Origin: Pirellulimonas nuda
GTDB taxonomy: Bacteria; Planctomycetota; Planctomycetia; Pirellulales; Lacipirellulaceae
Direction of reading: 5' to 3'
Length of the DNA: 64,000 nt
Assembly (NCBI RefSeq): GCF_007750855.1
Contig: NZ_CP036291.1
Coordinates: forward strand, 62,001 to 126,000
Shown: positions 1 through 64,000 of the stretch, in pieces
Position numbering within the stretch: position 1 is the first letter of the stretch
Layout: the number at the start of each line of letters is the position of its first letter
Program-made: the position numbers and the translations under genes
Notes under the pieces: model-generated
What the model was told of the DNA's origin: nothing
What the model saw: only the letters and a program-made list of their open reading frames with translations
Databases searched by the model: none

Positions 1-1
1 C

Positions 2-133
2 GGACCGGATGAAGCGATGCGGCGAAGGATGGACCCCACGCTGACCGCCGCCGGCGGCAACAACGGCGCCCGCGACCGAGCGGCCAACCGGCGGGCCCGT
101 CAAGCAGCAAGGGAGGACGCAGCGAACGAGTAA
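2..133 (+). CDS. C-terminal end of an unidentified protein (partial)
   Basis: The reading frame starting at base 2 is open to a TAA at 131-133 and enters the window from the left. The roughly 43 visible residues are rich in Arg, Ala, Asp and Glu, with a Gly/Asn-rich stretch (AAGGNNGARDR) and a charged, probably disordered end (REDAANE). That composition is common for C-terminal tails of planctomycete proteins, but there is no domain to recognise. The other two forward frames close early, which mildly supports this one. No function can be assigned. Confidence 0.45.
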   Translation, partial: GPDEAMRRRMDPTLTAAGGNNGARDRAANRRARQAAREDAANE

Positions 134-255
134 CCGAACCCCGGCTCAGGCGGCCACGCCCACGCACCGTTGCTCGGGTTGTGAGACTTTGCGGCGCGAG
201 CCGTCGAGGCGGTAGACTGCGGCACTCTTCCTAGCCCGCGATCGGAGCACCCTGC

Positions 256-1554
256 ATGGCGACCACCTCCTTCTGCACGCCGCGCGTCGCGCCGCTGCTG
301 TTGCTGCTTGCCGCGACCACCTGCTTGTCGACCCGCGCCGACGACGACACACAGCCAGAGCGGCGCGGGGCCTGGTCCGCCAGCCCCGCGCTGGCCCAGA
401 AGCTGGCGCGTCCTGGGGTGAACTACGACGAGTCGCGCGTGCCGGCGTACGTGCTGCCCGACCCGCTGCGGTTCAGCAACAACCGCCCCGTCGACAACGG
501 GGAGGCCTGGACCTCCCGGCGCCGGGGGGAGCTGCTCGGGCTGTTTCGAGACAACGTGTACGGGCGCCGTCCGGGGACGGGGTACTCGGTCGCCTTCTCG
601 CAAACCGACGAGCGCGACGCGTTCGACGGCGCCGCCACGGCGCGCGCGGTGCAGGCGACGATCTCCATCGGCGACCGGACTTTCTCATTCCCGTTCGTCG
701 TGTTTGTCCCCAAGGGGGCGGGGGCGCCCGCTCCCGCGGTCGTGCTGATCAACAACCGCGCGCGGGTCTCGATCGACGAGGCCACCCGCGCCCCGGGCGA
801 CGCCGGCGAGCCGTTCTGGCCGGTGCGGGCGCTGCTAGACCGGGGGTACGCCGCGGCCGCGTTCTACACGTCCGACGTCGACCCGGACCGCAAGGATGGG
901 TACGCCGATGGTATCCGCGGGTTCTTCGCCGACGGGCGCCCGCCGGACGACCAGGCGTGGGGGGCGCTCTCTGCGTGGGGCTGGGGCGCCAGCCGCGTGC
1001 TCGACTACCTCGACACGCTCCCGGAGGTCGATGGGACGCGGGTCGCGGTGGCGGGGCACTCGCGCGGCGGGAAGGCCGCGTTGTGGGGGGCCTGCGAAGA
1101 CCCGCGCTTCGCCGCGGCGTACAGCAACAACTCCGGTTGCGGCGGGGCGGCGTTGTCGCGGCGCGCCTACGGGGAGACGGTCGGCACGATCACCAAGGCG
1201 CTGCCCTACTGGTTCTGCAAGGCGTTCTCGCGGTACGCGGGGCGCGAGGACGGGCTGCCGGTCGATCAGCACGAAGTGATCGCCCTGATCGCACCGCGCG
1301 GCGTGTACGTCACCAGCGCCGACGCGGACCTGTGGGCCGACCCGAAAGGCGAGTACGCCGCCGTCGTAGCGGCGGCGCCCGTGTTCGAGCTGCTGGGCGA
1401 ACACGCCATCACCACCCCGGAGATGCCCCCGCTGAACGCCCCCCGCGTGGCGGGCCGCACCGGCTACCACATCCGCGATGGCGGCCACGGGCTGGAGCAC
1501 AAAGACTGGGAGTGGTTCCTGGACTTTGCCGACCCGGTGCTGAAGCGGCCGTAA
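256..1554 (+). CDS. Exported CE15-like (glucuronoyl) esterase
   Basis: A 432-residue alpha/beta-hydrolase with a signal peptide (hydrophobic VAPLLLLLAATTCL, likely cleavage near residue 28). The nucleophile motif GHSRGGKAALW places Ser at 269, and the order of motifs matches carbohydrate esterase family 15: a central NNSGCGGAAL block, then DADLWADPKGEY around 356-367, and the catalytic-His region GGHGLEHKDW near 411. CE15 enzymes cleave ester links between 4-O-methyl-glucuronic acid in xylan and lignin alcohols; several homologues also act as general acyl esterases. The classic motif is GCSRxG and here Cys is replaced by His (GHSRGG), which is seen in some bacterial members. It probably acts in the periplasm or outside the cell. 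The ATG is the first codon giving a good signal peptide. The substrate is inferred, not proven. Confidence 0.78.
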   Translation: MATTSFCTPRVAPLLLLLAATTCLSTRADDDTQPERRGAWSASPALAQKLARPGVNYDESRVPAYVLPDPLRFSNNRPVDNGEAWTSRRRGELLGLFRDNVYGRRPGTGYSVAFSQTDERDAFDGAATARAVQATISIGDRTFSFPFVVFVPKGAGAPAPAVVLINNRARVSIDEATRAPGDAGEPFWPVRALLDRGYAAAAFYTSDVDPDRKDGYADGIRGFFADGRPPDDQAWGALSAWGWGASRVLDYLDTLPEVDGTRVAVAGHSRGGKAALWGACEDPRFAAAYSNNSGCGGAALSRRAYGETVGTITKALPYWFCKAFSRYAGREDGLPVDQHEVIALIAPRGVYVTSADADLWADPKGEYAAVVAAAPVFELLGEHAITTPEMPPLNAPRVAGRTGYHIRDGGHGLEHKDWEWFLDFADPVLKRP

Positions 1555-1566
1555 GCGGGCCGAGGC

Positions 1567-2817
1567 TCAGGACGACGGGGCCGCCGCGGCCTCGGCTTCC
1601 TCCTTGGCCTTGGTCAGCTCATCCAGCCGGCGCTGGAGGAGCGCTTTCATGGGTGTGTTGCCGGCGGCCGCGACGGCCTCCTGCAACATCGTGATCGCGC
1701 GATCGTGCTCTCCCTTCTCGGCGAGCAGCATCGCGTACACTGCGTCCAGACCGCGGGGGGCCTTCCCCGTTTCGAGGAGCGGCTCGACCCGCTCTGCCAG
1801 CACCGCGGCGAGCTCCTGCCCGCCGGCAACGCCCGGGCGGACGTGCGGTGTGCTGACCCGCACAAAGCCGACCAGGAGGCTCGGGGAGTAGTGCTCGGAC
1901 GCTGCGTAGTCGGTGAACCTCTTGGCCGCGGCGGCTCGATCGACCCGCGCGGTCGCGCTGAAGTCGGTCATCACGATCCCGCCACGCAGGCCCTCCGCGC
2001 TGCGCGCCATGTCTTCCTCCGGGGCGTTCTCGATCAGGCTCTCCAGCAGCGCGATCGCCTCGTCCCCTTTCCCCTGGCCCGCGAGCCGGCGCACCTGCAC
2101 GATCCCGGCCTCGAATGCGCGCTTCGCGTCGAACAGCCGCTTGAAGGCGTCGCGGTCCCAGGCGTCCGTGACGACCGCCTCGAGCGGTTCGTCCATTTCG
2201 CTGGGGATGCCGATCCACTCGACCCGCGCGTCCTTGCCGACGATGAAGGCGCACGGGATGAGCTCCTGCCCCGCGGCGTAGAGGTAGTCGTTGGCTACCG
2301 AGCTGTCGGGGTCGCTGGTGAGGCAGTAGGCGCTCGTTAGCTCGGCGTACGTCGTGGGCCCGGCGGGCTGGCCCGTCTCTGCTTCTGCGGCCTCGGCCTG
2401 CTTGGATGCCGGCTTCCTGAAGGGCCGCTCAAGGGAGGGTTCAACCTTCTCAAGCGGCTCGCCGGTGATGCTGATGATCGTCACCCCGCGATCGGCGTAG
2501 CGCCGCTGCAGCTCTGCCAGGTGCGGCATGCTGGCGACGCACGGCCCGCACCACGTGGCCCAGAACTCGACGACATACACGTGGCCCGGCTCGAGCTTCG
2601 TAACGGGCTCAAACCGGCCGTTGCCGTTGGTCAGCCAGTGCTCGATGTCGATCCCCGGCGCCGGAGAGCCGATGGTCAGGGGCTTTGACGGGCCCGGCTC
2701 GGCCGAGGCGTTGCCCTCAGGCGCCGCGCCGGCGTCTGCGGCTTCAGCAAGCCGGGCGCCCCCCGCCGTGGCGATCAGAAAGAAAGCGAGCAGGTTGCGA
2801 AACAAAGCAGTGCGCAT
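1567..2817 (-). CDS. TlpA-like thioredoxin-fold protein with C-terminal helical repeats
   Basis: A 416-residue exported protein. The chosen ATG at 2817 begins an obvious signal peptide (MRTALFRNLLAFFLIATAGG); a longer in-frame extension upstream reads through non-coding sequence and looks unreal. A thioredoxin-like domain follows, with the redox motif WATWCGPC (Cys90 and Cys93) preceded by a redoxin-type SPAPGIDIEHW segment. An insertion of about 60 residues (Pro/Glu/Ala-rich) sits where family members normally continue. The C-terminal half is helical, with TPR-like stretches (GDEAIALLESLIENAP, GEHDRAITMLQEAV). TlpA/ResA relatives reduce disulphides of exported proteins, for example in cytochrome maturation; this larger form is common in planctomycetes and its partner is unknown. 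It is transcribed toward the esterase at 256-1554, with the two stops 12 bases apart. Confidence 0.8.
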   Translation of the reverse strand: MRTALFRNLLAFFLIATAGGARLAEAADAGAAPEGNASAEPGPSKPLTIGSPAPGIDIEHWLTNGNGRFEPVTKLEPGHVYVVEFWATWCGPCVASMPHLAELQRRYADRGVTIISITGEPLEKVEPSLERPFRKPASKQAEAAEAETGQPAGPTTYAELTSAYCLTSDPDSSVANDYLYAAGQELIPCAFIVGKDARVEWIGIPSEMDEPLEAVVTDAWDRDAFKRLFDAKRAFEAGIVQVRRLAGQGKGDEAIALLESLIENAPEEDMARSAEGLRGGIVMTDFSATARVDRAAAAKRFTDYAASEHYSPSLLVGFVRVSTPHVRPGVAGGQELAAVLAERVEPLLETGKAPRGLDAVYAMLLAEKGEHDRAITMLQEAVAAAGNTPMKALLQRRLDELTKAKEEAEAAAAPSS

Positions 2818-2965
2818 GGTGGGCCTCGGCTGCGGCAAGCGGTGGGAACGTGCCGGGCCACTATACAAGAAGGCGGAGGCGCAGGCTAACAACCCGTTGA
2901 AGGAGGCGGGGGACCGCGCCGCCAGACAACGGCGCGGACCTGCGTGAAGCTCCCCTGGCGTCAGA

Positions 2966-2992
2966 CTCCGGCGGCTGACGCCGACGGCTCGC
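2966..2992. repeat. Single arm of the 'GAGCCGTCGGCGTAA' repeat family
   Basis: This 27-base block (starting CTCCGGCGGCTGACGCC, ending GACGGCTCGCC) matches the right arms of the inverted repeats at 33221-33323, 33939-34045, 38159-38262 and 54134-54231. I could not find the matching left arm nearby, so it looks like a solo or eroded copy. It lies just downstream of ftsH and upstream of the TlpA gene, both on the minus strand. Confidence 0.7.
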
Positions 2993-3007
2993 CAAAATTC
3001 AAACGCT

Positions 3008-5077
3008 TCAGCCCCCGACCGCTTCTTCCTCCGCGCCGCCATCCACCACCGGCGGGCGTTTGCGTTCGCTGCCGGTTCCCGGCACCAGCTTGGGGCTGGG
3101 GCTGGCTTGTTCGATGATCTCTTTGAGTTGCGGGCCGTCGATCGTCTCGACCTCCAGCAGCTTGTCGGCGATCGCTTCGAGCGCCGAGCGGCGTTCGACC
3201 AGGATGCTGCGGGTGCGTTCGATCCCTTCTTCGATGATACGCTTCACTTCTTGATCGATCTCGCGTGCGGTCTGCTCGCTGTAGTAGCGCACCGAGCTGG
3301 GGTCCCCCGGGATGAACGACGCGCGGCTCTCGCGGAAGTTCACCCGGCCCAGGCGGCTCATGCCGTAGTCCATCACCATGGCGCGGGCGGTTTCGGTGGT
3401 CTTCTGCAGGTCGCTGGTGGCGCCGTTGCCGATGTCGTCCAGCATGATCTCTTCGGCGATGGTGCCGCCGAGGGCGACCTGGATGTCGCTCTCCAGTTGG
3501 CTGCGGGTCTTCATGAAGCGGTCGAACTCCGGGCGTTGCCACATGTAGCCCAGCGTGCCCATGCCGCGGGGGATGATGGTGACCTTGTGCACGGGGTCGG
3601 TGTTGGGGAGCGAGTAGGCGACCAGCGCGTGGCCCGCCTCGTGGATGGCCAGGCGTTGCTTCTCGTCTTCCTGCATGATGCGGCTCTTCTTTTCGAGGCC
3701 GATGCCGACGCGTTCGACCGCTTCGTTGAACTCGTGCATGGTGACCACCTCGCGGCCGTTGCGGGCGGCCAGCAGGGCGGCCTCGTTCACCATGTTGGCC
3801 AGGTCGGCGCCCACAAAGCCGCTGCTGATGGCGGCCAGCGCCTTGGTGTCGACGTCCGAATCGACCTTGATCTTCTGCAGGTGGACCTGCAGGATCTCTT
3901 CGCGGCCGGCGACGTCGGGTCGGTCGACCAGCACGTTGCGGTCGAACCGTCCCGGGCGCATCAGAGCGGGGTCGAGCGTCTCGGGCCTGTTGGTGGCGGC
4001 CATCACGATCACGCCGCTGTTGGAGCCGAAGCCGTCCATCTCTACCAGCAACGCGTTGAGCGTCTGCTCGCGTTCGTCGTGGCCCCCCATGTTCCCCGAG
4101 CCGCGGGTCTTGCCCAGCGCGTCCAGCTCGTCGATGAAGATGATGCAGGGCGCCTTGGCCTCGGCCTGCTGGAACATGTCTCGCACGCGCGCGGCGCCGA
4201 CGCCGACGAACATCTCAACAAAGTCCGAACCGCTGAGGCTGAAGAAGGGGACCCCCGCTTCGCCCGCCACGGCCTTGGAGAGCAGCGTCTTGCCGGTGCC
4301 GGGGGGGCCGACCAGCAGCACCCCCTTGGGGATGCGGCCGCCGAGCCGCTGGTAGCGTTCGGGGTTCTTGAGGAAGTCGACCACTTCGCGGAGTTCTTCC
4401 ACCGCCTCGTCGATGCCGGCGACGTCGTCGAAGGTGATCTCGATGTCTTCTTGGGCGTACAGCTTGCCGCGGCTGCGGCCGAAGGCCATCGGGCTGCCGG
4501 CGCCCCCCATCCTGCGGAGCATGAAGATCAGGAACGCGAACACGATCAGCATCGGCGCCAGCCACAGCAGCCCCTGGAGCAGCGGGTTGGGCTCCGGGGC
4601 GTTGCGGAACGGGATGTGGTTCTCGGTCAGCAGCTCGCCGAGCGGCAGGTTCCAGATGTCGCGGGCGACGCGGAACTTCACCTCGGTCGGTTCTGGCGGG
4701 TCGGCGAGCGCCTTGGGGTTGCCGGCCGCGGAGTCTGCTAGCACCGACCGCTTCACCTTGCCGGTGACCGCGCGGGGCGCCACCACCACGTCTTTCATCC
4801 CGGAGAGGATCAGCGTGCGCGCCGGCGAGGTGCTGCGGTCGACCACCTGGATCGAGTCGGGCGCCTTGTCGTTGTCGGGGTCGGAGGCCTTGACCAGGCG
4901 TTCGAAGTCGGACCACATCAGGTCCATCTCGCTCTGGCTGCTGAAGGCCGTGACCAGCATCAACAGCAGCAGGCCCAGGGCCAGCAGGTACCAGATGAAG
5001 TTTCCCCCCCCGCCCGCGGGTTTGCGCTGGCCCGGCTTGGCGTCGGGCGACTTGGGCGTGGGGGTGGGCTTCTCCAT
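3008..5077 (-). CDS. ftsH: ATP-dependent zinc metalloprotease FtsH
   Basis: A 689-residue membrane-anchored AAA+ protease that degrades unassembled membrane proteins and short-lived regulators. A transmembrane segment is at about 27-45 and a second at about 170-187, with the periplasmic domain between. The AAA module has Walker A GPPGTGKT (257-264), Walker B with DELDA (316-320), SRH sequence around [18 protein letters not shown], and the protease domain has the zinc motif HEAGH (479-483). The length is normal for the family (600-700). The N-terminus before the first membrane helix is a Pro/Lys/Gly-rich stretch. ATG at 5077 is the first possible start after the divergent intergenic region shared with dxr. 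Confidence 0.97.
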
Positions 5078-5120
5078 AGAATCAGCGGGGCTCAGGACTT
5101 ACGGGCGGGAGGACGGACGG

Positions 5121-5300
5121 GTTAACCACTGAGCCACTGAGGCTACAGAGAAGCATGGAGACGGCAAGAATGACCAATGACCAAGCCTAAACGACCAATG
5201 ACGCTTCCAATCGCTTGCGCGGATTGGTCATTTCGGCTTGGTCATTGGTCATTAACAGTTTCTCCGTCCGTCTCCGTGTTCTCTGCGGCTCTGTGGTTAA
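5121..5300. repeat. Nested double inverted repeat between divergent ftsH and dxr
   Basis: The 468-base space between ftsH (minus) and dxr (plus) holds two nested palindromes. The inner one is perfect: 5169-5187 (AATGACCAATGACCAAGCC) pairs with 5235-5253. The outer one is imperfect: GTTAACCACTGAGCCACTG at 5121 onward pairs with CTCTGCGGCTCTGTGGTTAA ending at 5300. The inner family recurs at 27498-27576 and the outer family at 6729-6955. Because both neighbours are transcribed away from it, it sits in promoter territory and cannot be a terminator for either. The rest of the gap (5301-5545) shows nothing recognisable. Confidence 0.85.
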
Positions 5301-5545
5301 TCTTCTTGGCACTATTGAAACGCAGAACCAGGGCGGCTGGTTCGGCGTAGGCTTTAGTAGTCTAACGGATACTGGGGGGTCGTTGCCGGTTGGCGGGGCA
5401 TTCTCGGCCGGGTTCGCCTTGCTGGCGAGCTAGGTGAGCCATAGAATCGACCCGAGCGGCACAAATCCTACCGCTGAAACACTTTAGCGGCACGCCCCCC
5501 GTTGCCGAGCCCTGCCCGACCCCTCCTCCCCCGGAACCCCCGCCC

Positions 5546-6721
5546 GTGAACCTCTCGGCCGCCACCCCGCGACGGGTCGCCGTGCTCGGTTCGACCGGCA
5601 GTGTCGGCCGCAGCGCGCTGGAAGTCATCGCTGCTAGCGGCGGTCGGCTGCGGGTGGAGGTGCTCTCGGGCTGCGGCAACCTCGACCTGCTGGCCGAGCA
5701 GGCGCGGCAGTTCAACCCCCACACCGTGGTCGCCGCAGACCGCAAGAAGGCCGACGCCCGCAAGTGGCGCGACCTGCCCGAGGGGTGCCGGCTGCTGACC
5801 GGCCCCGAGGGGCTGGCCGAGGCGGCCGGGCTGCCGGCCGTGGACGTGGTGCTGGCCGCCATCGTCGGCGCCGCCGGGCTGCAGAGCACCTGGGCGGCCC
5901 TGGAAGCGGGCAAGACCGTGGCGCTGGCCAACAAAGAGACGCTGGTCACCGCCGGGCCGCTGGTGCAGCAACTCATCGAGAAGACGCCCGGCGCCCGGCT
6001 GATCCCGGTCGACAGCGAGCACAGCGCCGTCTTCCAGGCGCTGCAGGCCGGCAAGCGCGACGAGGTGGCCAAGGTGGTGCTCACCGCCAGCGGCGGGCCG
6101 TTCCGCACCTGGCCGGCCGACGCGCTGCGGCAGGTGACCATCGAAGAGGCGCTGGCGCACCCCACCTGGGAGATGGGCCCCAAGATCACCATCGACTCCG
6201 CCACGATGATGAACAAGGCGCTAGAGATCATCGAGGCGCGTTGGCTGTTCGACCTCCAGGCCGACCAACTCGACGTGATGATCCACCCGCAGTCGATCAT
6301 CCACTCGCTGGTAGAGTTTGTAGACGGCTCGATCGTCGCCCAGATGAGCCCCCCCGACATGCGGCTGCCGATCCAGTACGCGCTGGAGTTCCCCGAGCGC
6401 CGCGCCGCCGTGGCGGAGCGGTTCGACTGGACGCGGGCCTGGAACCTAGAGCTCGAGCCGGCCGACCACGAGCGGTTCCCGGCGCTGGCGTTGGGCTTCG
6501 AGTGCGCCGCGGCGGGTGGCTCCAGCGGCGCGGTGCTCAGCGCCGCCAACGAGGCCGCCGTCGAGAGCTTCCTCGAGGGCGACCTGCACTTCACCGAGAT
6601 CGTGCCGGCCTGCCGGAGCGTGCTCGAATCGCACAACTTTGAGGCCGACCCAACGCTCGAAGACCTCGCCCGGCTCGACCGCTGGGCCCGGGCCGAGGTT
6701 CAGTCGTGGGTGCTTGCTTAA
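5546..6721 (+). CDS. dxr: 1-deoxy-D-xylulose 5-phosphate reductoisomerase
   Basis: A 391-residue enzyme of the MEP isoprenoid pathway that converts DXP to 2-C-methyl-D-erythritol 4-phosphate using NADPH. The N-terminal nucleotide motif LGSTGSVGRS (about 14-23), the ANKETLV segment, metal/substrate loop DSEHSAVFQAL, GPKITIDSATMMNKALEIIEA and the His-rich MIHPQSIIHSLVEF block are all intact, and the length is typical. The start is GTG at 5546; no better ATG lies upstream in frame. rseP follows, an association (dxr-rseP) seen in many bacteria, but here the two are separated by a long palindrome. Confidence 0.97.
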   Translation: MNLSAATPRRVAVLGSTGSVGRSALEVIAASGGRLRVEVLSGCGNLDLLAEQARQFNPHTVVAADRKKADARKWRDLPEGCRLLTGPEGLAEAAGLPAVDVVLAAIVGAAGLQSTWAALEAGKTVALANKETLVTAGPLVQQLIEKTPGARLIPVDSEHSAVFQALQAGKRDEVAKVVLTASGGPFRTWPADALRQVTIEEALAHPTWEMGPKITIDSATMMNKALEIIEARWLFDLQADQLDVMIHPQSIIHSLVEFVDGSIVAQMSPPDMRLPIQYALEFPERRAAVAERFDWTRAWNLELEPADHERFPALALGFECAAAGGSSGAVLSAANEAAVESFLEGDLHFTEIVPACRSVLESHNFEADPTLEDLARLDRWARAEVQSWVLA

Positions 6722-6728
6722 GAAAGTC

Positions 6729-6955
6729 ACCACAGAGCCACTGAGGCCACAGAGACGGACGGAGAAAACGACAGACGTTTGCCACGAAAAGGCACGAAAA
6801 AGCACAAAGGGGATCATCAACAGGAGGCATCGGGCCGGGTCCGGTACGACCTAGTTTCTAAGCCGCCCCCTCCCGTGCCATTCTTTTGCGCCTTCTTGTG
6901 CCTTTTCGTGGCTATCTTCCTCCGTCCGTCTCTGTGGCCTCAGTGGCTCTGTGGT
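6729..6955. repeat. Perfect 35-base inverted repeat with a nested second palindrome
   Basis: The arms 6729-6763 and 6921-6955 are exact reverse complements (begin ACCACAGAGCCACTGAGG, end GAGACGGACGGA). Nested inside is a second imperfect palindrome built from a different word: 6781-6809 (GCCACGAAAAGGCACG...) against 6883-6912 (...TTGTGCCTTTTCGTGGC). The inner family recurs at 16303-16477 and 25719-25835. The element starts 7 bases after the dxr stop and fills almost the entire dxr-rseP space. Confidence 0.92.
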
Positions 6956-6990
6956 TGTTTGGCTCCACCGTCCATTAACCGAGTAAAACG

Positions 6991-9084
6991 TTGTTCCTGA
7001 TCCCCTTCGCGTCGACGCTTTTCCCGCTGGCCGACGCCGGCCTGTACGGCTACCTCCAGGGCGCCGGGCTGATCGCAATGGCGGCGCTCGGGCTGGGCTT
7101 TGTGATCTTTGTCCACGAGCTGGGGCACTTCGCCGTGGCCAAGTGGTGCGGCGTGAAGTGCGAGAAGTTCTTCGTGGGCTTCGACATCGGCGGCTACAAG
7201 CTGAGCCGCAAGTGGGGTGAAACCGAGTACGGCATCGGCATCCTCCCCCTGGGGGGCTACGTGAAGATGCTGGGCCAGGACGACAACCCCGCCAACATCG
7301 ACGAGCAGCTCGCCCGCTCCAAGGGGCTTGAGGGCTCGTCGACCGCCAAAGAGATCACCGGCCCCAAGGGGGAGAAGCTGTGGGTCGACCGCCGCAGCTA
7401 CATGGCCAAGAGCGTGCCGCAGCGGATGGCGATCATCTCTGCCGGCGTGATCATGAACATCATCTTTGGGTTCATCTTCGCGTTCATCGCCTACAGCATG
7501 GGCGCCCCCAAGCAGACGTGCGTCGCCGGCGCCACGGTGCCCGGCAGCCCCGCGTGGCAGGCCAACCTGCGGACCGGCGACCGCATCGTGCGGATCAACG
7601 ACATCGTCGACCCGACGTTCGACGACCTCACCGGCAGCGTGGTGCTGGGGAACCTGACCGACGGGGTCACGTTCTCTATCCTCCGCCGCGACGCCTCGCA
7701 GCCCGAAACCGTGGTCATCAAGCCCGAGCAGAAAGAGGGAGAGCTGGCGCGGATCGGCATGGTCTCGCAGGCGATGCTGCGGCTCAGCAAGGAGGACCCC
7801 GCCAGGCCCCATTCCCCCGCCGCCGAGGCCTCGCCGGAGCTCAAGGGAGACGACGAGATCGTGGCCGTCGATGGCGAACCTGTCGACCGCTTCTACCAGT
7901 TCGCGGCGCTGCTGGAAGCGAAGCGCGACGCGCCGATCAAGCTCACGCTGCGGCGCGGCGGCGAGTCCCCCGCCGACCACCCGTTCGCCCCCCGCACCGG
8001 CGGCGAAGAGATCGAGGTCTCCATCGCCCCCAACCCGGCCGAGCGGTTCGGCGTGGTCACCAAGCTCGGCCCGGTGCTGGCCGTTCAGCCCGGTTCTCCC
8101 GCCGAGCAGGCGGGGCTAAAGCCGGGCGACACGCTGCTGGCGGTCGACGGCCCTCTCAAGGACAACGAGGCGATCGACCCGCTCACGCTCAACCAAACCC
8201 TGGCGGCCGCCGCCCGCGACGGCAGCAGCGTGACGTTCTCCGTGGGGCGTGGCGAAGGGGCGCCGCTGTCGATCGACGTCACGCCGCGCGTGGCCGACTG
8301 GGACGAGGCGCTCGAGCCGGTCGGCCTGCCGACGTTGGGCCTGGCGCTCGAGTCGACCCTGGAGGTCGCCGCCACGCTGCCGGACAGCCCCGCCGAGCGC
8401 GCGGGGATCATCCCCGGCGACGTGCTGGTCGCCGCGGCCATCAAGAGCGAAGACGAGAAGCAGCCGCTGGCGGGCAAGGACCTGAACTTCAAGAGCGACA
8501 AGCTGGGGTGGGCCACGCTGGTCGACCTGATGCAGGACCACGCCGAAGACCTGCGGCTTGAGCTGACAGTGAAGCGCGGCGACGCCGAAGAAACGGTCGA
8601 GCTGCTCACCTACCAACCGGCCGGCCAGTTCGCCGCGGACCGCGGCCTGGTGCTGCTGCCCGACCGCACGCTGCGCTACGGCGGCTCGGTCGCCGACCGG
8701 GCGAAGATGGCGTTCGACGAGATCGGCAAGGGGATGACCAGCGTCTACCGCTTCTTAGGCAAGATCGGCGGCCAGGTCCCCGTGACCGGCGTCGCGGGTC
8801 CGATCTCCATCGCCCGCATCGCCTACTCGCAAGCGGGCGACGGCCTGGCCACGCTGCTGTTGTTCCTGACGATGCTCAGCGCCAACCTGGCGGTGATCAA
8901 CTTCCTCCCCATCCCGGTGCTCGACGGCGGGCACATGGTGTTCCTGGCCTACGAAGGGATCCGCGGCCGCCCGGCCGGCGAAAAGTTCGTCACCGCGATG
9001 CACATGGTGGGGCTGGCGTTCTTGCTGTCGCTGATGGTGTTGGTGTTCGGGCTGGACATCGGGCGGTTGTTTGGGGCGGTGTAG
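6991..9084 (+). CDS. rseP: RseP-type site-2 intramembrane zinc metalloprotease
   Basis: A 697-residue polytopic membrane protease that cuts transmembrane segments of regulators such as anti-sigma factors. The zinc motif HELGH is at 42-46 within the first membrane helix, and the second active-site motif PIPVLDGGH is near residue 645. Between them are three PDZ-like stretches (around PGSPAWQANLRTGDRI, PGSPAEQAGLKPGDTLL and PDSPAERAGIIPGDVL), more than the two of E. coli RseP, explaining its greater length (about 450 in E. coli). The start appears to be TTG at 6991, since no ATG lies between it and the palindrome upstream; an ATG at residue 30 would remove the first hydrophobic part. The last 14 codons plus the 3' flank are duplicated about 790 bases downstream. 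Confidence 0.93.
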   Translation: MFLIPFASTLFPLADAGLYGYLQGAGLIAMAALGLGFVIFVHELGHFAVAKWCGVKCEKFFVGFDIGGYKLSRKWGETEYGIGILPLGGYVKMLGQDDNPANIDEQLARSKGLEGSSTAKEITGPKGEKLWVDRRSYMAKSVPQRMAIISAGVIMNIIFGFIFAFIAYSMGAPKQTCVAGATVPGSPAWQANLRTGDRIVRINDIVDPTFDDLTGSVVLGNLTDGVTFSILRRDASQPETVVIKPEQKEGELARIGMVSQAMLRLSKEDPARPHSPAAEASPELKGDDEIVAVDGEPVDRFYQFAALLEAKRDAPIKLTLRRGGESPADHPFAPRTGGEEIEVSIAPNPAERFGVVTKLGPVLAVQPGSPAEQAGLKPGDTLLAVDGPLKDNEAIDPLTLNQTLAAAARDGSSVTFSVGRGEGAPLSIDVTPRVADWDEALEPVGLPTLGLALESTLEVAATLPDSPAERAGIIPGDVLVAAAIKSEDEKQPLAGKDLNFKSDKLGWATLVDLMQDHAEDLRLELTVKRGDAEETVELLTYQPAGQFAADRGLVLLPDRTLRYGGSVADRAKMAFDEIGKGMTSVYRFLGKIGGQVPVTGVAGPISIARIAYSQAGDGLATLLLFLTMLSANLAVINFLPIPVLDGGHMVFLAYEGIRGRPAGEKFVTAMHMVGLAFLLSLMVLVFGLDIGRLFGAV

Positions 9085-9239
9085 GCAGCAGAGCTTAGCA
9101 GCGTCATCGTATCGAGCCGCGCCCGTCAGGAAGCGGAGCCAGAACCACCGGAAGCGTCCGAAAGCGCTAGGGGTCGCGCGCCGCGAGCTCCGCTTCCTGA
9201 CGGGCGCGGCTCGAATCTTTTCGCGCTTCAAACTTCCGC
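9041..9239. repeat. Direct-repeat copy 1: rseP 3' end plus palindrome
   Basis: This roughly 200-base block comprises the last 14 codons of rseP, its stop, a short spacer and a palindrome whose arms are 9113-9139 and 9187-9213 (27 bases, perfect: CGAGCCGCGCCCGTCAGGAA...). A second copy at 9833-10032 is roughly 90 percent identical by eye. The two bracket the broken pentapeptide gene, giving a repeat-to-repeat spacing of 792-793 bases. Confidence 0.92.
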
Positions 9240-9254
9240 TGGGCGCCGATCCTC

Positions 9255-9800
9255 ATGATATTTCGAACCTCCAACGGCCGGATCAAGCACGAGACGGCGG
9301 CGCCGCTCGCAGAGGCGAATCTCGAAGGGGTCAACTTGAGGGGAGTGGACCTCAGCGGCCAAGACCTGCGTAGTGGGAAGTTCACCAAGGCCTGTCTAAC
9401 TGGCGCTGACTTCTCTGGCTCAGACTTGCGACACGCCTGCTTCGTTGGCGCTAACCTAGAGGGAGCCATTTTTCATGAGGCGAATCTCGCAGGAGCGGCG
9501 CTGAACGGAGCCGACCTCTATTCCGCTTCTTTCTTTCGAGCGAACCTCGCAAACGCAAACCTAGAGCAGGCAAGCCTGTGAGGCGCCGACCTCAAGGGCG
9601 CCATCTTGCAAGGCGCCTGCCTCGTACGGGCCGATCTGCGTCCCAACAACCTCGGAGGTAGGACTCAACTGCAAGGGGCGAACCTTGCCGACGTATCCTT
9701 CTCGGGGGCAAGCTTCACGGACGCTGAGTACGATCACGGGACGGTTTTGCCAAAAAGGCTGGACCCATCGAAGTCGGGCATGCGGCTCGCGTCTGCGTGA
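9255..9800 (+). pseudogene. Pentapeptide-repeat protein interrupted by one in-frame TGA
   Basis: Codons from ATG 9255 encode typical A(D/N)LXX pentapeptides (ANLEGVNLRGVDLSG, ADFSG, ANLEGA, ADLYSA, ANLEQ) up to a TGA at 9579-9581. The same frame then continues with more repeats (GADLKGAILQGACLVRADL, QGANLADVSFSGASF) to a TGA ending at 9800. One codon therefore splits a gene of about 181 codons; CGA-to-TGA is the simplest cause. Pentapeptide proteins form right-handed beta helices and some mimic DNA or protect gyrase; most have no known role. Either a 108-residue truncated product is made or the gene is dead. It lies within a segment bounded by direct repeats of the rseP 3' end, suggesting it was acquired. 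Confidence 0.85.
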
Positions 9801-9832
9801 ACGCCGAGCGTCCTTGTGCTCCCAGAGGCTGC

Positions 9833-10032
9833 TGGTGTTCGGGCTGGACATCGGGCGCCTATTCGGCGCGGTGTAGCAAGCAGAGCTTGAGATCGTCATC
9901 GTATCGAGCCGCGCCCGTCAGGAAGCGGAGCCAGAACCACCGGAAGAGCCCGAAAGCGCTAGGGGTAACGCGCCGCGAGTTCCGCTTCCTGACGGGCGCG
10001 GCTCGACTCTTTTCGCGCCAGAAAACTTCCGC
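9833..10032. repeat. Direct-repeat copy 2: orphan rseP 3' end plus palindrome
   Basis: The sequence again encodes LVFGLDIGRLFGAV and a TAG stop, though no rseP gene precedes it, then the same spacer and palindrome (arms 9905-9931 and 9979-10005, one mismatch). Compared with copy 1, all six base differences within the 14 shared codons are synonymous (for example CGG TTG TTT GGG versus CGC CTA TTC GGC). After it, up to the next gene at 10230, I see no gene, only a C/T-rich stretch around 10135-10160. Confidence 0.92.
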
Positions 10033-10229
10033 CGGCTACTTGACAAGCCCGAAAAGCGCGCGAAACTGCCGGGTGCTGAGCGTGCGGCCCGCCGTGCGAC
10101 CGGAGGGGTCTTCCTAAAAGCCCTGCCAACGCAGCCTTTTTCCTCTTCTCTCGTCGGTCTACCCCGCAGCCGGGGGGCGTTTGCCTCTCGGTTCAGTTCG
10201 GCTCAGCGTCGAACCATGGGAGAGAACTC

Positions 10230-11567
10230 ATGAACGCCAGACAAGCGGCCCGTCTCTTGCTCCCCTTTTCTGGGAGCGCGCTCGCCCTCGGCCTGCTGCT
10301 GCCGGCCGAACTCTGGGCGGGCGACTACTACCACCCGGTCCCCTTCTTGGCGACCGTGAAACTCGGCGGCGAGGGCGCCACCCCGGTCGACACCGTCTAC
10401 GGCAAAGAGTACTCGCACAACGACCCCGGGAAGGTGCTCGTCGGCGGCGGAGACCCGAACCTCGTCAGCATCGACGACCACGACGAGTTCGGCGTGGCCG
10501 ACCCGCTGCAGGTGGTGTCGTGGGATTACCGGGAAGGACGCATCCCCCCGGGCAACAGCGGCTCGGTGAACGCGTTCGACTTCGGCTCGGTGAGCGCCTT
10601 CAACTACCCCGATGGGCAGATCGACGCGCTGGCCAACAGCGGCGACTTCTTGTTCCGCCAGGTGCTGCGCAACGAGTCGACGCTGCTCTTCTCGGTGACC
10701 GGCGACAGCTTCGGCGGCGCTCCCAAAGGACGCGTCCACTACGAAGACCCGGTGGGCCTGGGCGCCGTGTGGGCAGAGCCGGAACTGCCGCTCGGCCCCG
10801 GCGCGGGGGTGAACCACCACCGCGTGGCGGAGCTGGACGCCCTGGAGGTGTGGGGCCCCGAGCCCCCCGAGCACGACCTGCTGGTCGGGCCCCCCAAGGT
10901 GGTCATCGAGGGCTACATCGGCGGCTTCGGCTTCGGCCCCAACACGGCCGACTCGAACCGCTTCTCCATCGACAACGACGCGCTCAACGGCGGCGTCTCC
11001 GTGTGGGCCTACGACATCACCACCGCGGCCATCACGCCGTGGATCCCCCACAGCGAGATCGTCACGGCGGTCGAGAAGCTCTTCCTGCCTGCCGGCTTCC
11101 GGTTTGACGACTTGACCCGGGACCAGATCGACGTCGACGCCACGATGGCCTACGACATCGGCGGCGACCCCGCGATCCCCGGGGCCTTCCCGGGCTACAA
11201 CGTCGGCGACGAGCTGCTGTTCAGCATCGACCCGCTAGTAACGCCGCGGTTGATCGATCCGAGCGGCGCGCCGGCGCCCTACGTCGGCCCGCCGATCCAC
11301 GGGGGAGAGATTATCCACCTGGCGAAGATCGCCGCGGGGGTCGGGCCCGCTACCGTCTCGGCCAGCTTCTTGTTCCACGGGGGCCACTTGTGGGACTCCA
11401 TCTTCAACCCCGCGCTGGCCTTCGGCTACGACTCCCCCGACGTCGACGCCCTGGAATCGGTCGGCACGCTGACCGGCACGTTCGAGATCCCCACCATCCC
11501 CGAGCCCAGCAGCCTGCTGCTGTGCGCGTTCGTAGCGCCGCTGCTGGCGCTGCGCCGAAGCAGGTAG
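10230..11567 (+). CDS. Exported PEP-CTERM protein of unknown function
   Basis: A 445-residue protein with an N-terminal signal peptide (LLLPFSGSALALGLLLPAELWA) and a C-terminal PEP-CTERM sorting tag: PEPSS, a hydrophobic helix LLLCAFVAPLLAL, then basic RRSR. Such tags send proteins to an exosortase-dependent surface pathway. The middle is rich in Gly, Asp, Phe and Pro with no catalytic motif that I recognise; it reads like a beta-rich extracellular protein. A GGGAGAG ribosome site lies 6 bases before the ATG at 10230. A strong terminator follows. No exosortase gene is in the window. Confidence 0.82.
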   Translation: MNARQAARLLLPFSGSALALGLLLPAELWAGDYYHPVPFLATVKLGGEGATPVDTVYGKEYSHNDPGKVLVGGGDPNLVSIDDHDEFGVADPLQVVSWDYREGRIPPGNSGSVNAFDFGSVSAFNYPDGQIDALANSGDFLFRQVLRNESTLLFSVTGDSFGGAPKGRVHYEDPVGLGAVWAEPELPLGPGAGVNHHRVAELDALEVWGPEPPEHDLLVGPPKVVIEGYIGGFGFGPNTADSNRFSIDNDALNGGVSVWAYDITTAAITPWIPHSEIVTAVEKLFLPAGFRFDDLTRDQIDVDATMAYDIGGDPAIPGAFPGYNVGDELLFSIDPLVTPRLIDPSGAPAPYVGPPIHGGEIIHLAKIAAGVGPATVSASFLFHGGHLWDSIFNPALAFGYDSPDVDALESVGTLTGTFEIPTIPEPSSLLLCAFVAPLLALRRSR

Positions 11568-11604
11568 GGCCGCCGCGCAGCCGCAGAGCGGACGTCACGT
11601 CAAG

Positions 11605-11643
11605 CCCGGCCTCCCGCTACGGAGGCCGGGTGGCGTGTTTTTT
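11605..11643 (+). terminator. Rho-independent terminator after the PEP-CTERM gene
   Basis: A perfect 10-base stem CCCGGCCTCC (11605-11614) pairs with GGAGGCCGGG (11621-11630), has a six-base loop, and is followed a few bases later by six T residues at 11638-11643. It would end transcription of the gene at 10230-11567 and separates it from the minus-strand GNAT gene. Confidence 0.85.
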
Positions 11644-11688
11644 GGGCCTGCTTGCAAGTCGTTCGCCCGTCCTCGCTGATGCGTAGCG

Positions 11689-12144
11689 TCAAACCACTCC
11701 CGCCCGCAGACGCCACTCCCAGACGCGGCCAACCTCCGGGTCGTGCGCGTCGTGCGAATAGCAGAACCCCAGCTTCGTGAGGATCGCCGTTGAGGCGTTC
11801 GGCTCGGGCAGAGTCTGCGCGACGAGCTCGATGGCGTGGTCCGCTTCTCGGGCGATGTCGACCAGCCGCCGCGCCATCGCGGTTGCGTGGCCCCGCCCCT
11901 CGAAGCCCGGCAGCGTGAAGTAGGCGATCTCTACCCGGTCATCCGCGGGGGGCGACTTGAACGCGCACGACCCGACGCACGCGCCATCGACCAGATAGAG
12001 GTAGACGATCCACGGAGGGTTGTGTCCGTGGCGGCGGTAGAGGGCCGCACACCCCTCTTGGACCGTGCGGAGCAGCTCCGCGGGCCCGTCGACCGGTTCC
12101 TCCGGCGAGCCATCTTCTCCGATTGCAATGAGCCGATCCGACAT
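11689..12144 (-). CDS. GNAT-family N-acetyltransferase
   Basis: A 151-residue protein of the GCN5-related acetyltransferase fold. The acetyl-CoA binding core is visible as IAYFTLPGFEGRGHATAMARRLVDIA (R/Q-x-x-G-x-G/A type, here RGHAT), preceded by the beta strand VEIAYF and followed by VAQTLPEPNASTAILTKLGF, the typical alpha4/beta6 ending (N-x-x-S/A...LGF). The substrate cannot be predicted. It is divergent from the cold-shock gene at 12424; the 279 bases between contain no gene that I can support. Confidence 0.85.
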   Translation of the reverse strand: MSDRLIAIGEDGSPEEPVDGPAELLRTVQEGCAALYRRHGHNPPWIVYLYLVDGACVGSCAFKSPPADDRVEIAYFTLPGFEGRGHATAMARRLVDIAREADHAIELVAQTLPEPNASTAILTKLGFCYSHDAHDPEVGRVWEWRLRAGVV

Positions 12145-12423
12145 CGGTGTTTCTCCCGGTGGAGGACATCCCGCGACCCCGGGCAGGTTCGCTTCCGCCC
12201 GCCGCGGCGGGGGGCGACAGTCGCGATCGACTAGAAAACACGGCAGAAACCATCGGGGCTGTCGTTTTTTCGGCCGGCGGTTCTTGCCCCCTAGGGCCCC
12301 CCCGTTTTGGGATGCTACCCCTAGCGGCTCAAACGGGCTACACTAACGGCTCACTTGCGGCGGAACCTGCCCGGGGCAATCCGTCCTGGGCGTCGCCGCA
12401 GAACAATCTTTGGATTTGAACAG

Positions 12424-12621
12424 ATGGCTGAAGGCACGATTAAGCGGCTCACGGACAAGGGTTTTGGCTTCATTGACGTTGGCCGCGACAAGGACCTCTT
12501 CTTCCACTCCTCCAGCGTCGAGGGCTGCAGCTTCGACGACCTGCGGGAAGGGCAGTCGGTAACCTTCAACGAAGCGAAGGGCCAGAAGGGTCCTTGTGCC
12601 GAGAACGTTCAGGTAGCGTGA
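12424..12621 (+). CDS. Cold-shock domain protein (CspA family)
   Basis: A 65-residue single cold-shock domain that binds single-stranded RNA/DNA. RNP1 (KGFGFIDV) and RNP2 (DLFFHSS) are present, along with the usual C-terminal GQSVTFNEAKGQKGPCAENVQ. The conserved start MAEGTIKRL fixes the ATG at 12424, inside a longer open frame. The 5' region after the divergent GNAT gene is up to 279 bases long, leaving room for the long structured leader that is common for csp genes, though I cannot show one. A strong terminator follows directly. Confidence 0.95.
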   Translation: MAEGTIKRLTDKGFGFIDVGRDKDLFFHSSSVEGCSFDDLREGQSVTFNEAKGQKGPCAENVQVA

Positions 12622-12655
12622 ACCCGCCCTGAAGCGCGTTGAGCACAATCGAACG

Positions 12656-12693
12656 AAGCCCGGCCCCCCGCAAGGGAGGCCGGGCTTTTTTTT
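12656..12693 (+). terminator. Rho-independent terminator after the cold-shock gene
   Basis: The stem AAGCCCGGCC (12656-12665) pairs with GGCCGGGCTT (12678-12687); the T run is 12686-12693. It sits 35 bases after the cold-shock stop and faces the 3' end of the minus-strand TPR gene. Confidence 0.9.
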
Positions 12694-12791
12694 GCTGCAT
12701 GGGTCGGGCTGCGCCACACGTCGAAGGACGCAGTTCAGGCTGTGCCTGACGTTGAAGCGCTATGCAGCCACCGTGACGGGCAAGGCCCAAA

Positions 12792-14024
12792 CTACCTTCG
12801 GAACGACTCGCCGCGGCGGTAGCGCGCCAGCCGTTCGCGAAGCTCGGTCTGCTGCGGGTCGGCGGCCAGCAGCAACGCCTGCTCTTGGTAACGCACCGCC
12901 GATTCGAACTCGCCCGCCGAGGCGTGGGCCGCGGCCAGCACGTCGAGCGTGTGGGCGTCGAGCTCCTTGGCCAGCTTCTTGGCGCGCGTGGCGGCCTCCA
13001 ACGCGGTCTTCGGGTCGCGGTGACGCGGCTCGCTGCACGTGGCCAGCAGCCAGGCGGTGCTGAGGTAGGCGCTGCGGCTAGCGGGGTCGAGCCGCAGCGC
13101 CTGCTGCAGGTCGTCTACCGCTTGCTGGTAGAAGCCCGCCTCGGCGTAGACGTTGGCCCGCAGCGTCCAGGTGTCTGATTCCATCGGCGCCGAGCGGATC
13201 GACTGGTTCAGGTCCGCCAGCGCCTCGCGCAGCTTGCCGGTAGCGTGGTAGGCGAACCCGCGGGCGGCCAGCGCCGCCGGGTCGGGCGCCGTGGGGTCGA
13301 TCACCGCCGAGAGGTCGGCGATCGCTTCTTCGTACCTGCCCAGTTGGGAGAGCGCCTCGGCGCGGTTGCGCTGCGCGGCGGCGTGGTCGGGCTCGATGGC
13401 CAGCACGCGCGAGAAGTCCTCGACCGCCTCGGCCAGCTTGCCGTGCTCGGCCAGCACCAGACCGCGGTGGTTTAGCGCGGCGGCGCTGCGTGGGTCGAGG
13501 ATCACGGCGTTCTGGAAGTCGTCAAAGGCGGTGTGCGGGTCGTGGTCGAGCCGCAGCTCGCCCCGGCGGTCGTAGGCCCACGCGGCCAGACGCTTGAGCC
13601 TAGCGGCGTGCGGCGAGCCCGACTCGATCGCGGGCTGGCAGAGCTCGATCAGGTCGTTGAAGTCGCCGAGGCTGCGGGCCTCGAAGGCCAGGTTCGCGGC
13701 GTCGGCGTGCAGCAGCTCGAGCGCCTTGGGGGAGTCGTCGAAGCCCAAGATTTGCGCCGAGGCGGGCCGCACGTCGGACACCACGGACGGGCGTGCGGCG
13801 GGTTCCAGGCCGTTTGAACTCGGGGCGGGGGGGCTGCGCAGCTCGAACGCGGCGCGGAGCCCCAGCGGCTTGTCGGCGGCGTGGTCGGGCTCGGCCGGCG
13901 CCATCGGCTCAAGCCACGGCGGCAGGTGCAGCTCCGCCGGCTCGGGGGGCTGAGTGTCGTCCCCGTGCGTGGGCGCGCAGACAAGCACTAGCAGAACCGC
14001 GGTCGCCATCCATGGCTTCTTCAT
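12792..14024 (-). CDS. Exported tetratricopeptide-repeat protein
   Basis: A 410-residue protein with a signal peptide (MKKPWMATAVLLVLVCAPTHG) followed by a Pro/Ala-rich linker and about seven TPR units from residue 120 onward, for example SAAALNHRGLVLAEHGKLAE, HAAAQRNRAEALSQLGRYEE, DPAALAARGFAYHATGKLRE and SDTWTLRANVYAEAGFYQQ. TPRs form a protein-binding superhelix, so this is likely a periplasmic scaffold, with no enzyme domain. It is followed upstream in the same direction by fumC, separated by a palindrome, and the two are probably not functionally linked. Confidence 0.85.
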   Translation of the reverse strand: MKKPWMATAVLLVLVCAPTHGDDTQPPEPAELHLPPWLEPMAPAEPDHAADKPLGLRAAFELRSPPAPSSNGLEPAARPSVVSDVRPASAQILGFDDSPKALELLHADAANLAFEARSLGDFNDLIELCQPAIESGSPHAARLKRLAAWAYDRRGELRLDHDPHTAFDDFQNAVILDPRSAAALNHRGLVLAEHGKLAEAVEDFSRVLAIEPDHAAAQRNRAEALSQLGRYEEAIADLSAVIDPTAPDPAALAARGFAYHATGKLREALADLNQSIRSAPMESDTWTLRANVYAEAGFYQQAVDDLQQALRLDPASRSAYLSTAWLLATCSEPRHRDPKTALEAATRAKKLAKELDAHTLDVLAAAHASAGEFESAVRYQEQALLLAADPQQTELRERLARYRRGESFRR

Positions 14025-14053
14025 CGCTACTCACCTTCACGGTCAGAAAAAAG

Positions 14054-14204
14054 CTCTCGCAGAGGCGCAGAGACTCAGAGGGAAGAACGAAACACCCAAG
14101 GGCTAAACCTCAGACGGCTAATAGACGATCGCTTGCGAGCATTTGCTATGGAGGATTTGGATATTGATCAATCCCGCCTCTGCGTCACTGCGCCTCTGCG
14201 AGAG
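14054..14204. repeat. 'CTCTCGCAGAGGCGCAGAG' inverted repeat, gene-less copy
   Basis: Left arm 14054-14080 (CTCTCGCAGAGGCGCAGAG...) pairs with right arm 14177-14204 (...CGCCTCTGCGAGAG). The centre of about 95 bases has no open frame of note. The arms belong to the same family as those flanking the GxxExxY gene at 49856-50336, so this looks like an empty counterpart of that element. It lies between fumC and the TPR gene. Confidence 0.85.
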
Positions 14205-14227
14205 ATTAAAGTTGTAGTCGTAACCAA

Positions 14228-15652
14228 TTACGCATCCGGCCGCGTCATGCTGTCGTAGTTCATCAGTTCTTCCAGCCGCTCGGCCGGCATCAGGTTGAGC
14301 TCGCCGACGAGCTGCTTGATGGTTTTGTTTTCTTTGTGGGCCTGCTTGGCGAGCTGGGCGCACTTCTCGTAGCCGATCTCCGGCGCCAGCGCGGTGATGG
14401 TCATCAGCGACGCGTCGAGCAGCTCCCCGCAGCGCTTTTCGTCGACTTCGAGGCCGGTCAGCAGCTTGTCGACGAACACGTTGCACACATTCGCCAGCAG
14501 CGTAACCGACTCCAGGAACGCGTCGATCATCACCGGCATCGCGACGTTCAGCTCAAATATGGAACCGATCCCCCCCATGCCGGCCATGGTCACCGTCGCG
14601 TCGTTGCCGATCACCCGGCAGCAGACCTGCATCACCGACTCGCAAATCACCGGGTTCACCTTGCCCGGCATGATGCTGCTGCCGGGCTGGATCGCCGGCA
14701 GGATCAGCTCGCCGATGCCGCACCGCGGCCCGCTGCCGAGCAGGCGGATGTCGTTGGCGATTTTGGAGAGCGAGACGGCGACGGTCTTCAGCTCGCCGTG
14801 AGCTTCGACAAACGAGTCCTTCGCGGCCTGCGCTTCCACATGATTCAACCCTTCGGAAAACTCTTGTGACAAGTTGCGCGAGAGCACTTCGCACACCTTC
14901 GCGGCAAAGTCGGGGTGGGCGTTGATCCCGGTGCCGACCGCGGTGCCGCCGATCGGCATGTTCTCGCCGATGCGCACCATCGCCCGTTCGGCGCGTGTGG
15001 CGGCGTATTCCGCCTGGCTCGCGAACCCGGCGAGCACCTGGCCGACACGGATCGGCGTCGCGTCCATCAGGTGCGTGCGGCCGATCTTGACGATCGTGTC
15101 CCACGCTTCGGCCTTCTCACCGAGTGCGCTGGCCAGTCGGCCCAGGGCAGGCACGAGGTCGCTCTTCAAGGTCTGCCCCGCCGCGATGCACATCGCGGTT
15201 GGGAAAGTGTCGTTCGAAGACTGCCCCATGTTCACGTGGTCGTTGGGGTGGACGCCCCCGTCGGCCTTGGTCGTCGCGCCCAGGCCCAGCTTATGGTTGG
15301 CCAGCGAGGCGATCACCTCGTTGGCGTTCATGTTGGTGCTGGTGCCGCTGCCGGTTTGGTAGACGTCGACCGGGAACTGCGCGTCGTGCTTGCCGGCGGC
15401 GACCTCGTCGGACGCCTCGATAATGACCTTCGCGAGCTTCGCGTCGAGCTTCCCTAGGTCGAGGTTCGCCTGCGCGCACGCCGCCTTCAGGTGCCCGAAC
15501 GCGTGGATCACCGCCGGCGGCAGGGGCCGGTTGGCAATAGGGAAATTCTCCACCGCGCGGGCCGTCGAGGCGCCGTACAGCGCGTCGGCCGGCACGCGCA
15601 TCTCGCCCATGGTGTCGCGTTCAACGCGGTAGTCGGTTTCTGATTGGCTCAT
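14228..15652 (-). CDS. fumC: Fumarate hydratase, class II
   Basis: A 474-residue TCA-cycle enzyme catalysing reversible hydration of fumarate to L-malate. The superfamily signature GSSIMPGKVNP is intact, as are the SSNDTFPTAM block, the GTAVGTGINAHP loop and a TGSGTSTNMNANEV segment with the substrate-site residues. The start at 15652 (MSQSETDYRVERDTMGEMRVP) matches the usual N-terminus; an upstream in-frame extension is unlikely to be used. Class II enzymes are iron-free and cytoplasmic. The length is normal. Confidence 0.97.
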   Translation of the reverse strand: MSQSETDYRVERDTMGEMRVPADALYGASTARAVENFPIANRPLPPAVIHAFGHLKAACAQANLDLGKLDAKLAKVIIEASDEVAAGKHDAQFPVDVYQTGSGTSTNMNANEVIASLANHKLGLGATTKADGGVHPNDHVNMGQSSNDTFPTAMCIAAGQTLKSDLVPALGRLASALGEKAEAWDTIVKIGRTHLMDATPIRVGQVLAGFASQAEYAATRAERAMVRIGENMPIGGTAVGTGINAHPDFAAKVCEVLSRNLSQEFSEGLNHVEAQAAKDSFVEAHGELKTVAVSLSKIANDIRLLGSGPRCGIGELILPAIQPGSSIMPGKVNPVICESVMQVCCRVIGNDATVTMAGMGGIGSIFELNVAMPVMIDAFLESVTLLANVCNVFVDKLLTGLEVDEKRCGELLDASLMTITALAPEIGYEKCAQLAKQAHKENKTIKQLVGELNLMPAERLEELMNYDSMTRPDA

Positions 15653-15765
15653 AGGTTGGTGCTCCGAGAAGCGGTGCGGATCGTACAAGGTGCGGATTCC
15701 CAAGGGAATGGAAATCTACGCAAAGGGTGGCTTCGCAAGATCTGGAACGCAGATCTCCCAAGAGC

Positions 15766-15901
15766 ACGCGCCCAATAGCTGCCGACCTACGGTCGGCGCG
15801 CGCCCCATTTTTCCTCAATCCCGCACGTTCCGCTAGCAGACGCGCGGGGGGAGGGGGGCGCGCCGCTCGCGCCGACCTTTAGGTCGGCAGCTATCGGGCG
15901 C
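15766..15901. repeat. 'TAGCTGCCGACCT' inverted repeat between divergent genes
   Basis: Arms 15766-15788 (ACGCGCCCAATAGCTGCCGA...) and 15879-15901 match at 22 of 23 positions, and small hairpins (CCGACCTACGGTCGG, CCGACCTTTAGGTCGG) lie at the inner ends. A related single arm recurs at 52948-52973. The element is in the promoter region between fumC (minus) and the gene at 15944 (plus). Confidence 0.88.
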
Positions 15902-15943
15902 GTTGCTCTTGCACCGCGGCGCCCCATCCCCTATCTGCACCGT

Positions 15944-16300
15944 ATGCGGATCAAATCACGGACAAACCGGCTCGGGCTGCTGGCGTTGCTGCTTGTTGGC
16001 GTCGCGTCGCTGGCCCCGGCCGAGAACAACAACGACTTCCGCCGCCCGCCGCTGCGCGACCGGCTGGTGTACGGGCTGCTGGCCCGCCGCCCGGTGGAGC
16101 TAGAGTTCCTAGAGCGGGTGATCTTCGCGGTAGAACAACGCCGGCTGCCGGAGGTGGTGGTCGACCGCACGTTCTTCTACGCCCGCCGCAAGGCGCCGAC
16201 CCAGGGGGGCGAGTTCACCCAGCGCCCGATCATCTACTTCATGTTCGCCATGCAGGCCCAGGCAGACAAACTGCGGGTTGAGTTGGTGCTGCCCCCGTGA
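15944..16300 (+). CDS. Small exported protein of unknown function
   Basis: A 118-residue protein with a clear signal peptide (GLLALLLVGVASLAPA, cleavage likely after residue 26). The mature part has a charged front (NNNDFRRPPLRDRLVYG), a middle region with ELEFLERVIFAVEQRRLPEVVVDRTFFYAR, and a hydrophobic end (YFMFAMQAQADKLRVELVLPP). I do not recognise a family; a similar arrangement is found in planctomycete hypothetical proteins. ATG 15944 is the first start giving the signal peptide. It is followed by a palindrome starting 2 bases after its stop. Confidence 0.65.
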   Translation: MRIKSRTNRLGLLALLLVGVASLAPAENNNDFRRPPLRDRLVYGLLARRPVELEFLERVIFAVEQRRLPEVVVDRTFFYARRKAPTQGGEFTQRPIIYFMFAMQAQADKLRVELVLPP

Positions 16301-16302
16301 AG

Positions 16303-16477
16303 ATAGCCACGAAAAGGCACAAGAAAGCACAAAGAGCGGAACTACATGCACACTGCCAGGTGCCGACGCCCCAGCCACAATGACTAGAACTCGCAGGCGA
16401 TTGCAATTGCGTCTCGGTCATTGAGGCCTGGCCGTGGGTCATTCCCTTTGTGCTTTTTCGTGCCTCTTTGTGGCTAT
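16303..16477. repeat. 'GCCACGAAAAGGCAC' inverted repeat
   Basis: Left arm 16303-16334 (ATAGCCACGAAAAGGCACAA...) pairs imperfectly with right arm 16446-16477 (...CGTGCCTCTTTGTGGCTAT). An inner AATGACTAG.../...GGTCATT pair lies inside. It is the same family as the inner part of 6729-6955 and as 25719-25835. It begins 2 bases after the TGA of the gene at 15944-16300. Confidence 0.87.
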
Positions 16478-16572
16478 TTCTCCTGCTTTTCGCGGCCAAT
16501 AGAAAGGCCGGGCCGAATGCGGTAAACTACGCCCTTCGCCGGTACTTCCTATCTCCCGCAAGGCGTAGTGCG

Positions 16573-16872
16573 ATGGCCCGCAAGACAATCAGCATCCGAG
16601 ACAAGCGGGCCGAAGCCGACGCCGCCGAGGCGCAAGAGGCCGCCGCCCCGAAAAAAGCCAAGAAGGCGCCCGCCAAGCGGAAGAGCCGCGCCAAGGCCGC
16701 CGCCGAGGTCCGCCTGAAGGCCTTCTGGGGCGTCTTCAACCAGCAGCTCAAGCGGATCGCGCTGTACGACTACTCGCAGAAGAAAGAGGCCGAAAAGAAG
16801 GCCCAAGAGCTGACCGAAAAGGGCAAGTCTCCCCACTTCGTGCAGCCGGTGAAGGAAGCGATCACGGAGTGA
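16573..16872 (+). CDS. Small basic protein of unknown function
   Basis: A 99-residue cytoplasmic protein. The first half is Ala/Lys/Arg-rich and low-complexity (APKKAKKAPAKRKSRAKAAAE), resembling histone-H1-like or nucleic-acid-binding tails; the second half is more ordered (VRLKAFWGVFNQQLKRIALYDYSQKKEAEKKAQELTEKGKSPHF). The start ATG 16573 was preferred over an upstream in-frame codon that lies within the preceding palindrome. The pattern looks like a conserved planctomycete hypothetical; a nucleic-acid role is only suggested by charge. Confidence 0.7.
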   Translation: MARKTISIRDKRAEADAAEAQEAAAPKKAKKAPAKRKSRAKAAAEVRLKAFWGVFNQQLKRIALYDYSQKKEAEKKAQELTEKGKSPHFVQPVKEAITE

Positions 16873-16884
16873 GGCGGGGGAGCG

Positions 16885-17091
16885 TTAGAGTTCGTCTTCG
16901 CCGACCGGGACGATCTTCATTAGACTCCGTTGCAGGCCGATCTTGAGGGGGCGCGACCCGTGTATCGGGATCACCAAGCGCTCCCTTCTGCCCTCTGCAA
17001 CGTAGACGTGATGGCTGCCGCTAATGCGGGCGAGCCGCCATCCTCTTGCTTCCGCGAGTTGGGCTTGCCGCTTGCCGGACACGGCCTTCAT
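16885..17091 (-). CDS. hicA: HicA-family mRNA interferase toxin
   Basis: A 68-residue protein with the double-stranded RNA-binding-like HicA fold: a GWRLARISGSHHVYV core with the putative catalytic His at 27/28, then a strand LVIPIHGSRPLKIGLQRSLMKI. HicA toxins cut mRNA during translation unless bound by HicB. It overlaps the upstream hicB gene by four bases (ATGA), indicating translational coupling. The order hicB-hicA is the reverse of that in E. coli but common elsewhere. Confidence 0.88.
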   Translation of the reverse strand: MKAVSGKRQAQLAEARGWRLARISGSHHVYVAEGRRERLVIPIHGSRPLKIGLQRSLMKIVPVGEDEL

Positions 17092-17288
17092 ACAGCGATT
17101 TCAAGCACTCGCTCGCCGGGCGACCCTGTGTCAGGCTCGGCCGCTAGGAGCCAACCTTCGATCGCGTCGTGGAGGTTCGCTTCGAGTTCTTCCAGGCTCT
17201 CGGCCTGGGTGACACAGCCGGGCAGTGCGGGCACCTCGGCCCAGAAGCCCCCTTCTTCTGCGTCGTGGATGATGGCTTTGAAGATCAT
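17088..17288 (-). CDS. hicB: HicB-family antitoxin (short form)
   Basis: A 66-residue protein with the HicB partial RNase-H-like fold: FKAIIHDAEEGGFWAEVPALPGCVTQAESLEELEANLHDAIEGWL. It neutralises HicA (16885-17091). The C-terminal part is short (LLAAEPDTGSPGERVLEIAV) and has no ribbon-helix-helix or HTH DNA-binding domain, so autoregulation must differ from that of longer HicB proteins. A weak promoter-like TATGCT (complement of 17295-17300) lies 6 bases before its ATG. Confidence 0.9.
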   Translation of the reverse strand: MIFKAIIHDAEEGGFWAEVPALPGCVTQAESLEELEANLHDAIEGWLLAAEPDTGSPGERVLEIAV

Positions 17289-17348
17289 CGCCTAAGCATA
17301 CCCGACCAGTGGACCCCGAGGAACGTTCTCGGCTCACAAATTCACCTC

Positions 17349-17377
17349 TTGTCAATTTCTGACGCTCTGTCAATAAT
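17349..17377 (+). promoter_or_regulatory. tetR promoter with embedded palindromic operator
   Basis: A -35 box TTGTCA (17349-17354), a 17-base spacer and a -10 box AATAAT (17372-17377) lie directly before the tetR ATG at 17385. A palindrome TGAC-GCTCT-GTCA (17360-17372) fills the spacer, where a bound repressor would block polymerase. TGTCAAT also appears twice (from 17351 and from 17369). The transcription start predicted from the -10 box falls at or within a base or two of the ATG, which implies a leaderless mRNA. Confidence 0.65.
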
Positions 17378-17384
17378 TCCCCTC

Positions 17385-18098
17385 ATGGTCGCAGAAACCC
17401 GCAAGCAACGAGAGATCCGCAGACGCGAGGAGCAGATCCTCTGCATTGCGCGGCGCCACCTGTGCGAGGCCGGCTACCTCGGGCTGAGCATGGACCGCAT
17501 TGCCGAGGAGATCGAGTATTCCAAGGGAACGGTCTACCAGCACTTCCGCAACAAGGAAGAGATCCTGTTGGCGTTGGCCAACGCCGCCCTCGAAACGCGA
17601 ACCAAGATGTTCCAGCGCGCCGCCCAGTCGACGGGTGGGCCACGGGTGCGGATGGCGGCCGTAGGCGCCGCGGCGGAGGCGTTCTTGGAGCAGTTCCCGC
17701 ACTTCTTCATTGTTGAGCAGATCGTGCGGGCGACCTCCATCTGGGAGAAAACCAGCGCAGACCGCCGGCAGCTCATGCAGCACTGCGAGAGCCGTTGCAT
17801 GGAGATCATCGGCGGCATCGTCCGCGACGCGGTCGCGTGCGGCGACCTGCGGATCTCTCCGGGGGGCTCTCCCGAGGACATCGTGTTCGGCCTCTGGTCG
17901 ATCAACTGGGGCGCGCAAACCATCATGCGGTCGAGCGACTCGCTGCCAGAGATCGGCCTCCCCGACCCGCTGGGGGCGTTGCGGCGGAACCAGAACGCGA
18001 TGCTCGACGGCCACGGCTGGCGCCCTTTCTCTACCGAGTACGACTTCAACGCCTATATGGACCAGGTGAAACAGGAGCTGTTTGATCATGGCGGTTGA
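17385..18098 (+). CDS. TetR-family transcriptional regulator
   Basis: A 237-residue repressor. The N-terminal HTH of about 50 residues is clear: IRRREEQILCIARRHLCEAG, then GLSMDRIAEEIEYSKGTVYQHFRNKEEILLALANAA. The C-terminal ligand domain is diverged, as is usual. It is the first gene of an efflux operon; its 3' end overlaps the membrane fusion gene by 11 bases. A palindrome lies inside its own promoter, so autoregulation of the whole operon is likely. ATG 17385 is chosen because the HTH begins right after it and a promoter ends just before it; a longer open frame upstream runs through the promoter and antisense to hicB. Confidence 0.92.
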   Translation: MVAETRKQREIRRREEQILCIARRHLCEAGYLGLSMDRIAEEIEYSKGTVYQHFRNKEEILLALANAALETRTKMFQRAAQSTGGPRVRMAAVGAAAEAFLEQFPHFFIVEQIVRATSIWEKTSADRRQLMQHCESRCMEIIGGIVRDAVACGDLRISPGGSPEDIVFGLWSINWGAQTIMRSSDSLPEIGLPDPLGALRRNQNAMLDGHGWRPFSTEYDFNAYMDQVKQELFDHGG

Positions 18099-19425
18099 TG
18101 AGACGCCTCAGGACTCCCCGGCCGGCTCTTTTTTTGGCGGCAGATTGACGCATCGTCATTTCTTGGCGCTGCGCTTGTTGGCGGCGCTGCTCGTTGTCGG
18201 CGCCGCGGCTTGGGGGGCTCGTACGTTGGCGCTGGGGGCGACGGCCTCCGCCGATCAACCGACCGCTGCGCGATCGATGCCGGTAGAAGCCGTGACGCTG
18301 CGCCGATCGCAGCAGTACGAGCGGGCCCGCAGCTACACCGGCCAGCTCGTGGCCGCCCGCCGCAGCACGCTGTCGTTCCAGCGGGCCGGCAAGGTGGATT
18401 CGCTCTCGGTGGACGAGGGAGACGCCGTTGAGGCCGCTCAGCCGCTGGCCGTGCTCGACCAGCGTCGGCTGGACGCGCGCCGCGCCGAGACCGCGGCACG
18501 GCTGGCCGAAGCGCGGGCGGCGCTAGCCGAGCTGGTCTCGGGTCCGCGCCAGCAGACCATCGCCGCCTCGGCCGCGGAGGTGCGTAGCCTGCAGGCGACG
18601 CAAGAGATCGCCGAGAAGAACCTCGAACGCCGCCGCCGGTTAGTCGACACCCGCGCGATCAGCCAGGAAGAGTTCGACGAATCGCTGTACGACGTGCGCG
18701 CCGCCACCGCCCGCACGGACGCGGCGCAGAAGTCGCTCGACGAGCTGGAGGCGGGCACGCGGAGCGAGCAGGTCGATGCGCAGCGGGCCCGGGTGGCGGC
18801 GCTCGAGGCGTCGCTGGCCGACGTGGACCACGAGCTCGAAGACTCGATCCTCAACGCGCCGTACGCGGGGCGCGTGGCGCGACGCATGGTGGACGAAGGC
18901 TCGGTCGTAGCGACCGGCGAGGGGGTGATCGAGCTGGTCAGCGACACGCTGGAGGCCTGGATCGGGGCCCCGCCGGCCGTGGCCGCGACGCTGCGGGTGG
19001 GCGAGACCTACCCGCTGTCGGTCGGAGGCCGCCGGATGAAGGGGAAGTTGCGTTCGCTGCGTCCCGAGCTCGACCCGTCGACGCGCACCCGCAACGTGGT
19101 GTTCGAGATCGAAGGGGGCTACGGCCTGGTCGACGGCCAGGTGGCGCGCATCGAATTGACCGAAACCATCGACGAGCCCGGCTTCTGGGTCCCCACCCGC
19201 GCGCTCGCCCCACAGCAGCGCGGCCTGTGGGCCGTGTACGTGGTTGCGGCCAGCGAAGACGCCGAGGGCTACGTGCTCGAGAGCCGCGACGTGGAGGTGC
19301 TGCACACGGACGGAGACCGCTCGTACGTGCGTGGGCTGTTGGAAGAAGGGGACCGCGTAGTGGCGGACGGCGTCCACCGCGTGGTGGCGGGTCAGCACGT
19401 GGCGCCGAAGGTCGGCAAGAGTTGA
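18088..19425 (+). CDS. RND efflux membrane fusion (periplasmic adaptor) protein
   Basis: A 445-residue HlyD/AcrA-type adaptor. An N-terminal membrane anchor (FLALRLLAALLVVGAAAW) is followed by a barrel-sandwich half (SYTGQLVAARRSTLSFQRAGKVDSLSVDEGDAVEAAQPLAVLDQ), a long alpha-helical hairpin (about residues 125-250, Ala/Arg/Glu-rich) and the second half (LNAPYAGRVARRMVDEGSVVATGEGVIELV). It links the inner-membrane pump at 19515 to an outer-membrane channel; no TolC-like gene is nearby. ATG 18088 has an AGGAG site 11 bases upstream and overlaps the tetR end, so the genes are translationally coupled. Confidence 0.92.
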   Translation: MAVDETPQDSPAGSFFGGRLTHRHFLALRLLAALLVVGAAAWGARTLALGATASADQPTAARSMPVEAVTLRRSQQYERARSYTGQLVAARRSTLSFQRAGKVDSLSVDEGDAVEAAQPLAVLDQRRLDARRAETAARLAEARAALAELVSGPRQQTIAASAAEVRSLQATQEIAEKNLERRRRLVDTRAISQEEFDESLYDVRAATARTDAAQKSLDELEAGTRSEQVDAQRARVAALEASLADVDHELEDSILNAPYAGRVARRMVDEGSVVATGEGVIELVSDTLEAWIGAPPAVAATLRVGETYPLSVGGRRMKGKLRSLRPELDPSTRTRNVVFEIEGGYGLVDGQVARIELTETIDEPGFWVPTRALAPQQRGLWAVYVVAASEDAEGYVLESRDVEVLHTDGDRSYVRGLLEEGDRVVADGVHRVVAGQHVAPKVGKS

Positions 19426-19432
19426 TCTGCCG

Positions 19433-19460
19433 CGCCGGGGCCGGGGCCGGCCCGGCTCGC
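19433..19460. repeat. GC-rich element CGCCGGGGCCGGGG-N-CGGCCCGG, copy 1
   Basis: This 28-base GC-only-rich block lies between the adaptor and pump genes and is 27/28 identical to 59042-59069 (before lpd). It can fold (CCGGGGCCGGGG/CCGGCCCGG). A looser relative lies near 45022-45052. Its function is unknown. Confidence 0.7.
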
Positions 19461-19514
19461 TAGCGCGTCTTCAACCAAGTCTGTCAACATCCGTTAGGGC
19501 CACACCCCACTCCC

Positions 19515-22500
19515 ATGACTAGCCTGTTCTACGACAACCGACGGCTGCTGGTGCTGGCGATCTTGCTGATCGTGGTGGCCGGGCTCAACTCGTTCTACGT
19601 GCTGCCACGGATGGAAGACCCGGTGCTCAAGCAGCGGGCGGCGATCGTCAACACGCTGTACGCCGGCGCCAAGCCGGAGCGGGTCGAGGCGCTGGTGACC
19701 GAGCGGCTGGAGGAAGAGCTGAAGGAGATCGCCGAGATCAAGGAATTGCGTTCAACCAGCAGGACCGGCATCTCGACGATCGTCATCGAGTTGCGGGACG
19801 ACGTCTACCAAGTAGACGAGGTCTGGTCGCGCGTCCGCGACAAGCTGGACGACGCGCGGCCGCTGCTTCCGGTCGAGGCGTCCCACCCCGACTTCGACAT
19901 GCTTGAGGTGTCCGCGTACGCCACGGTGGTGGCGCTCACCTGGGAGCTCCCCAGCGACCCCAGCTACGCCATCCTCCGCCGCCGGGCCGAAGAGCTGGAG
20001 CGTCGGCTCCGGGCCGTGCCGGGGACACGGGAGGTCGACACGTTTGGCGACCCGACCGAAGAGGTGCGCGTTGAGGTCCGGCAAGACGACCTGGCGATGC
20101 TGGGGCTCTCGGCCAGGGACGTCGCCGACGCGGTGGCCGCCAGCGACGCCAAGGCCCCGGCTGGGCTGGTGCGCACCGGCGAGGCGAACCTGTTGATGGA
20201 GGTCGACAGCGAGCTCGACTCCCTCTCCCGCATCGGCGGCACGCCGATCCAGTACGGTGCCGACGGCCGGTTCGTGCGGCTGGCGGACGTGGCGGACGTG
20301 TCCAAGGGGATCAAGGACCCGCCGGCAAGCCTGGCGATCGTCTCCGGCAAGCCGGCCGTCGCGCTGGGGGCGCTGGTGCGCGGCGATCAGCGGATCGACC
20401 TGTGGGCTGCCGACGCCCGCGAAGTGATTGAACAATTCCGCAGCGAGCTGCCGCGGGGCGTCGGCCTGCGGACGGTGTTCGACCAGAGCCCCTACGTCGA
20501 GCAGCGGCTCGAGACGCTGCTGTGGAACCTGATGGTCGGCGCCGGCGCCGTGATGCTGGTGATCTGGGTGATGATGGGGTGGCGGAGCGCGCTGGTCGTG
20601 GGCGCGGCGCTGCCGCTGGCCTCGTTGATGGTGCTGGGCGGCATGCGCTTTCTTGGCATCCCCATCCACCAGATGTCGGTCACCGGGCTGATTATCGCGC
20701 TGGGGCTGTTGATCGACAACGCGATCGTGATGGTCGACGAGGTGCGGGACCGGCTGTCGCACGGCGTCTCCGGCAGCGAGGCGGTGAGCCGCGCGGTCAA
20801 GCACTTGGCCGTGCCGCTGTTCGGCTCCACGGTGACCACGTGGCTGTCGTTCGCGCCGATCGCCCTGATGCCGGGGCCGGCGGGGGAGTTCGTCGGCTCG
20901 ATCGCGATCAGCGTGATACTGGCGGTCGGCAGCTCGTTCTTGTTGGCGATGGCGATCACGCCGGCGCTCGCGGCGATCGCGCTGCCGGCCGGCGGCGGCC
21001 CGTCGCGTGCGTGGTGGTCGAGCGGGATCGAGACGCCGCAGCTCGCCCGCGGCTACCGCTGGGCGCTGGGGGTCGTGCTGCGCTGGCCGGCGCTGGGGGT
21101 GGGGATCGGCATCCTCTTTCCGGTGATGGGCTACGCGCTCGCCACCACGCTCACCGAGCAGTTCTTCCCCCCCGCTGAGCGTGATCAGTTCCAGGTGCAA
21201 ATGGACCTGCCCGCCAGCGCGTCGCTGGAGGCCACCGACCGCATCGTGCGGCGGGCGACCGACCTGATGCTGGCGCACCCAGAGATCGAAGGGGTCGATT
21301 GGTTCCTCGGCGAGAGCGCCCCGAGCTTCTACTACAACATGCTGGCCAACCGCGCGGGGACGCCGCAGTACGCCCAAGCGCTGGTGAAACTCAGGCAGGT
21401 CGAGGGCTCGCGCGAGGTGATCCAACAGGTGCAGCAGCAGCTCGACGAGCGGCTCACCGGGGCGCGGTTCCTGGTGAAGCAGCTCGAGCAGGGGCCGCCG
21501 TTCGAGGCGCCGATCGAGGTCCGCTTGTTCGGGCCCGACCTGGCGCGGCTGCAGTCGTTGGGCGAAGAGGTGCGGCAGATGCTTACCGGGCTGCCCGACG
21601 TCGTGCACACCACCAGCAACCTGGCCGAGTCGCTGCCGAAGCTCTCCTTGGAGGTCGACGAGAACGAGGCGCGGCTGGCCGGGCTCGACAACCTAGCGAT
21701 CGCCCGGCAGCTAGACGCGACGCTTGAGGGCGCCGTCGGCGGCTCGATCCTGGAAGACACCGAGAACATTCCGGTGCGCGTCCGCGTGAGCAACGCCCAC
21801 CGCTCGAGTCTTGCCGACGTCGCCTCGCTCGACCTGACGACCCCCACGGGCCGGCTCCCCCTCTCGGCCATCGCCAGCGTCGAGCTCAGGAGCGAGACCG
21901 CGGCCATCCCCCACTTCGACACCGAGCGGATGAACGAGGTCAAGGCGTACATCACCGCCGGCGTGCTCCCCGCGCAGGTGCTCAGCGCCTTCCGGGAGCG
22001 GCTCGCACAGTCCGGCTTCGAGCTCCCCCCCGGCTACCGGTTCGAGTACGGCGGCGAGACCAGCAAACGCAACGACGCCATCGGCAACCTCCTTTCGAGC
22101 GTGAGCGTGCTGGCGGTGCTGATGGCCGCCACGCTGGTGCTCAGCTTCGGCAGCTTCCGCCTGGCGGCGCTCATCGCATCGGTCGGCGTGCTGTCGATCG
22201 GGCTGGGGGTCGGGTCGCTGGCGCTGTTTGGGTACCCGTTCGGCTTTATGGCGATCGTCGGCACGATGGGTCTGGCCGGCGTGGCGATCAACGACTCGAT
22301 CGTCGTGTTGGCCGCCCTCCGCGAAGACCCCCGGGCCCGCACCGGCGACCCCGACGCCGCTCGCGACGTGGTGATGCACGCCACCCGGCACGTGCTCTCC
22401 ACCACATTCACCACGGTGGCCGGCTTCCTGCCGCTGCTGTTGGGGGGGGGCGGGTTCTGGCCCCCGCTGGCGACGTCGATCTCTGGGGGCGTGCTCGGCG

Positions 22501-22658
22501 GCACCCTGCTGGCGCTGGTGTTCGTACCCTCGGCGCACACGCTGCTGATGTGCCGCGGACGCGCGCGTTGCGCGGCGGAGCAAGACCCCGCCTGCGACAA
22601 CTGGTCCAGCATCAACAAGGCCTCCGACGAGCGGCGTGTCGAGCTGCTCACCGCGTAG
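19515..22658 (+). CDS. RND-family multidrug efflux permease (HAE1/AcrB type)
   Basis: A 1047-residue inner-membrane proton-driven pump. The layout of two halves, each with one N-terminal helix (LLVLAILLIVVAGLN at about 10-25), a large periplasmic porter/docking domain and then five more helices, is complete. Key parts include the TM4 motif GLLIDNAIVMVDEV with adjacent Asp residues that relay protons, and the second-half equivalent VAINDSIVVLAAL. The C-terminus ends with a short cytoplasmic tail containing three Cys. It is last in the tetR-adaptor-pump operon, 89 bases after the adaptor. The exported substrate is unknown. Confidence 0.95.
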   Translation: MTSLFYDNRRLLVLAILLIVVAGLNSFYVLPRMEDPVLKQRAAIVNTLYAGAKPERVEALVTERLEEELKEIAEIKELRSTSRTGISTIVIELRDDVYQVDEVWSRVRDKLDDARPLLPVEASHPDFDMLEVSAYATVVALTWELPSDPSYAILRRRAEELERRLRAVPGTREVDTFGDPTEEVRVEVRQDDLAMLGLSARDVADAVAASDAKAPAGLVRTGEANLLMEVDSELDSLSRIGGTPIQYGADGRFVRLADVADVSKGIKDPPASLAIVSGKPAVALGALVRGDQRIDLWAADAREVIEQFRSELPRGVGLRTVFDQSPYVEQRLETLLWNLMVGAGAVMLVIWVMMGWRSALVVGAALPLASLMVLGGMRFLGIPIHQMSVTGLIIALGLLIDNAIVMVDEVRDRLSHGVSGSEAVSRAVKHLAVPLFGSTVTTWLSFAPIALMPGPAGEFVGSIAISVILAVGSSFLLAMAITPALAAIALPAGGGPSRAWWSSGIETPQLARGYRWALGVVLRWPALGVGIGILFPVMGYALATTLTEQFFPPAERDQFQVQMDLPASASLEATDRIVRRATDLMLAHPEIEGVDWFLGESAPSFYYNMLANRAGTPQYAQALVKLRQVEGSREVIQQVQQQLDERLTGARFLVKQLEQGPPFEAPIEVRLFGPDLARLQSLGEEVRQMLTGLPDVVHTTSNLAESLPKLSLEVDENEARLAGLDNLAIARQLDATLEGAVGGSILEDTENIPVRVRVSNAHRSSLADVASLDLTTPTGRLPLSAIASVELRSETAAIPHFDTERMNEVKAYITAGVLPAQVLSAFRERLAQSGFELPPGYRFEYGGETSKRNDAIGNLLSSVSVLAVLMAATLVLSFGSFRLAALIASVGVLSIGLGVGSLALFGYPFGFMAIVGTMGLAGVAINDSIVVLAALREDPRARTGDPDAARDVVMHATRHVLSTTFTTVAGFLPLLLGGGGFWPPLATSISGGVLGGTLLALVFVPSAHTLLMCRGRARCAAEQDPACDNWSSINKASDERRVELLTA

Positions 22659-22807
22659 GGGGGGCGCCAAACCTTGGGATTGGGCCGCCCCCGCCGGCTT
22701 TCTGTACTTTTCCAGACGCCGGCGCGTTATGCTGCTTGGCAAGCCGCGTCGCCGCGGCGGGCTTTTCTCTTGTCCTAACTACGGCTCGAACCCAAGCGGA
22801 GGGTGTG

Positions 22808-23863
22808 ATGAGCGCGCAACGATCGGTGATGTGGTTGGTCATTATGGCGTTGTGTGTGGGGCTCGGGTACCTCGGCAGGAGCTACCTCCAGCCGTCGGAG
22901 GAGAAGTCCGTCGAGGCGCGTCCCCGCCTGCAACTGGTGGTCGGCGGTCCCGATCCGTTCTGGCAGATCGTGATCGCCGGAGCGCGCGACGCGGCATCGC
23001 GCTACGACGCAGACCTCGAGGTCTCGGTCCCCGAAGGGGGCGCCTCCTCGCAGACCGCGATCCTGGGGCGGATCGATACGAAAGCGGTCGACGGCGTCGC
23101 GGTGAGCTCGATGGCGCCGGCCGAGCAAACCCGCATGCTCAGCCGGCTGGCTTCCGAGGTGAAGCTGGTGACCTACGACAACGACTCCCCGCAGTCGCTC
23201 CGCCACTGCTACATCGGCACCAGCAACTACGCGGCGGGCAAGCTGTCCGCAGAGCTGGTGCGCGAGGCGCTCCCGGACGGCGGCGAGGTCGCCATCTTCC
23301 TGGGAGACGTCGACCGCGAGAACGCCCGGCAGCGCCGCGCGGCGTTCATGTACGCGCTGCTCAACGCGACCGATCGAGACCCCGAGGACGACGAAACCCC
23401 CGAGGAGCCCGCCGAGGGCAACGGCTACACCATCGTCAAGACGTACTTCGACGAGAGCGACCCGGACAAGTGCAAGGCCAACCTCCAGCAGGCCCTCAAG
23501 GACCACCCCGATCTGAAGTGCATCGTGGGGCTGTACGGTTACGTCGGCCCCTTGGCGGCGGACGCGGTGAAAGAGGCCAAACGGGGCGGCGACGTGAAGG
23601 TCGTCGCCTTCGACGAGCACGAAGGGACGCTCCGCGGCGTCGAGTCGGGCGAGATCCATGGAACCGTCGTCCAGAACCCGTACCAGTACGGCTACGAGGC
23701 GATCCGCTTGCTGGCGTCGCTGACGCGCAAGATCGACGAAGCCGTGCCGCTGGCCGGCGCCGGCACCATGTTCCTGCCGTGCGCCACGCTCCACCAAGAC
23801 GACGTGGCCGCGTACCGCGAGAAGCTAAACGAGCGGCTCAAGGGCGCCGACAAAGGGGCCTAG
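22808..23863 (+). CDS. Orphan sugar-type periplasmic binding protein
   Basis: A 351-residue protein of the LacI/RbsB-type binding fold (Peripla_BP_4), anchored by an N-terminal hydrophobic segment (MWLVIMALCVGLGYLGRSYL) without a lipobox. Visible features are VVGGPDPFWQIVIAGARDAASRYD (substrate-domain start), VDGVAVSSMAPAEQ, VKLVTYDNDSP, YIGTSNYAAGKLSAELV and KVVAFDEHEGTLRGVESGEIHGTVVQNPYQYGYEAI. An acidic insert DRDPEDDETPEEPAEGN lies mid-protein. It normally works with an ABC ATPase and permease, or with a sensor kinase, but neither is adjacent. ATG 22808 has a GGAGGG purine stretch about 8 bases upstream. Confidence 0.88.
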   Translation: MSAQRSVMWLVIMALCVGLGYLGRSYLQPSEEKSVEARPRLQLVVGGPDPFWQIVIAGARDAASRYDADLEVSVPEGGASSQTAILGRIDTKAVDGVAVSSMAPAEQTRMLSRLASEVKLVTYDNDSPQSLRHCYIGTSNYAAGKLSAELVREALPDGGEVAIFLGDVDRENARQRRAAFMYALLNATDRDPEDDETPEEPAEGNGYTIVKTYFDESDPDKCKANLQQALKDHPDLKCIVGLYGYVGPLAADAVKEAKRGGDVKVVAFDEHEGTLRGVESGEIHGTVVQNPYQYGYEAIRLLASLTRKIDEAVPLAGAGTMFLPCATLHQDDVAAYREKLNERLKGADKGA

Positions 23864-23993
23864 CGCGCAGGAGAACGGACCGACCGAAGGGCGCCGCGGG
23901 TTGTGTTGGCCTTCCGCTACCTGAGCGGGTCCATTCCGGCTTTGCCCCACCCGCGCGACGTGCAATAGCGCTGACCGCGGTCGCCCCATCCCG

Positions 23994-24761
23994 CTACGAG
24001 ATCGTCCGCCCGCCGTTGACGCTCAGCGTAGTCCCGGTGACGAAACCCGCCCCTTCGCTCGCCAGGTACGCCACCGCGGCGGCGACGTCGGCCGGCGTGC
24101 CGAACCGGCCCATGGGGGCCTGCTCCAGGTACGCGGCGCGGTCCTCTTGGGTGGCGCCCGCGTGGCGTTCGACCGGGATCCAGCCGGGGGCCACCATGTT
24201 GACCGTGATCCCCGCGGGGGCCAGCTCAGCGGCGTTCGAGCGGGCTAGGCCCACCTGCCCCCCTTTGGCCGAGACGTACGGACAGAACTCGGGCCAGGCG
24301 CCGGCGAACACCTCGCTGGTGATGTGGATGATCCGGCCCCACTTCTGATCGCGCATGTGGGGCAGGCAGCCCTGGGTCAGCAGGAACGGGCTCTTCATGA
24401 AGAAGTCGACCATCCGCTGGAAGTAGGCCCAGTCGTTCTGCTCGATCGGCAGCATCGGCTGATCGCAGGTGGCGTTGGGCACCAAGATGTCGACCGGCCC
24501 GATGGCGCCCGCTACGTCGGCCAGCACCGCGCGGACCCCCGCCTCGTCGGTCACGTCGCCCCGCACCAGGCAGTGCTGGCCCCCGACGGCCTCAAGCTCT
24601 GCCAGCGCGGCGTGGGCGACCTGCTCGTTGCCCAAGTAGTTCATCGCCACGCGGGCGCCGTTGCGGGCGAGCCCGAGGGCGATCTGCTTGCCCAGGCCGC
24701 GGGTGCTGCCGGTCACCAGCGCGGTGCGACCGACGCAGGACAAGGGGTTCGTAGGAGCCAT
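23994..24761 (-). CDS. SDR-family oxidoreductase (FabG-like)
   Basis: A 255-residue short-chain dehydrogenase. The cofactor motif TGSTRGLGKQIA (TGxxxGxG) is at 16-27, followed by the NAT... segment (VPNATCDQP), the catalytic Ser in HITSEVF, Tyr and Lys in YVSAKGG, and the PGWI loop. The nearest well-known role is 3-oxoacyl-ACP reductase, but many homologues act on other ketones; NATC replaces the usual NNAG, so the substrate may differ. It is a single gene separated from the minus-strand sod downstream by 126 bases. Confidence 0.9.
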   Translation of the reverse strand: MAPTNPLSCVGRTALVTGSTRGLGKQIALGLARNGARVAMNYLGNEQVAHAALAELEAVGGQHCLVRGDVTDEAGVRAVLADVAGAIGPVDILVPNATCDQPMLPIEQNDWAYFQRMVDFFMKSPFLLTQGCLPHMRDQKWGRIIHITSEVFAGAWPEFCPYVSAKGGQVGLARSNAAELAPAGITVNMVAPGWIPVERHAGATQEDRAAYLEQAPMGRFGTPADVAAAVAYLASEGAGFVTGTTLSVNGGRTIS

Positions 24762-24887
24762 GGAAGAAGCGGGGGGCGAGAGAGAGGGATTTGAAACTGC
24801 TCGGCGGACTTGTGTCCGGCCGCTCAGGATAACGCATCCGACTCGACTGCTCGCCCCCGGCTCCCCGTGTAGGCCCGCTCGCGCCTG

Positions 24888-25595
24888 TTAGCCCATCGCG
24901 GACTTGGCGTTCTCTTCGACCTGGTCCCAGTTCACCACGTTCCACCAGGCGTCGATGTAATCGGCGCGGCGGTTCTGGTACTTGAGGTAGTAGGCGTGCT
25001 CCCAGACGTCGATCCCCAGCAGCGGCCGCAGGCCCATGGTGAGGGGGCTGTCCTGGTTGGGGGTGCTGACGATCTGAAGCTGATCCCCCTTGGCGACCAG
25101 CCAGGCCCAGCCGCTGCCGAACCGGCTGCCCGCCGCGGCGGCGAAGTCTGCCTTGAACTTGTCGAAGCCGCCGAGCTGGGCGCCGATCATCTCCGCCACC
25201 TTGCCCTTCGGCTTGCCGCCGGCGTTGGGGCCCATCACCTTCCAGAAGAAGGAGTGGTTCACCATGCCGCCGCCGTTGTTGCGGACCGCGGTCTGGGCCG
25301 CCTCGGGGAGCGACTTCCACTTGGCCACGAGCGCCGCGGGCCGCATGCCCTCGAGCTCGGGGTTGGCCGCGACCGCGGCGTTGAGCTTTTCGATGTACCC
25401 GGCGTAGTGCTTGCCGTAGTGGATCTCCATCGTGCGGGCGTCGATGAAGGGCTCGAGCGCGTCGAAGGCGTAGGGGAGTTCGATCGGCTTGAACGGCGTA
25501 GCGGCGCGGGCCGACCGCATGCCCAGCGGCGAGAACATAGCGCCGGCGGCCATCGTGCCGGCAGAGGCTTGGAGGAACGAACGACGACTGACCAT
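24888..25595 (-). CDS. Tat-exported Fe/Mn superoxide dismutase
   Basis: A 235-residue protein that converts superoxide to peroxide and oxygen. The twin-arginine signal [19 protein letters not shown] (about 3-30) indicates export of the folded metalloenzyme, unusual because many Fe/Mn SODs are cytoplasmic. Metal ligands are visible: His in [10 protein letters not shown], His in [11 protein letters not shown], Asp and His in [21 protein letters not shown] 25595 is chosen because it makes the Tat signal; the longer frame upstream is in the palindrome region. Confidence 0.95.
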
Positions 25596-25718
25596 GATGA
25601 GGCTCCTGGTGGATAGGTTCTTGGGGAGAAATCGCTCCGGCCAATGCACAAACTCTAAGCCGGTTGGCCGGCCGGGGCAAACCTTACATCTGCCGCAAAC
25701 CGCGTTCCGGACGGTATT

Positions 25719-25835
25719 GCCACGAAAAGGCACAAGGTAGCACAACGTGGTGGGCACGAATCGCAGAGCGCCCCCGGCGGCTTGTCGCCTCACGCGGCAG
25801 CGGTTCTTGTGCTTCTTCGTGCCTTTTTTGTGGCG
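25719..25835. repeat. 'GCCACGAAAAGGCAC' inverted repeat between divergent sod and sulfatase
   Basis: Left arm 25719-25747 pairs imperfectly with 25805-25835 (CTTGTGCTTCTTCGTGCC...). A half-element of the CCGTGCTATCCGTGG family (full copy at 56085-56174) follows at about 25842-25870. The element is in the 304-base space between two genes transcribed away from each other. Nothing else recognisable is in that gap apart from a -10 box. Confidence 0.82.
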
Positions 25836-25886
25836 ATCTTCCTATCCGTGAAATCCGTGCTATCCGTGGCCGAAACCTTTTCTGGT

Positions 25887-25892
25887 TACAAT
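25887..25892 (+). promoter_or_regulatory. Extended -10 box just upstream of the sulfatase
   Basis: TACAAT at 25887-25892, preceded by TGGT (extended -10 TGGTTACAAT), ends 7 bases before the sulfatase ATG at 25900. No convincing -35 is visible. If used, the transcript would begin at or next to the start codon, as for the tetR and Uma2 genes. Confidence 0.45.
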
Positions 25893-25899
25893 TTCGAGC

Positions 25900-27444
25900 A
25901 TGAAGACTCTTTCCTTGCTGGCCGTCGTCGCGGCCCTCTGGTCGCCCGCCGTTCATGCCGCCCCACGGCCGAGCGTGGTGATTATCGTGGCGGACGACCT
26001 GGGCTACGCCGACCTGGCGTTCTTGCCGCAGGCGCCCCCCGACGTGCGGGCGATGGGGACCCCCGGGCTCGATCGGCTGGCGGCGCGGGGCGTCTATTTC
26101 TCTGACGCCTACGCCACGGCGCCGATCTGCAGCCCCAGCCGGTGCGGCCTGATCACCGGCCGCTACCAGCAGCGGTGGGGCAACTACTGGTTCGGCGACG
26201 GCGGGCTGCCCAAGGGCGAGACGACGCTCGCGCAGCGGCTCAGGGCGCTCGGCTACGCGACCAAGAAGGTGGGCAAGACCCACCTCAACGGCGGACCTGC
26301 AGAACACCCGCTCGACCACGGCTTCGACGAGTTCCTCGGCTTCCGCCACCACACGTGGGACTACCTGCGGCTCACCCACGCCGACCGCGAGGCGTACGAG
26401 CAGCGCGCCGCGGGGCGGCCGCTGGGGATCCTCAACGTCGGCCCGCTAGAACGGGGCCGCGGTGAGCCGGCCGAGTTCCCAGACGGGTTTACTACCGACG
26501 TCTTCTCCGACGAAGCAGTGGAGTTCATCGCCCGTGAGCGCGGCGAGCAGCCGTTCTACCTGCAGCTGGAGTACAACGCGGTCCACGCCCCCACGTACAT
26601 CGCCAGCCCCAAGTACGCCGCGCGGGTCGGCTTCACCCAGCCCGCTTGGGACCGCGACGCCCCGCGCTGGAGGTTCCCCTACTGGGACCCGAACGAGGTG
26701 GGCTGGGAGAAGTGGCACCGCCGCTGGGGCCACCTGGACGCGATCGACACGCTGGGCCGCAAGCGATACCTGTCGCAACTAATGGCGCTCGACGCCGGCG
26801 TGGGACGCGTGCTCGACACGCTCGAGGCCCGCGGCGTGCTCGACGACACGATCGTTGTGCTGCTCTCCGACAACGGCGGCGAGGGGAACAACTACTCGAT
26901 CAACGCGCCGCTTTCGGGCACGAAGTACATGTTCGGCGAGGGGGGGATCCGCGTGCCGATGATCGTCACCGGGCCGGGGTTTCCCGCCGGCGACACCTGC
27001 GGGGCGCTCGTGAGCGCGATGGACCTCGTGCCGACCGTGCTTGAGGTGCTGGGCGAACCAGCAGCAGCGGAGCTCGACGGCGGGTCGTTGGTCGGCGTCG
27101 TCCAGACGCCCACTGCCAGCGCCGGGCACGACGAGCTCTGCTGGTCCAACGGCCGCCAGACCGGCGTCATCCGCCGCGGCAAGTGGAAGCTGGCCATGAA
27201 CGCCGGCTGGAACCACAGCACGTTCACGCTGGTGGACGGCTTCGCCCAACGCGGCGAGCCGTACGCTTACCCGGACGGCGACGTGTTGTTCGACCTCGAG
27301 AGCGACATCGGCGAAACAAGAAACCTGGCCGACGATCACCCGCAGGTGGTCGCGGAACTCAAGGCCGCGTACCAGCAGTGGCGCGCCTCGATGAGCAACC
27401 CACGCACGCCGAGCGGCAAGCTGCGGGGGAAGAGCGGGGGCTAA
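25900..27444 (+). CDS. Exported arylsulfatase (formylglycine type)
   Basis: A 514-residue sulfatase with a signal peptide (LSLLAVVAALWSPAVHA). The metal-binding start IIVADDLGYADL (29-40) is followed by the active-site motif C77-S-P-S-R, whose Cys is converted to formylglycine by a maturase elsewhere in the genome, then ITGRYQ. The later metal site LSDNGGEGNNYS is also present. Members remove sulphate esters from polysaccharides such as carrageenan, fucoidan or glycosaminoglycans; the exact substrate cannot be told. Large sulfatase sets are typical of marine planctomycetes. It may act in the same polysaccharide breakdown as the esterase at 256. Confidence 0.94.
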   Translation: MKTLSLLAVVAALWSPAVHAAPRPSVVIIVADDLGYADLAFLPQAPPDVRAMGTPGLDRLAARGVYFSDAYATAPICSPSRCGLITGRYQQRWGNYWFGDGGLPKGETTLAQRLRALGYATKKVGKTHLNGGPAEHPLDHGFDEFLGFRHHTWDYLRLTHADREAYEQRAAGRPLGILNVGPLERGRGEPAEFPDGFTTDVFSDEAVEFIARERGEQPFYLQLEYNAVHAPTYIASPKYAARVGFTQPAWDRDAPRWRFPYWDPNEVGWEKWHRRWGHLDAIDTLGRKRYLSQLMALDAGVGRVLDTLEARGVLDDTIVVLLSDNGGEGNNYSINAPLSGTKYMFGEGGIRVPMIVTGPGFPAGDTCGALVSAMDLVPTVLEVLGEPAAAELDGGSLVGVVQTPTASAGHDELCWSNGRQTGVIRRGKWKLAMNAGWNHSTFTLVDGFAQRGEPYAYPDGDVLFDLESDIGETRNLADDHPQVVAELKAAYQQWRASMSNPRTPSGKLRGKSGG

Positions 27445-27497
27445 CGCCAACAGTAGCAGCGGGGGCGGAAGGTCTCTCGCAGAGACGCACAGGATTG

Positions 27498-27576
27498 AAT
27501 GACCAATGAACAAGCCTAAATGACCAACGGACCAGCGTTTCCGCGATTGGTCATTTCGGCTTGGTCATTGGACATT
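27498..27576. repeat. 'AATGACCAATGACCAAGCC' inverted repeat
   Basis: Arms 27498-27516 and 27558-27576 match at 17 of 19 positions; this is the same family as the inner palindrome at 5169-5253. A half-copy of the CTCTCGCAGAG family (about 27473-27490) sits directly before it. It separates the sulfatase from the VWA gene. Confidence 0.85.
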
Positions 27577-27605
27577 CTTTTCGTTCCTCTAGCGGCGACC
27601 GCAGG

Positions 27606-28568
27606 ATGACCAACACACAGATCGACCCCGAACGCTACTGGCCCGCTTGGCTGGCCTCGTTGGTGGTGCACGGGCTGCTGTTGATGACCGCGGTGCTGGT
27701 CGTGGGGCGGCTCCCCGAAGGCGCCGCGGACCAGGCGAGCCGGTCGGTCGGGATCGTGCTGCGGAGCGAGCAGTCCGACGGCCAGAGCGACGCCGACCAC
27801 GAGAACCCCGACCCTGCGCCCCCGACCGAAGCCGCCAGCCCCAACCCGGCAGAGAACGCGACGCCCGACGCGGCGCTGCCGACCGAATCGAGCGCCGCGG
27901 CAGCCGCGGCGTTCCTGCCCAAGCCGGTGGGCCCCGGCCCGGCCGCGGCCCAGTCGCCCGGCGTGGGCTCGGCGGCCGAGATGACCGAGGGGGGGGCCGC
28001 CGGCGGCGGGAGGCCCCAGGGGGGCAAGGCGCGGGTTGAGGTGTTCGGCGTGGTGGGCGAAGGGAGCCGGTTTGTGTACGTGTTCGACCGTTCGGTCAGC
28101 ATGAACGGCCCGCCGCTGTCGGCCGCTAAACGCGAGCTGCTGCAAAGCCTGGAGTCGCTCGACACGGTCCATCAGTTCCAGATCGTGTTCTTCAACCACC
28201 GGCTCACGGCGTTCGACCTGAGCGGCGGGCAGGACCGCGTGGCGTTTGCCGACGACGCGAGCAAGCAGGAGGCGGCCCGCTTCGTGGGGGGCATCTCTGC
28301 CGACGGCGGCACCGATCGCTACTCTGCGCTCGCCCAGGCCCTGGCGTACGGGCCCGACGCGGTGTTCTTCCTCACCGATGCCGACGACGCGATGACCCGC
28401 AGCGAGATCGAGCGTATCATCGACCGAAACCGCCGCGCCGGCGCGGCGATCAACACCATCGAGTTCGGCGACGGCCCGCGCCGCAGCGAGCGGAACTTCC
28501 TCACCGAACTCGCCGCCCGAACCGGCGGCAGCTACGGCTACGTGGACGTGACCACCCTCGGCCGCTAG
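27606..28568 (+). CDS. Membrane-anchored VWA-domain protein
   Basis: A 320-residue protein. An N-terminal membrane helix (WLASLVVHGLLLMTAVLVVG) resembles that of TonB-like proteins and precedes a long Pro/Ala/Glu-rich periplasmic linker (about 50-135). The C-terminal VWA domain has the MIDAS motif DRSVS with downstream Thr (GGTDRYSAL) and Asp (FLTDADDA) ligands. It is followed by exbB- and exbD-like genes, so it may be the element driven by, or controlling, that proton-powered motor; no TonB C-terminal domain is present. ATG 27606 begins the protein; the codons upstream belong to the repeat. Confidence 0.85.
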   Translation: MTNTQIDPERYWPAWLASLVVHGLLLMTAVLVVGRLPEGAADQASRSVGIVLRSEQSDGQSDADHENPDPAPPTEAASPNPAENATPDAALPTESSAAAAAAFLPKPVGPGPAAAQSPGVGSAAEMTEGGAAGGGRPQGGKARVEVFGVVGEGSRFVYVFDRSVSMNGPPLSAAKRELLQSLESLDTVHQFQIVFFNHRLTAFDLSGGQDRVAFADDASKQEAARFVGGISADGGTDRYSALAQALAYGPDAVFFLTDADDAMTRSEIERIIDRNRRAGAAINTIEFGDGPRRSERNFLTELAARTGGSYGYVDVTTLGR

Positions 28569-28569
28569 G

Positions 28570-28916
28570 AACCACCAAGACGCCACGAACGCCACGACGC
28601 GCCAAGACGGACGGAGGAACCGCCAAGGACGCCACGAGCGCCAAGGACAAAAGGAGAAAAGACCGGATTGACACGATCAACAGGATGAGGGGTTTCATGA
28701 ATCGCCCAAGAAAGATTCATTAGGACTTCTCTTGATCGCCACTCCTTCTATCCCGTAAGTCCTGTCCAGGCGTCTGTCCTTCTGTCCTTCTGTCCTTCTG
28801 TCCTTCTGTCCTTCTGTCCTTCCGTCTTGGCGCTTCTTGGCGACCTTGGCGGTTCCCTTTCCGTCCGTCGTGGCGTCCTTGGCGCTCGTGGCGTCTTGGC
28901 GGTTCAGCGTCCGTTT
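28570..28916. repeat. Long quasi-tandem inverted repeat between VWA and exbB genes
   Basis: The whole space from the VWA stop to exbB is repeat. The left part is built from words such as CCGCCAAGACGCCACGA and CCGCCAAGGACGCC; the right part contains their complements (CTTGGCGCTTCTTGGCGACC, CGTGGCGTCCTTGGCG, CGTCTTGGCGGTTC). Inner words (GACACGATCAACAGGAT, TATCCCGTAAGTCCTGTCC) also partly pair. A perfect six-copy 8-base tandem is embedded at 28773-28820. The same family fills 29614-29921. There is no gene inside. Confidence 0.85.
28773..28820. repeat. Six perfect copies of the octamer TCTGTCCT
   Basis: Six uninterrupted 8-base units run from 28773 to 28820, then degenerate (TCCGTCTT). Such perfect short repeats change copy number easily by slippage. 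They lie on the right side of the long palindrome upstream of exbB. Confidence 0.95.
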
Positions 28917-28930
28917 GCCAGACTCTAGGG

Positions 28931-29602
28931 ATGATCCTCGCCCAAGACGCCGCCGGGTTTTTTGACATTGTCTTTTCCGGCGGTTGGGTCGGCGTGGCGA
29001 TCGTGTCGCTGCTGGCGGCGCTGTCGATCGCGGCCCTGGCGCTAGCGGTTGAGCACGCGCTGTCGATCCGCCAGAGCGTGCTGGCGCCCCCGGGTCTGGC
29101 CGACGGCGTGGCGACGCGGCTCACGCAGGGCCAACTGCTGGGCGCCGCTCAGGCGTGCGACCTGCAGCCCAGCGTGCTGGCCACGTCGCTCAAGGCGGCG
29201 CTCGCCGAGGCCGATGGCGGTTGGGGCGAGGTAGAGAAGGCGCTGGAAGATACGCTCTCCGACCAGTCGGCCCGGCTGTTCCGCAAGATCGAGTACCTGA
29301 GCGTGATCGCCAACATCGCGCCGATGATCGGGCTCTTGGGCACGGTGGTCGGGATGATCTTTGCGTTCCAAGAGGTCGCTAGCACCCAGGGCGCCGCCCG
29401 GGCCAGCGAGCTGGCCTCGGGCATCTACCAGGCGCTGGTGACCACCGTCGGCGGGTTGGTGGTGGCGATCCCCGCGCTGGCGGCCTTCGCGCTGTTCCGC
29501 AACCGGGTCGACGGCTGCGTCTCCTACACCGCGCTGGAAGCCCAACGCGCCCTGCGGCCGCTCAAGCTGATGCTGACGGGCCGAGTGAAAGCGTCAGGCT
29601 AA
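28931..29602 (+). CDS. MotA/TolQ/ExbB-family proton channel protein
   Basis: A 223-residue inner-membrane protein with three membrane helices: WVGVAIVSLLAALSIAALAL (about 20-40), SVIANIAPMIGLLGTVVGMIFAF (about 125-147) and the last VTTVGGLVVAIPALAAFALF (about 173-193). The second and third helices carry the family signature, with Thr/Gly residues lining the proton path (GLLGTVVGM, TTVGGLVVAIPA). It would form a pentameric motor with the ExbD-like protein at 29942. The preceding space is entirely repeat, so the promoter, if any, lies inside the repeat. Confidence 0.93.
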   Translation: MILAQDAAGFFDIVFSGGWVGVAIVSLLAALSIAALALAVEHALSIRQSVLAPPGLADGVATRLTQGQLLGAAQACDLQPSVLATSLKAALAEADGGWGEVEKALEDTLSDQSARLFRKIEYLSVIANIAPMIGLLGTVVGMIFAFQEVASTQGAARASELASGIYQALVTTVGGLVVAIPALAAFALFRNRVDGCVSYTALEAQRALRPLKLMLTGRVKASG

Positions 29603-29613
29603 CGGAAGATTGA

Positions 29614-29921
29614 ACCGCCAAGACGCCACGAGCGCCAAGTCGGACGAAGGGGAACCGCCAAGGACGCCAAGAGCGCCAAGGACGCAAGAAGATAGGGACA
29701 GGATTTACAGGATCGACAGGATAGAAAGATTAGCGATCGGGAGTAGCCCACATGTAACTTGCTAAGTCGACTCCTAAGAGCCTTCGTCCTGTTGATCCCG
29801 TCAATCCTGTCCAAACTTCATTCCTTCCCTCCGTCTTGGCGCTTCTTGGCGACCTTGGCGGTTCAATCGTCCGTCCGTCTTGGCGCGTCTTGGCGCTCAT
29901 GGCGTCTTGGCGGCGCCTGTC
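29614..29921. repeat. Long quasi-tandem inverted repeat between exbB and exbD genes
   Basis: This is the second copy of the family at 28570-28916. The left side contains GAACCGCCAAGACGCC and CCGCCAAGGACGCC words, the middle has GGATTTACAGGATCGACAGG against CCTGTTGATCCCGTCAATCC, and the right side has CGTCTTGGCGCTTCTTGGCG and ATGGCGTCTTGGCGG. The space of 339 bases contains no gene. Confidence 0.85.
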
Positions 29922-29941
29922 CTTCATCAACAAGGTAAGCC

Positions 29942-30355
29942 ATGAAGCCCTGGTTGGCGCCTCGGGAGCCTTTGTCGGTGAACCTCACGCCGATGATCGA
30001 CGTGGTGTTTTTGCTGATCATCTTCTTCTTGGTCAGCAGCCACCTGGCCCAGCAAGAGACGCACCTCGAGCTCGACCTGCCAGACGCCTCGTCGGGCGAG
30101 CAGGACGCCGACACGCCGCCGGCGCGGGTGACGATCAACGTGCTGGCTTCGGGCGCGGCGCAGATCGCCGGCGAGCGGGTCGAGGCGGGAGAGATCGGCC
30201 AACGTTTGCGGCGCCTGACCGAGCGGCGGGCGACGCCGCTAGAGGTGCGGATCCGCACCGACCGGCAGGCGACCTACGCCGCGGTGGAGCCGATCCTGCT
30301 AGAGTGCGTCGAGGCCGGCGTGCGGGACGTTACTTTCGCGGTCTACGAGCCCTGA
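29942..30355 (+). CDS. ExbD/TolR-family biopolymer transport protein
   Basis: A 137-residue protein with one N-terminal membrane helix that contains the essential Asp: LTPMIDVVFLLIIFFLVSSH (about 17-36, Asp at 21). A periplasmic domain follows (ETHLELDLPDASSGEQ... VRIRTDRQATYAAVEPILLECVEAGVRDVTFAVYE). Together with the ExbB-like protein it forms a proton-driven stator; an energised partner might be the VWA protein. Its 3' end overlaps by 26 bases the convergent gene on the minus strand (30330-31445). Confidence 0.93.
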   Translation: MKPWLAPREPLSVNLTPMIDVVFLLIIFFLVSSHLAQQETHLELDLPDASSGEQDADTPPARVTINVLASGAAQIAGERVEAGEIGQRLRRLTERRATPLEVRIRTDRQATYAAVEPILLECVEAGVRDVTFAVYEP

Positions 30356-31445
30356 GGGCAAACGCCGCGAGCGCGGCGCCCGCCGCCGCCAGCACCGCGG
30401 AGGAAGGCTCGGGCACGCCCGAGCCGCCGCCGATAGCGGCCATCTGCGAGAACGCGTCTCGCCACACGGTGTAGTCGGCCGCGTCGACGCGGCCGTCGTG
30501 GTTGCCGTCGGCGGAGAGGTGCGACTTCGAGCCGAGATTCGCCTTCCAAACCTGCAGGTCCGCGGCGGTCACCGAGCCGTCGCCATTGTAGTCGCCCGGG
30601 GTGAGGGTCTGGGCGATGCCGGCGTCGGGGTGGTTCTTGACGACGTCCCAGACGATCGCCTGCAACTGGTTGCGCGTGGTGATGGAATACTGGACGCCGT
30701 CGAACGTCGAGTCGAACGGCGACGGCTGGCCCGTTTGGTCGGTTTGGAAGAGCGTGCTGGCGAGCGTCGTGTTGGCGACAAACCTCCCCAGCCCGTAGCT
30801 GGCGTGCGTTTGATCCCGGTACATCTCGGTAAAGGACGCGACGCCGGTGATCTCGCCGGCCGCGATCGCTTCCCGCACACGGAAGAACACCTCGGCCTCG
30901 GGGATCAACAGCGTGCCGGGCTCGGTCGCCTGGATACGCCCGAGCAAGTGGTCGAAGTAGTCTCGCTGGTGCACCGTGGCCTGAGTCAGCGTGTTAGCAA
31001 CGGGTTGCTCCCACTGATCCCAGTTCTGGATCAGCGGCCAAGACTGGTAGAGGTAGAGCTGTGAGTCGGCGTTGGCGGGGTTCTGCCGCAGCACGCTTGT
31101 CAGTTGGTTGAACGACGCGACATCGTTGGCCATCGTAGAGTTCTGGCCGGCAAACGACTGAAAACTTACTTTGTCCCAAGCATAGCCCGGCAGCGCGGTG
31201 TCGAACGTGCCGTAGGCGGGGATCACGCACGTCGTGCCTGGATTGTTGAGGATCGTCGTCAGGCTGCTGTTGCAGTTGATGTGCTGGCCCACGCTCAGGC
31301 TGATCCCCTGAGCCGCCGCGATGCTGCCGAGCTGGACGGGCTGGGAATCAACGGTGAGGCTGTTGCCCACCATGAAGAGAGACTCTCCCCAACCAACCTG
31401 CGGGCAGAGCAAAACCGCGGCCGCCGTCACCAGAATAAGCCGCAT
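30330..31445 (-). CDS. Exported protein with dockerin-like EF-hand module and PEP-CTERM tag
   Basis: A 371-residue protein with a signal peptide (LILVTAAAVLLCPQVGWG), then a domain of about 250 residues beginning FMVGNSLTVDSQPVQLGSIAAAQG, which resembles the first block of SGNH-like hydrolases (GNS) although I cannot find a firm catalytic Asp-His pair. Next are two calcium-binding loops (GDYNGDGSVTAADLQVWKAN and ADGNHDGRVDAADYTVWRDA), the dockerin-type repeat, and a PEP-CTERM end (GVPEPSSAVLAAAGAALAAF, ARRPRK). This combination is typical of planctomycete surface proteins. Function is unknown. It is convergent and overlapping with exbD. Confidence 0.85.
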   Translation of the reverse strand: MRLILVTAAAVLLCPQVGWGESLFMVGNSLTVDSQPVQLGSIAAAQGISLSVGQHINCNSSLTTILNNPGTTCVIPAYGTFDTALPGYAWDKVSFQSFAGQNSTMANDVASFNQLTSVLRQNPANADSQLYLYQSWPLIQNWDQWEQPVANTLTQATVHQRDYFDHLLGRIQATEPGTLLIPEAEVFFRVREAIAAGEITGVASFTEMYRDQTHASYGLGRFVANTTLASTLFQTDQTGQPSPFDSTFDGVQYSITTRNQLQAIVWDVVKNHPDAGIAQTLTPGDYNGDGSVTAADLQVWKANLGSKSHLSADGNHDGRVDAADYTVWRDAFSQMAAIGGGSGVPEPSSAVLAAAGAALAAFALRARRPRK

Positions 31446-31551
31446 TCCCGCCGCCCTATTGCGCTGTCCCGCTGATAGAATCCGTACCTAGGCAGGCTAA
31501 CATGCCGCTCCGAAAGGCACAAATAATCGTAACCAAACCGTAGGATAACCC

Positions 31552-33237
31552 GTGCCACCCGCAACCCCGCGCTACCTGGTCCCGTTCCACCCCAAGCGGA
31601 TCCCCCACCATTTTGTCGATGTTTTGATCGTCGGCGGGGGGATCGCCGGCCTGCGGGCGGCGATGGAGGTCGACCCGCCGCTATCCCTGCTGGTGATCAC
31701 CAAGGACGCCATGCGGGAGTCCAACAGCGCGTATGCCCAGGGGGGGATCGCGGGCGTTCTGGACCCGGACGACAACTTCGAAAACCACGTGGCGGACACG
31801 CTGGTCGCCGGCGCCAACCTGTGCGATCAACAGGTGGTCGAGATGGTCGTCCGTGAGGCGCCCGAGGCCATCCGGCTGCTGATGCAGTGGGGCGCAGTGT
31901 TCGACGCCCACGCCGGGGGCGAGCTGATGCTAGGACGCGAGGGGGGGCACAGCCACCGCCGCATCGTGCACGCCCTGGGGGACGCCACCGGGCACGAGAT
32001 CATGAGGGCGATGATCCGCCGGGTCGAGCAGCAGCGGCTCGGCCAGCTCTGGCCCGACACGTTCACGATCGACCTGCTCACCGACCAGGGCCCCGACCAA
32101 GCCATGGAGTGCCGTGGAGCGCTGGTATGGAACGCCCACCACGGCAAGACGTTTGTGTGGGCCAAGCAGACGATCCTCTGCACCGGCGGCTCGGGCCAGG
32201 TGTACCGCGAGAGCACCAACCCGCCGATCGCCACCGGCGACGGCCACGCGATGGCGTTCCGCGCCGGCGCGGTGCTGGCCGACATGGAGTTCATGCAGTT
32301 CCACCCCACGGTCCTCTACATCGCCGGCAGCAGCCGGAGCCTGATCACCGAGGCGGTGCGAGGCGAGGGCGCCCACCTGATCGACAGTGAGGGGGCGCGC
32401 TTCATGACCGGCTACGACGAGCGCGCCGAGCTGGCGCCGCGCGACGTGGTGAGCCGGTCGATCGTTGAGCAGATGGAGAAGACGCGCCACCCGTGCGTCT
32501 ACCTGAGCCTGGCGCACCTGGGCGCCGACGAGGTGCGGGCCCGCTTCCCGGGCATCGCCAAGGCGTGCATGCAGTTCGGCATCGATATCGCGACCGACCC
32601 GATCCCGGTCCGCCCCGGGGCGCACTACATGCTCGGCGGCGTGGCGGTCGACCAGCAGGCGCGCACGTCGCTGCCGCGGCTGTGGGCCGCGGGCGAGGCG
32701 ACCAGCTCCGGCCTGCACGGCGCCAACCGCTTGGCGTCCAACAGCCTGCTGGAGGGGCTGGTGTACGGACAGCGCGCCGGCGCGGGCGCCAGCCGATTGG
32801 CGCTGGAAGAGGGCGACACCTTCCACGCCATCCCGCTGGAGAACCCGCCGGTCGAAGCGCCGGCGGGCGCCGCCTCTGCGGCGCTCGACCTGGAAGACAT
32901 CCGCAACGCGCTCAAGAGCCTGATGTGGCGCAACGCCGGCGTGTGGCGCAACGGGCCGAGCCTGGACGAGGCGCTCCGCAGCATCCACCGCTGGACACGC
33001 TACGTGCTGCCGCGGCAATTGACCGAGCCGGACGGCTGGGAGCTGCAGAACATGCTCATCGTGTCGGAGCTGATGATCGCGGCCGCCCAGCAGCGCACCG
33101 AAAGCCGGGGCGTTCACCTGCGGACCGATTTTCCCGTTGCCGACGACGCGGCGTGGCGCCGGCACGTGCGGCTGCGGCGTTCGGACCAAGGGGAGGTCAT
33201 CGTAGAGGAAACACCCCAAAGCGAGCCGTCGGCGTAA
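31552..33237 (+). CDS. nadB: L-aspartate oxidase
   Basis: A 561-residue FAD enzyme that oxidises L-aspartate to iminoaspartate, the first step of NAD synthesis. The FAD-binding GGGIAGLRAAMEV (25-37), the SNSAYAQGGIAGVLDPDD segment, the active-site-linked GGHSHRRIVHALGDATG block, EFMQFHPT and the HYMLGGVAVD... GEATSSGLHGANRLASNSLLEGL C-terminal signature mark NadB rather than succinate dehydrogenase. The start is GTG at 31552. The last residues (SEPSA) and stop TAA are supplied by the left arm of the inverted repeat at 33221-33323. No nadA/nadC are adjacent. Confidence 0.93.
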   Translation: MPPATPRYLVPFHPKRIPHHFVDVLIVGGGIAGLRAAMEVDPPLSLLVITKDAMRESNSAYAQGGIAGVLDPDDNFENHVADTLVAGANLCDQQVVEMVVREAPEAIRLLMQWGAVFDAHAGGELMLGREGGHSHRRIVHALGDATGHEIMRAMIRRVEQQRLGQLWPDTFTIDLLTDQGPDQAMECRGALVWNAHHGKTFVWAKQTILCTGGSGQVYRESTNPPIATGDGHAMAFRAGAVLADMEFMQFHPTVLYIAGSSRSLITEAVRGEGAHLIDSEGARFMTGYDERAELAPRDVVSRSIVEQMEKTRHPCVYLSLAHLGADEVRARFPGIAKACMQFGIDIATDPIPVRPGAHYMLGGVAVDQQARTSLPRLWAAGEATSSGLHGANRLASNSLLEGLVYGQRAGAGASRLALEEGDTFHAIPLENPPVEAPAGAASAALDLEDIRNALKSLMWRNAGVWRNGPSLDEALRSIHRWTRYVLPRQLTEPDGWELQNMLIVSELMIAAAQQRTESRGVHLRTDFPVADDAAWRRHVRLRRSDQGEVIVEETPQSEPSA

Positions 33238-33323
33238 GCCGCCGGAGTTTTGGCGGCGGCGTAGACCGACTTGGATCGGCGATTGAGCCTGGAAGCCTCC
33301 GGCGGCTGACGCCGGCGGCTCGC
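33221..33323. repeat. 'GAGCCGTCGGCGTAA' inverted repeat overlapping the nadB stop
   Basis: Left arm 33221-33247 and right arm 33297-33323 match at 25 of 27 positions. The left arm contains the nadB stop codon: GAG CCG TCG GCG TAA. The right arm ends just before the promoter of the Uma2 gene. Close copies are at 33939-34045 and 38159-38262. Confidence 0.93.
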
Positions 33324-33332
33324 CAGTTGTGC

Positions 33333-33362
33333 TTGAACCGGTGCGGATGGGAGCGGTACAAT
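33333..33362 (+). promoter_or_regulatory. Promoter of the Uma2 gene
   Basis: A -35-like TTGAAC (33333-33338), an 18-base spacer and a -10 box TACAAT (33357-33362) end 6 bases before the ATG at 33369. A transcript from it would be leaderless or nearly so. Confidence 0.55.
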
Positions 33363-33368
33363 TAGGTC

Positions 33369-33938
33369 ATGACAGCCGCGAAGCATATCGAACTGATGTC
33401 CGTCGAGGACTACCTTGCCCGCGAAGAGCTAGCGTTGGAGAAGAGCGAGTACCTAGGTGGGTACGTCTATGCGATGGCAGGGGCGCGGAATGCACATAAC
33501 CTTGTCGCTACACGGTTGCTGGTGGAGCTATCTAAGCGACTGGAGGGCGGCCCGTGCAGTGCGTGGAACTCTGATACGAAGGTTCGTGTCCGGACGAACG
33601 GCTACACTTACCTCTACTATCCGGATGCGTCGGTGGTGTGCGACCCGAACCCGGGCGCCGACGTGTATCACGACCGCCCCGTTTTGGTCGCCGAAGTGCT
33701 CTCCCCAAGCACGCGTCGTTCCGACGAGGGCGAGAAGCGGATCATCTATTCGCAATTGCCGTCGATGAAGCTCTACCTGTTGTTGGAGCAGGATGAGTGC
33801 AGGGTGACGGTATACCGCCGCACAGCAGAAGCATTCGACCTTGAGGCCTACAGCGGTCTGGACTCGGTCATCCCGCTGCCAGAGCTGGGCATCGAGCTCC
33901 CGCTCGAACCGCTTTACCGCGGCATCGAGAACGCCTAG
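33369..33938 (+). CDS. Uma2-family (DUF820) putative PD-(D/E)XK nuclease
   Basis: A 189-residue protein of the Uma2/DUF820 restriction-endonuclease-like fold. Visible features are the N-terminal MSVEDYLAREELALEKSEYLGGYVYAMAG (with Glu-rich SEYLGG block), the core YYPDASVVCDP with Asp, and PVLVAEVLSPSTRRSDEGEKRIIYSQLPSMKLYLLLEQD, where the E-V-L-S-P-S-T-x-x-x-D motif holds catalytic acidic residues. The cellular role of Uma2 proteins is unsettled; they are numerous in cyanobacteria and planctomycetes. The gene is visibly AT-richer than its neighbours and lies exactly between two copies of one inverted repeat, its TAG stop being followed immediately by the second copy. It may have been transferred. 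Confidence 0.9.
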   Translation: MTAAKHIELMSVEDYLAREELALEKSEYLGGYVYAMAGARNAHNLVATRLLVELSKRLEGGPCSAWNSDTKVRVRTNGYTYLYYPDASVVCDPNPGADVYHDRPVLVAEVLSPSTRRSDEGEKRIIYSQLPSMKLYLLLEQDECRVTVYRRTAEAFDLEAYSGLDSVIPLPELGIELPLEPLYRGIENA

Positions 33939-34045
33939 GCGAGCCGTCGGCGTAAGCCGCCGGAGTTTTGGCGGGGGGTGGGGTTGGCCCGATTGGATCG
34001 GCGTTCGAGCCTCGAAGCCTCCGGCGGCTGACGCCGGAGGCTCGC
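33939..34045. repeat. 'GAGCCGTCGGCGTAA' inverted repeat directly after the Uma2 stop
   Basis: Left arm 33939-33965 and right arm 34019-34045. The left arm is identical over 27 bases to that at 33221-33247, and the centre is also partly shared (GATTGGATCGGCG versus CTTGGATCGGCG). It begins at the first base after the Uma2 TAG. Confidence 0.93.
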
Positions 34046-34151
34046 CCGCGGGGGTTACCCCCGTCTCCACGCGGGCCGGTTTTCTTGTAGACTCTGCTGC
34101 TAGCACACGGCTCGTTTTGCTTCTCGCTAGGCGCTACCGGAGTTCTCCCCC

Positions 34152-35312
34152 ATGGCACGTGACGTCAATGTTGGTCTGGTCGGCTACAAGTTCATGGGCA
34201 AGGCCCACTCGAACGCCTACCTGTCGGTCGATAAGTTCTTCCCCTGCGACGCCCGCCCCGTGATGAAGGCGGTCTGCGGCCGGACGGAGGAGGACGTCAA
34301 GGCGTTCGCCCAGCGATGGGACTGGCAGGGCTACGAGACCGATTGGCGCCGGCTGGTAGAGCGGAAGGACATCGACCTGGTCGACATCGGCACCCCCGGC
34401 TCCACGCACGCAGAGATCGCCATCGCCGCCGCCAAGGCGGGCAAGCACGTCTTCTGCGAGAAGCCGCTGGCCAACTCGCTGGACGAGTGCCGGAAGATGC
34501 TCGAGGCGGTCCGCGCCACGGGGGTCAAGCACATGGTCAACTTCAACTACCGCAAGTGCCCCGCGGTGTCGCTGGCCAAGCAGATGATCGAGGCGGGCCA
34601 GATCGGCCAGGTCCGCCACGTGCGGGCGACCTACCTGCAGGACTGGCTGGTGGACCCCGAGTTCCCCATGAACTGGCGGATGCGCAAGGAGACCGCGGGC
34701 TCCGGCGCCCTGGGCGACCTGGGGGCGCACATCGTCGACCTGGCGCGCTACCTCGTGGGCGAGTTCTCCGAGGTGGTGGGCGACACGAAGACGTTCATCA
34801 CCCAGCGCCCCGCCGAGGGCGCCTCGACCGGCCTGTCGGCCACCGCCGGCGCCGGGACCGAGGCGGTCACCGTCGACGACGCCGCGGTCTTCCTGGCCCG
34901 CTTCACGGGGGGCGCCATCGGCACGTTCGAGGCGACCCGCATGGCGCCCGGGCGGAAGAACTACAACCGCGTCGAGATCAACGGCAGCCTCGGCTCGCTG
35001 GCGTGGTGCTTCGAGGACCTGAACTACCTCGACTTCTTCTCCACCGCGGACGCGTCGGGCGCGCAGGGCTTCCGCCGCATCATCGCCACCGAGGGAGACC
35101 ACCCCTACGCCGGCCAGTGGTGGCCGCCGGGCCACATGCTGGGCTACGACCACTCGTTCGTGAACGCCGTGTACGACCTGCTGCAGGGGATCGCCGAAGA
35201 CAAGAACCCCAACCCCTCGTTCCTAGACGGCGCCCGCTGCGTAGCGGTGCTCGAAGCCGTCGAGCAGAGCGTCGAGAGCTGCGCGTGGGAAGCCGTCGAG
35301 AAGGTGGAGTAG
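34152..35312 (+). CDS. Gfo/Idh/MocA-family NAD(P)-dependent oxidoreductase
   Basis: A 386-residue enzyme with an N-terminal Rossmann domain (VGLVGYKFMGKAHSNAYLSV; KVFCEKPLANS with the family EKP motif near residue 103) and the C-terminal alpha/beta substrate domain (NFNYRKCPAVSLAKQMIEAGQIG, GDLGAHIVDLARYLVGEF, HMLGYDHSFVNAVYDLL). Such enzymes oxidise sugars, inositols or sugar acids. The motif KCP... with Asp-His around GDLGAHIVD fits the family's catalytic arrangement (GDxxxHxxD). It stands alone on the plus strand, with tandem repeats after it; the substrate is unknown. Confidence 0.92.
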   Translation: MARDVNVGLVGYKFMGKAHSNAYLSVDKFFPCDARPVMKAVCGRTEEDVKAFAQRWDWQGYETDWRRLVERKDIDLVDIGTPGSTHAEIAIAAAKAGKHVFCEKPLANSLDECRKMLEAVRATGVKHMVNFNYRKCPAVSLAKQMIEAGQIGQVRHVRATYLQDWLVDPEFPMNWRMRKETAGSGALGDLGAHIVDLARYLVGEFSEVVGDTKTFITQRPAEGASTGLSATAGAGTEAVTVDDAAVFLARFTGGAIGTFEATRMAPGRKNYNRVEINGSLGSLAWCFEDLNYLDFFSTADASGAQGFRRIIATEGDHPYAGQWWPPGHMLGYDHSFVNAVYDLLQGIAEDKNPNPSFLDGARCVAVLEAVEQSVESCAWEAVEKVE

Positions 35313-35316
35313 CGGT

Positions 35317-35418
35317 CAGTTGCCAGTTGCCAGTTGCCAGTTGCAATCCGCTTGCGCGTACCACGGACCACGGACCACGGACCACGGACCACGGACAACA
35401 GGCCAACAGGCCAACAGC
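35317..35418. repeat. Three consecutive short tandem repeats
   Basis: Four copies of CAGTTGC (35317-35344), five copies of CCACGGA (35361-35395) and two full copies of CAACAGGC plus a partial (35396-35418) lie in a row directly after the oxidoreductase stop. An inverted repeat CGTGAATC/CCTTCACG follows near 35470-35488. No gene is present. Confidence 0.95.
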
Positions 35419-35530
35419 AAACGAAACCAGCCGCCTCGACGCGATCCTTGCGTCAGCGGCGGCTGGTGGCGTGAATCCCTTCACGCGGTCGTAATTGAAC
35501 GCCCCCGCCCACTGGGAGGGGACGCTAGAC

Positions 35531-35980
35531 TCAGTACGGCCCGATCGATTTCGGATTCCTGTCCAAGAAGTCGCGCGGCCCACGCACCGTGTAGTACGGG
35601 TAGGCCGTCTGACCGGTCGGCGGGCCCTGGGCGAAGTTGTACTGGTTGTCGCACTCGGCACAGTCCAGCACGGCGTTGACCGCGCCGTTCACGCAGGCGT
35701 TGGCGTTGCATCCGCTCAGGCCGTAGCCCTTGCCGCAGCCGCCGCACGCGTCGCAGCCCTGGCCGCCGCAGGCGCCACACTGTCCATCGAGCAGGCAGCC
35801 GCCCCCCGGTGGGCACGCGCTGCGGCAGATCGTGGGCCGGGGCGCAAGTTGCGACCTCCGGACGTGGCACGGCGCGTCGCCGCAACCTACCGTCGATCCA
35901 CAGCCTTTGTTGCCAAGCGTCTGGCAACCAACGCTAGATACGGCCAAACCGACCGCTAAAGCGGCATAGAGCAGTTTCAT
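35531..35980 (-). CDS. Cysteine-rich lipoprotein of unknown function
   Basis: A 149-residue lipoprotein: signal peptide LLYAALAVGLAVSSVGC with lipobox SVGC (Cys19), so it is anchored in a membrane. The mature part has 15 further Cys in Gly-rich blocks (GDAPC, GGGCLLDGQCGACGGQGCDACGGC, SGCNANAC, LDCAECD) and ends with a Tyr/Pro-rich tail (PPTGQTAYPYYTVRGPRDFLD). It may bind metal or be disulphide-crosslinked in the envelope; planctomycetes have many Cys-rich surface proteins. It is not a known zinc finger. ATG 35980 was chosen for the signal peptide. Confidence 0.8.
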   Translation of the reverse strand: MKLLYAALAVGLAVSSVGCQTLGNKGCGSTVGCGDAPCHVRRSQLAPRPTICRSACPPGGGCLLDGQCGACGGQGCDACGGCGKGYGLSGCNANACVNGAVNAVLDCAECDNQYNFAQGPPTGQTAYPYYTVRGPRDFLDRNPKSIGPY

Positions 35981-36158
35981 TGTGTTCCCCCCCAGGAGCA
36001 ACCGGCTGCCATCAAAACGTCCCCCCCCGGGACGCTCGGGCGCAGGTGTCTGCACAGAAGGGTATCGGCGGCACAACCGGTTGAATCCAGCAAATCGCTA
36101 CCACCGGCGCCGCTGGCGCCAAGTTGCTGCGACGCCATACTGGTACGGTTAGAACCTT

Positions 36159-36267
36159 GTAGGCAGGAACAAGCCGAGCGAAGCTCGGCGCACTTCCGGC
36201 GTGGGGCGGGTACTCCCCCCCCGCTTGCCGGAGCTGCGCCCGCTGACGCGGGCTTGATCCGGCCTAC
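36159..36267. repeat. 'GTAGGCAGGAACAAGCC' inverted repeat upstream of cstA
   Basis: Outer arms 36159-36175 and 36251-36267 match at 15 of 17 positions, with a small hairpin GCCGAGCGAAGCTCGGC inside at 36173-36189. It lies in the 330-base space between the divergent lipoprotein and cstA genes. Apart from this, a GGCGCCGCTGGCGCC hairpin at about 36107-36121 is the only other structure there. Confidence 0.8.
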
Positions 36268-36310
36268 ATCCACTTTTCCCCGCTTGGTGCACTACGTGCA
36301 CCCTACGCAC

Positions 36311-38158
<1,848 letters not shown>

Positions 38159-38173
<15 letters not shown>

Positions 38174-38262
38174 GCCGCCGGAGGTTTCGCGGGGGAGACA
38201 ACGATCGAGCCACCAGAGCAACGAAGCTGTCAGAACTCCGGCGGCTGACGCCGACGGCTCGC
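38159..38262. repeat. 'GAGCCGTCGGCGTAA' inverted repeat overlapping the cstA stop
   Basis: Left arm 38159-38183 and right arm 38236-38260 match at 23 of 25. As in nadB, the left arm provides GAG CCG TCG GCG TAA, the last four codons and stop of cstA. The right arm extends to the 3' end of the convergent hibernation factor gene. Confidence 0.92.
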
Positions 38263-38308
38263 CATTGCTTTGCGGAACATCGTCCGCGGGTCGGGTCGGG
38301 CGTTTGGG

Positions 38309-38695
38309 CTACTCGTCCTCATCCAGATCGTCGTCCGCCGCGTCCCCCGACTGGTCCCCCGCCATCGACACCCGCCCACGCGGGTCTTCGAGCCGGTCGA
38401 GCGTGCGGCTTAGCAGCGTGCGCATCTTCTCGGCGGCGCCTTCGAGGGCGTGCTCCAGCGTGGCCGCGTCGTCGCGCACCGTCACCGGCTGGCGCCCCGC
38501 TAGGCGGGCCTCCAGCACGCACCGCTTGTCGTGCTCGCCGAACTTCACCGCGCTGTTTTGGTCGCTCAGGTGGACCTCGACACGGGTGATTTTTTCTCCA
38601 AAACGCCCCAAGACCTCGGTGACGACGTTCTCCACATAACCGGCCAGCTTGGCGGTGCCGCTGATGTGATTGTCTGTGTTGAGTTGCACCTGCAT
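38309..38695 (-). CDS. Ribosome hibernation promoting factor family protein (short form)
   Basis: A 128-residue protein with the HPF/RaiA alpha-beta fold: MQVQLNTDNHISGTAKLAGYVENVVTEVLGRFGEKITRVEVHLSDQNSAVKFGEHDKRCVLEARLAGRQPVTVRDDAATLEHALEGAAEKMRTLL, cut here by the conserved arrangement of a beta strand, long helix, strands and second helix. It would bind the 30S subunit between head and body and silence ribosomes in stationary phase. It lacks the C-terminal dimerisation domain of long HPFs; the acidic tail (DDDLDEDE) is extra. It is convergent with cstA. ATG 38695 matches the fold start. Confidence 0.85.
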   Translation of the reverse strand: MQVQLNTDNHISGTAKLAGYVENVVTEVLGRFGEKITRVEVHLSDQNSAVKFGEHDKRCVLEARLAGRQPVTVRDDAATLEHALEGAAEKMRTLLSRTLDRLEDPRGRVSMAGDQSGDAADDDLDEDE

Positions 38696-39078
38696 CGCGT
38701 TTCCAGCTGAGATGAGTTGACCGTGATTGCTCCGTCCAAGAAATCGTAGGCTCCCCTCCCGGGCGACGCCACTCCTCGCATCTTGATACGCAGCTGAGTG
38801 CGTGTGGGTTTGACCTTGCCGCAGCACCCCCGGAGTTGGTCGCCAGGCCTGCAAATTGTCCATCGCCCGACCAGAATTTTGCCAGAACACCCCTGCGGAC
38901 GACGCAAAATCGCCCCGATGGGCGAGGGAGATTGCGTCTGGCGCCACGATTGCTGGGCGGGGTTGACGGACCCATCTGGCCGGTCTTGGGGAGCCGTCTA
39001 TGCTTACTCAAATCGGTCCTCGAAACCGTGAGCGCAGCTCGCCGGAAGCGATCGAGATCGCCGCAGAGTCGTAGCCCT
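38696..39078. other. Intergenic region between divergent hpf and sensor kinase genes
   Basis: These 383 bases separate two genes transcribed away from each other. I see no inverted repeat family member and no clear gene. The frame of the kinase stays open back to 38836, which would add 81 residues with no recognisable content; this is probably accidental in GC-rich DNA. Confidence 0.5.
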
Positions 39079-42000
39079 ATGCAAGCAACTCCCCAGCCGC
39101 GAAGCGACGATCTGGCCGCCGCCGCAGCCGTTGCGTCTCCCCGCACCGAACCCGAGCCCGCGGACCCCGCCTGTTTCCATGTCGTCGCGATCGGCGCCTC
39201 GGCCGGGGGGCTGGAGTCGCTCGAAAAGTTCTTCCGCGACATGCCGCTGGATTCGGGGATGGCGTTCGTGGTGCTGCAGCACCTCTCGCCCGACTTCCGC
39301 AGCCTGATGGACGAGCTGCTGGCGCGCCAGACCAAGATCCGCATCTGCAAGGCGGAAGACGACATGGCGGTCGAGCCGAACACGATCTACCTGAACCCGC
39401 CACGCAAGAACATGATCGTCTCGGGGGGGAACCTCTACTTGAGCGACCTCGACCCGAACGAGTCGCTCGCGCTGCCGATCGACCAGTTCTTCCGCTCCCT
39501 GGCCAGCGACTACCGCCGCCAGGCGATCGCGGTGGTCCTCTCCGGAACCGGCAGCGACGGCTCGCGGGGCGTGCGCGACGTGTACGAGGCGGGCGGCCTG
39601 GTGCTGGCAGAGACGGAAGAAACCGCCAAGTTCGACGGCATGCCGCGCAGCGCGCAGGAGACCGGCTGCGTCCACCTGGCGCTCCCCCCCGATGCGATGC
39701 CCGAGGCGCTGGTGAGCTACGTGAACCAGTCTCTCAGCCCGCAGGACTTCGCCGACCAGGTGTTTGTTCCGCCGCGGCTCGGGGGGATGGAGCGGATCTT
39801 CCGGCTGATCCGCGACGCCTACGGCATCGACTTCTCCTTCTACAAACCCAACACGGTGGTGCGACGGGTCGAGAGGCGTGTGTCGCTGATGCACTCCGGC
39901 TCGATCGACGCCTACGTCCGCCAAGTCGAGAGCGATCCCGAAGAGCTGAACGCGCTGTACCGCGACCTGCTGATCGGGGTGACGCGTTTCTTCCGAGACC
40001 GAGACGCGTTCGACTACCTCAAGGAAGAGGTCTTCCCAGAGCTAATCCAGGGGAAGGCTAGCGGCGAGGAACTGCGGGTGTGGGTGGCGGGCTGCGCATC
40101 CGGGGAAGAAGCCTACTCCATCGCGATCCTGGTGGAAGAAGCGATGCGCGACGCCGGCAAGTCGCTGGAAGTGAAGCTGTTCGCCACCGACATCCACCCC
40201 ACGTCGCTTGAGGTAGCCGCCGCGGGGGTTTACCCCAGCGAGTCGTTCACCCAGGTGAGCACCGAACGACTCGAGCGCTACTTCCAGCCGGTTTCGGGGG
40301 GGCGGTTCCAGGTGCGGACCGCGCTGCGGCAGATGGTGGTCTTCGCCAAGCACAACGTGTTCAAGGACGCCCCGTTTACCAAGCTCGACCTGATTAGTTG
40401 CCGCAACCTGCTGATCTACCTGCAGCCGCTGGCGCAGAAGAAGGCGCTATCGCTGTTCCACTTCGGCCTGCGGCCGCGGGGTATCTTGGTGCTGGGTCCG
40501 AGCGAGAGCCCGGGGGACCTGAAGGACGAACTCGAGTCGTGCAACAACCGCTGGAAGGTATTCCGCAAGCGGCGTGACGTCCGGCTGCCGGCAGAGGTGC
40601 GATTGACGCCGCTGGCGCCGCGCGAGGCGGCGCCCCAACGCACGCTCGTCCCGCCCCCTCCGCCCCCCCCGCCGCACCGCAGCCTGTTGCGGGCCTACGA
40701 CGCGCTGCTGGCGCGGATCGCGTCGGCCGCCTACCTGATCGACGACGCCCGCAACGTGCTGCACGTGTTCGGCGATGGGCAACAGCACCTTCAGCCGCGC
40801 GGGGGGCGCCTCTCGCTCGACCTGCTGGAGATGGTGCAGGAAGACCTGCGGCCCGTGCTGGGCGCGGCGATCCAACGCGTGCGCGGCGGCGCCGAGCCGG
40901 TGGCCACCACGGCGGTCAAGCTCGACTCCGACCAGGGCGAGAGAGAGCTGAGCGTGCGCGTGGAGCGTCTGCACGACCCGACCGTGGGCCAGACCTGGAT
41001 GCTTGTGACGCTGGCGGGCCGAGAAGCTCCCGCCGAGCGAGGCGCCCCCGCCGACGCCGTGCCCGCCTCAGACTTTTCCAGCGCGCGGGTAGACGACCTC
41101 GAGGTAGAGCTGCGCTACGCACGCGAGAACCTGCAGAACACTGTTGAAGAGCTGGAGACCAGCAACGAAGAGCTCCAGGCGACCAACGAAGAGTTGGTGG
41201 CCTCGAACGAAGAGCTGCAGAGCACGAACGAGGAGCTGCACTCGGTCAATGAGGAGCTCTACACCGTCAACGGCGAGTACCAGAACAAGATCGCGGAGCT
41301 GACCGAGCTCACGCACGACATGGAGAACCTGCTGGAGAGCACCGAGATCGGCACGATCTTCCTCGACCGCGACCTCGCCATCCGGAAGTACACGGGCAAG
41401 GTGGCCGCCTGGTTCGATTTGGTCAGCCGCGACGTCGGCCGGAAGATCTCTGCGTTCTCCAACAACCTCGGGTACGCGGGGCTGATCGAAGACCTCGGCC
41501 GCGTGCTGGAGAGCGGCCAACCGCTCGAGCGCGAGGTGCGCGATCAAAGCGGCAAGTGGCTGCTGCTGCGACTCCACCCCTACCGCGGCGAGGGCGCCCC
41601 GGCGGGCGTCGTGATGACGCTGATCGATATCTCCAATCTCAAGCGGATGGAGCGCGAGGCGGCCAGGCTGGCCTTGGTGGCCCGCCACACGGACAACGCG
41701 GTGGTGATCACCGACCCCGCGGGGCTCACCGAGTGGGTGAACGAAGGCTTCACGCGGATCACCGGATTCGATCTGCAAGACGTGCTGGGCAAGAAGCCCG
41801 GAGAGGTGCTCCAGGGGCCCGAGAGCAGCACAGACACGATCCGAGTGATGCGGGAGCGCATCCAAGAGAAGAAGGGCTTTAATGTCGAGATCGTCAATTA
41901 CTCCAAGCACGGTCGCTCGTATTGGCTAGCCATCGAGGCTCGCCCGATGTTCGACGACTCGGGTGAGATGACCGGCTTCATGGCCATTGAGCGCGACGTT

Positions 42001-43158
42001 ACCGACCTCAAACGGGCCCAGGCCAGGGCGCAAGAAGAGGTCGCCCGTCGCGACGAGTTCTTGGCCATGCTCTCGCACGAGCTGCGCAACCCGCTGGGCG
42101 CCATCAAGAACGGGCTTGAGGTGTTGGAGCGGTCCGGCGAGCTAGACGATCGCAAGGAGATCGAAGGGGTGCTGACCGCCCAGGTGGCGCAGATGACCCG
42201 CCTGCTGGACGACCTGCTGGACGTCTCTCGCATCCGCCAGAACAAGGTGTTGATCCAGAAACGCCCGATCGACCTGAAACGGACCGCCGAAGACGCCATC
42301 GCCGCCGTTATGCCGCTGGCGGAGTCGCGCGGCTGCCCGCTGCGGGTTCAGCTCTCCGAGGAGCCTGTTGTTGTGCTGGGGGACGCGGCGCGGCTTCAGC
42401 AGGTGCAGGTCAACCTGCTGACGAACGCCATCCGGCATTCGGCGCCGGGCGATCCGGTGGATCTATTGCTTGAGATGCACGGGGACTGTGCGGTGATCAC
42501 GGTCCAGGACCAGGGCGAAGGCATCAGCCCGGAGTTGCAGTCCAAGGTGTTCGACCTCTTCTTCCAGGCCCGGCCCGGCATCGCCCGCTCCGAAGGGGGG
42601 CTGGGAGTCGGCCTCTCGCTGGTGCGCGACTTCGTGGCCAAGCACGCCGGGACGGTAGCCGTTTACAGCGAAGGGGTCGGGGAGGGGACGCGCTTTGTGG
42701 TGACCCTGCCGGTGCACCACGGGGTCGCCGACCGAGCGGAGCAGCACAAGCCGATCGCTGCCCAGCCGCTACGGATTGTGATTGTAGAAGACCAAGAAGC
42801 GAACCGGCGGATGCTGCGGCGGGTGCTGGAACTCGACGGGCACCAGGTCTGGGAGGCGGACAGCGCCAGCCAAGGAATCGACGCGATCCAAGAACACCGT
42901 CCCGACCTGGCGCTGGTCGACATCGGCCTGCCCGACATGCCCGGTTACGAGATCGCACGACGCTTGCGCCGCGACGACCACCACGCGTCGCTGCTGGTGG
43001 CGCTAACCGGTTACGGGCAGGCGTCGGACGTAGAGACGGCCCTTGAGGCCGGTTTCGACGCCCACTTGGCGAAGCCGTTGGATCTGAACCACCTGGCGCG
43101 CTGCCTAGCGACGGCGCACGTGGGCCGGGGCGTCGCCGAGCCGACCGGGTCTGAGTAG
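39079..43158 (+). CDS. CheB-CheR-PAS-histidine kinase-receiver hybrid sensor
   Basis: A 1359-residue protein. In order: CheB methylesterase (GASAGG, Ser41; [15 protein letters not shown]) at about 33-215; CheR methyltransferase (N-domain about 225, [27 protein letters not shown] with SAM-binding, [19 protein letters not shown]) to about 500; a Pro-rich linker; a coiled coil of repeated NEELQ/TNEEL units (about 690-730); two PAS regions (about 750-860 and 865-985, with PAC); HisKA ([12 protein letters not shown], His about 1000); HATPase ([20 protein letters not shown]); and a REC domain ([10 protein letters not shown], Asp about 1280). This known fusion class likely turns methylation/light/redox cues into phosphotransfer. 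No receptor, CheA or output regulator is adjacent. ATG 39079 is the favoured start. Confidence 0.93.
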
Positions 43159-43175
43159 AGCCGTGCGGTCTCTGC

Positions 43176-43769
43176 CTAGTAGGGGGTTCCGGCCTGACGC
43201 GCGGTGCGCAGCGCCTCGGCGTACCACTCCAGCTCGTCGAAGAACTTCCCCGCGCTCCGGGCTAAGCGGTCGGCCGTTTCTTGGCCGTTGGGCCGACCTC
43301 CTGCATCGAGCATCGACTGCGCCTTTGGCAGCGGCAGCAGCGATGGGATGCTCGGCATCCCCAGCTCTGCCAGCATCGCCCGTAGCTGCATCGCCGCCCG
43401 CACGCCGCCGAACGGGCCCGCCGAGTAGCACACGATCGCCGAGGGGCGGAAGAACCACTCTTCGAGAAAGTGGTCGAGCAGGTTCGACAGGGCGGGGGGG
43501 ATGGAGTGGTTGTACTCGGCCGAAACCACGATCACCGCGTCGGCCTTGCGGATGATCTCGGCCAGCTTTTCCAGCGGTTCGGGCGCCTGGCCGGCATCGT
43601 ACTCCTTGTACATCTTGTCCAGCAGCGGCAGCCGGAACTCTTCCATCGCGTCAACCAGCCGCGCCTCGTGGCCCCGCTGTTCGGCTAGCCGCATCAGGAA
43701 CCTGGCGGGGCGGATGCCGATCCGTTCGGAGCGGACGCTGCCAAGGATGATCGGGATTTTCAGGGGCAT
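43176..43769 (-). CDS. NADPH-dependent FMN reductase family protein
   Basis: A 197-residue flavodoxin-like protein. The start PLKIPIILGSVRSERIGIRPARFL has the phosphate-binding loop GSVRxxRxG, and the central VVSAEYNHSIPPALSNLLDHFLEEW is the hallmark of this family (PEYN-like). It reduces FMN, quinones or azo compounds. ATG 43769 begins the conserved part. It is divergent from the LysR gene at 44069, a classic regulator-target arrangement, so LysR may control it. Confidence 0.9.
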   Translation of the reverse strand: MPLKIPIILGSVRSERIGIRPARFLMRLAEQRGHEARLVDAMEEFRLPLLDKMYKEYDAGQAPEPLEKLAEIIRKADAVIVVSAEYNHSIPPALSNLLDHFLEEWFFRPSAIVCYSAGPFGGVRAAMQLRAMLAELGMPSIPSLLPLPKAQSMLDAGGRPNGQETADRLARSAGKFFDELEWYAEALRTARQAGTPY

Positions 43770-43931
43770 GGGTCTGGCTCGTTGGTACGGGACTAGGGCG
43801 GGAGTGCGGGCAGTCAGACAAGCAAACCCAATGCCGCGCTCACGGCCCTGGCGAGCCGCTGTGCGGCGGGCCGCATTCTTCATTGACAGCGGAGCCAGCG
43901 TTTGGCTAGGTTATTATCGCAAAAGCGAATC

Positions 43932-43961
43932 TTGACCCGACGCGGTATTGGCCGAGATAAT
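43932..43961 (+). promoter_or_regulatory. Candidate promoter for the LysR gene
   Basis: A -35 box TTGACC (43932-43937), an 18-base spacer and -10 box GATAAT (43956-43961) face the LysR gene, whose ATG is 107 bases downstream. The 299-base divergent space would also have to hold the FMN reductase promoter and the LysR binding sites; no gene is inside it. Confidence 0.5.
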
Positions 43962-44068
43962 CTTCCCGCCGAGTTTAGGCCGGTTGAACATCGAAGTTGG
44001 GCCGTTAGCCGCCCAAGGAATGTCCGGTTCTTACTGTCTCAAATGCCGTTTAAGCCCGTCTGCTTCCT

Positions 44069-45016
44069 ATGCACCTCCGCTCGCTGAAAATCTTCTGCGA
44101 CACCGTCCGACTCCGCAGCTTCTCGAAGGCGGCGGAGGAGAACGGCGTATCTCAGTCGAGCGCTAGCCAGGTGGTGCACCAGCTGGAAGAGCGGCTTGGC
44201 GTGCAGATGATCGATCGGTCGAAGCGGCCGTTCGTGCTCACGCCAGAGGGAGAGCACTTCTACGACGGCTGCCGGGCGATCGTCCGCCGCTACGCAGACC
44301 TGGTGCGCGAGGTCACGTCGCTTCACGAAGCGGTCAGCGCGCGGCTGCGGGTGGCCTCGATCTACTCCATCGGCCTGGCGCATATGAGCCAGTACCTGCG
44401 GGAGTTCCTGGAAGCCAACCCGCGTGCCGACGTGCGGATGGAGTACCTGCACCCCGACCGCGTGTACGAATCGGTAGAGAGCGACGAGGCAGACCTCGGC
44501 CTGGTGAGCTACCCAGAACCGACGCGGATGATCGACACCACCGCCTGGCGTGACGAGCCGATGGTGTTGGTGTGCCGGCCCGATCACCCGCTCGCGGCGC
44601 TCCCCGCGATTTCGCTGGAGATGCTCGACGGCAAGTCGTTGGTGGCGTTTCAGAGCGGGCTGCGGATCCGCGAAGAGATCGACCACGCATTAGACGAGGC
44701 GGGCGCCCAGGTGCGGGTGGCGTTGGAGTTCGACAACATCGAGACCATCAAGCGGGCCGTGGAAGCAGGGGACGGGGTGGCGTTGCTCCCCGAGCCGACG
44801 GTGGGCCGCGAGGTGGCCACCGGCGACCTGACCAAGCTGCCGCTGACCGACGGCGCGTTGGTGCGTCCGTTGGGGTTCATCCACCGCCGTGACAGGCCGC
44901 TCAGCGACACCGCGCGGCGGCTGATCCAACTCCTCCAATCGCACGCCGCAGACCCGCTGGCGGACTGCGACCGAGCCGCGTCGGGGCGTTTCTCCGCCGC
45001 GGACCTGAAACACTAG
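44069..45016 (+). CDS. LysR-family transcriptional regulator
   Basis: A 315-residue regulator with the N-terminal winged HTH (LKIFCDTVRLRSFSKAAEENGVSQSSASQVVHQLEERLGVQMIDRS, with the family pattern) and a C-terminal type-2 periplasmic-binding-like effector domain (RLRVASIYSIGLAHMSQYLREFLEANP, LGLVSYPEP, PMVLVCRPDHPLA, ALEFDNIETIKRAVEAGDGVALLPEPTV). It is closest in pattern to CysB/CbbR-like members, but the effector cannot be predicted. It lies divergent from the FMN reductase, a likely target. Confidence 0.94.
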   Translation: MHLRSLKIFCDTVRLRSFSKAAEENGVSQSSASQVVHQLEERLGVQMIDRSKRPFVLTPEGEHFYDGCRAIVRRYADLVREVTSLHEAVSARLRVASIYSIGLAHMSQYLREFLEANPRADVRMEYLHPDRVYESVESDEADLGLVSYPEPTRMIDTTAWRDEPMVLVCRPDHPLAALPAISLEMLDGKSLVAFQSGLRIREEIDHALDEAGAQVRVALEFDNIETIKRAVEAGDGVALLPEPTVGREVATGDLTKLPLTDGALVRPLGFIHRRDRPLSDTARRLIQLLQSHAADPLADCDRAASGRFSAADLKH

Positions 45017-45076
45017 CCGATGCGGGTCGGGGTCGCGGACGACCCGGCTCGCGAGCCGGCCGGAGTCCGCGCCTGA

Positions 45077-45175
45077 GTGAGGAGTGAATGATGAGTCGTG
45101 AGTCGTGCGTCGCGGCCGCTCACCAATCGCCATTCACGATCCGCCAAACGCAATTCACGATTCACCAATCACAAC
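45077..45175. repeat. Quasi-tandem inverted repeat upstream of gltB
   Basis: The left part has GAGTGAGGAGTGAATGATG and GAGTCGTGAGTCGTG words; the right part has their complements, such as CCATTCACGAT, AATTCACGATTCAC and CAATCACAACTCACC. It fills most of the space between the LysR gene and gltB, ending 19 bases before the gltB ATG, so it could lie in the gltB leader. Confidence 0.75.
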
Positions 45176-45194
45176 TCACCACCGTAGGCCCGCC

Positions 45195-49850
<4,656 letters not shown>

Positions 49851-49855
49851 AAAAC

Positions 49856-50336
49856 CTCTCGCAGAGGCGCGGAGGCGCAGAGGGATGAGAGAGAAAGAGA
49901 AGGAGGGAGAGGGTGGAGGTTAATGAGATTACTGCGTCGATTGTGGATGCGGCGATTGCGATTCATCGGGAGGTTGGACCGGGGTTGTTAGAGTCGGTCT
50001 ACGAGATTGTCTTGGCAGATGAGTTAAGGAGACGCGGCCTTGATGTCCAGAGTCAGATTGGGGTGCCGATCGTGTTTCGTGGACGACAATTTGACCAAGG
50101 ATACCGCCTCGATCTACTTGTCAACGACATCGTGATTGTCGAGATCAAGTCCGTCGAAGAGATCAACAACGTCCACAAAAAGCAACTGCTCACGTACCTC
50201 CGCCTCACCCGCAAACCGGTCGGCCTGCTCCTCAATTTCAACGTCGAGTTGATGAAACAAGGCATCATTCGGATCGTTAATAACCACCAAGAATAGCCCC
50301 TCTCCCGACCTCTGCGTCTCCGCGCCTCTGCGAGAG
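49856..50336. mobile_element. Candidate palindrome-bounded element carrying a GxxExxY gene
   Basis: Left arm 49856-49883 and right arm 50309-50336 are reverse complements at 27 of 28 positions (CTCTCGCAGAGGCGCGGAG...). Between them lies just one gene, GxxExxY, of clearly lower GC than gltB and gltD. The element begins 5 bases after the gltB stop and ends 41 bases before gltD, so it splits an otherwise normal gltBD operon. A copy of the same arms without a gene is at 14054-14204. There is no transposase, and I did not find a target-site duplication by eye. Mobility is my inference. Confidence 0.6.
49913..50296 (+). CDS. GxxExxY-family PD-(D/E)XK nuclease-like protein
   Basis: A 127-residue protein of the GxxExxY family: GPGLLESVYEIVLADELRRRG carries the name-giving G-x-x-E-x-x-Y; then QSQIGVPIVFRGRQFDQGYRLDLLVNDIVIVEIKSVEEI contains the PD-(D/E)XK-like core with Asp and E-I-K; then KKQLLTYLRLTRKPVGLLLNFNVELMKQGIIRIVN closes the fold. 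Family members are widespread in planctomycetes and other environmental bacteria; no biological role is established. Start is GTG at 49913 with GGAGGGAG upstream. The whole gene sits inside an inverted repeat. Confidence 0.9.
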   Translation: MEVNEITASIVDAAIAIHREVGPGLLESVYEIVLADELRRRGLDVQSQIGVPIVFRGRQFDQGYRLDLLVNDIVIVEIKSVEEINNVHKKQLLTYLRLTRKPVGLLLNFNVELMKQGIIRIVNNHQE

Positions 50337-50377
50337 ATCTGAGGTCCCAGAGAAACTCCTAACCCAGCGGTCTCCTG

Positions 50378-51952
50378 ATGGGCAAACCCACCGGCTTCAA
50401 AGAATTCGACCGCCAGGCCGTTCCCTACCGCAGCCCGGTTGAGCGCGCCAACGACTACTTGGAGATCTACACCCCGGCGCCCGACGAGCAGCTCAAGACC
50501 CAGGGCGCCCGCTGCATGGACTGCGGCGTGCCGTTCTGTCAGAGCAACTCGGGCTGCCCGGTGGACAACCTGATCCCGGAGTGGAACGACCTGGTCTATC
50601 AGGGGCGCTGGAAGGACGCGCTCGACCGGTTGCACAAGACGAACAACTTCCCGGAGTTCACCGGCCGGGCCTGCCCCGCGCCGTGCGAGGGCGCCTGCGT
50701 GCTGGGGATCACCAACCCGCCGGTGACGATCAAGAACATCGAGAACGCGATCATCGACAAGGGTTTCGAGGAGGGATGGGTCGTCCCCCAACCCCCCGAG
50801 GTCCGCACCGACCGCCGCGTGGCGATCGTCGGCTCCGGCCCGGCCGGCCTGGCCGCCGCGGCCCAGCTCAACCGCGCCGGGCACCGCGTGACCGTGTACG
50901 AGCGGGCCGACCGCATCGGCGGCCTGTGCATGTACGGCATCCCCAACATGAAGCTGGACAAGCACGTGGTCGAGCGGCGCGTAAACCTGCTGCGGGGCGA
51001 GGGGGTGACGTTCGTCACCGGCGTCCACGTCGGCAAGCAGGAAGACTTCCCCGCGGGGCACATGACGCAGATCATGCAAGAGCGCGGCCTGAAGATGAAG
51101 TTCGTCGACCCCCAGCACCTGGTAGACGAGTACGATGCGGTGCTGCTGGCCACGGGCGCCACCAAGAGCTTCGACCCCACCGCCCGCTGCACGGGCCGCG
51201 ACCTGGGGGGGATCCACCTGGCGATGGACTTCCTCACCCGCAACACCAAGAGCCTGCTCGACTCCGGCCTGGAAGACGGGCACGCGCTCTCGGCCAAGGG
51301 GCTGAACGTGATCGTCATCGGCGGCGGCGACACCGGCGCCGACTGCATCGGCACCTCGCTGCGCCACGGCGCCAAGAGCATCGTCAACTTTGAGGTGATG
51401 GCCAAACCCCCCGCCGAGCGGGCCGCCAACAACCCCTGGCCCGAGTGGCCGCGGGTGTTCCGGGTTGACTACTCCCACGCCGAGGTCGAGGCCAAGACGG
51501 GGCACGACCCGCGCTCGTACGAGGTGCTCACCAAGGAGTTCGTCGGCAAGGACGGGCGGGTGACCGGCGTCAAGACGGTCCGCCTGGACTGGACCCGGCC
51601 GACCCCCGGGGGCGCCCCGTTCACGGAGCTCGAGGGGAGCGAGACCGTCTGGCCCGCCGACCTGGTGCTGCTGGCGACCGGCTTTGTCGGGCCGGAGCTC
51701 GAGGTGGGCGAGATGCTGGGCCTGGAGACCGCCGAGCCGCGCCGCGGCTGGACCACCTTCAAGGCCGAGCACGGCCACTTCGCCACGAACGTCGAGGGGG
51801 TCTTCGCCGCGGGCGACTGCCGCCGCGGCCAGAGCCTAGTGGTGTGGGCGATCAACGAGGGCCGCGGCGCCGCGGCCGCCATCGACCACTACCTGATGGG
51901 CTATACTGAGCTGGCCGCGCCGGGGCTGAACCTGCCCCAGCAGGTGGTGTGA
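50378..51952 (+). CDS. gltD: Glutamate synthase small subunit
   Basis: A 524-residue FAD/4Fe-4S protein that passes electrons from NADPH to GltB. The N-terminal cluster-binding region has [22 protein letters not shown] and [14 protein letters not shown], followed by FAD-binding [14 protein letters not shown] (about 150) and NADPH-binding [13 protein letters not shown] (about 309), and [10 protein letters not shown] plus [26 protein letters not shown] at the end. ATG 50378 follows the palindrome by 41 bases. Confidence 0.97.
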
Positions 51953-51968
51953 ACTTCACGAAAGCTAC

Positions 51969-52049
51969 TAGCCGACGGGCCCCGCCCCGTCGATGCATTA
52001 GAATCGACGCACGATCGAGTCACCCCGACGGGGCGGAGCCCGTCGGCTA
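51969..52049. repeat. 'TAGCCGACGGGCCCCGCCCC' inverted repeat
   Basis: Arms 51969-51992 and 52026-52049 match at 23 of 24 positions, loop 33 bases. It lies between gltD (stop 51952) and the SGNH gene (52082). It could act as a terminator of gltBD but lacks a T run. Confidence 0.9.
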
Positions 52050-52081
52050 TTCGGGTCCCTTGTCTGACTAGGTTGGTTGGT

Positions 52082-52822
52082 ATGAATACACGACGCGAGT
52101 TTCTTAGAGACGCTGCCCTTGTTAGCGGCGCGGTGGCTACCGGCGCCTGCTTTGCAAAGCCCGCCGAGGGCGACCAGACCAAGTCGCTCCTGGCGCCGGG
52201 CGCGGTGGTCTTGTTCGAAGGGGACTCGATCACCGACGCCGGGCGGAATAAGAAGAGCGACGCCCCCAACGACCCCGATGGCATGGGGCGCGGGTACGCC
52301 TCGTTGGCCGCCAAGGGGCTGCACGCAGAGCACCCCGGTTGGGACCTCAAGTGCTACAACCGCGGCGTGTCGGGCAACAAAGTGTTTCAGATCGCCGAGC
52401 GGTGGGACGGCTACTGCCAACAGCTCAAGCCAGACCTGATCAGCATCCTGATCGGCGTGAACGACTTCTGGCACAAGCTGAACGGCAAGTACGACGGCAC
52501 GATCGAGACCTACCGCACCGATTACCGGGCGCTGCTGGAGCGGACCAAGCGCGAGCTCCCCGGCACGAAGTTGGTGCTGTGCGAGCCGTTCGTGCTGAAA
52601 GTAGGCGCGGTCGACGACCGGTGGTTCCCGGACTTCCCCCAGTACCGCAACGCCGCCAAGGCGCTAGCGGACGAGTACGCCGACGCCTGGGTTCCGTTCC
52701 AGGAGGCGCTCGACAAGGCGTGCGAATCGAAGCCCCCGCAGCGTTGGGCCCATGATGGCGTCCACCCCACGCCGGCCGGCGCCCAGGTGATGGCCGACGC
52801 CTGGCTCAAGGCCGTCGGCTAA
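52082..52822 (+). CDS. Exported SGNH/GDSL-family hydrolase
   Basis: A 246-residue hydrolase. N-terminal twin-arginine signal TRREFLRDAALVSGAVATGAC suggests Tat export, possibly with lipid attachment at the Cys (TGAC is an imperfect lipobox). SGNH blocks are visible: FEGDSITDAG (nucleophile Ser), CYNRGVSGN (block II Gly), LIGVND (block III Asn) and DGVHPTPAG with catalytic Asp/His. It likely removes acyl or acetyl groups from polysaccharides. ATG 52082 begins the Tat motif. Confidence 0.92.
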   Translation: MNTRREFLRDAALVSGAVATGACFAKPAEGDQTKSLLAPGAVVLFEGDSITDAGRNKKSDAPNDPDGMGRGYASLAAKGLHAEHPGWDLKCYNRGVSGNKVFQIAERWDGYCQQLKPDLISILIGVNDFWHKLNGKYDGTIETYRTDYRALLERTKRELPGTKLVLCEPFVLKVGAVDDRWFPDFPQYRNAAKALADEYADAWVPFQEALDKACESKPPQRWAHDGVHPTPAGAQVMADAWLKAVG

Positions 52823-52882
52823 CCTCAGGCGAGCCGCCGGCGTTTGCCTGCGGAGTGCGTCGCGGATACCTCGCAGAAAGAA

Positions 52883-52919
52883 AAAAGCGTCCCCAGCGAA
52901 CTTCGCTGGGGACGCTTTT
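52883..52919. terminator. Bidirectional Rho-independent terminator
   Basis: A perfect 18-base stem (AAAAGCGTCCCCAGCGAA, 52883-52900) pairs with 52902-52919 around a tight loop; A runs on the left and T runs on the right allow termination both ways. It sits between the convergent SGNH gene (plus) and gap (minus). Confidence 0.92.
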
Positions 52920-52947
52920 GTGTTTAACGGTCGGGTTTCTCAGACGC

Positions 52948-52973
52948 GCCGACCGTAGGTCGGCAGCTATTGG
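52948..52973. repeat. Single arm of the 'TAGCTGCCGACCT' family
   Basis: This block (ending AGGTCGGCAGCTATTGG) matches the right arm of the element at 15766-15901 and carries its own small hairpin CCGACCGTAGGTCGG. A further short word of AGCTGA type follows (52984-53010), related to 57890-57956. Confidence 0.75.
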
Positions 52974-53018
52974 CTGTCTGCGGAGCTGACCGCTGAGAGC
53001 TGAAAGCTGACTGCTTCT

Positions 53019-54083
<1,065 letters not shown>

Positions 54084-54133
54084 CTATGCGGGAGATTCTA
54101 CTGGCGGGTTGGGGGGGCAACAACGGTCCGGTG

Positions 54134-54231
54134 GCGAGCCGCCGGCGCAGGCCGCCGGAGGTTTCCGCAGGAAATCCCGCCCAATCGACCCCGGGAGCTT
54201 CCTGCGGGGCCAGCTCCGGCGGCTGACGCCA
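54134..54231. repeat. Diverged 'GAGCC-GCCGGC' inverted repeat upstream of the aminotransferase
   Basis: Left arm 54134-54160 (GCGAGCCGCCGGCGCAGGCC...) pairs with right arm 54214-54231 (CTCCGGCGGCTGACGCC); it is a diverged member of the family at 33221-33323. A second pair, GGTTTCCGCAGGAA against TTCCTGCGGGGCC, lies in the middle. It occupies the region between divergent gap and aminotransferase. Confidence 0.8.
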
Positions 54232-54329
54232 CCAGCCCGGCCGGCTACCCCGAACCGCAATGGTTTCTGCCCCCTCCTGGCCATAGAATGTCGCTATCGA
54301 TCCCCATCTCTCACCTCGCCCTGCGTCGC

Positions 54330-55595
54330 ATGACCAACGACCCTGCGTTCCAAGTCGATACCGCCCAGCGGGTTAAGCGGCTGCCGCCCTACCTGTTTGG
54401 CAAGATCAATAAGCGGATCTACGAAAAGCGCACCGCCGGCGACGACGTGATCGAGCTGGGGATGGGCAACCCCACCGACCCGCCGCAAGACCTGGTGATC
54501 GAGAAGCTGACCGAGGCGGCCCAGGACCCGCGGAACCACCGCTACAGCAAGTCGAACGGCATCGCCAGCCTACGCCGCGAGGTGGGCGCCAAGTACTTCA
54601 AGAAGTACGGCGTGCGGATCGACCCGGAGAGCGAGGCGATCGTCTGCCTCGGCAGCAAGGAGGGCTTCAGCCACATGTGCCTGGCGCTGATGGGCCCGGG
54701 CGACACCGCCGTGGTGCCGGCGCCCTATTTCCCTGTGCACGTGTACGCCGTGGCCCTGGCCGGGGCGAACGCCATCTCGCTCGACGTTTCCAACAGCGAC
54801 AAGTTCCTCTCGGACATCGCCTACACCTGCGAGACGCTCTACCCCAAGCCCAAGCTGCTGATCCTGTGCTACCCGCACAACCCCTCGGCCGTGGTGGTCG
54901 AGCAGGCGTTCTACGACGAGGTAGTGAAGCTGGCCAAGCGCTACAACCTGATGGTGATCAGCGACTTCGCCTACGCCGACGTGGCGTTCGACGGCTACAA
55001 GCCGCCGAGCTTCTTGGCGTCCGAAGGGGCGATCGACGTCGGCGTCGAGTTCACCACCATGAGCAAGGGCTACAACATGGCCGGCTGGCGGGTGGGCTTC
55101 TGCTGCGGCAACCGCGAGATGATCCAGGCGCTGGCCACCATCAAGGGCTACTACGACTACGGCATGTTCCAGGCGATCCAGATCGCCGCGATCATGGCGC
55201 TGCGGCACACCGACGCCGCCGTCGAGCAGCAGAGCCTCATCTACCAGAGCCGGCGCGACGCGTTGTGCGACGGCCTGTCGCGGCTCGGGTGGCAAGACGC
55301 GCGGCCCAAGGCGGGCATGTTCGTCTGGCAGCCGATCCCCGAGCCGTGGCGCAGCCGGATGAGCACGATGGACTTCGCGATGATGCTGCTGGAAGAGGGG
55401 AACGTCGCGGTCAGCCCCGGCAGCGGCTTCGGCCCCGCCGGCGAGGGCTTCCTGCGGATGAGCCTGGTAGAGAACGAGGCGCGCCTGCGGCAAGCGGTGC
55501 GGCAGATCCGCGCGTGCTTGAAGGAGGCGGAGGGGAAGTACAATGAAGTTGAGGGGGCGGCCTTCGCGCCGGCCGCAGTAGAATCACAAAGCTAG
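54330..55595 (+). CDS. AlaC-like pyridoxal-phosphate aminotransferase
   Basis: A 421-residue class I/II aminotransferase. The N-terminus ([41 protein letters not shown]) strongly resembles E. coli AlaC, which makes alanine from pyruvate and glutamate. PLP Lys lies in [27 protein letters not shown] and the [11 protein letters not shown] Asp/Tyr are also intact. Similar sequences are often labelled LL-diaminopimelate aminotransferase, so the substrate is not certain. ATG 54330 is chosen over an in-frame ATG at 54288 because the family begins near RVKRLPPY. Confidence 0.88.
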
Positions 55596-55605
55596 TTGAT
55601 GGGCA

Positions 55606-55875
55606 ATGGGAATGAACATGAACGATCGGGTTCAGTACAACAAAGAGCATGTTACGAAGCTCGTCCATCGGGTTCCGTTTGTTCCGTTCGAGATCATGCT
55701 CGAGAACGGCGAAAGCTTTGTTGTTGAGCATCCAGAGAACATCGCATTTATCCCTATGAAGAACGGCGTGGTGGGCTCACCACGGTTCAGCGTTGTCCTT
55801 GCAGACTTGATCACCTTCAGCACATTCGACGCGATTACGCGAATTACGGTCGTGGACCACCGGGTGGCTTCCTAA
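55606..55875 (+). CDS. Small protein of unknown function
   Basis: An 89-residue protein: HVTKLVHRVPFVPFEIMLENGESFVVEHPENIAFIPMKNG... VVLADLITFSTFDAITRITVVDH. It looks like a small beta-rich domain and is less GC-rich than its neighbours. Planctomycetes encode many similar short proteins of the form 'L-x-x-x-P-F-x-P-F-x-I-x-x-x-x-G', whose role is unknown. The start could also be the ATG at 55612 or 55618. It lies 10 bases after the aminotransferase. Confidence 0.65.
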   Translation: MGMNMNDRVQYNKEHVTKLVHRVPFVPFEIMLENGESFVVEHPENIAFIPMKNGVVGSPRFSVVLADLITFSTFDAITRITVVDHRVAS

Positions 55876-55934
55876 AGATGCGGCGCGTTATGCGCACCCC
55901 CAACCTCCCCCGTCTCCCTCGACCGCATGGCTAG

Positions 55935-56087
55935 CGCCGTGGAGAGCTCACGGCATATCGGGACAGGGACCGCACCCATCTCCGCGATTTGCTCGACGTC
56001 GGCCTGATCGACTCCGCTTGGCCGAAGCGCTTCGCCGGCGAGCTCGCTGATCGGCTGCAACGCCTGCTCGACGACCCCGAAGGCTAA
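55935..56087 (+). pseudogene. C-terminal remnant of a decayed gene
   Basis: Read from a TAG at 55932 to a TAA at 56085-56087, this frame encodes AYRDRDRTHLRDLLDVGLIDSAWPKRFAGELADRLQRLLDDPEG, which resembles the C-terminal end of a family of planctomycete nucleotidyltransferase-like proteins (R/K-D-R-x-H-L-x-D-L-I-x-V-G-L-I-D). There is no upstream body, so the gene has lost its front. The final TAA is the first triplet of the left arm of the adjacent inverted repeat. The rest of the 315-base space (55876-56190) contains no other gene. Confidence 0.5.
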
Positions 56088-56174
56088 CCACGGATCAAAC
56101 GGATAGCACTGATAAAGCTTCCTACCCGCCGCTTTGAGTTATCGTATCTGTGCTATCCGTGTCATCCGTGGTTA
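56085..56174. repeat. 'TAACCACGGAT...CGGATAGCA' inverted repeat
   Basis: Arms 56085-56108 and 56151-56174 match at 22 of 24 positions (TAACCACGGATCAAACGGATAGCA). It separates the gene remnant from the CREST gene and starts exactly at the stop codon of the remnant. Confidence 0.92.
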
Positions 56175-56190
56175 ACAAGAGCCGGGTTCG

Positions 56191-56874
56191 ATGCAAGACT
56201 TCCTCCCCTGGCTCAACAGCCTACGCCCCGCCGAGATGTGCTTCTGCGAGCGCACCCTCGACGGCTTCCCCAAGCACCCGGCCGACACCTGGAGCAACAT
56301 CGGCCCGCTGATCGCGGGGATCGCCATCCTGTGGGTCTCGCGCGGCAGGCCGGCGCCGGTGCGGGCGATCGGGGTCGCCTCGGTCGTCACCGCCCTCTGC
56401 TCCGCGCTGTTCCACGCCAGCAACGCGTACGTGGGCGAGGTGCTCGACCTGGCCGGCATGTACGCGTTTATCCTCTCCTGCGCGGCGACGCAGGTTTACC
56501 GCCACCGTTGGGCGGGGAGCCTCACGTCGGCCATTGGCGGGTTCGTGATCGCCGGCGGGTTCACGGCGCTGGCCGCGGCGTTCACCTGGGCCAAGAGCCC
56601 GCTGTTTGCCGTGGTGCTGCTGGCGGTGGTCGTCGTCGAGATCTTCGACCCCGCCGTGAAGCACTACCGCAGCGCCTACGCCGCGCTCGCCTGGCTGGCT
56701 GGCGCCTTCGCGTTCTGGGTGCTCGACTACAGCCACGTGATGTGCGACCCCGACAACCACTGGCTCACCGGCCACGGCCTGTGGCACCTGATGAACGGCC
56801 CCGCGTTCTGGTTTACGTATAAGCAGTTCGACCAGTCACTGAGAGACCGCGCCGCGGCGCTGGCGAGAGCATAG
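56191..56874 (+). CDS. CREST/ceramidase-like integral membrane hydrolase
   Basis: A 227-residue protein with about seven hydrophobic helices. The family motifs are present: CERTLDGFPKHPADTWSN (CE...N-T-W-S-N), SALFHASNAYVGEVLDLAGM (Ser, His, Asp), and at the end GHGLWHLMNG with two His that bind zinc. The fold is the CREST superfamily that includes alkaline ceramidases and related lipid hydrolases. Its substrate here is unknown. ATG 56191 gives the complete motif set. A terminator-like palindrome follows 2 bases after the stop. Confidence 0.82.
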   Translation: MQDFLPWLNSLRPAEMCFCERTLDGFPKHPADTWSNIGPLIAGIAILWVSRGRPAPVRAIGVASVVTALCSALFHASNAYVGEVLDLAGMYAFILSCAATQVYRHRWAGSLTSAIGGFVIAGGFTALAAAFTWAKSPLFAVVLLAVVVVEIFDPAVKHYRSAYAALAWLAGAFAFWVLDYSHVMCDPDNHWLTGHGLWHLMNGPAFWFTYKQFDQSLRDRAAALARA

Positions 56875-56876
56875 AG

Positions 56877-56937
56877 CCGCAGGCGTCAGCGCCCGGAGGT
56901 CGTTTGAGTCGCGTCCTCCGGGCGCTGACGCTTCCGG
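56877..56937. terminator. Palindrome between convergent genes
   Basis: Arms 56877-56899 and 56915-56937 (CCGCAGGCGTCAGCGCCCGG...) match at 21 of 23 positions with a 15-base loop. It lies between convergent genes and could stop transcription in both directions, though no T run follows. It also resembles the intergenic repeat families. Confidence 0.6.
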
Positions 56938-56947
56938 TTCCATCAGT

Positions 56948-57856
56948 TCACTTCTCCAGCAGTGCGCGGAGGGCCGGCTCGAGTTCTGGGTGCTTGAACC
57001 GGTAGCCCGCTTCTTCGAGCCGCGTGGGCGCTACGCGGGTGCTGGAGAGCAGCAGCGCGTCGCCCATCTCGCCGAACATCGCCCGCACCGCGAACTTGGG
57101 GAGCGTCAGCAGCGCCGGACGGCTCAGCACGCCGGCCAGCGTCTTGGTGAACTCGCGGTTGGTGACCGCGCCGGGCGCGGCGCCGTTGACGGCGCCGTGG
57201 ACCCCTTCGTTGTCGAGGCAGAACCGCAGGGCGCCCACTACGTCGGGCAGGGCGACCCAGCTCATCCACTGCTTGCCGTCGCCCAGCGTGGCGCCCCCGC
57301 CCAGGTTGAACTTCGGGAGCAGCTCCTTGAGGGCGCCCCCCTCGGGGCTCATCACCACGCCGATACGGAGCTGCGCCACCCGCACGCCGGCTTCCCAGGC
57401 GGCCTTGCTGGAGGCCTCCCACAGGACGCAGGTCTTGGCCAGGAAGTCGTCGCCCGCGGACGACTCTTCGGTCATCACCGCGTCGCCGCGGTCGCCGTAG
57501 TAGCCGATCGCCGAGGCCTGCACCAGCACGCGGGGCTTGTCCGCCAGGGCCGCGATGGCGCCCGCCAGCAGCTCGGTCCCCTGCACCCGGCTGTCGACGA
57601 TCTTCTGCTTGAACTCGGGGGTCCACCGCTTGTCCGCGATGTTCACCCCCGCCAGGTGCACCACGCCATCGACCCCTTCCAGCCGCGACGCGTCGATCTC
57701 CCCCGCGCTCGGCTTCCAGTAGACCTCGCGCTCCGGGTCCTTAACCTCGCGGCGCACCAGCTCCAGCACGCGGCAGCCGTCGTCCCGTAGCGACTTGCAC
57801 AACGCCGTGCCAATCAATCCCGAAGCGCCGGTGACGGCGATGGTGCGGGTCTCCAT
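56948..57856 (-). CDS. TIGR01777-family NAD-dependent epimerase (YfcH-like)
   Basis: A 302-residue extended SDR. GASGLIGTALCKSL at the start is the NAD loop; later VDGVVHLAGVNI, VQASAIGYYGDRGD with active-site Tyr (YYG), and MSWVALPDVVGALRF... AVNGAAPGAVTNREF, then a C-terminal domain ending in RYKHPELEPALRALL-like sequence (YRFKHPELEPALRALLEK). YfcH homologues are found near cell-division and isoprenoid genes; their substrate is unknown. ATG 57856 has GGAG six bases upstream; a TTG four codons earlier is less likely. Confidence 0.93.
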   Translation of the reverse strand: METRTIAVTGASGLIGTALCKSLRDDGCRVLELVRREVKDPEREVYWKPSAGEIDASRLEGVDGVVHLAGVNIADKRWTPEFKQKIVDSRVQGTELLAGAIAALADKPRVLVQASAIGYYGDRGDAVMTEESSAGDDFLAKTCVLWEASSKAAWEAGVRVAQLRIGVVMSPEGGALKELLPKFNLGGGATLGDGKQWMSWVALPDVVGALRFCLDNEGVHGAVNGAAPGAVTNREFTKTLAGVLSRPALLTLPKFAVRAMFGEMGDALLLSSTRVAPTRLEEAGYRFKHPELEPALRALLEK

Positions 57857-57889
57857 ATCAATCTCCAAGTTGCAAAATAAGCGATCAGC

Positions 57890-57956
57890 ATTCAGCCGTC
57901 AGCGATCAGCTAGGTGAGCGTTTTCTAGCTGGTCGCCGGCGGCTAAAAGCTGAACG
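57890..57956. repeat. 'GCGATCAGCTAG' inverted repeat
   Basis: GCGATCAGCTAG (57902-57913) pairs with CTAGCTGGTCGC (57925-57936), 11 of 12; flanking words AGCATTCAGC and GCTGAACGC extend it to 57890-57956. A related half is at 52984-53010. It lies just before the epimerase (minus strand). Confidence 0.75.
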
Positions 57957-57972
57957 CCAAGCTGCGCAGCGG

Positions 57973-58872
57973 CTAAAACTCCCCCCGACGTTCGCGGGCC
58001 TTGCGGCTGCGTTGTTCGAGGAACTTTCGCTCTGCGCGGGTGAGGCTGTCCTGGCCCGAGTCGTGGATCTTCTTGAGGATGGCGTTCTCCCGCGTCTCGT
58101 CGGCGTCTTCTTGGTCGAGGTCGTCGATGGTCCTCACCCGCAGTTTAGGCCCGCGGCTCAACTTCGGCATCTTGAACGAGCCGGGCAGGTACTCGCCTAG
58201 CCGGAGCCCACCGAAATAGTACGCTAGAGCCAGTGCCGCGCCGGTCAGGTGGATCATGTACGCGACCTGTGTTCCTCCCATCCCAAAGGCGCCGGAGAGG
58301 TCACCAATGATCATCACCGCGGCCAGCAGCCACATCGGCACCGGCAGCACCAGGAACAACAGGATCTGCCGCTCGGGCCAGTTCAGGGCGTAGAGCAACG
58401 TCACCGCCACCACGGCGCCCGAGGCGCCCAAGGCCGGGCCGCCGACGCTGCCGTTCGGGACCCCGGCCGCGGTCCACATCAGCCCGCCGAAGACGATCGC
58501 CGCCAGGTAGAAGGTGATAAACTCGCGGCGGCCGTACTTGTTCTCGACGTCTCGACCGAACATCCACAGGCCGAACATGTTCCAGAACAGGTGGCCCGGC
58601 CCGTCCGTGTCGTGCATAAAGCCGTAAGTCAGCAGTTGGTAAGCCTGCCAAGGCCGTCGGTACCAGTCTGGTTCCAGGTAAAAGTAGGGCGAGAAACTCG
58701 TCGCGCCGATCAACTGCACGATGTACGCGACGATGTTGATCAGGATCAGGCGGTAGACCCAGGTCTGCGGCCAGCGGAGCTGCACGCCGCCCGGCTCGCC
58801 CCGCCAGCGCTCGCCGCCGCCGCCACGCCAATCGTTGCCAGGGCGTTCGTAGTCGCGGTCGTAAATGCCCAT
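57973..58872 (-). CDS. Rhomboid-family intramembrane serine protease
   Basis: A 299-residue membrane protein with six or seven helices: front Arg/Gly-rich cytoplasmic segment, then VYRLILINIVAYIVQLIG. Catalytic Ser is in the GASGAVVAV loop, and His in YMIHLTGAALALAYYFGG. HNMFGLWMFG-like sequence (WNMFGLWMFGRDVE) is typical. Length matches. The His motif is HLTG rather than the usual HLGG/HxxG. A long charged tail (KLRVRTIDDLDQEDADETRENAILKKIHD...) is a known planctomycete addition. The cleaved substrates are unknown. Confidence 0.93.
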   Translation of the reverse strand: MGIYDRDYERPGNDWRGGGGERWRGEPGGVQLRWPQTWVYRLILINIVAYIVQLIGATSFSPYFYLEPDWYRRPWQAYQLLTYGFMHDTDGPGHLFWNMFGLWMFGRDVENKYGRREFITFYLAAIVFGGLMWTAAGVPNGSVGGPALGASGAVVAVTLLYALNWPERQILLFLVLPVPMWLLAAVMIIGDLSGAFGMGGTQVAYMIHLTGAALALAYYFGGLRLGEYLPGSFKMPKLSRGPKLRVRTIDDLDQEDADETRENAILKKIHDSGQDSLTRAERKFLEQRSRKARERRGEF

Positions 58873-59041
58873 CGGCGCCGTTCGTCAGGGGAAATGGGGA
58901 GTGCAGAGGCCTAAGTGTACGGGCTGCGCGGAAAGAAGGGGACCGCGGTTGGCGGGGCAGGGGGGCGCCGGAGGAGCCGGCGGGCCGAAAAGCCAAGCAG
59001 GCGGGCCCCCGGCGCAGCGGAACAGGCGTTCATCTCCGCGG

Positions 59042-59069
59042 CGCCGGGGCCGGGGACGGCCCGGCTCGC
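59042..59069. repeat. GC-rich element CGCCGGGGCCGGGG-N-CGGCCCGG, copy 2
   Basis: This copy differs by a single base from 19433-19460, though the genes around are unrelated (pyruvate dehydrogenase versus efflux). Confidence 0.7.
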
Positions 59070-59192
59070 GGGTCACGCCGCGGTGCTGGCTGACCCTGGG
59101 CTCCTGGACTTTCCCACTCGAATGCTTGCGGTCCCCCCCGTCCCTAGCCCCTAGCCCCGGCGGCGCAGCCGCTAGTACACTTGGGGGCCAGG

Positions 59193-59221
59193 TTGACCGT
59201 TAAAATCGCCCCGCCTACCTT
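59193..59221 (+). promoter_or_regulatory. Candidate lpd promoter
   Basis: TTGACC (59193-59198), 17 bases, TACCTT (59216-59221); the ATG at 59230 follows 8 bases after, so a leaderless start is possible. TAAAAT (59201-59206) is an alternative -10 that would leave a short leader. Confidence 0.4.
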
Positions 59222-59229
59222 CCTTGCGC

Positions 59230-60654
59230 ATGCATTCTCAAGTTGTAGTTCTTGGCGGCGGTCCCGGTGGCTACGCCGCCGCGTTCATGGCCGCTGATTT
59301 GGGGCTCGAAGTAGCCATCGTCGAGTCGGACCCCCGGCTCGGGGGCACCTGCCTGCTGCGGGGCTGCATCCCCTCCAAGGCCCTGCTGCACGTCGCCAAG
59401 ATCATCTCCGAGGCCGAGGACATGGCCGAGTGGGGGGTCGAGTTCGCCAAGCCAAAGATCTCGATCGACAAGGTCCGAGCCCGCAAGGAGAACGTGATCG
59501 ACACGCTCACCGGCGGGTTGGCGCAGCTCGCCAAGCGTCGCGGCGTCCGCCGGATTCACGCCCGCGGGCTGTTTGTCGATTCCACCACGCTGCAGCTCGA
59601 AGGGGGCGACCCCGCGACCTACGACAACGAGCGGCTCACCTTCGACCACTGCATCCTGGCCACGGGAAGCGTGCCGACGATGCCGGGGTTCCTCGACATC
59701 AAGAGCCCCCGCGTGATGGACTCGACCGGCGCCCTGAAGCTGGAAGACATCCCCGGCACGCTGCTGGTCGTCGGCGGCGGGTACATCGGGCTCGAGATGG
59801 GGACCGTGTACGCCGAGCTAGGAACCAAGGTGTCCGTGGTCGAGCTCACCGAGGGCTTGCTGCCGGGCGCCGACCGCGACCTGGTGAAGCCGCTAGAGAA
59901 GCGGGTCCGCCAGCGTTTCGCGGGTGTCCACCTGGGGACCAAGGTTACCGGGCTGAAGGACGCGGGCGACCACGTGGCCGTTTCGATGGAAGGGCCCGAG
60001 ATGTCCGGCGAGCACAAGTTCGACCGCGTGTTGGTGGCCATCGGCCGCCGGCCCGTCTCCAAGGGCTTCGGGCTCGAGAACACCAAGGTCAAGGTTAACG
60101 AGCGCGGCTTCGTCGAGGTCGACAAGCAGCAGCGGACCGCCGACCCCCACATCCTGGCGATCGGCGACGTTGCGGGCGACCCCATGCTGGCGCACAAGGC
60201 TTCCTACGAAGGCAAAATCGCCGCCGAGGTGCTGGCGGGCGAGCCGGCCCAGTTCGACGCCCACGCGATCCCCGCGGTGGTGTTCACCGACCCGGAAATC
60301 GCTTGGGCCGGGCTTACCGTTGAAGAAGCCAAGCGCGACGGGCGTATAATCGAAGTGGCCCAGTACCCCTGGCAGGCCAGCGGGCGTGCGATCGCCAACG
60401 GCCGCACCGACGGCCTGACCAAGTGGATCATCGACCCGGAGACCGAGCGCGTGCTGGGCTGCGGCATCGTCGGCGCGGGCGCCGGCGAGCTGATCGCCGA
60501 GGCGGTGCTCGCGATCGAGATGGGCTGCCAGGTGCGCGACGTCGCCGAGACAATCCACCCCCACCCCACGCTCAGCGAAACGGTGGCGTTCGCAGCCGAG
60601 GCGTACCTGGGGACCGCAACCGAGATCTACAAACCGCGAAAGAAGAAAGAATAA
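59230..60654 (+). CDS. lpdA: Dihydrolipoyl dehydrogenase (E3)
   Basis: A 474-residue FAD enzyme that reoxidises dihydrolipoamide in the pyruvate dehydrogenase complex and passes electrons to NAD. FAD loop LGGGPGGYAAAFMAADLG, redox disulphide GGTCLLRGCIPSK, NAD loop VVGGGYIGLEMG, and the C-terminal His-Glu pair HPHPTLSETV are all present. It starts the operon lpd-aceE-aceF. ATG 59230 lies two codons inside a possible TTG start. Confidence 0.97.
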   Translation: MHSQVVVLGGGPGGYAAAFMAADLGLEVAIVESDPRLGGTCLLRGCIPSKALLHVAKIISEAEDMAEWGVEFAKPKISIDKVRARKENVIDTLTGGLAQLAKRRGVRRIHARGLFVDSTTLQLEGGDPATYDNERLTFDHCILATGSVPTMPGFLDIKSPRVMDSTGALKLEDIPGTLLVVGGGYIGLEMGTVYAELGTKVSVVELTEGLLPGADRDLVKPLEKRVRQRFAGVHLGTKVTGLKDAGDHVAVSMEGPEMSGEHKFDRVLVAIGRRPVSKGFGLENTKVKVNERGFVEVDKQQRTADPHILAIGDVAGDPMLAHKASYEGKIAAEVLAGEPAQFDAHAIPAVVFTDPEIAWAGLTVEEAKRDGRIIEVAQYPWQASGRAIANGRTDGLTKWIIDPETERVLGCGIVGAGAGELIAEAVLAIEMGCQVRDVAETIHPHPTLSETVAFAAEAYLGTATEIYKPRKKKE

Positions 60655-60689
60655 CTACGAAGGACGCTACAACGCGCGAAGCAAAGCGT

Positions 60690-60793
60690 AAGAATAGGAC
60701 GCGGATAGTCGCGGATGAAGCGGATCGCAAAGGATACAAGCGTTCGTATCCGTTTTTATCCCGTCGATCCGCGAAGATCCGCGTCCTATTCTT
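60690..60793. repeat. Nested inverted repeat between lpd and aceE
   Basis: Outer arms 60690-60706 and 60777-60793 are perfect over 17 bases (AAGAATAGGACGCGGAT). An inner imperfect pair GCGGATCGCAAAGGATAC/GTATCCGTTTTTATCC lies inside, and ACTACGAAGGACGCTAC/GTGTCCTTCGTGGTAG flank outside (60654-60834). Confidence 0.9.
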
Positions 60794-60855
60794 CCGTCCG
60801 TTGTGTTCCTTGGTGTCCTTCGTGGTAGAAACTTCCCGTTAAGAGGCAAATCACG

Positions 60856-63564
<2,709 letters not shown>

Positions 63565-63573
63565 CGAACAGAT

Positions 63574-63726
63574 GGGAGAGGTGGGGATACGGACGAGATA
63601 GGGGGATAGCGTTCTCAGGGGCCTGAAGCTTCTCCGAACGCAGACGGACGGGCCTTCGTGAAGTGAAGGTCGTTCGCCCCTGGTCCCCACGATCCCCACA
63701 TCCCTTTCTTTATCCCCACCTCTCCC
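63574..63726. repeat. Inverted repeat between aceE and aceF
   Basis: Arms 63574-63589 (GGGAGAGGTGGGGATA) and 63711-63726 are perfect over 16 bases. The centre has partly pairing words (GATAGGGGGATAG...; CCCCACGATCCCCAC) and no gene. Confidence 0.92.
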
Positions 63727-63740
63727 TTCGCTTTGTTGCC

Positions 63741-64000
63741 ATGAGCCAAATCACCCTTCCCCACCTCGGCGAGAACATCGACTCGGGGGACGTCCTATCC
63801 ATCCTGGTGTCCGAAGGGGACGCCGTGACGAAGGACCAGGACCTGATCGAGATCGAGACCGACAAGGCCACTATGGCGGTCCCCAGTCCGCAGGCGGGGA
63901 AGATCGTCAAGATCCTGGTCGGCGAAGGGGACACCGTAAACGTTGGCGCCGCGATCTTTGAGATCGAGGCGGGGGACGCCGCGCCGGCGAAGCAGGAGAA
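63741..64000 (+). CDS. aceF: Dihydrolipoamide acetyltransferase E2 (5' part)
   Basis: The first 86 residues of an E2 subunit: a lipoyl domain of normal shape (ITLPHLGENIDSGDVLSILVSEGD) with the lipoylated Lys in IETDKATMAVPSP, and AGKIVKILVGEGDTVNVGAAIFEIE. The linker starts at GDAAPAKQ. The gene continues beyond the window. Position after aceE confirms the identity. ATG 63741 is the first in the frame. Confidence 0.95.
   Translation, partial: MSQITLPHLGENIDSGDVLSILVSEGDAVTKDQDLIEIETDKATMAVPSPQAGKIVKILVGEGDTVNVGAAIFEIEAGDAAPAKQE

Follow-up and report, generated by a model that had tools for sequence, protein, structure and literature searches.

Caged GxxExxY nuclease-like genes suggest a hitherto unnoticed type of small selfish DNA

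We identified a single GxxExxY gene of Pirellulimonas nuda, lying between gltB and gltD and enclosed by short inverted arms, as what is probably an autonomous representative of a class of tiny elements, mobile or exchangeable, that extends across phyla, its nuclease recognising its own arms. The make-up of such a unit would, on balance, be one Cas4/RecB-like PD-(D/E)XK nuclease gene between inverted arms of about three direct 7-nt repeats. The core of these repeats is CRCNRAK generally and CGCNRAG in the window cassette (the window being the whole stretch of 64,000 nucleotides that was analysed). Across the genomes that we compared, gene and arms are found together in many phyla, and gene-less pairs of the same type are dispersed in those same genomes. 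The original prediction of a small mobile unit is supported by these comparisons insofar as fixed intergenic sites hold, lack or exchange gene and arms together, while movement is what we infer from the pattern. GxxExxY cages thereby suggest that a type of small selfish DNA has so far escaped notice.

The left arm of the window cassette (49856-49883, plus strand) consists of a CTCT leader followed by three 7-mers at an 8-nt period, namely CGCAGAG (49860-49866), CGCGGAG (49868-49874) and CGCAGAG (49876-49882). The right arm (50309-50336, minus strand) has the same build, with its three 7-mers of the form CGCNRAG on the minus strand within 50310-50332. The arms are 28 nt each, 96% complementary (27/28) and 425 nt apart, and the only ORF wholly inside them, among the ORFs of at least 80 aa that were listed, is the GxxExxY gene (PF13366, TIGR04256; 49913-50296, plus strand, 127 aa) with a GTG start; arms around a lone GxxExxY gene had been described from the letters alone. 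The gene is also AT-richer than its surroundings, as had been noticed, with a G+C content of 50.8% against 68.1% for the gltB ORF (glutamate synthase large subunit, 45105-49850, plus strand) and 69.7% for the gltD ORF (small subunit, 50378-51952, plus strand). Both neighbours are intact and on the same strand as the cassette gene, which is thus intergenic and not in an intron, an intein or a 23S rRNA gene; the product name of gltB is based on the earlier sequence note and on the conserved gltB-gltD adjacency in relatives. Normal adjacency of the two genes was confirmed in other families of the order, where eight readable genomes have a gap of 25-217 nt, and six of these a gap of 25-34 nt. By eye, no target-site duplication was obvious around the arms, and no near-identical genome supplied an exact empty site.

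The window protein matches TIGR04256 (3.6e-41, 140.2 bits, cut-off 35) and PF13366 (4.2e-41, 140.4 bits, cut-off 22) over nearly the whole of either model, and these are its only matches in NCBIfam and Pfam, with no known transposase domain among them. Neither model states a function. The G-x-x-E-x-x-Y and D...EIK motifs read from the translation lie at G24, E27, Y30, D67, E77 and K79; in an alignment of 62 sequences all of these are invariant except G24, which is nearly so. Q91 and Y95, nearly invariant as well, we take to recall the QxxxY motif of Cas4/RecB nucleases. The AF2 model is confident (pLDDT 94.6, pTM 0.88) and predicts a restriction-endonuclease-like fold of the PD-(D/E)XK nuclease superfamily, the nearest solved folds being Cas4 SSO0001 (Z 9.5) and a restriction-endonuclease-like protein (Z 8.4), both PD-(D/E)XK. 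Other fold matches are weaker (e.g. Hjc, Z 7.3) and lie in a range that possibly reflects only a common arrangement; matches with Z below 8 were not counted as evidence of kinship. Foldseek alone gave no match at E <=0.001 (best 0.0033, to Cas4 SSO0001), a sequence search gave no solved relative at E up to 1, defence-family profiles gave weak Cas4 matches only (E 0.0036 or worse) and PHROGs a single weak match (E 0.0072). The likeness to Cas4/RecB thus lies in the predicted fold and the weak profile matches, whereas the window protein has only 127 aa and no CRISPR or helicase partner in its neighbourhood; its partner appears to be the arms. GxxExxY genes occur in 96 of 199 sampled genomes of the phylum Planctomycetota and at no fewer than 574 places in the GTDB collection. 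Plasmids and phages were rejected as the usual vehicle: at E 1e-5 the window protein had matches in 7 of the 72,556 plasmid records and in none of the 50,697 phage records searched. One plasmid-typed record, from Bacteroides finegoldii (L414), holds a caged GxxExxY gene (2495-2869, inverted-repeat score 21) in the order radA, caged gene, gene of an FAD-dependent protein, all in one direction.

In its own genome the palindrome is tied to its gene only in part: the arms do cage the gene, as originally proposed, but they are not private to it. The 23-nt arm core has 88 matches in the 6.62-Mb genome (44 per strand, up to 3 mismatches), against 11 for a reversed control pattern, and these dispersed copies rule out a private palindrome of one gene. 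After exclusion of two shifted overlapping matches, 52 of the remaining 86 form 26 convergent (-/+) pairs, the cassette included; one pair is divergent and the rest are single. Many matches thus belong to gene-less inverted pairs. Pair spacers range from 12 to 427 nt and looked unrelated by eye in the 15 pairs that were read, so that the gene-less pairs of this genome do not seem to be plain copies of one unit. Two pairs (at about 1308323 and 5004869) are nested cages, with a second inverted pair of the AATGACCAATGACC type inside. A protein search found five GxxExxY genes in the genome (the family model counts six), and all five examined lie inside inverted arms that differ in sequence and share one grammar. 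One of them (L013, 610524-610844) has CACGGAT-type arms with a perfect 38-nt inverted match. Its arm type is found in 48 copies including its own two, with nine -/+ pairs including the cassette and no other order. Our search for dispersed arms covered the types of the window copy and of L013, and each of these two genes is matched by scattered copies of its own arm type. In the L013 protein the catalytic E is replaced by D (D-P-K), although the arms of this copy are perfect. Within the own genome, the arms of one pair were no more alike than arms across pairs (2.15 vs 2.12, p 0.62).

Cages are also common well beyond this genome. Our sample consisted of 80 GTDB loci (the best 80 of at least 574 by similarity to the window protein), 110 loci forming the best-scoring part of a phylum search over 199 genomes (one of which duplicates an own locus), the five own loci and five gltB-gltD loci. 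A first test compared the 300-nt flanks as inverted repeats, a score of at least 16 being taken as strong and four GTDB loci with flanks below 60 nt being excluded. Among the 196 testable rows 129 scored at least 16 and 150 at least 14, against 3 and 5 of 1363 control windows of equal geometry that were slid around the GxxExxY loci; the window copy scored 25. Once the duplicate was removed (L087, identical to L010), strong inverted arms remained in 128 of 195 loci. A second test required that runs of two or more 7-mers on the two sides face each other; it was positive in 140/195 loci and in 11/1326 control windows, while the unrelated gene RsfS gave 0/30 in both tests. As the original prediction expected of GxxExxY genes, most of those sampled are caged: 159 of the 195 have arms by either test and 36 by neither, the loci being non-independent best hits, eleven of them at or near one Sphingomonas site. 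Reverse-facing runs were present, additionally or instead, in 18 of these loci. Record titles in the GTDB sample name Verrucomicrobia, Lentisphaerae, Bacteroidetes, Acidobacteria, cyanobacteria, Desulfobacteraceae, Geobacter, Sphingomonas, Roseiflexus and Planctomycetota; neighbour genes vary across phyla, and the shared arm grammar is about three copies of CRCNRAK. Those passages of the open-access literature searched in which GxxExxY, PDDEXK_3 or PF13366 occurs mention no flanking repeats, and among the open-access papers listed on REPIN/RAYT, intervening sequences, MITEs and dispersed palindromes no title or opening of an abstract links GxxExxY with repeats. Six 15-mer arm strings were absent from the open-access literature searched.

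At gltB-gltD, the junction can be compared in the 24 genomes of the window's family (own included), with four unreadable there (G010, G013, G019, G022). A caged GxxExxY gene is present in the own genome and in G003, G005, G006, G014 and G023, and the contig of G020 ends inside such a gene. Arms with no gene are found in G011. Six of the 24 genomes (G002, G008, G009, G012, G015, G021) hold neither gene and have 51-315 nt at the junction. In four further genomes (G001, G004, G007, G018) arms of the AATGACCAATGACC type surround a four-helix-bundle gene (TIGR02436, assigned at 9.3e-15 for G004 and by eye for the other three). The two kinds of cassette alternate at the junction, and occupancy differs even within a genus (G006 vs G018; G014 vs G001). 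The loci at which the four-helix-bundle cassette replaces the GxxExxY cassette in these relatives are L049, L050, L051 and L053. Elsewhere in the window, at 5169-5253, lies a gene-less inverted pair of the other arm type (AATGACCAATGACCA; plus at 5169, minus at 5239); arms of this type enclose the four-helix-bundle genes that relatives have at gltB-gltD.

Four-helix-bundle genes are caged at other places too. Among 30 TIGR02436 loci (L264-L293) 15 scored at least 16, and their arms consist of other iterated units, such as GGTGTCA or AGGTTCT; two unrelated proteins thus share the same cage architecture with different grammars. Gene-less copies are not limited to the own genome either. Matches to the arm pattern were present in all 12 sphingomonad genomes, with 2 to 92 each (cassette arms included), and copies were nearer to the resident arms than to those of other genomes (2.31 vs 3.28 mismatches, permutation p 0.0005; 167 copies among the matches listed for 11 genomes, with 20 of G244 and 19 of G239, and G247 excluded). 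The own cassette ranks first for dispersed copies in only 2 of 11 of these genomes, and in G242 the majority of dispersed copies do not share the type of the resident cassette. Ten single pairs read in G244 have spacers of 91-93 nt with partial similarity. Some copies in that genome (L404 and others) are nested double cages whose inner pair is of a different type. Food for thought is whether, in a class of caged genes that spans phyla, the inverted arms of iterated 7-8-nt units are themselves the replicating entity, with unrelated small proteins (the Cas4/RecB-like nuclease and the four-helix-bundle protein) as alternative engines that have their own grammars and compete for the same intergenic sites; we regard this as a tentative reading, more doubtful than assured.

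In Sphingomonas, a hot spot between fabD and fabG allowed us to follow the cassette through many species. The order fabD, GxxExxY, fabG was confirmed by the annotation of a named record. Of 78 junctions readable from an 81-genome draw, 37 have a GxxExxY gene and 27 are empty, with no more than 9-43 nt; the remaining ones span 86-169 nt (11 junctions) or about 1.3 kb (3 junctions). Judged by eye, one junction of 86-169 nt (L371) keeps both arms and gene remnants, i.e. an internal deletion, two keep one end (L384, L400), six hold other palindromes and two were left unclassified. Loci with such other palindromic elements, by eye, are L367, L368 and L396-L399, in species that do not have the cassette at this junction. 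In 41 species with both arms anchored, arm distance was 1.71 edits within species and 5.38 between species, and none of 10,000 permutations was as low as the within-species value (excluded were L356 and L394, in each of which one arm escaped anchoring, together with L157 and three genomes that were repeats). Compared with the nearest relative that has another left arm, the own pair was closer in 38 species, further in 2 and tied in 1. Independently varying arms are thereby ruled out at fabD-fabG; the arms differ together between species, in line with the original prediction.

By these comparisons, gene and arms are exchanged as a block at fabD-fabG while the flanks stay, and this whole-block exchange is the main cause of the co-variation of arms within species. 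The flanks are at least 85% alike in 57 species pairs. Gene identity falls below 75% in 31 of these, with a mean arm distance of 6.2 and a fabG protein identity of 95%; the others are 14 intermediate pairs (arm distance 4.7) and 12 pairs with at least 85% gene identity (0.2). In 12 of 41 species, gene and flanks clearly point to different nearest relatives. Moreover, the partial rank correlation of gene and arms given the flanks is -0.42 (p 0.0005), and that of flanks and arms given the gene is -0.05, one species (L137) having been read in the wrong frame in both. In nine pairs with similar genes (dS 0.10-1.10, dN/dS 0.04-0.23), the arms differ at none of 52 sites in six pairs, at one site in two and at four in one. 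At such dS values arms free of constraint would be expected to differ at more sites, so the arm sequence looks selected.

Block exchange of this kind could also be the work of a homing-like selfish nuclease that cuts alleles with no cassette or with another arm type, whereupon repair copies the block in; movement would then be mainly allelic, at gltB-gltD and fabD-fabG, rather than transposition to new sites. The reuse of two junctions by many species, the replacement of the block with little change in the flanks and the 37 of 78 fabD-fabG junctions with a gene all fit this, and like homing endonuclease elements the cassette is a small nuclease gene at a fixed site. Nonetheless we hold it to be unlikely: in the own genome the five cassettes occupy five sites and many gene-less pairs lie elsewhere, and cassette neighbours vary across phyla. 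Unlike homing endonuclease elements, the cassette is found between genes and not within an intron or intein; it also has inverted arms and is accompanied by dispersed gene-less copies.

Another question regards whether the protein has anything to do with the spread of the arms. Typing the 7-mers of arms that score at least 16 labelled 115 loci. In 114 typed loci, base 7 is G in 94, T in 17 and A in 3, and on a quick tree of this protein of about 120 residues it needs 2 changes, the minimum for three states, whereas 300 shuffles averaged 19.1 and never fell below 15. The second base (CGC 67, CAC 43) needs 17 changes, compared with a mean of 34.6 and a minimum of 27. All T-type arms come from the phylum sample (0 of 80 GTDB loci); because they span 14 family codes, and because the own genome has both types, host lineage alone cannot explain the split. 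On this tree, then, arm type follows the GxxExxY protein subfamily. Arm counts follow the gene as well. The pattern of three 7-mers at an 8-nt period is present in 69 of 199 phylum genomes, and the gene occurs in 58 of these 69 and in 38 of the 130 pattern-negative genomes (Fisher p 5e-14, not corrected for relatedness). One genome with no GxxExxY match (G047; stated completeness 94%) has 26 matches to the arm pattern.

Both associations weigh against the view that other machinery, for instance an IS200/IS605 or REP-associated transposase, spreads the arms while GxxExxY is a passenger or has been domesticated, which seems to us quite improbable. What speaks for it are the 11 of 69 pattern-positive genomes that have gene-less arm pairs without a GxxExxY gene and the transposases at gltB-gltD in two relatives. 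In G016 the GxxExxY gene stops after about 24 residues and is followed by an IS200/IS605-family transposase (L064, 2462-2914; 79.2 bits, cut-off 55), whose match to the REP-associated model lies under that model's cut-off; in G017 (L060) a left arm is accompanied by a similar transposase, by eye. The G016 transposase, however, has its own, different palindromes (by eye).

In the reading that we prefer, in which the nuclease recognises the arms of its own cassette, it would bind their iterated 7-mers and cut at that place, probably once pairing of the arms has formed a hairpin or cruciform in the DNA. Repair of the cuts would excise, copy or swap the cassette, and by the same repair gene-less pairs would be excised, copied or swapped in trans. 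Expression may come from read-through, as most cassettes run the same way as the genes around them. A crude longest-ORF rule puts both neighbours in the same direction in 59 of 109 caged loci and both in the opposite one in 8, and 42 are mixed (nine fabD-fabG loci, the window copy, the five gltB-gltD loci and four further short-flank loci were excluded; L153 and L157 were retained). The same co-direction would also be expected if the arms paired in the transcript and the protein acted on RNA, the stem being processed in the manner of 23S rRNA intervening sequences, and gene-less pairs with short spacers could form strong hairpins. We consider this very improbable, given that the predicted fold is DNA-nuclease-like and that arm mismatches show no excess of sense-strand G-U (73, against 71 for the reverse), and by the latter the paired molecule fits DNA better than RNA. 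It is just as improbable that gene-less pairs are kept as two-way transcription terminators or insulators with the caged gene incidental: 14 such pairs in the own genome do have A-rich upstream (A 0.42) and T-rich downstream (T 0.41) flanks against a background of 0.16-0.17, but their neighbours are convergent in 5, divergent in 4 and of the same direction in 5 (crude ORF rule), i.e. with no preference for gene ends, and neither the cages nor the link of arms to subfamily would be explained.

Among known systems, the best reading by analogy is that the cassette works like RAYT-REPIN with an unrelated enzyme. REPINs are described as short palindromic repeats that are scattered in inverted pairs with spacers of varying length, alongside a low-copy matching gene (PMC3116915). 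Cassette arms are likewise dispersed as inverted pairs (26 convergent, 1 divergent), whereas RAYT is a Y1/HuH tyrosine transposase and the enzyme here is an unrelated putative PD-(D/E)XK nuclease encoded inside the arms, which are made of iterated 7-mers, in a unit that is swapped at fixed sites inside operons. REP repeats are described with a GTAG or CGTC tag at one end (PMC3733652); no such tag is seen in the window arm, which begins CTCTCGC and ends CAGAGG. With insertion sequences and MITEs the cassette shares a single gene between inverted ends and gene-less derivatives, as in the internal deletion at L371 that keeps its arms, and it differs from them in that no known transposase domain was identified and in that its ends vary strongly between copies. 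23S rRNA intervening sequences have complementary ends. The Coxiella-type sequence with an S23 ORF is a small single-ORF element that has been called selfish (PMC4990558). It differs from the cassette by its location in rRNA and by a protein unrelated to GxxExxY. A nearer parallel to it are the four-helix-bundle cassettes at gltB-gltD, since the TIGR02436 family is presumably linked to S23.

GxxExxY genes hereby gain a candidate DNA partner that can be tested in vitro. If the nuclease acts on the arms, it would be a single-protein engine, of a transposition type and with no known transposase domain, for a repeat family that crosses phyla, and many unexplained intergenic inverted repeats would be explained. 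Finally, if the arms are the replicating entity, GxxExxY would represent a new type of transposition enzyme with a single PD-(D/E)XK nuclease domain.
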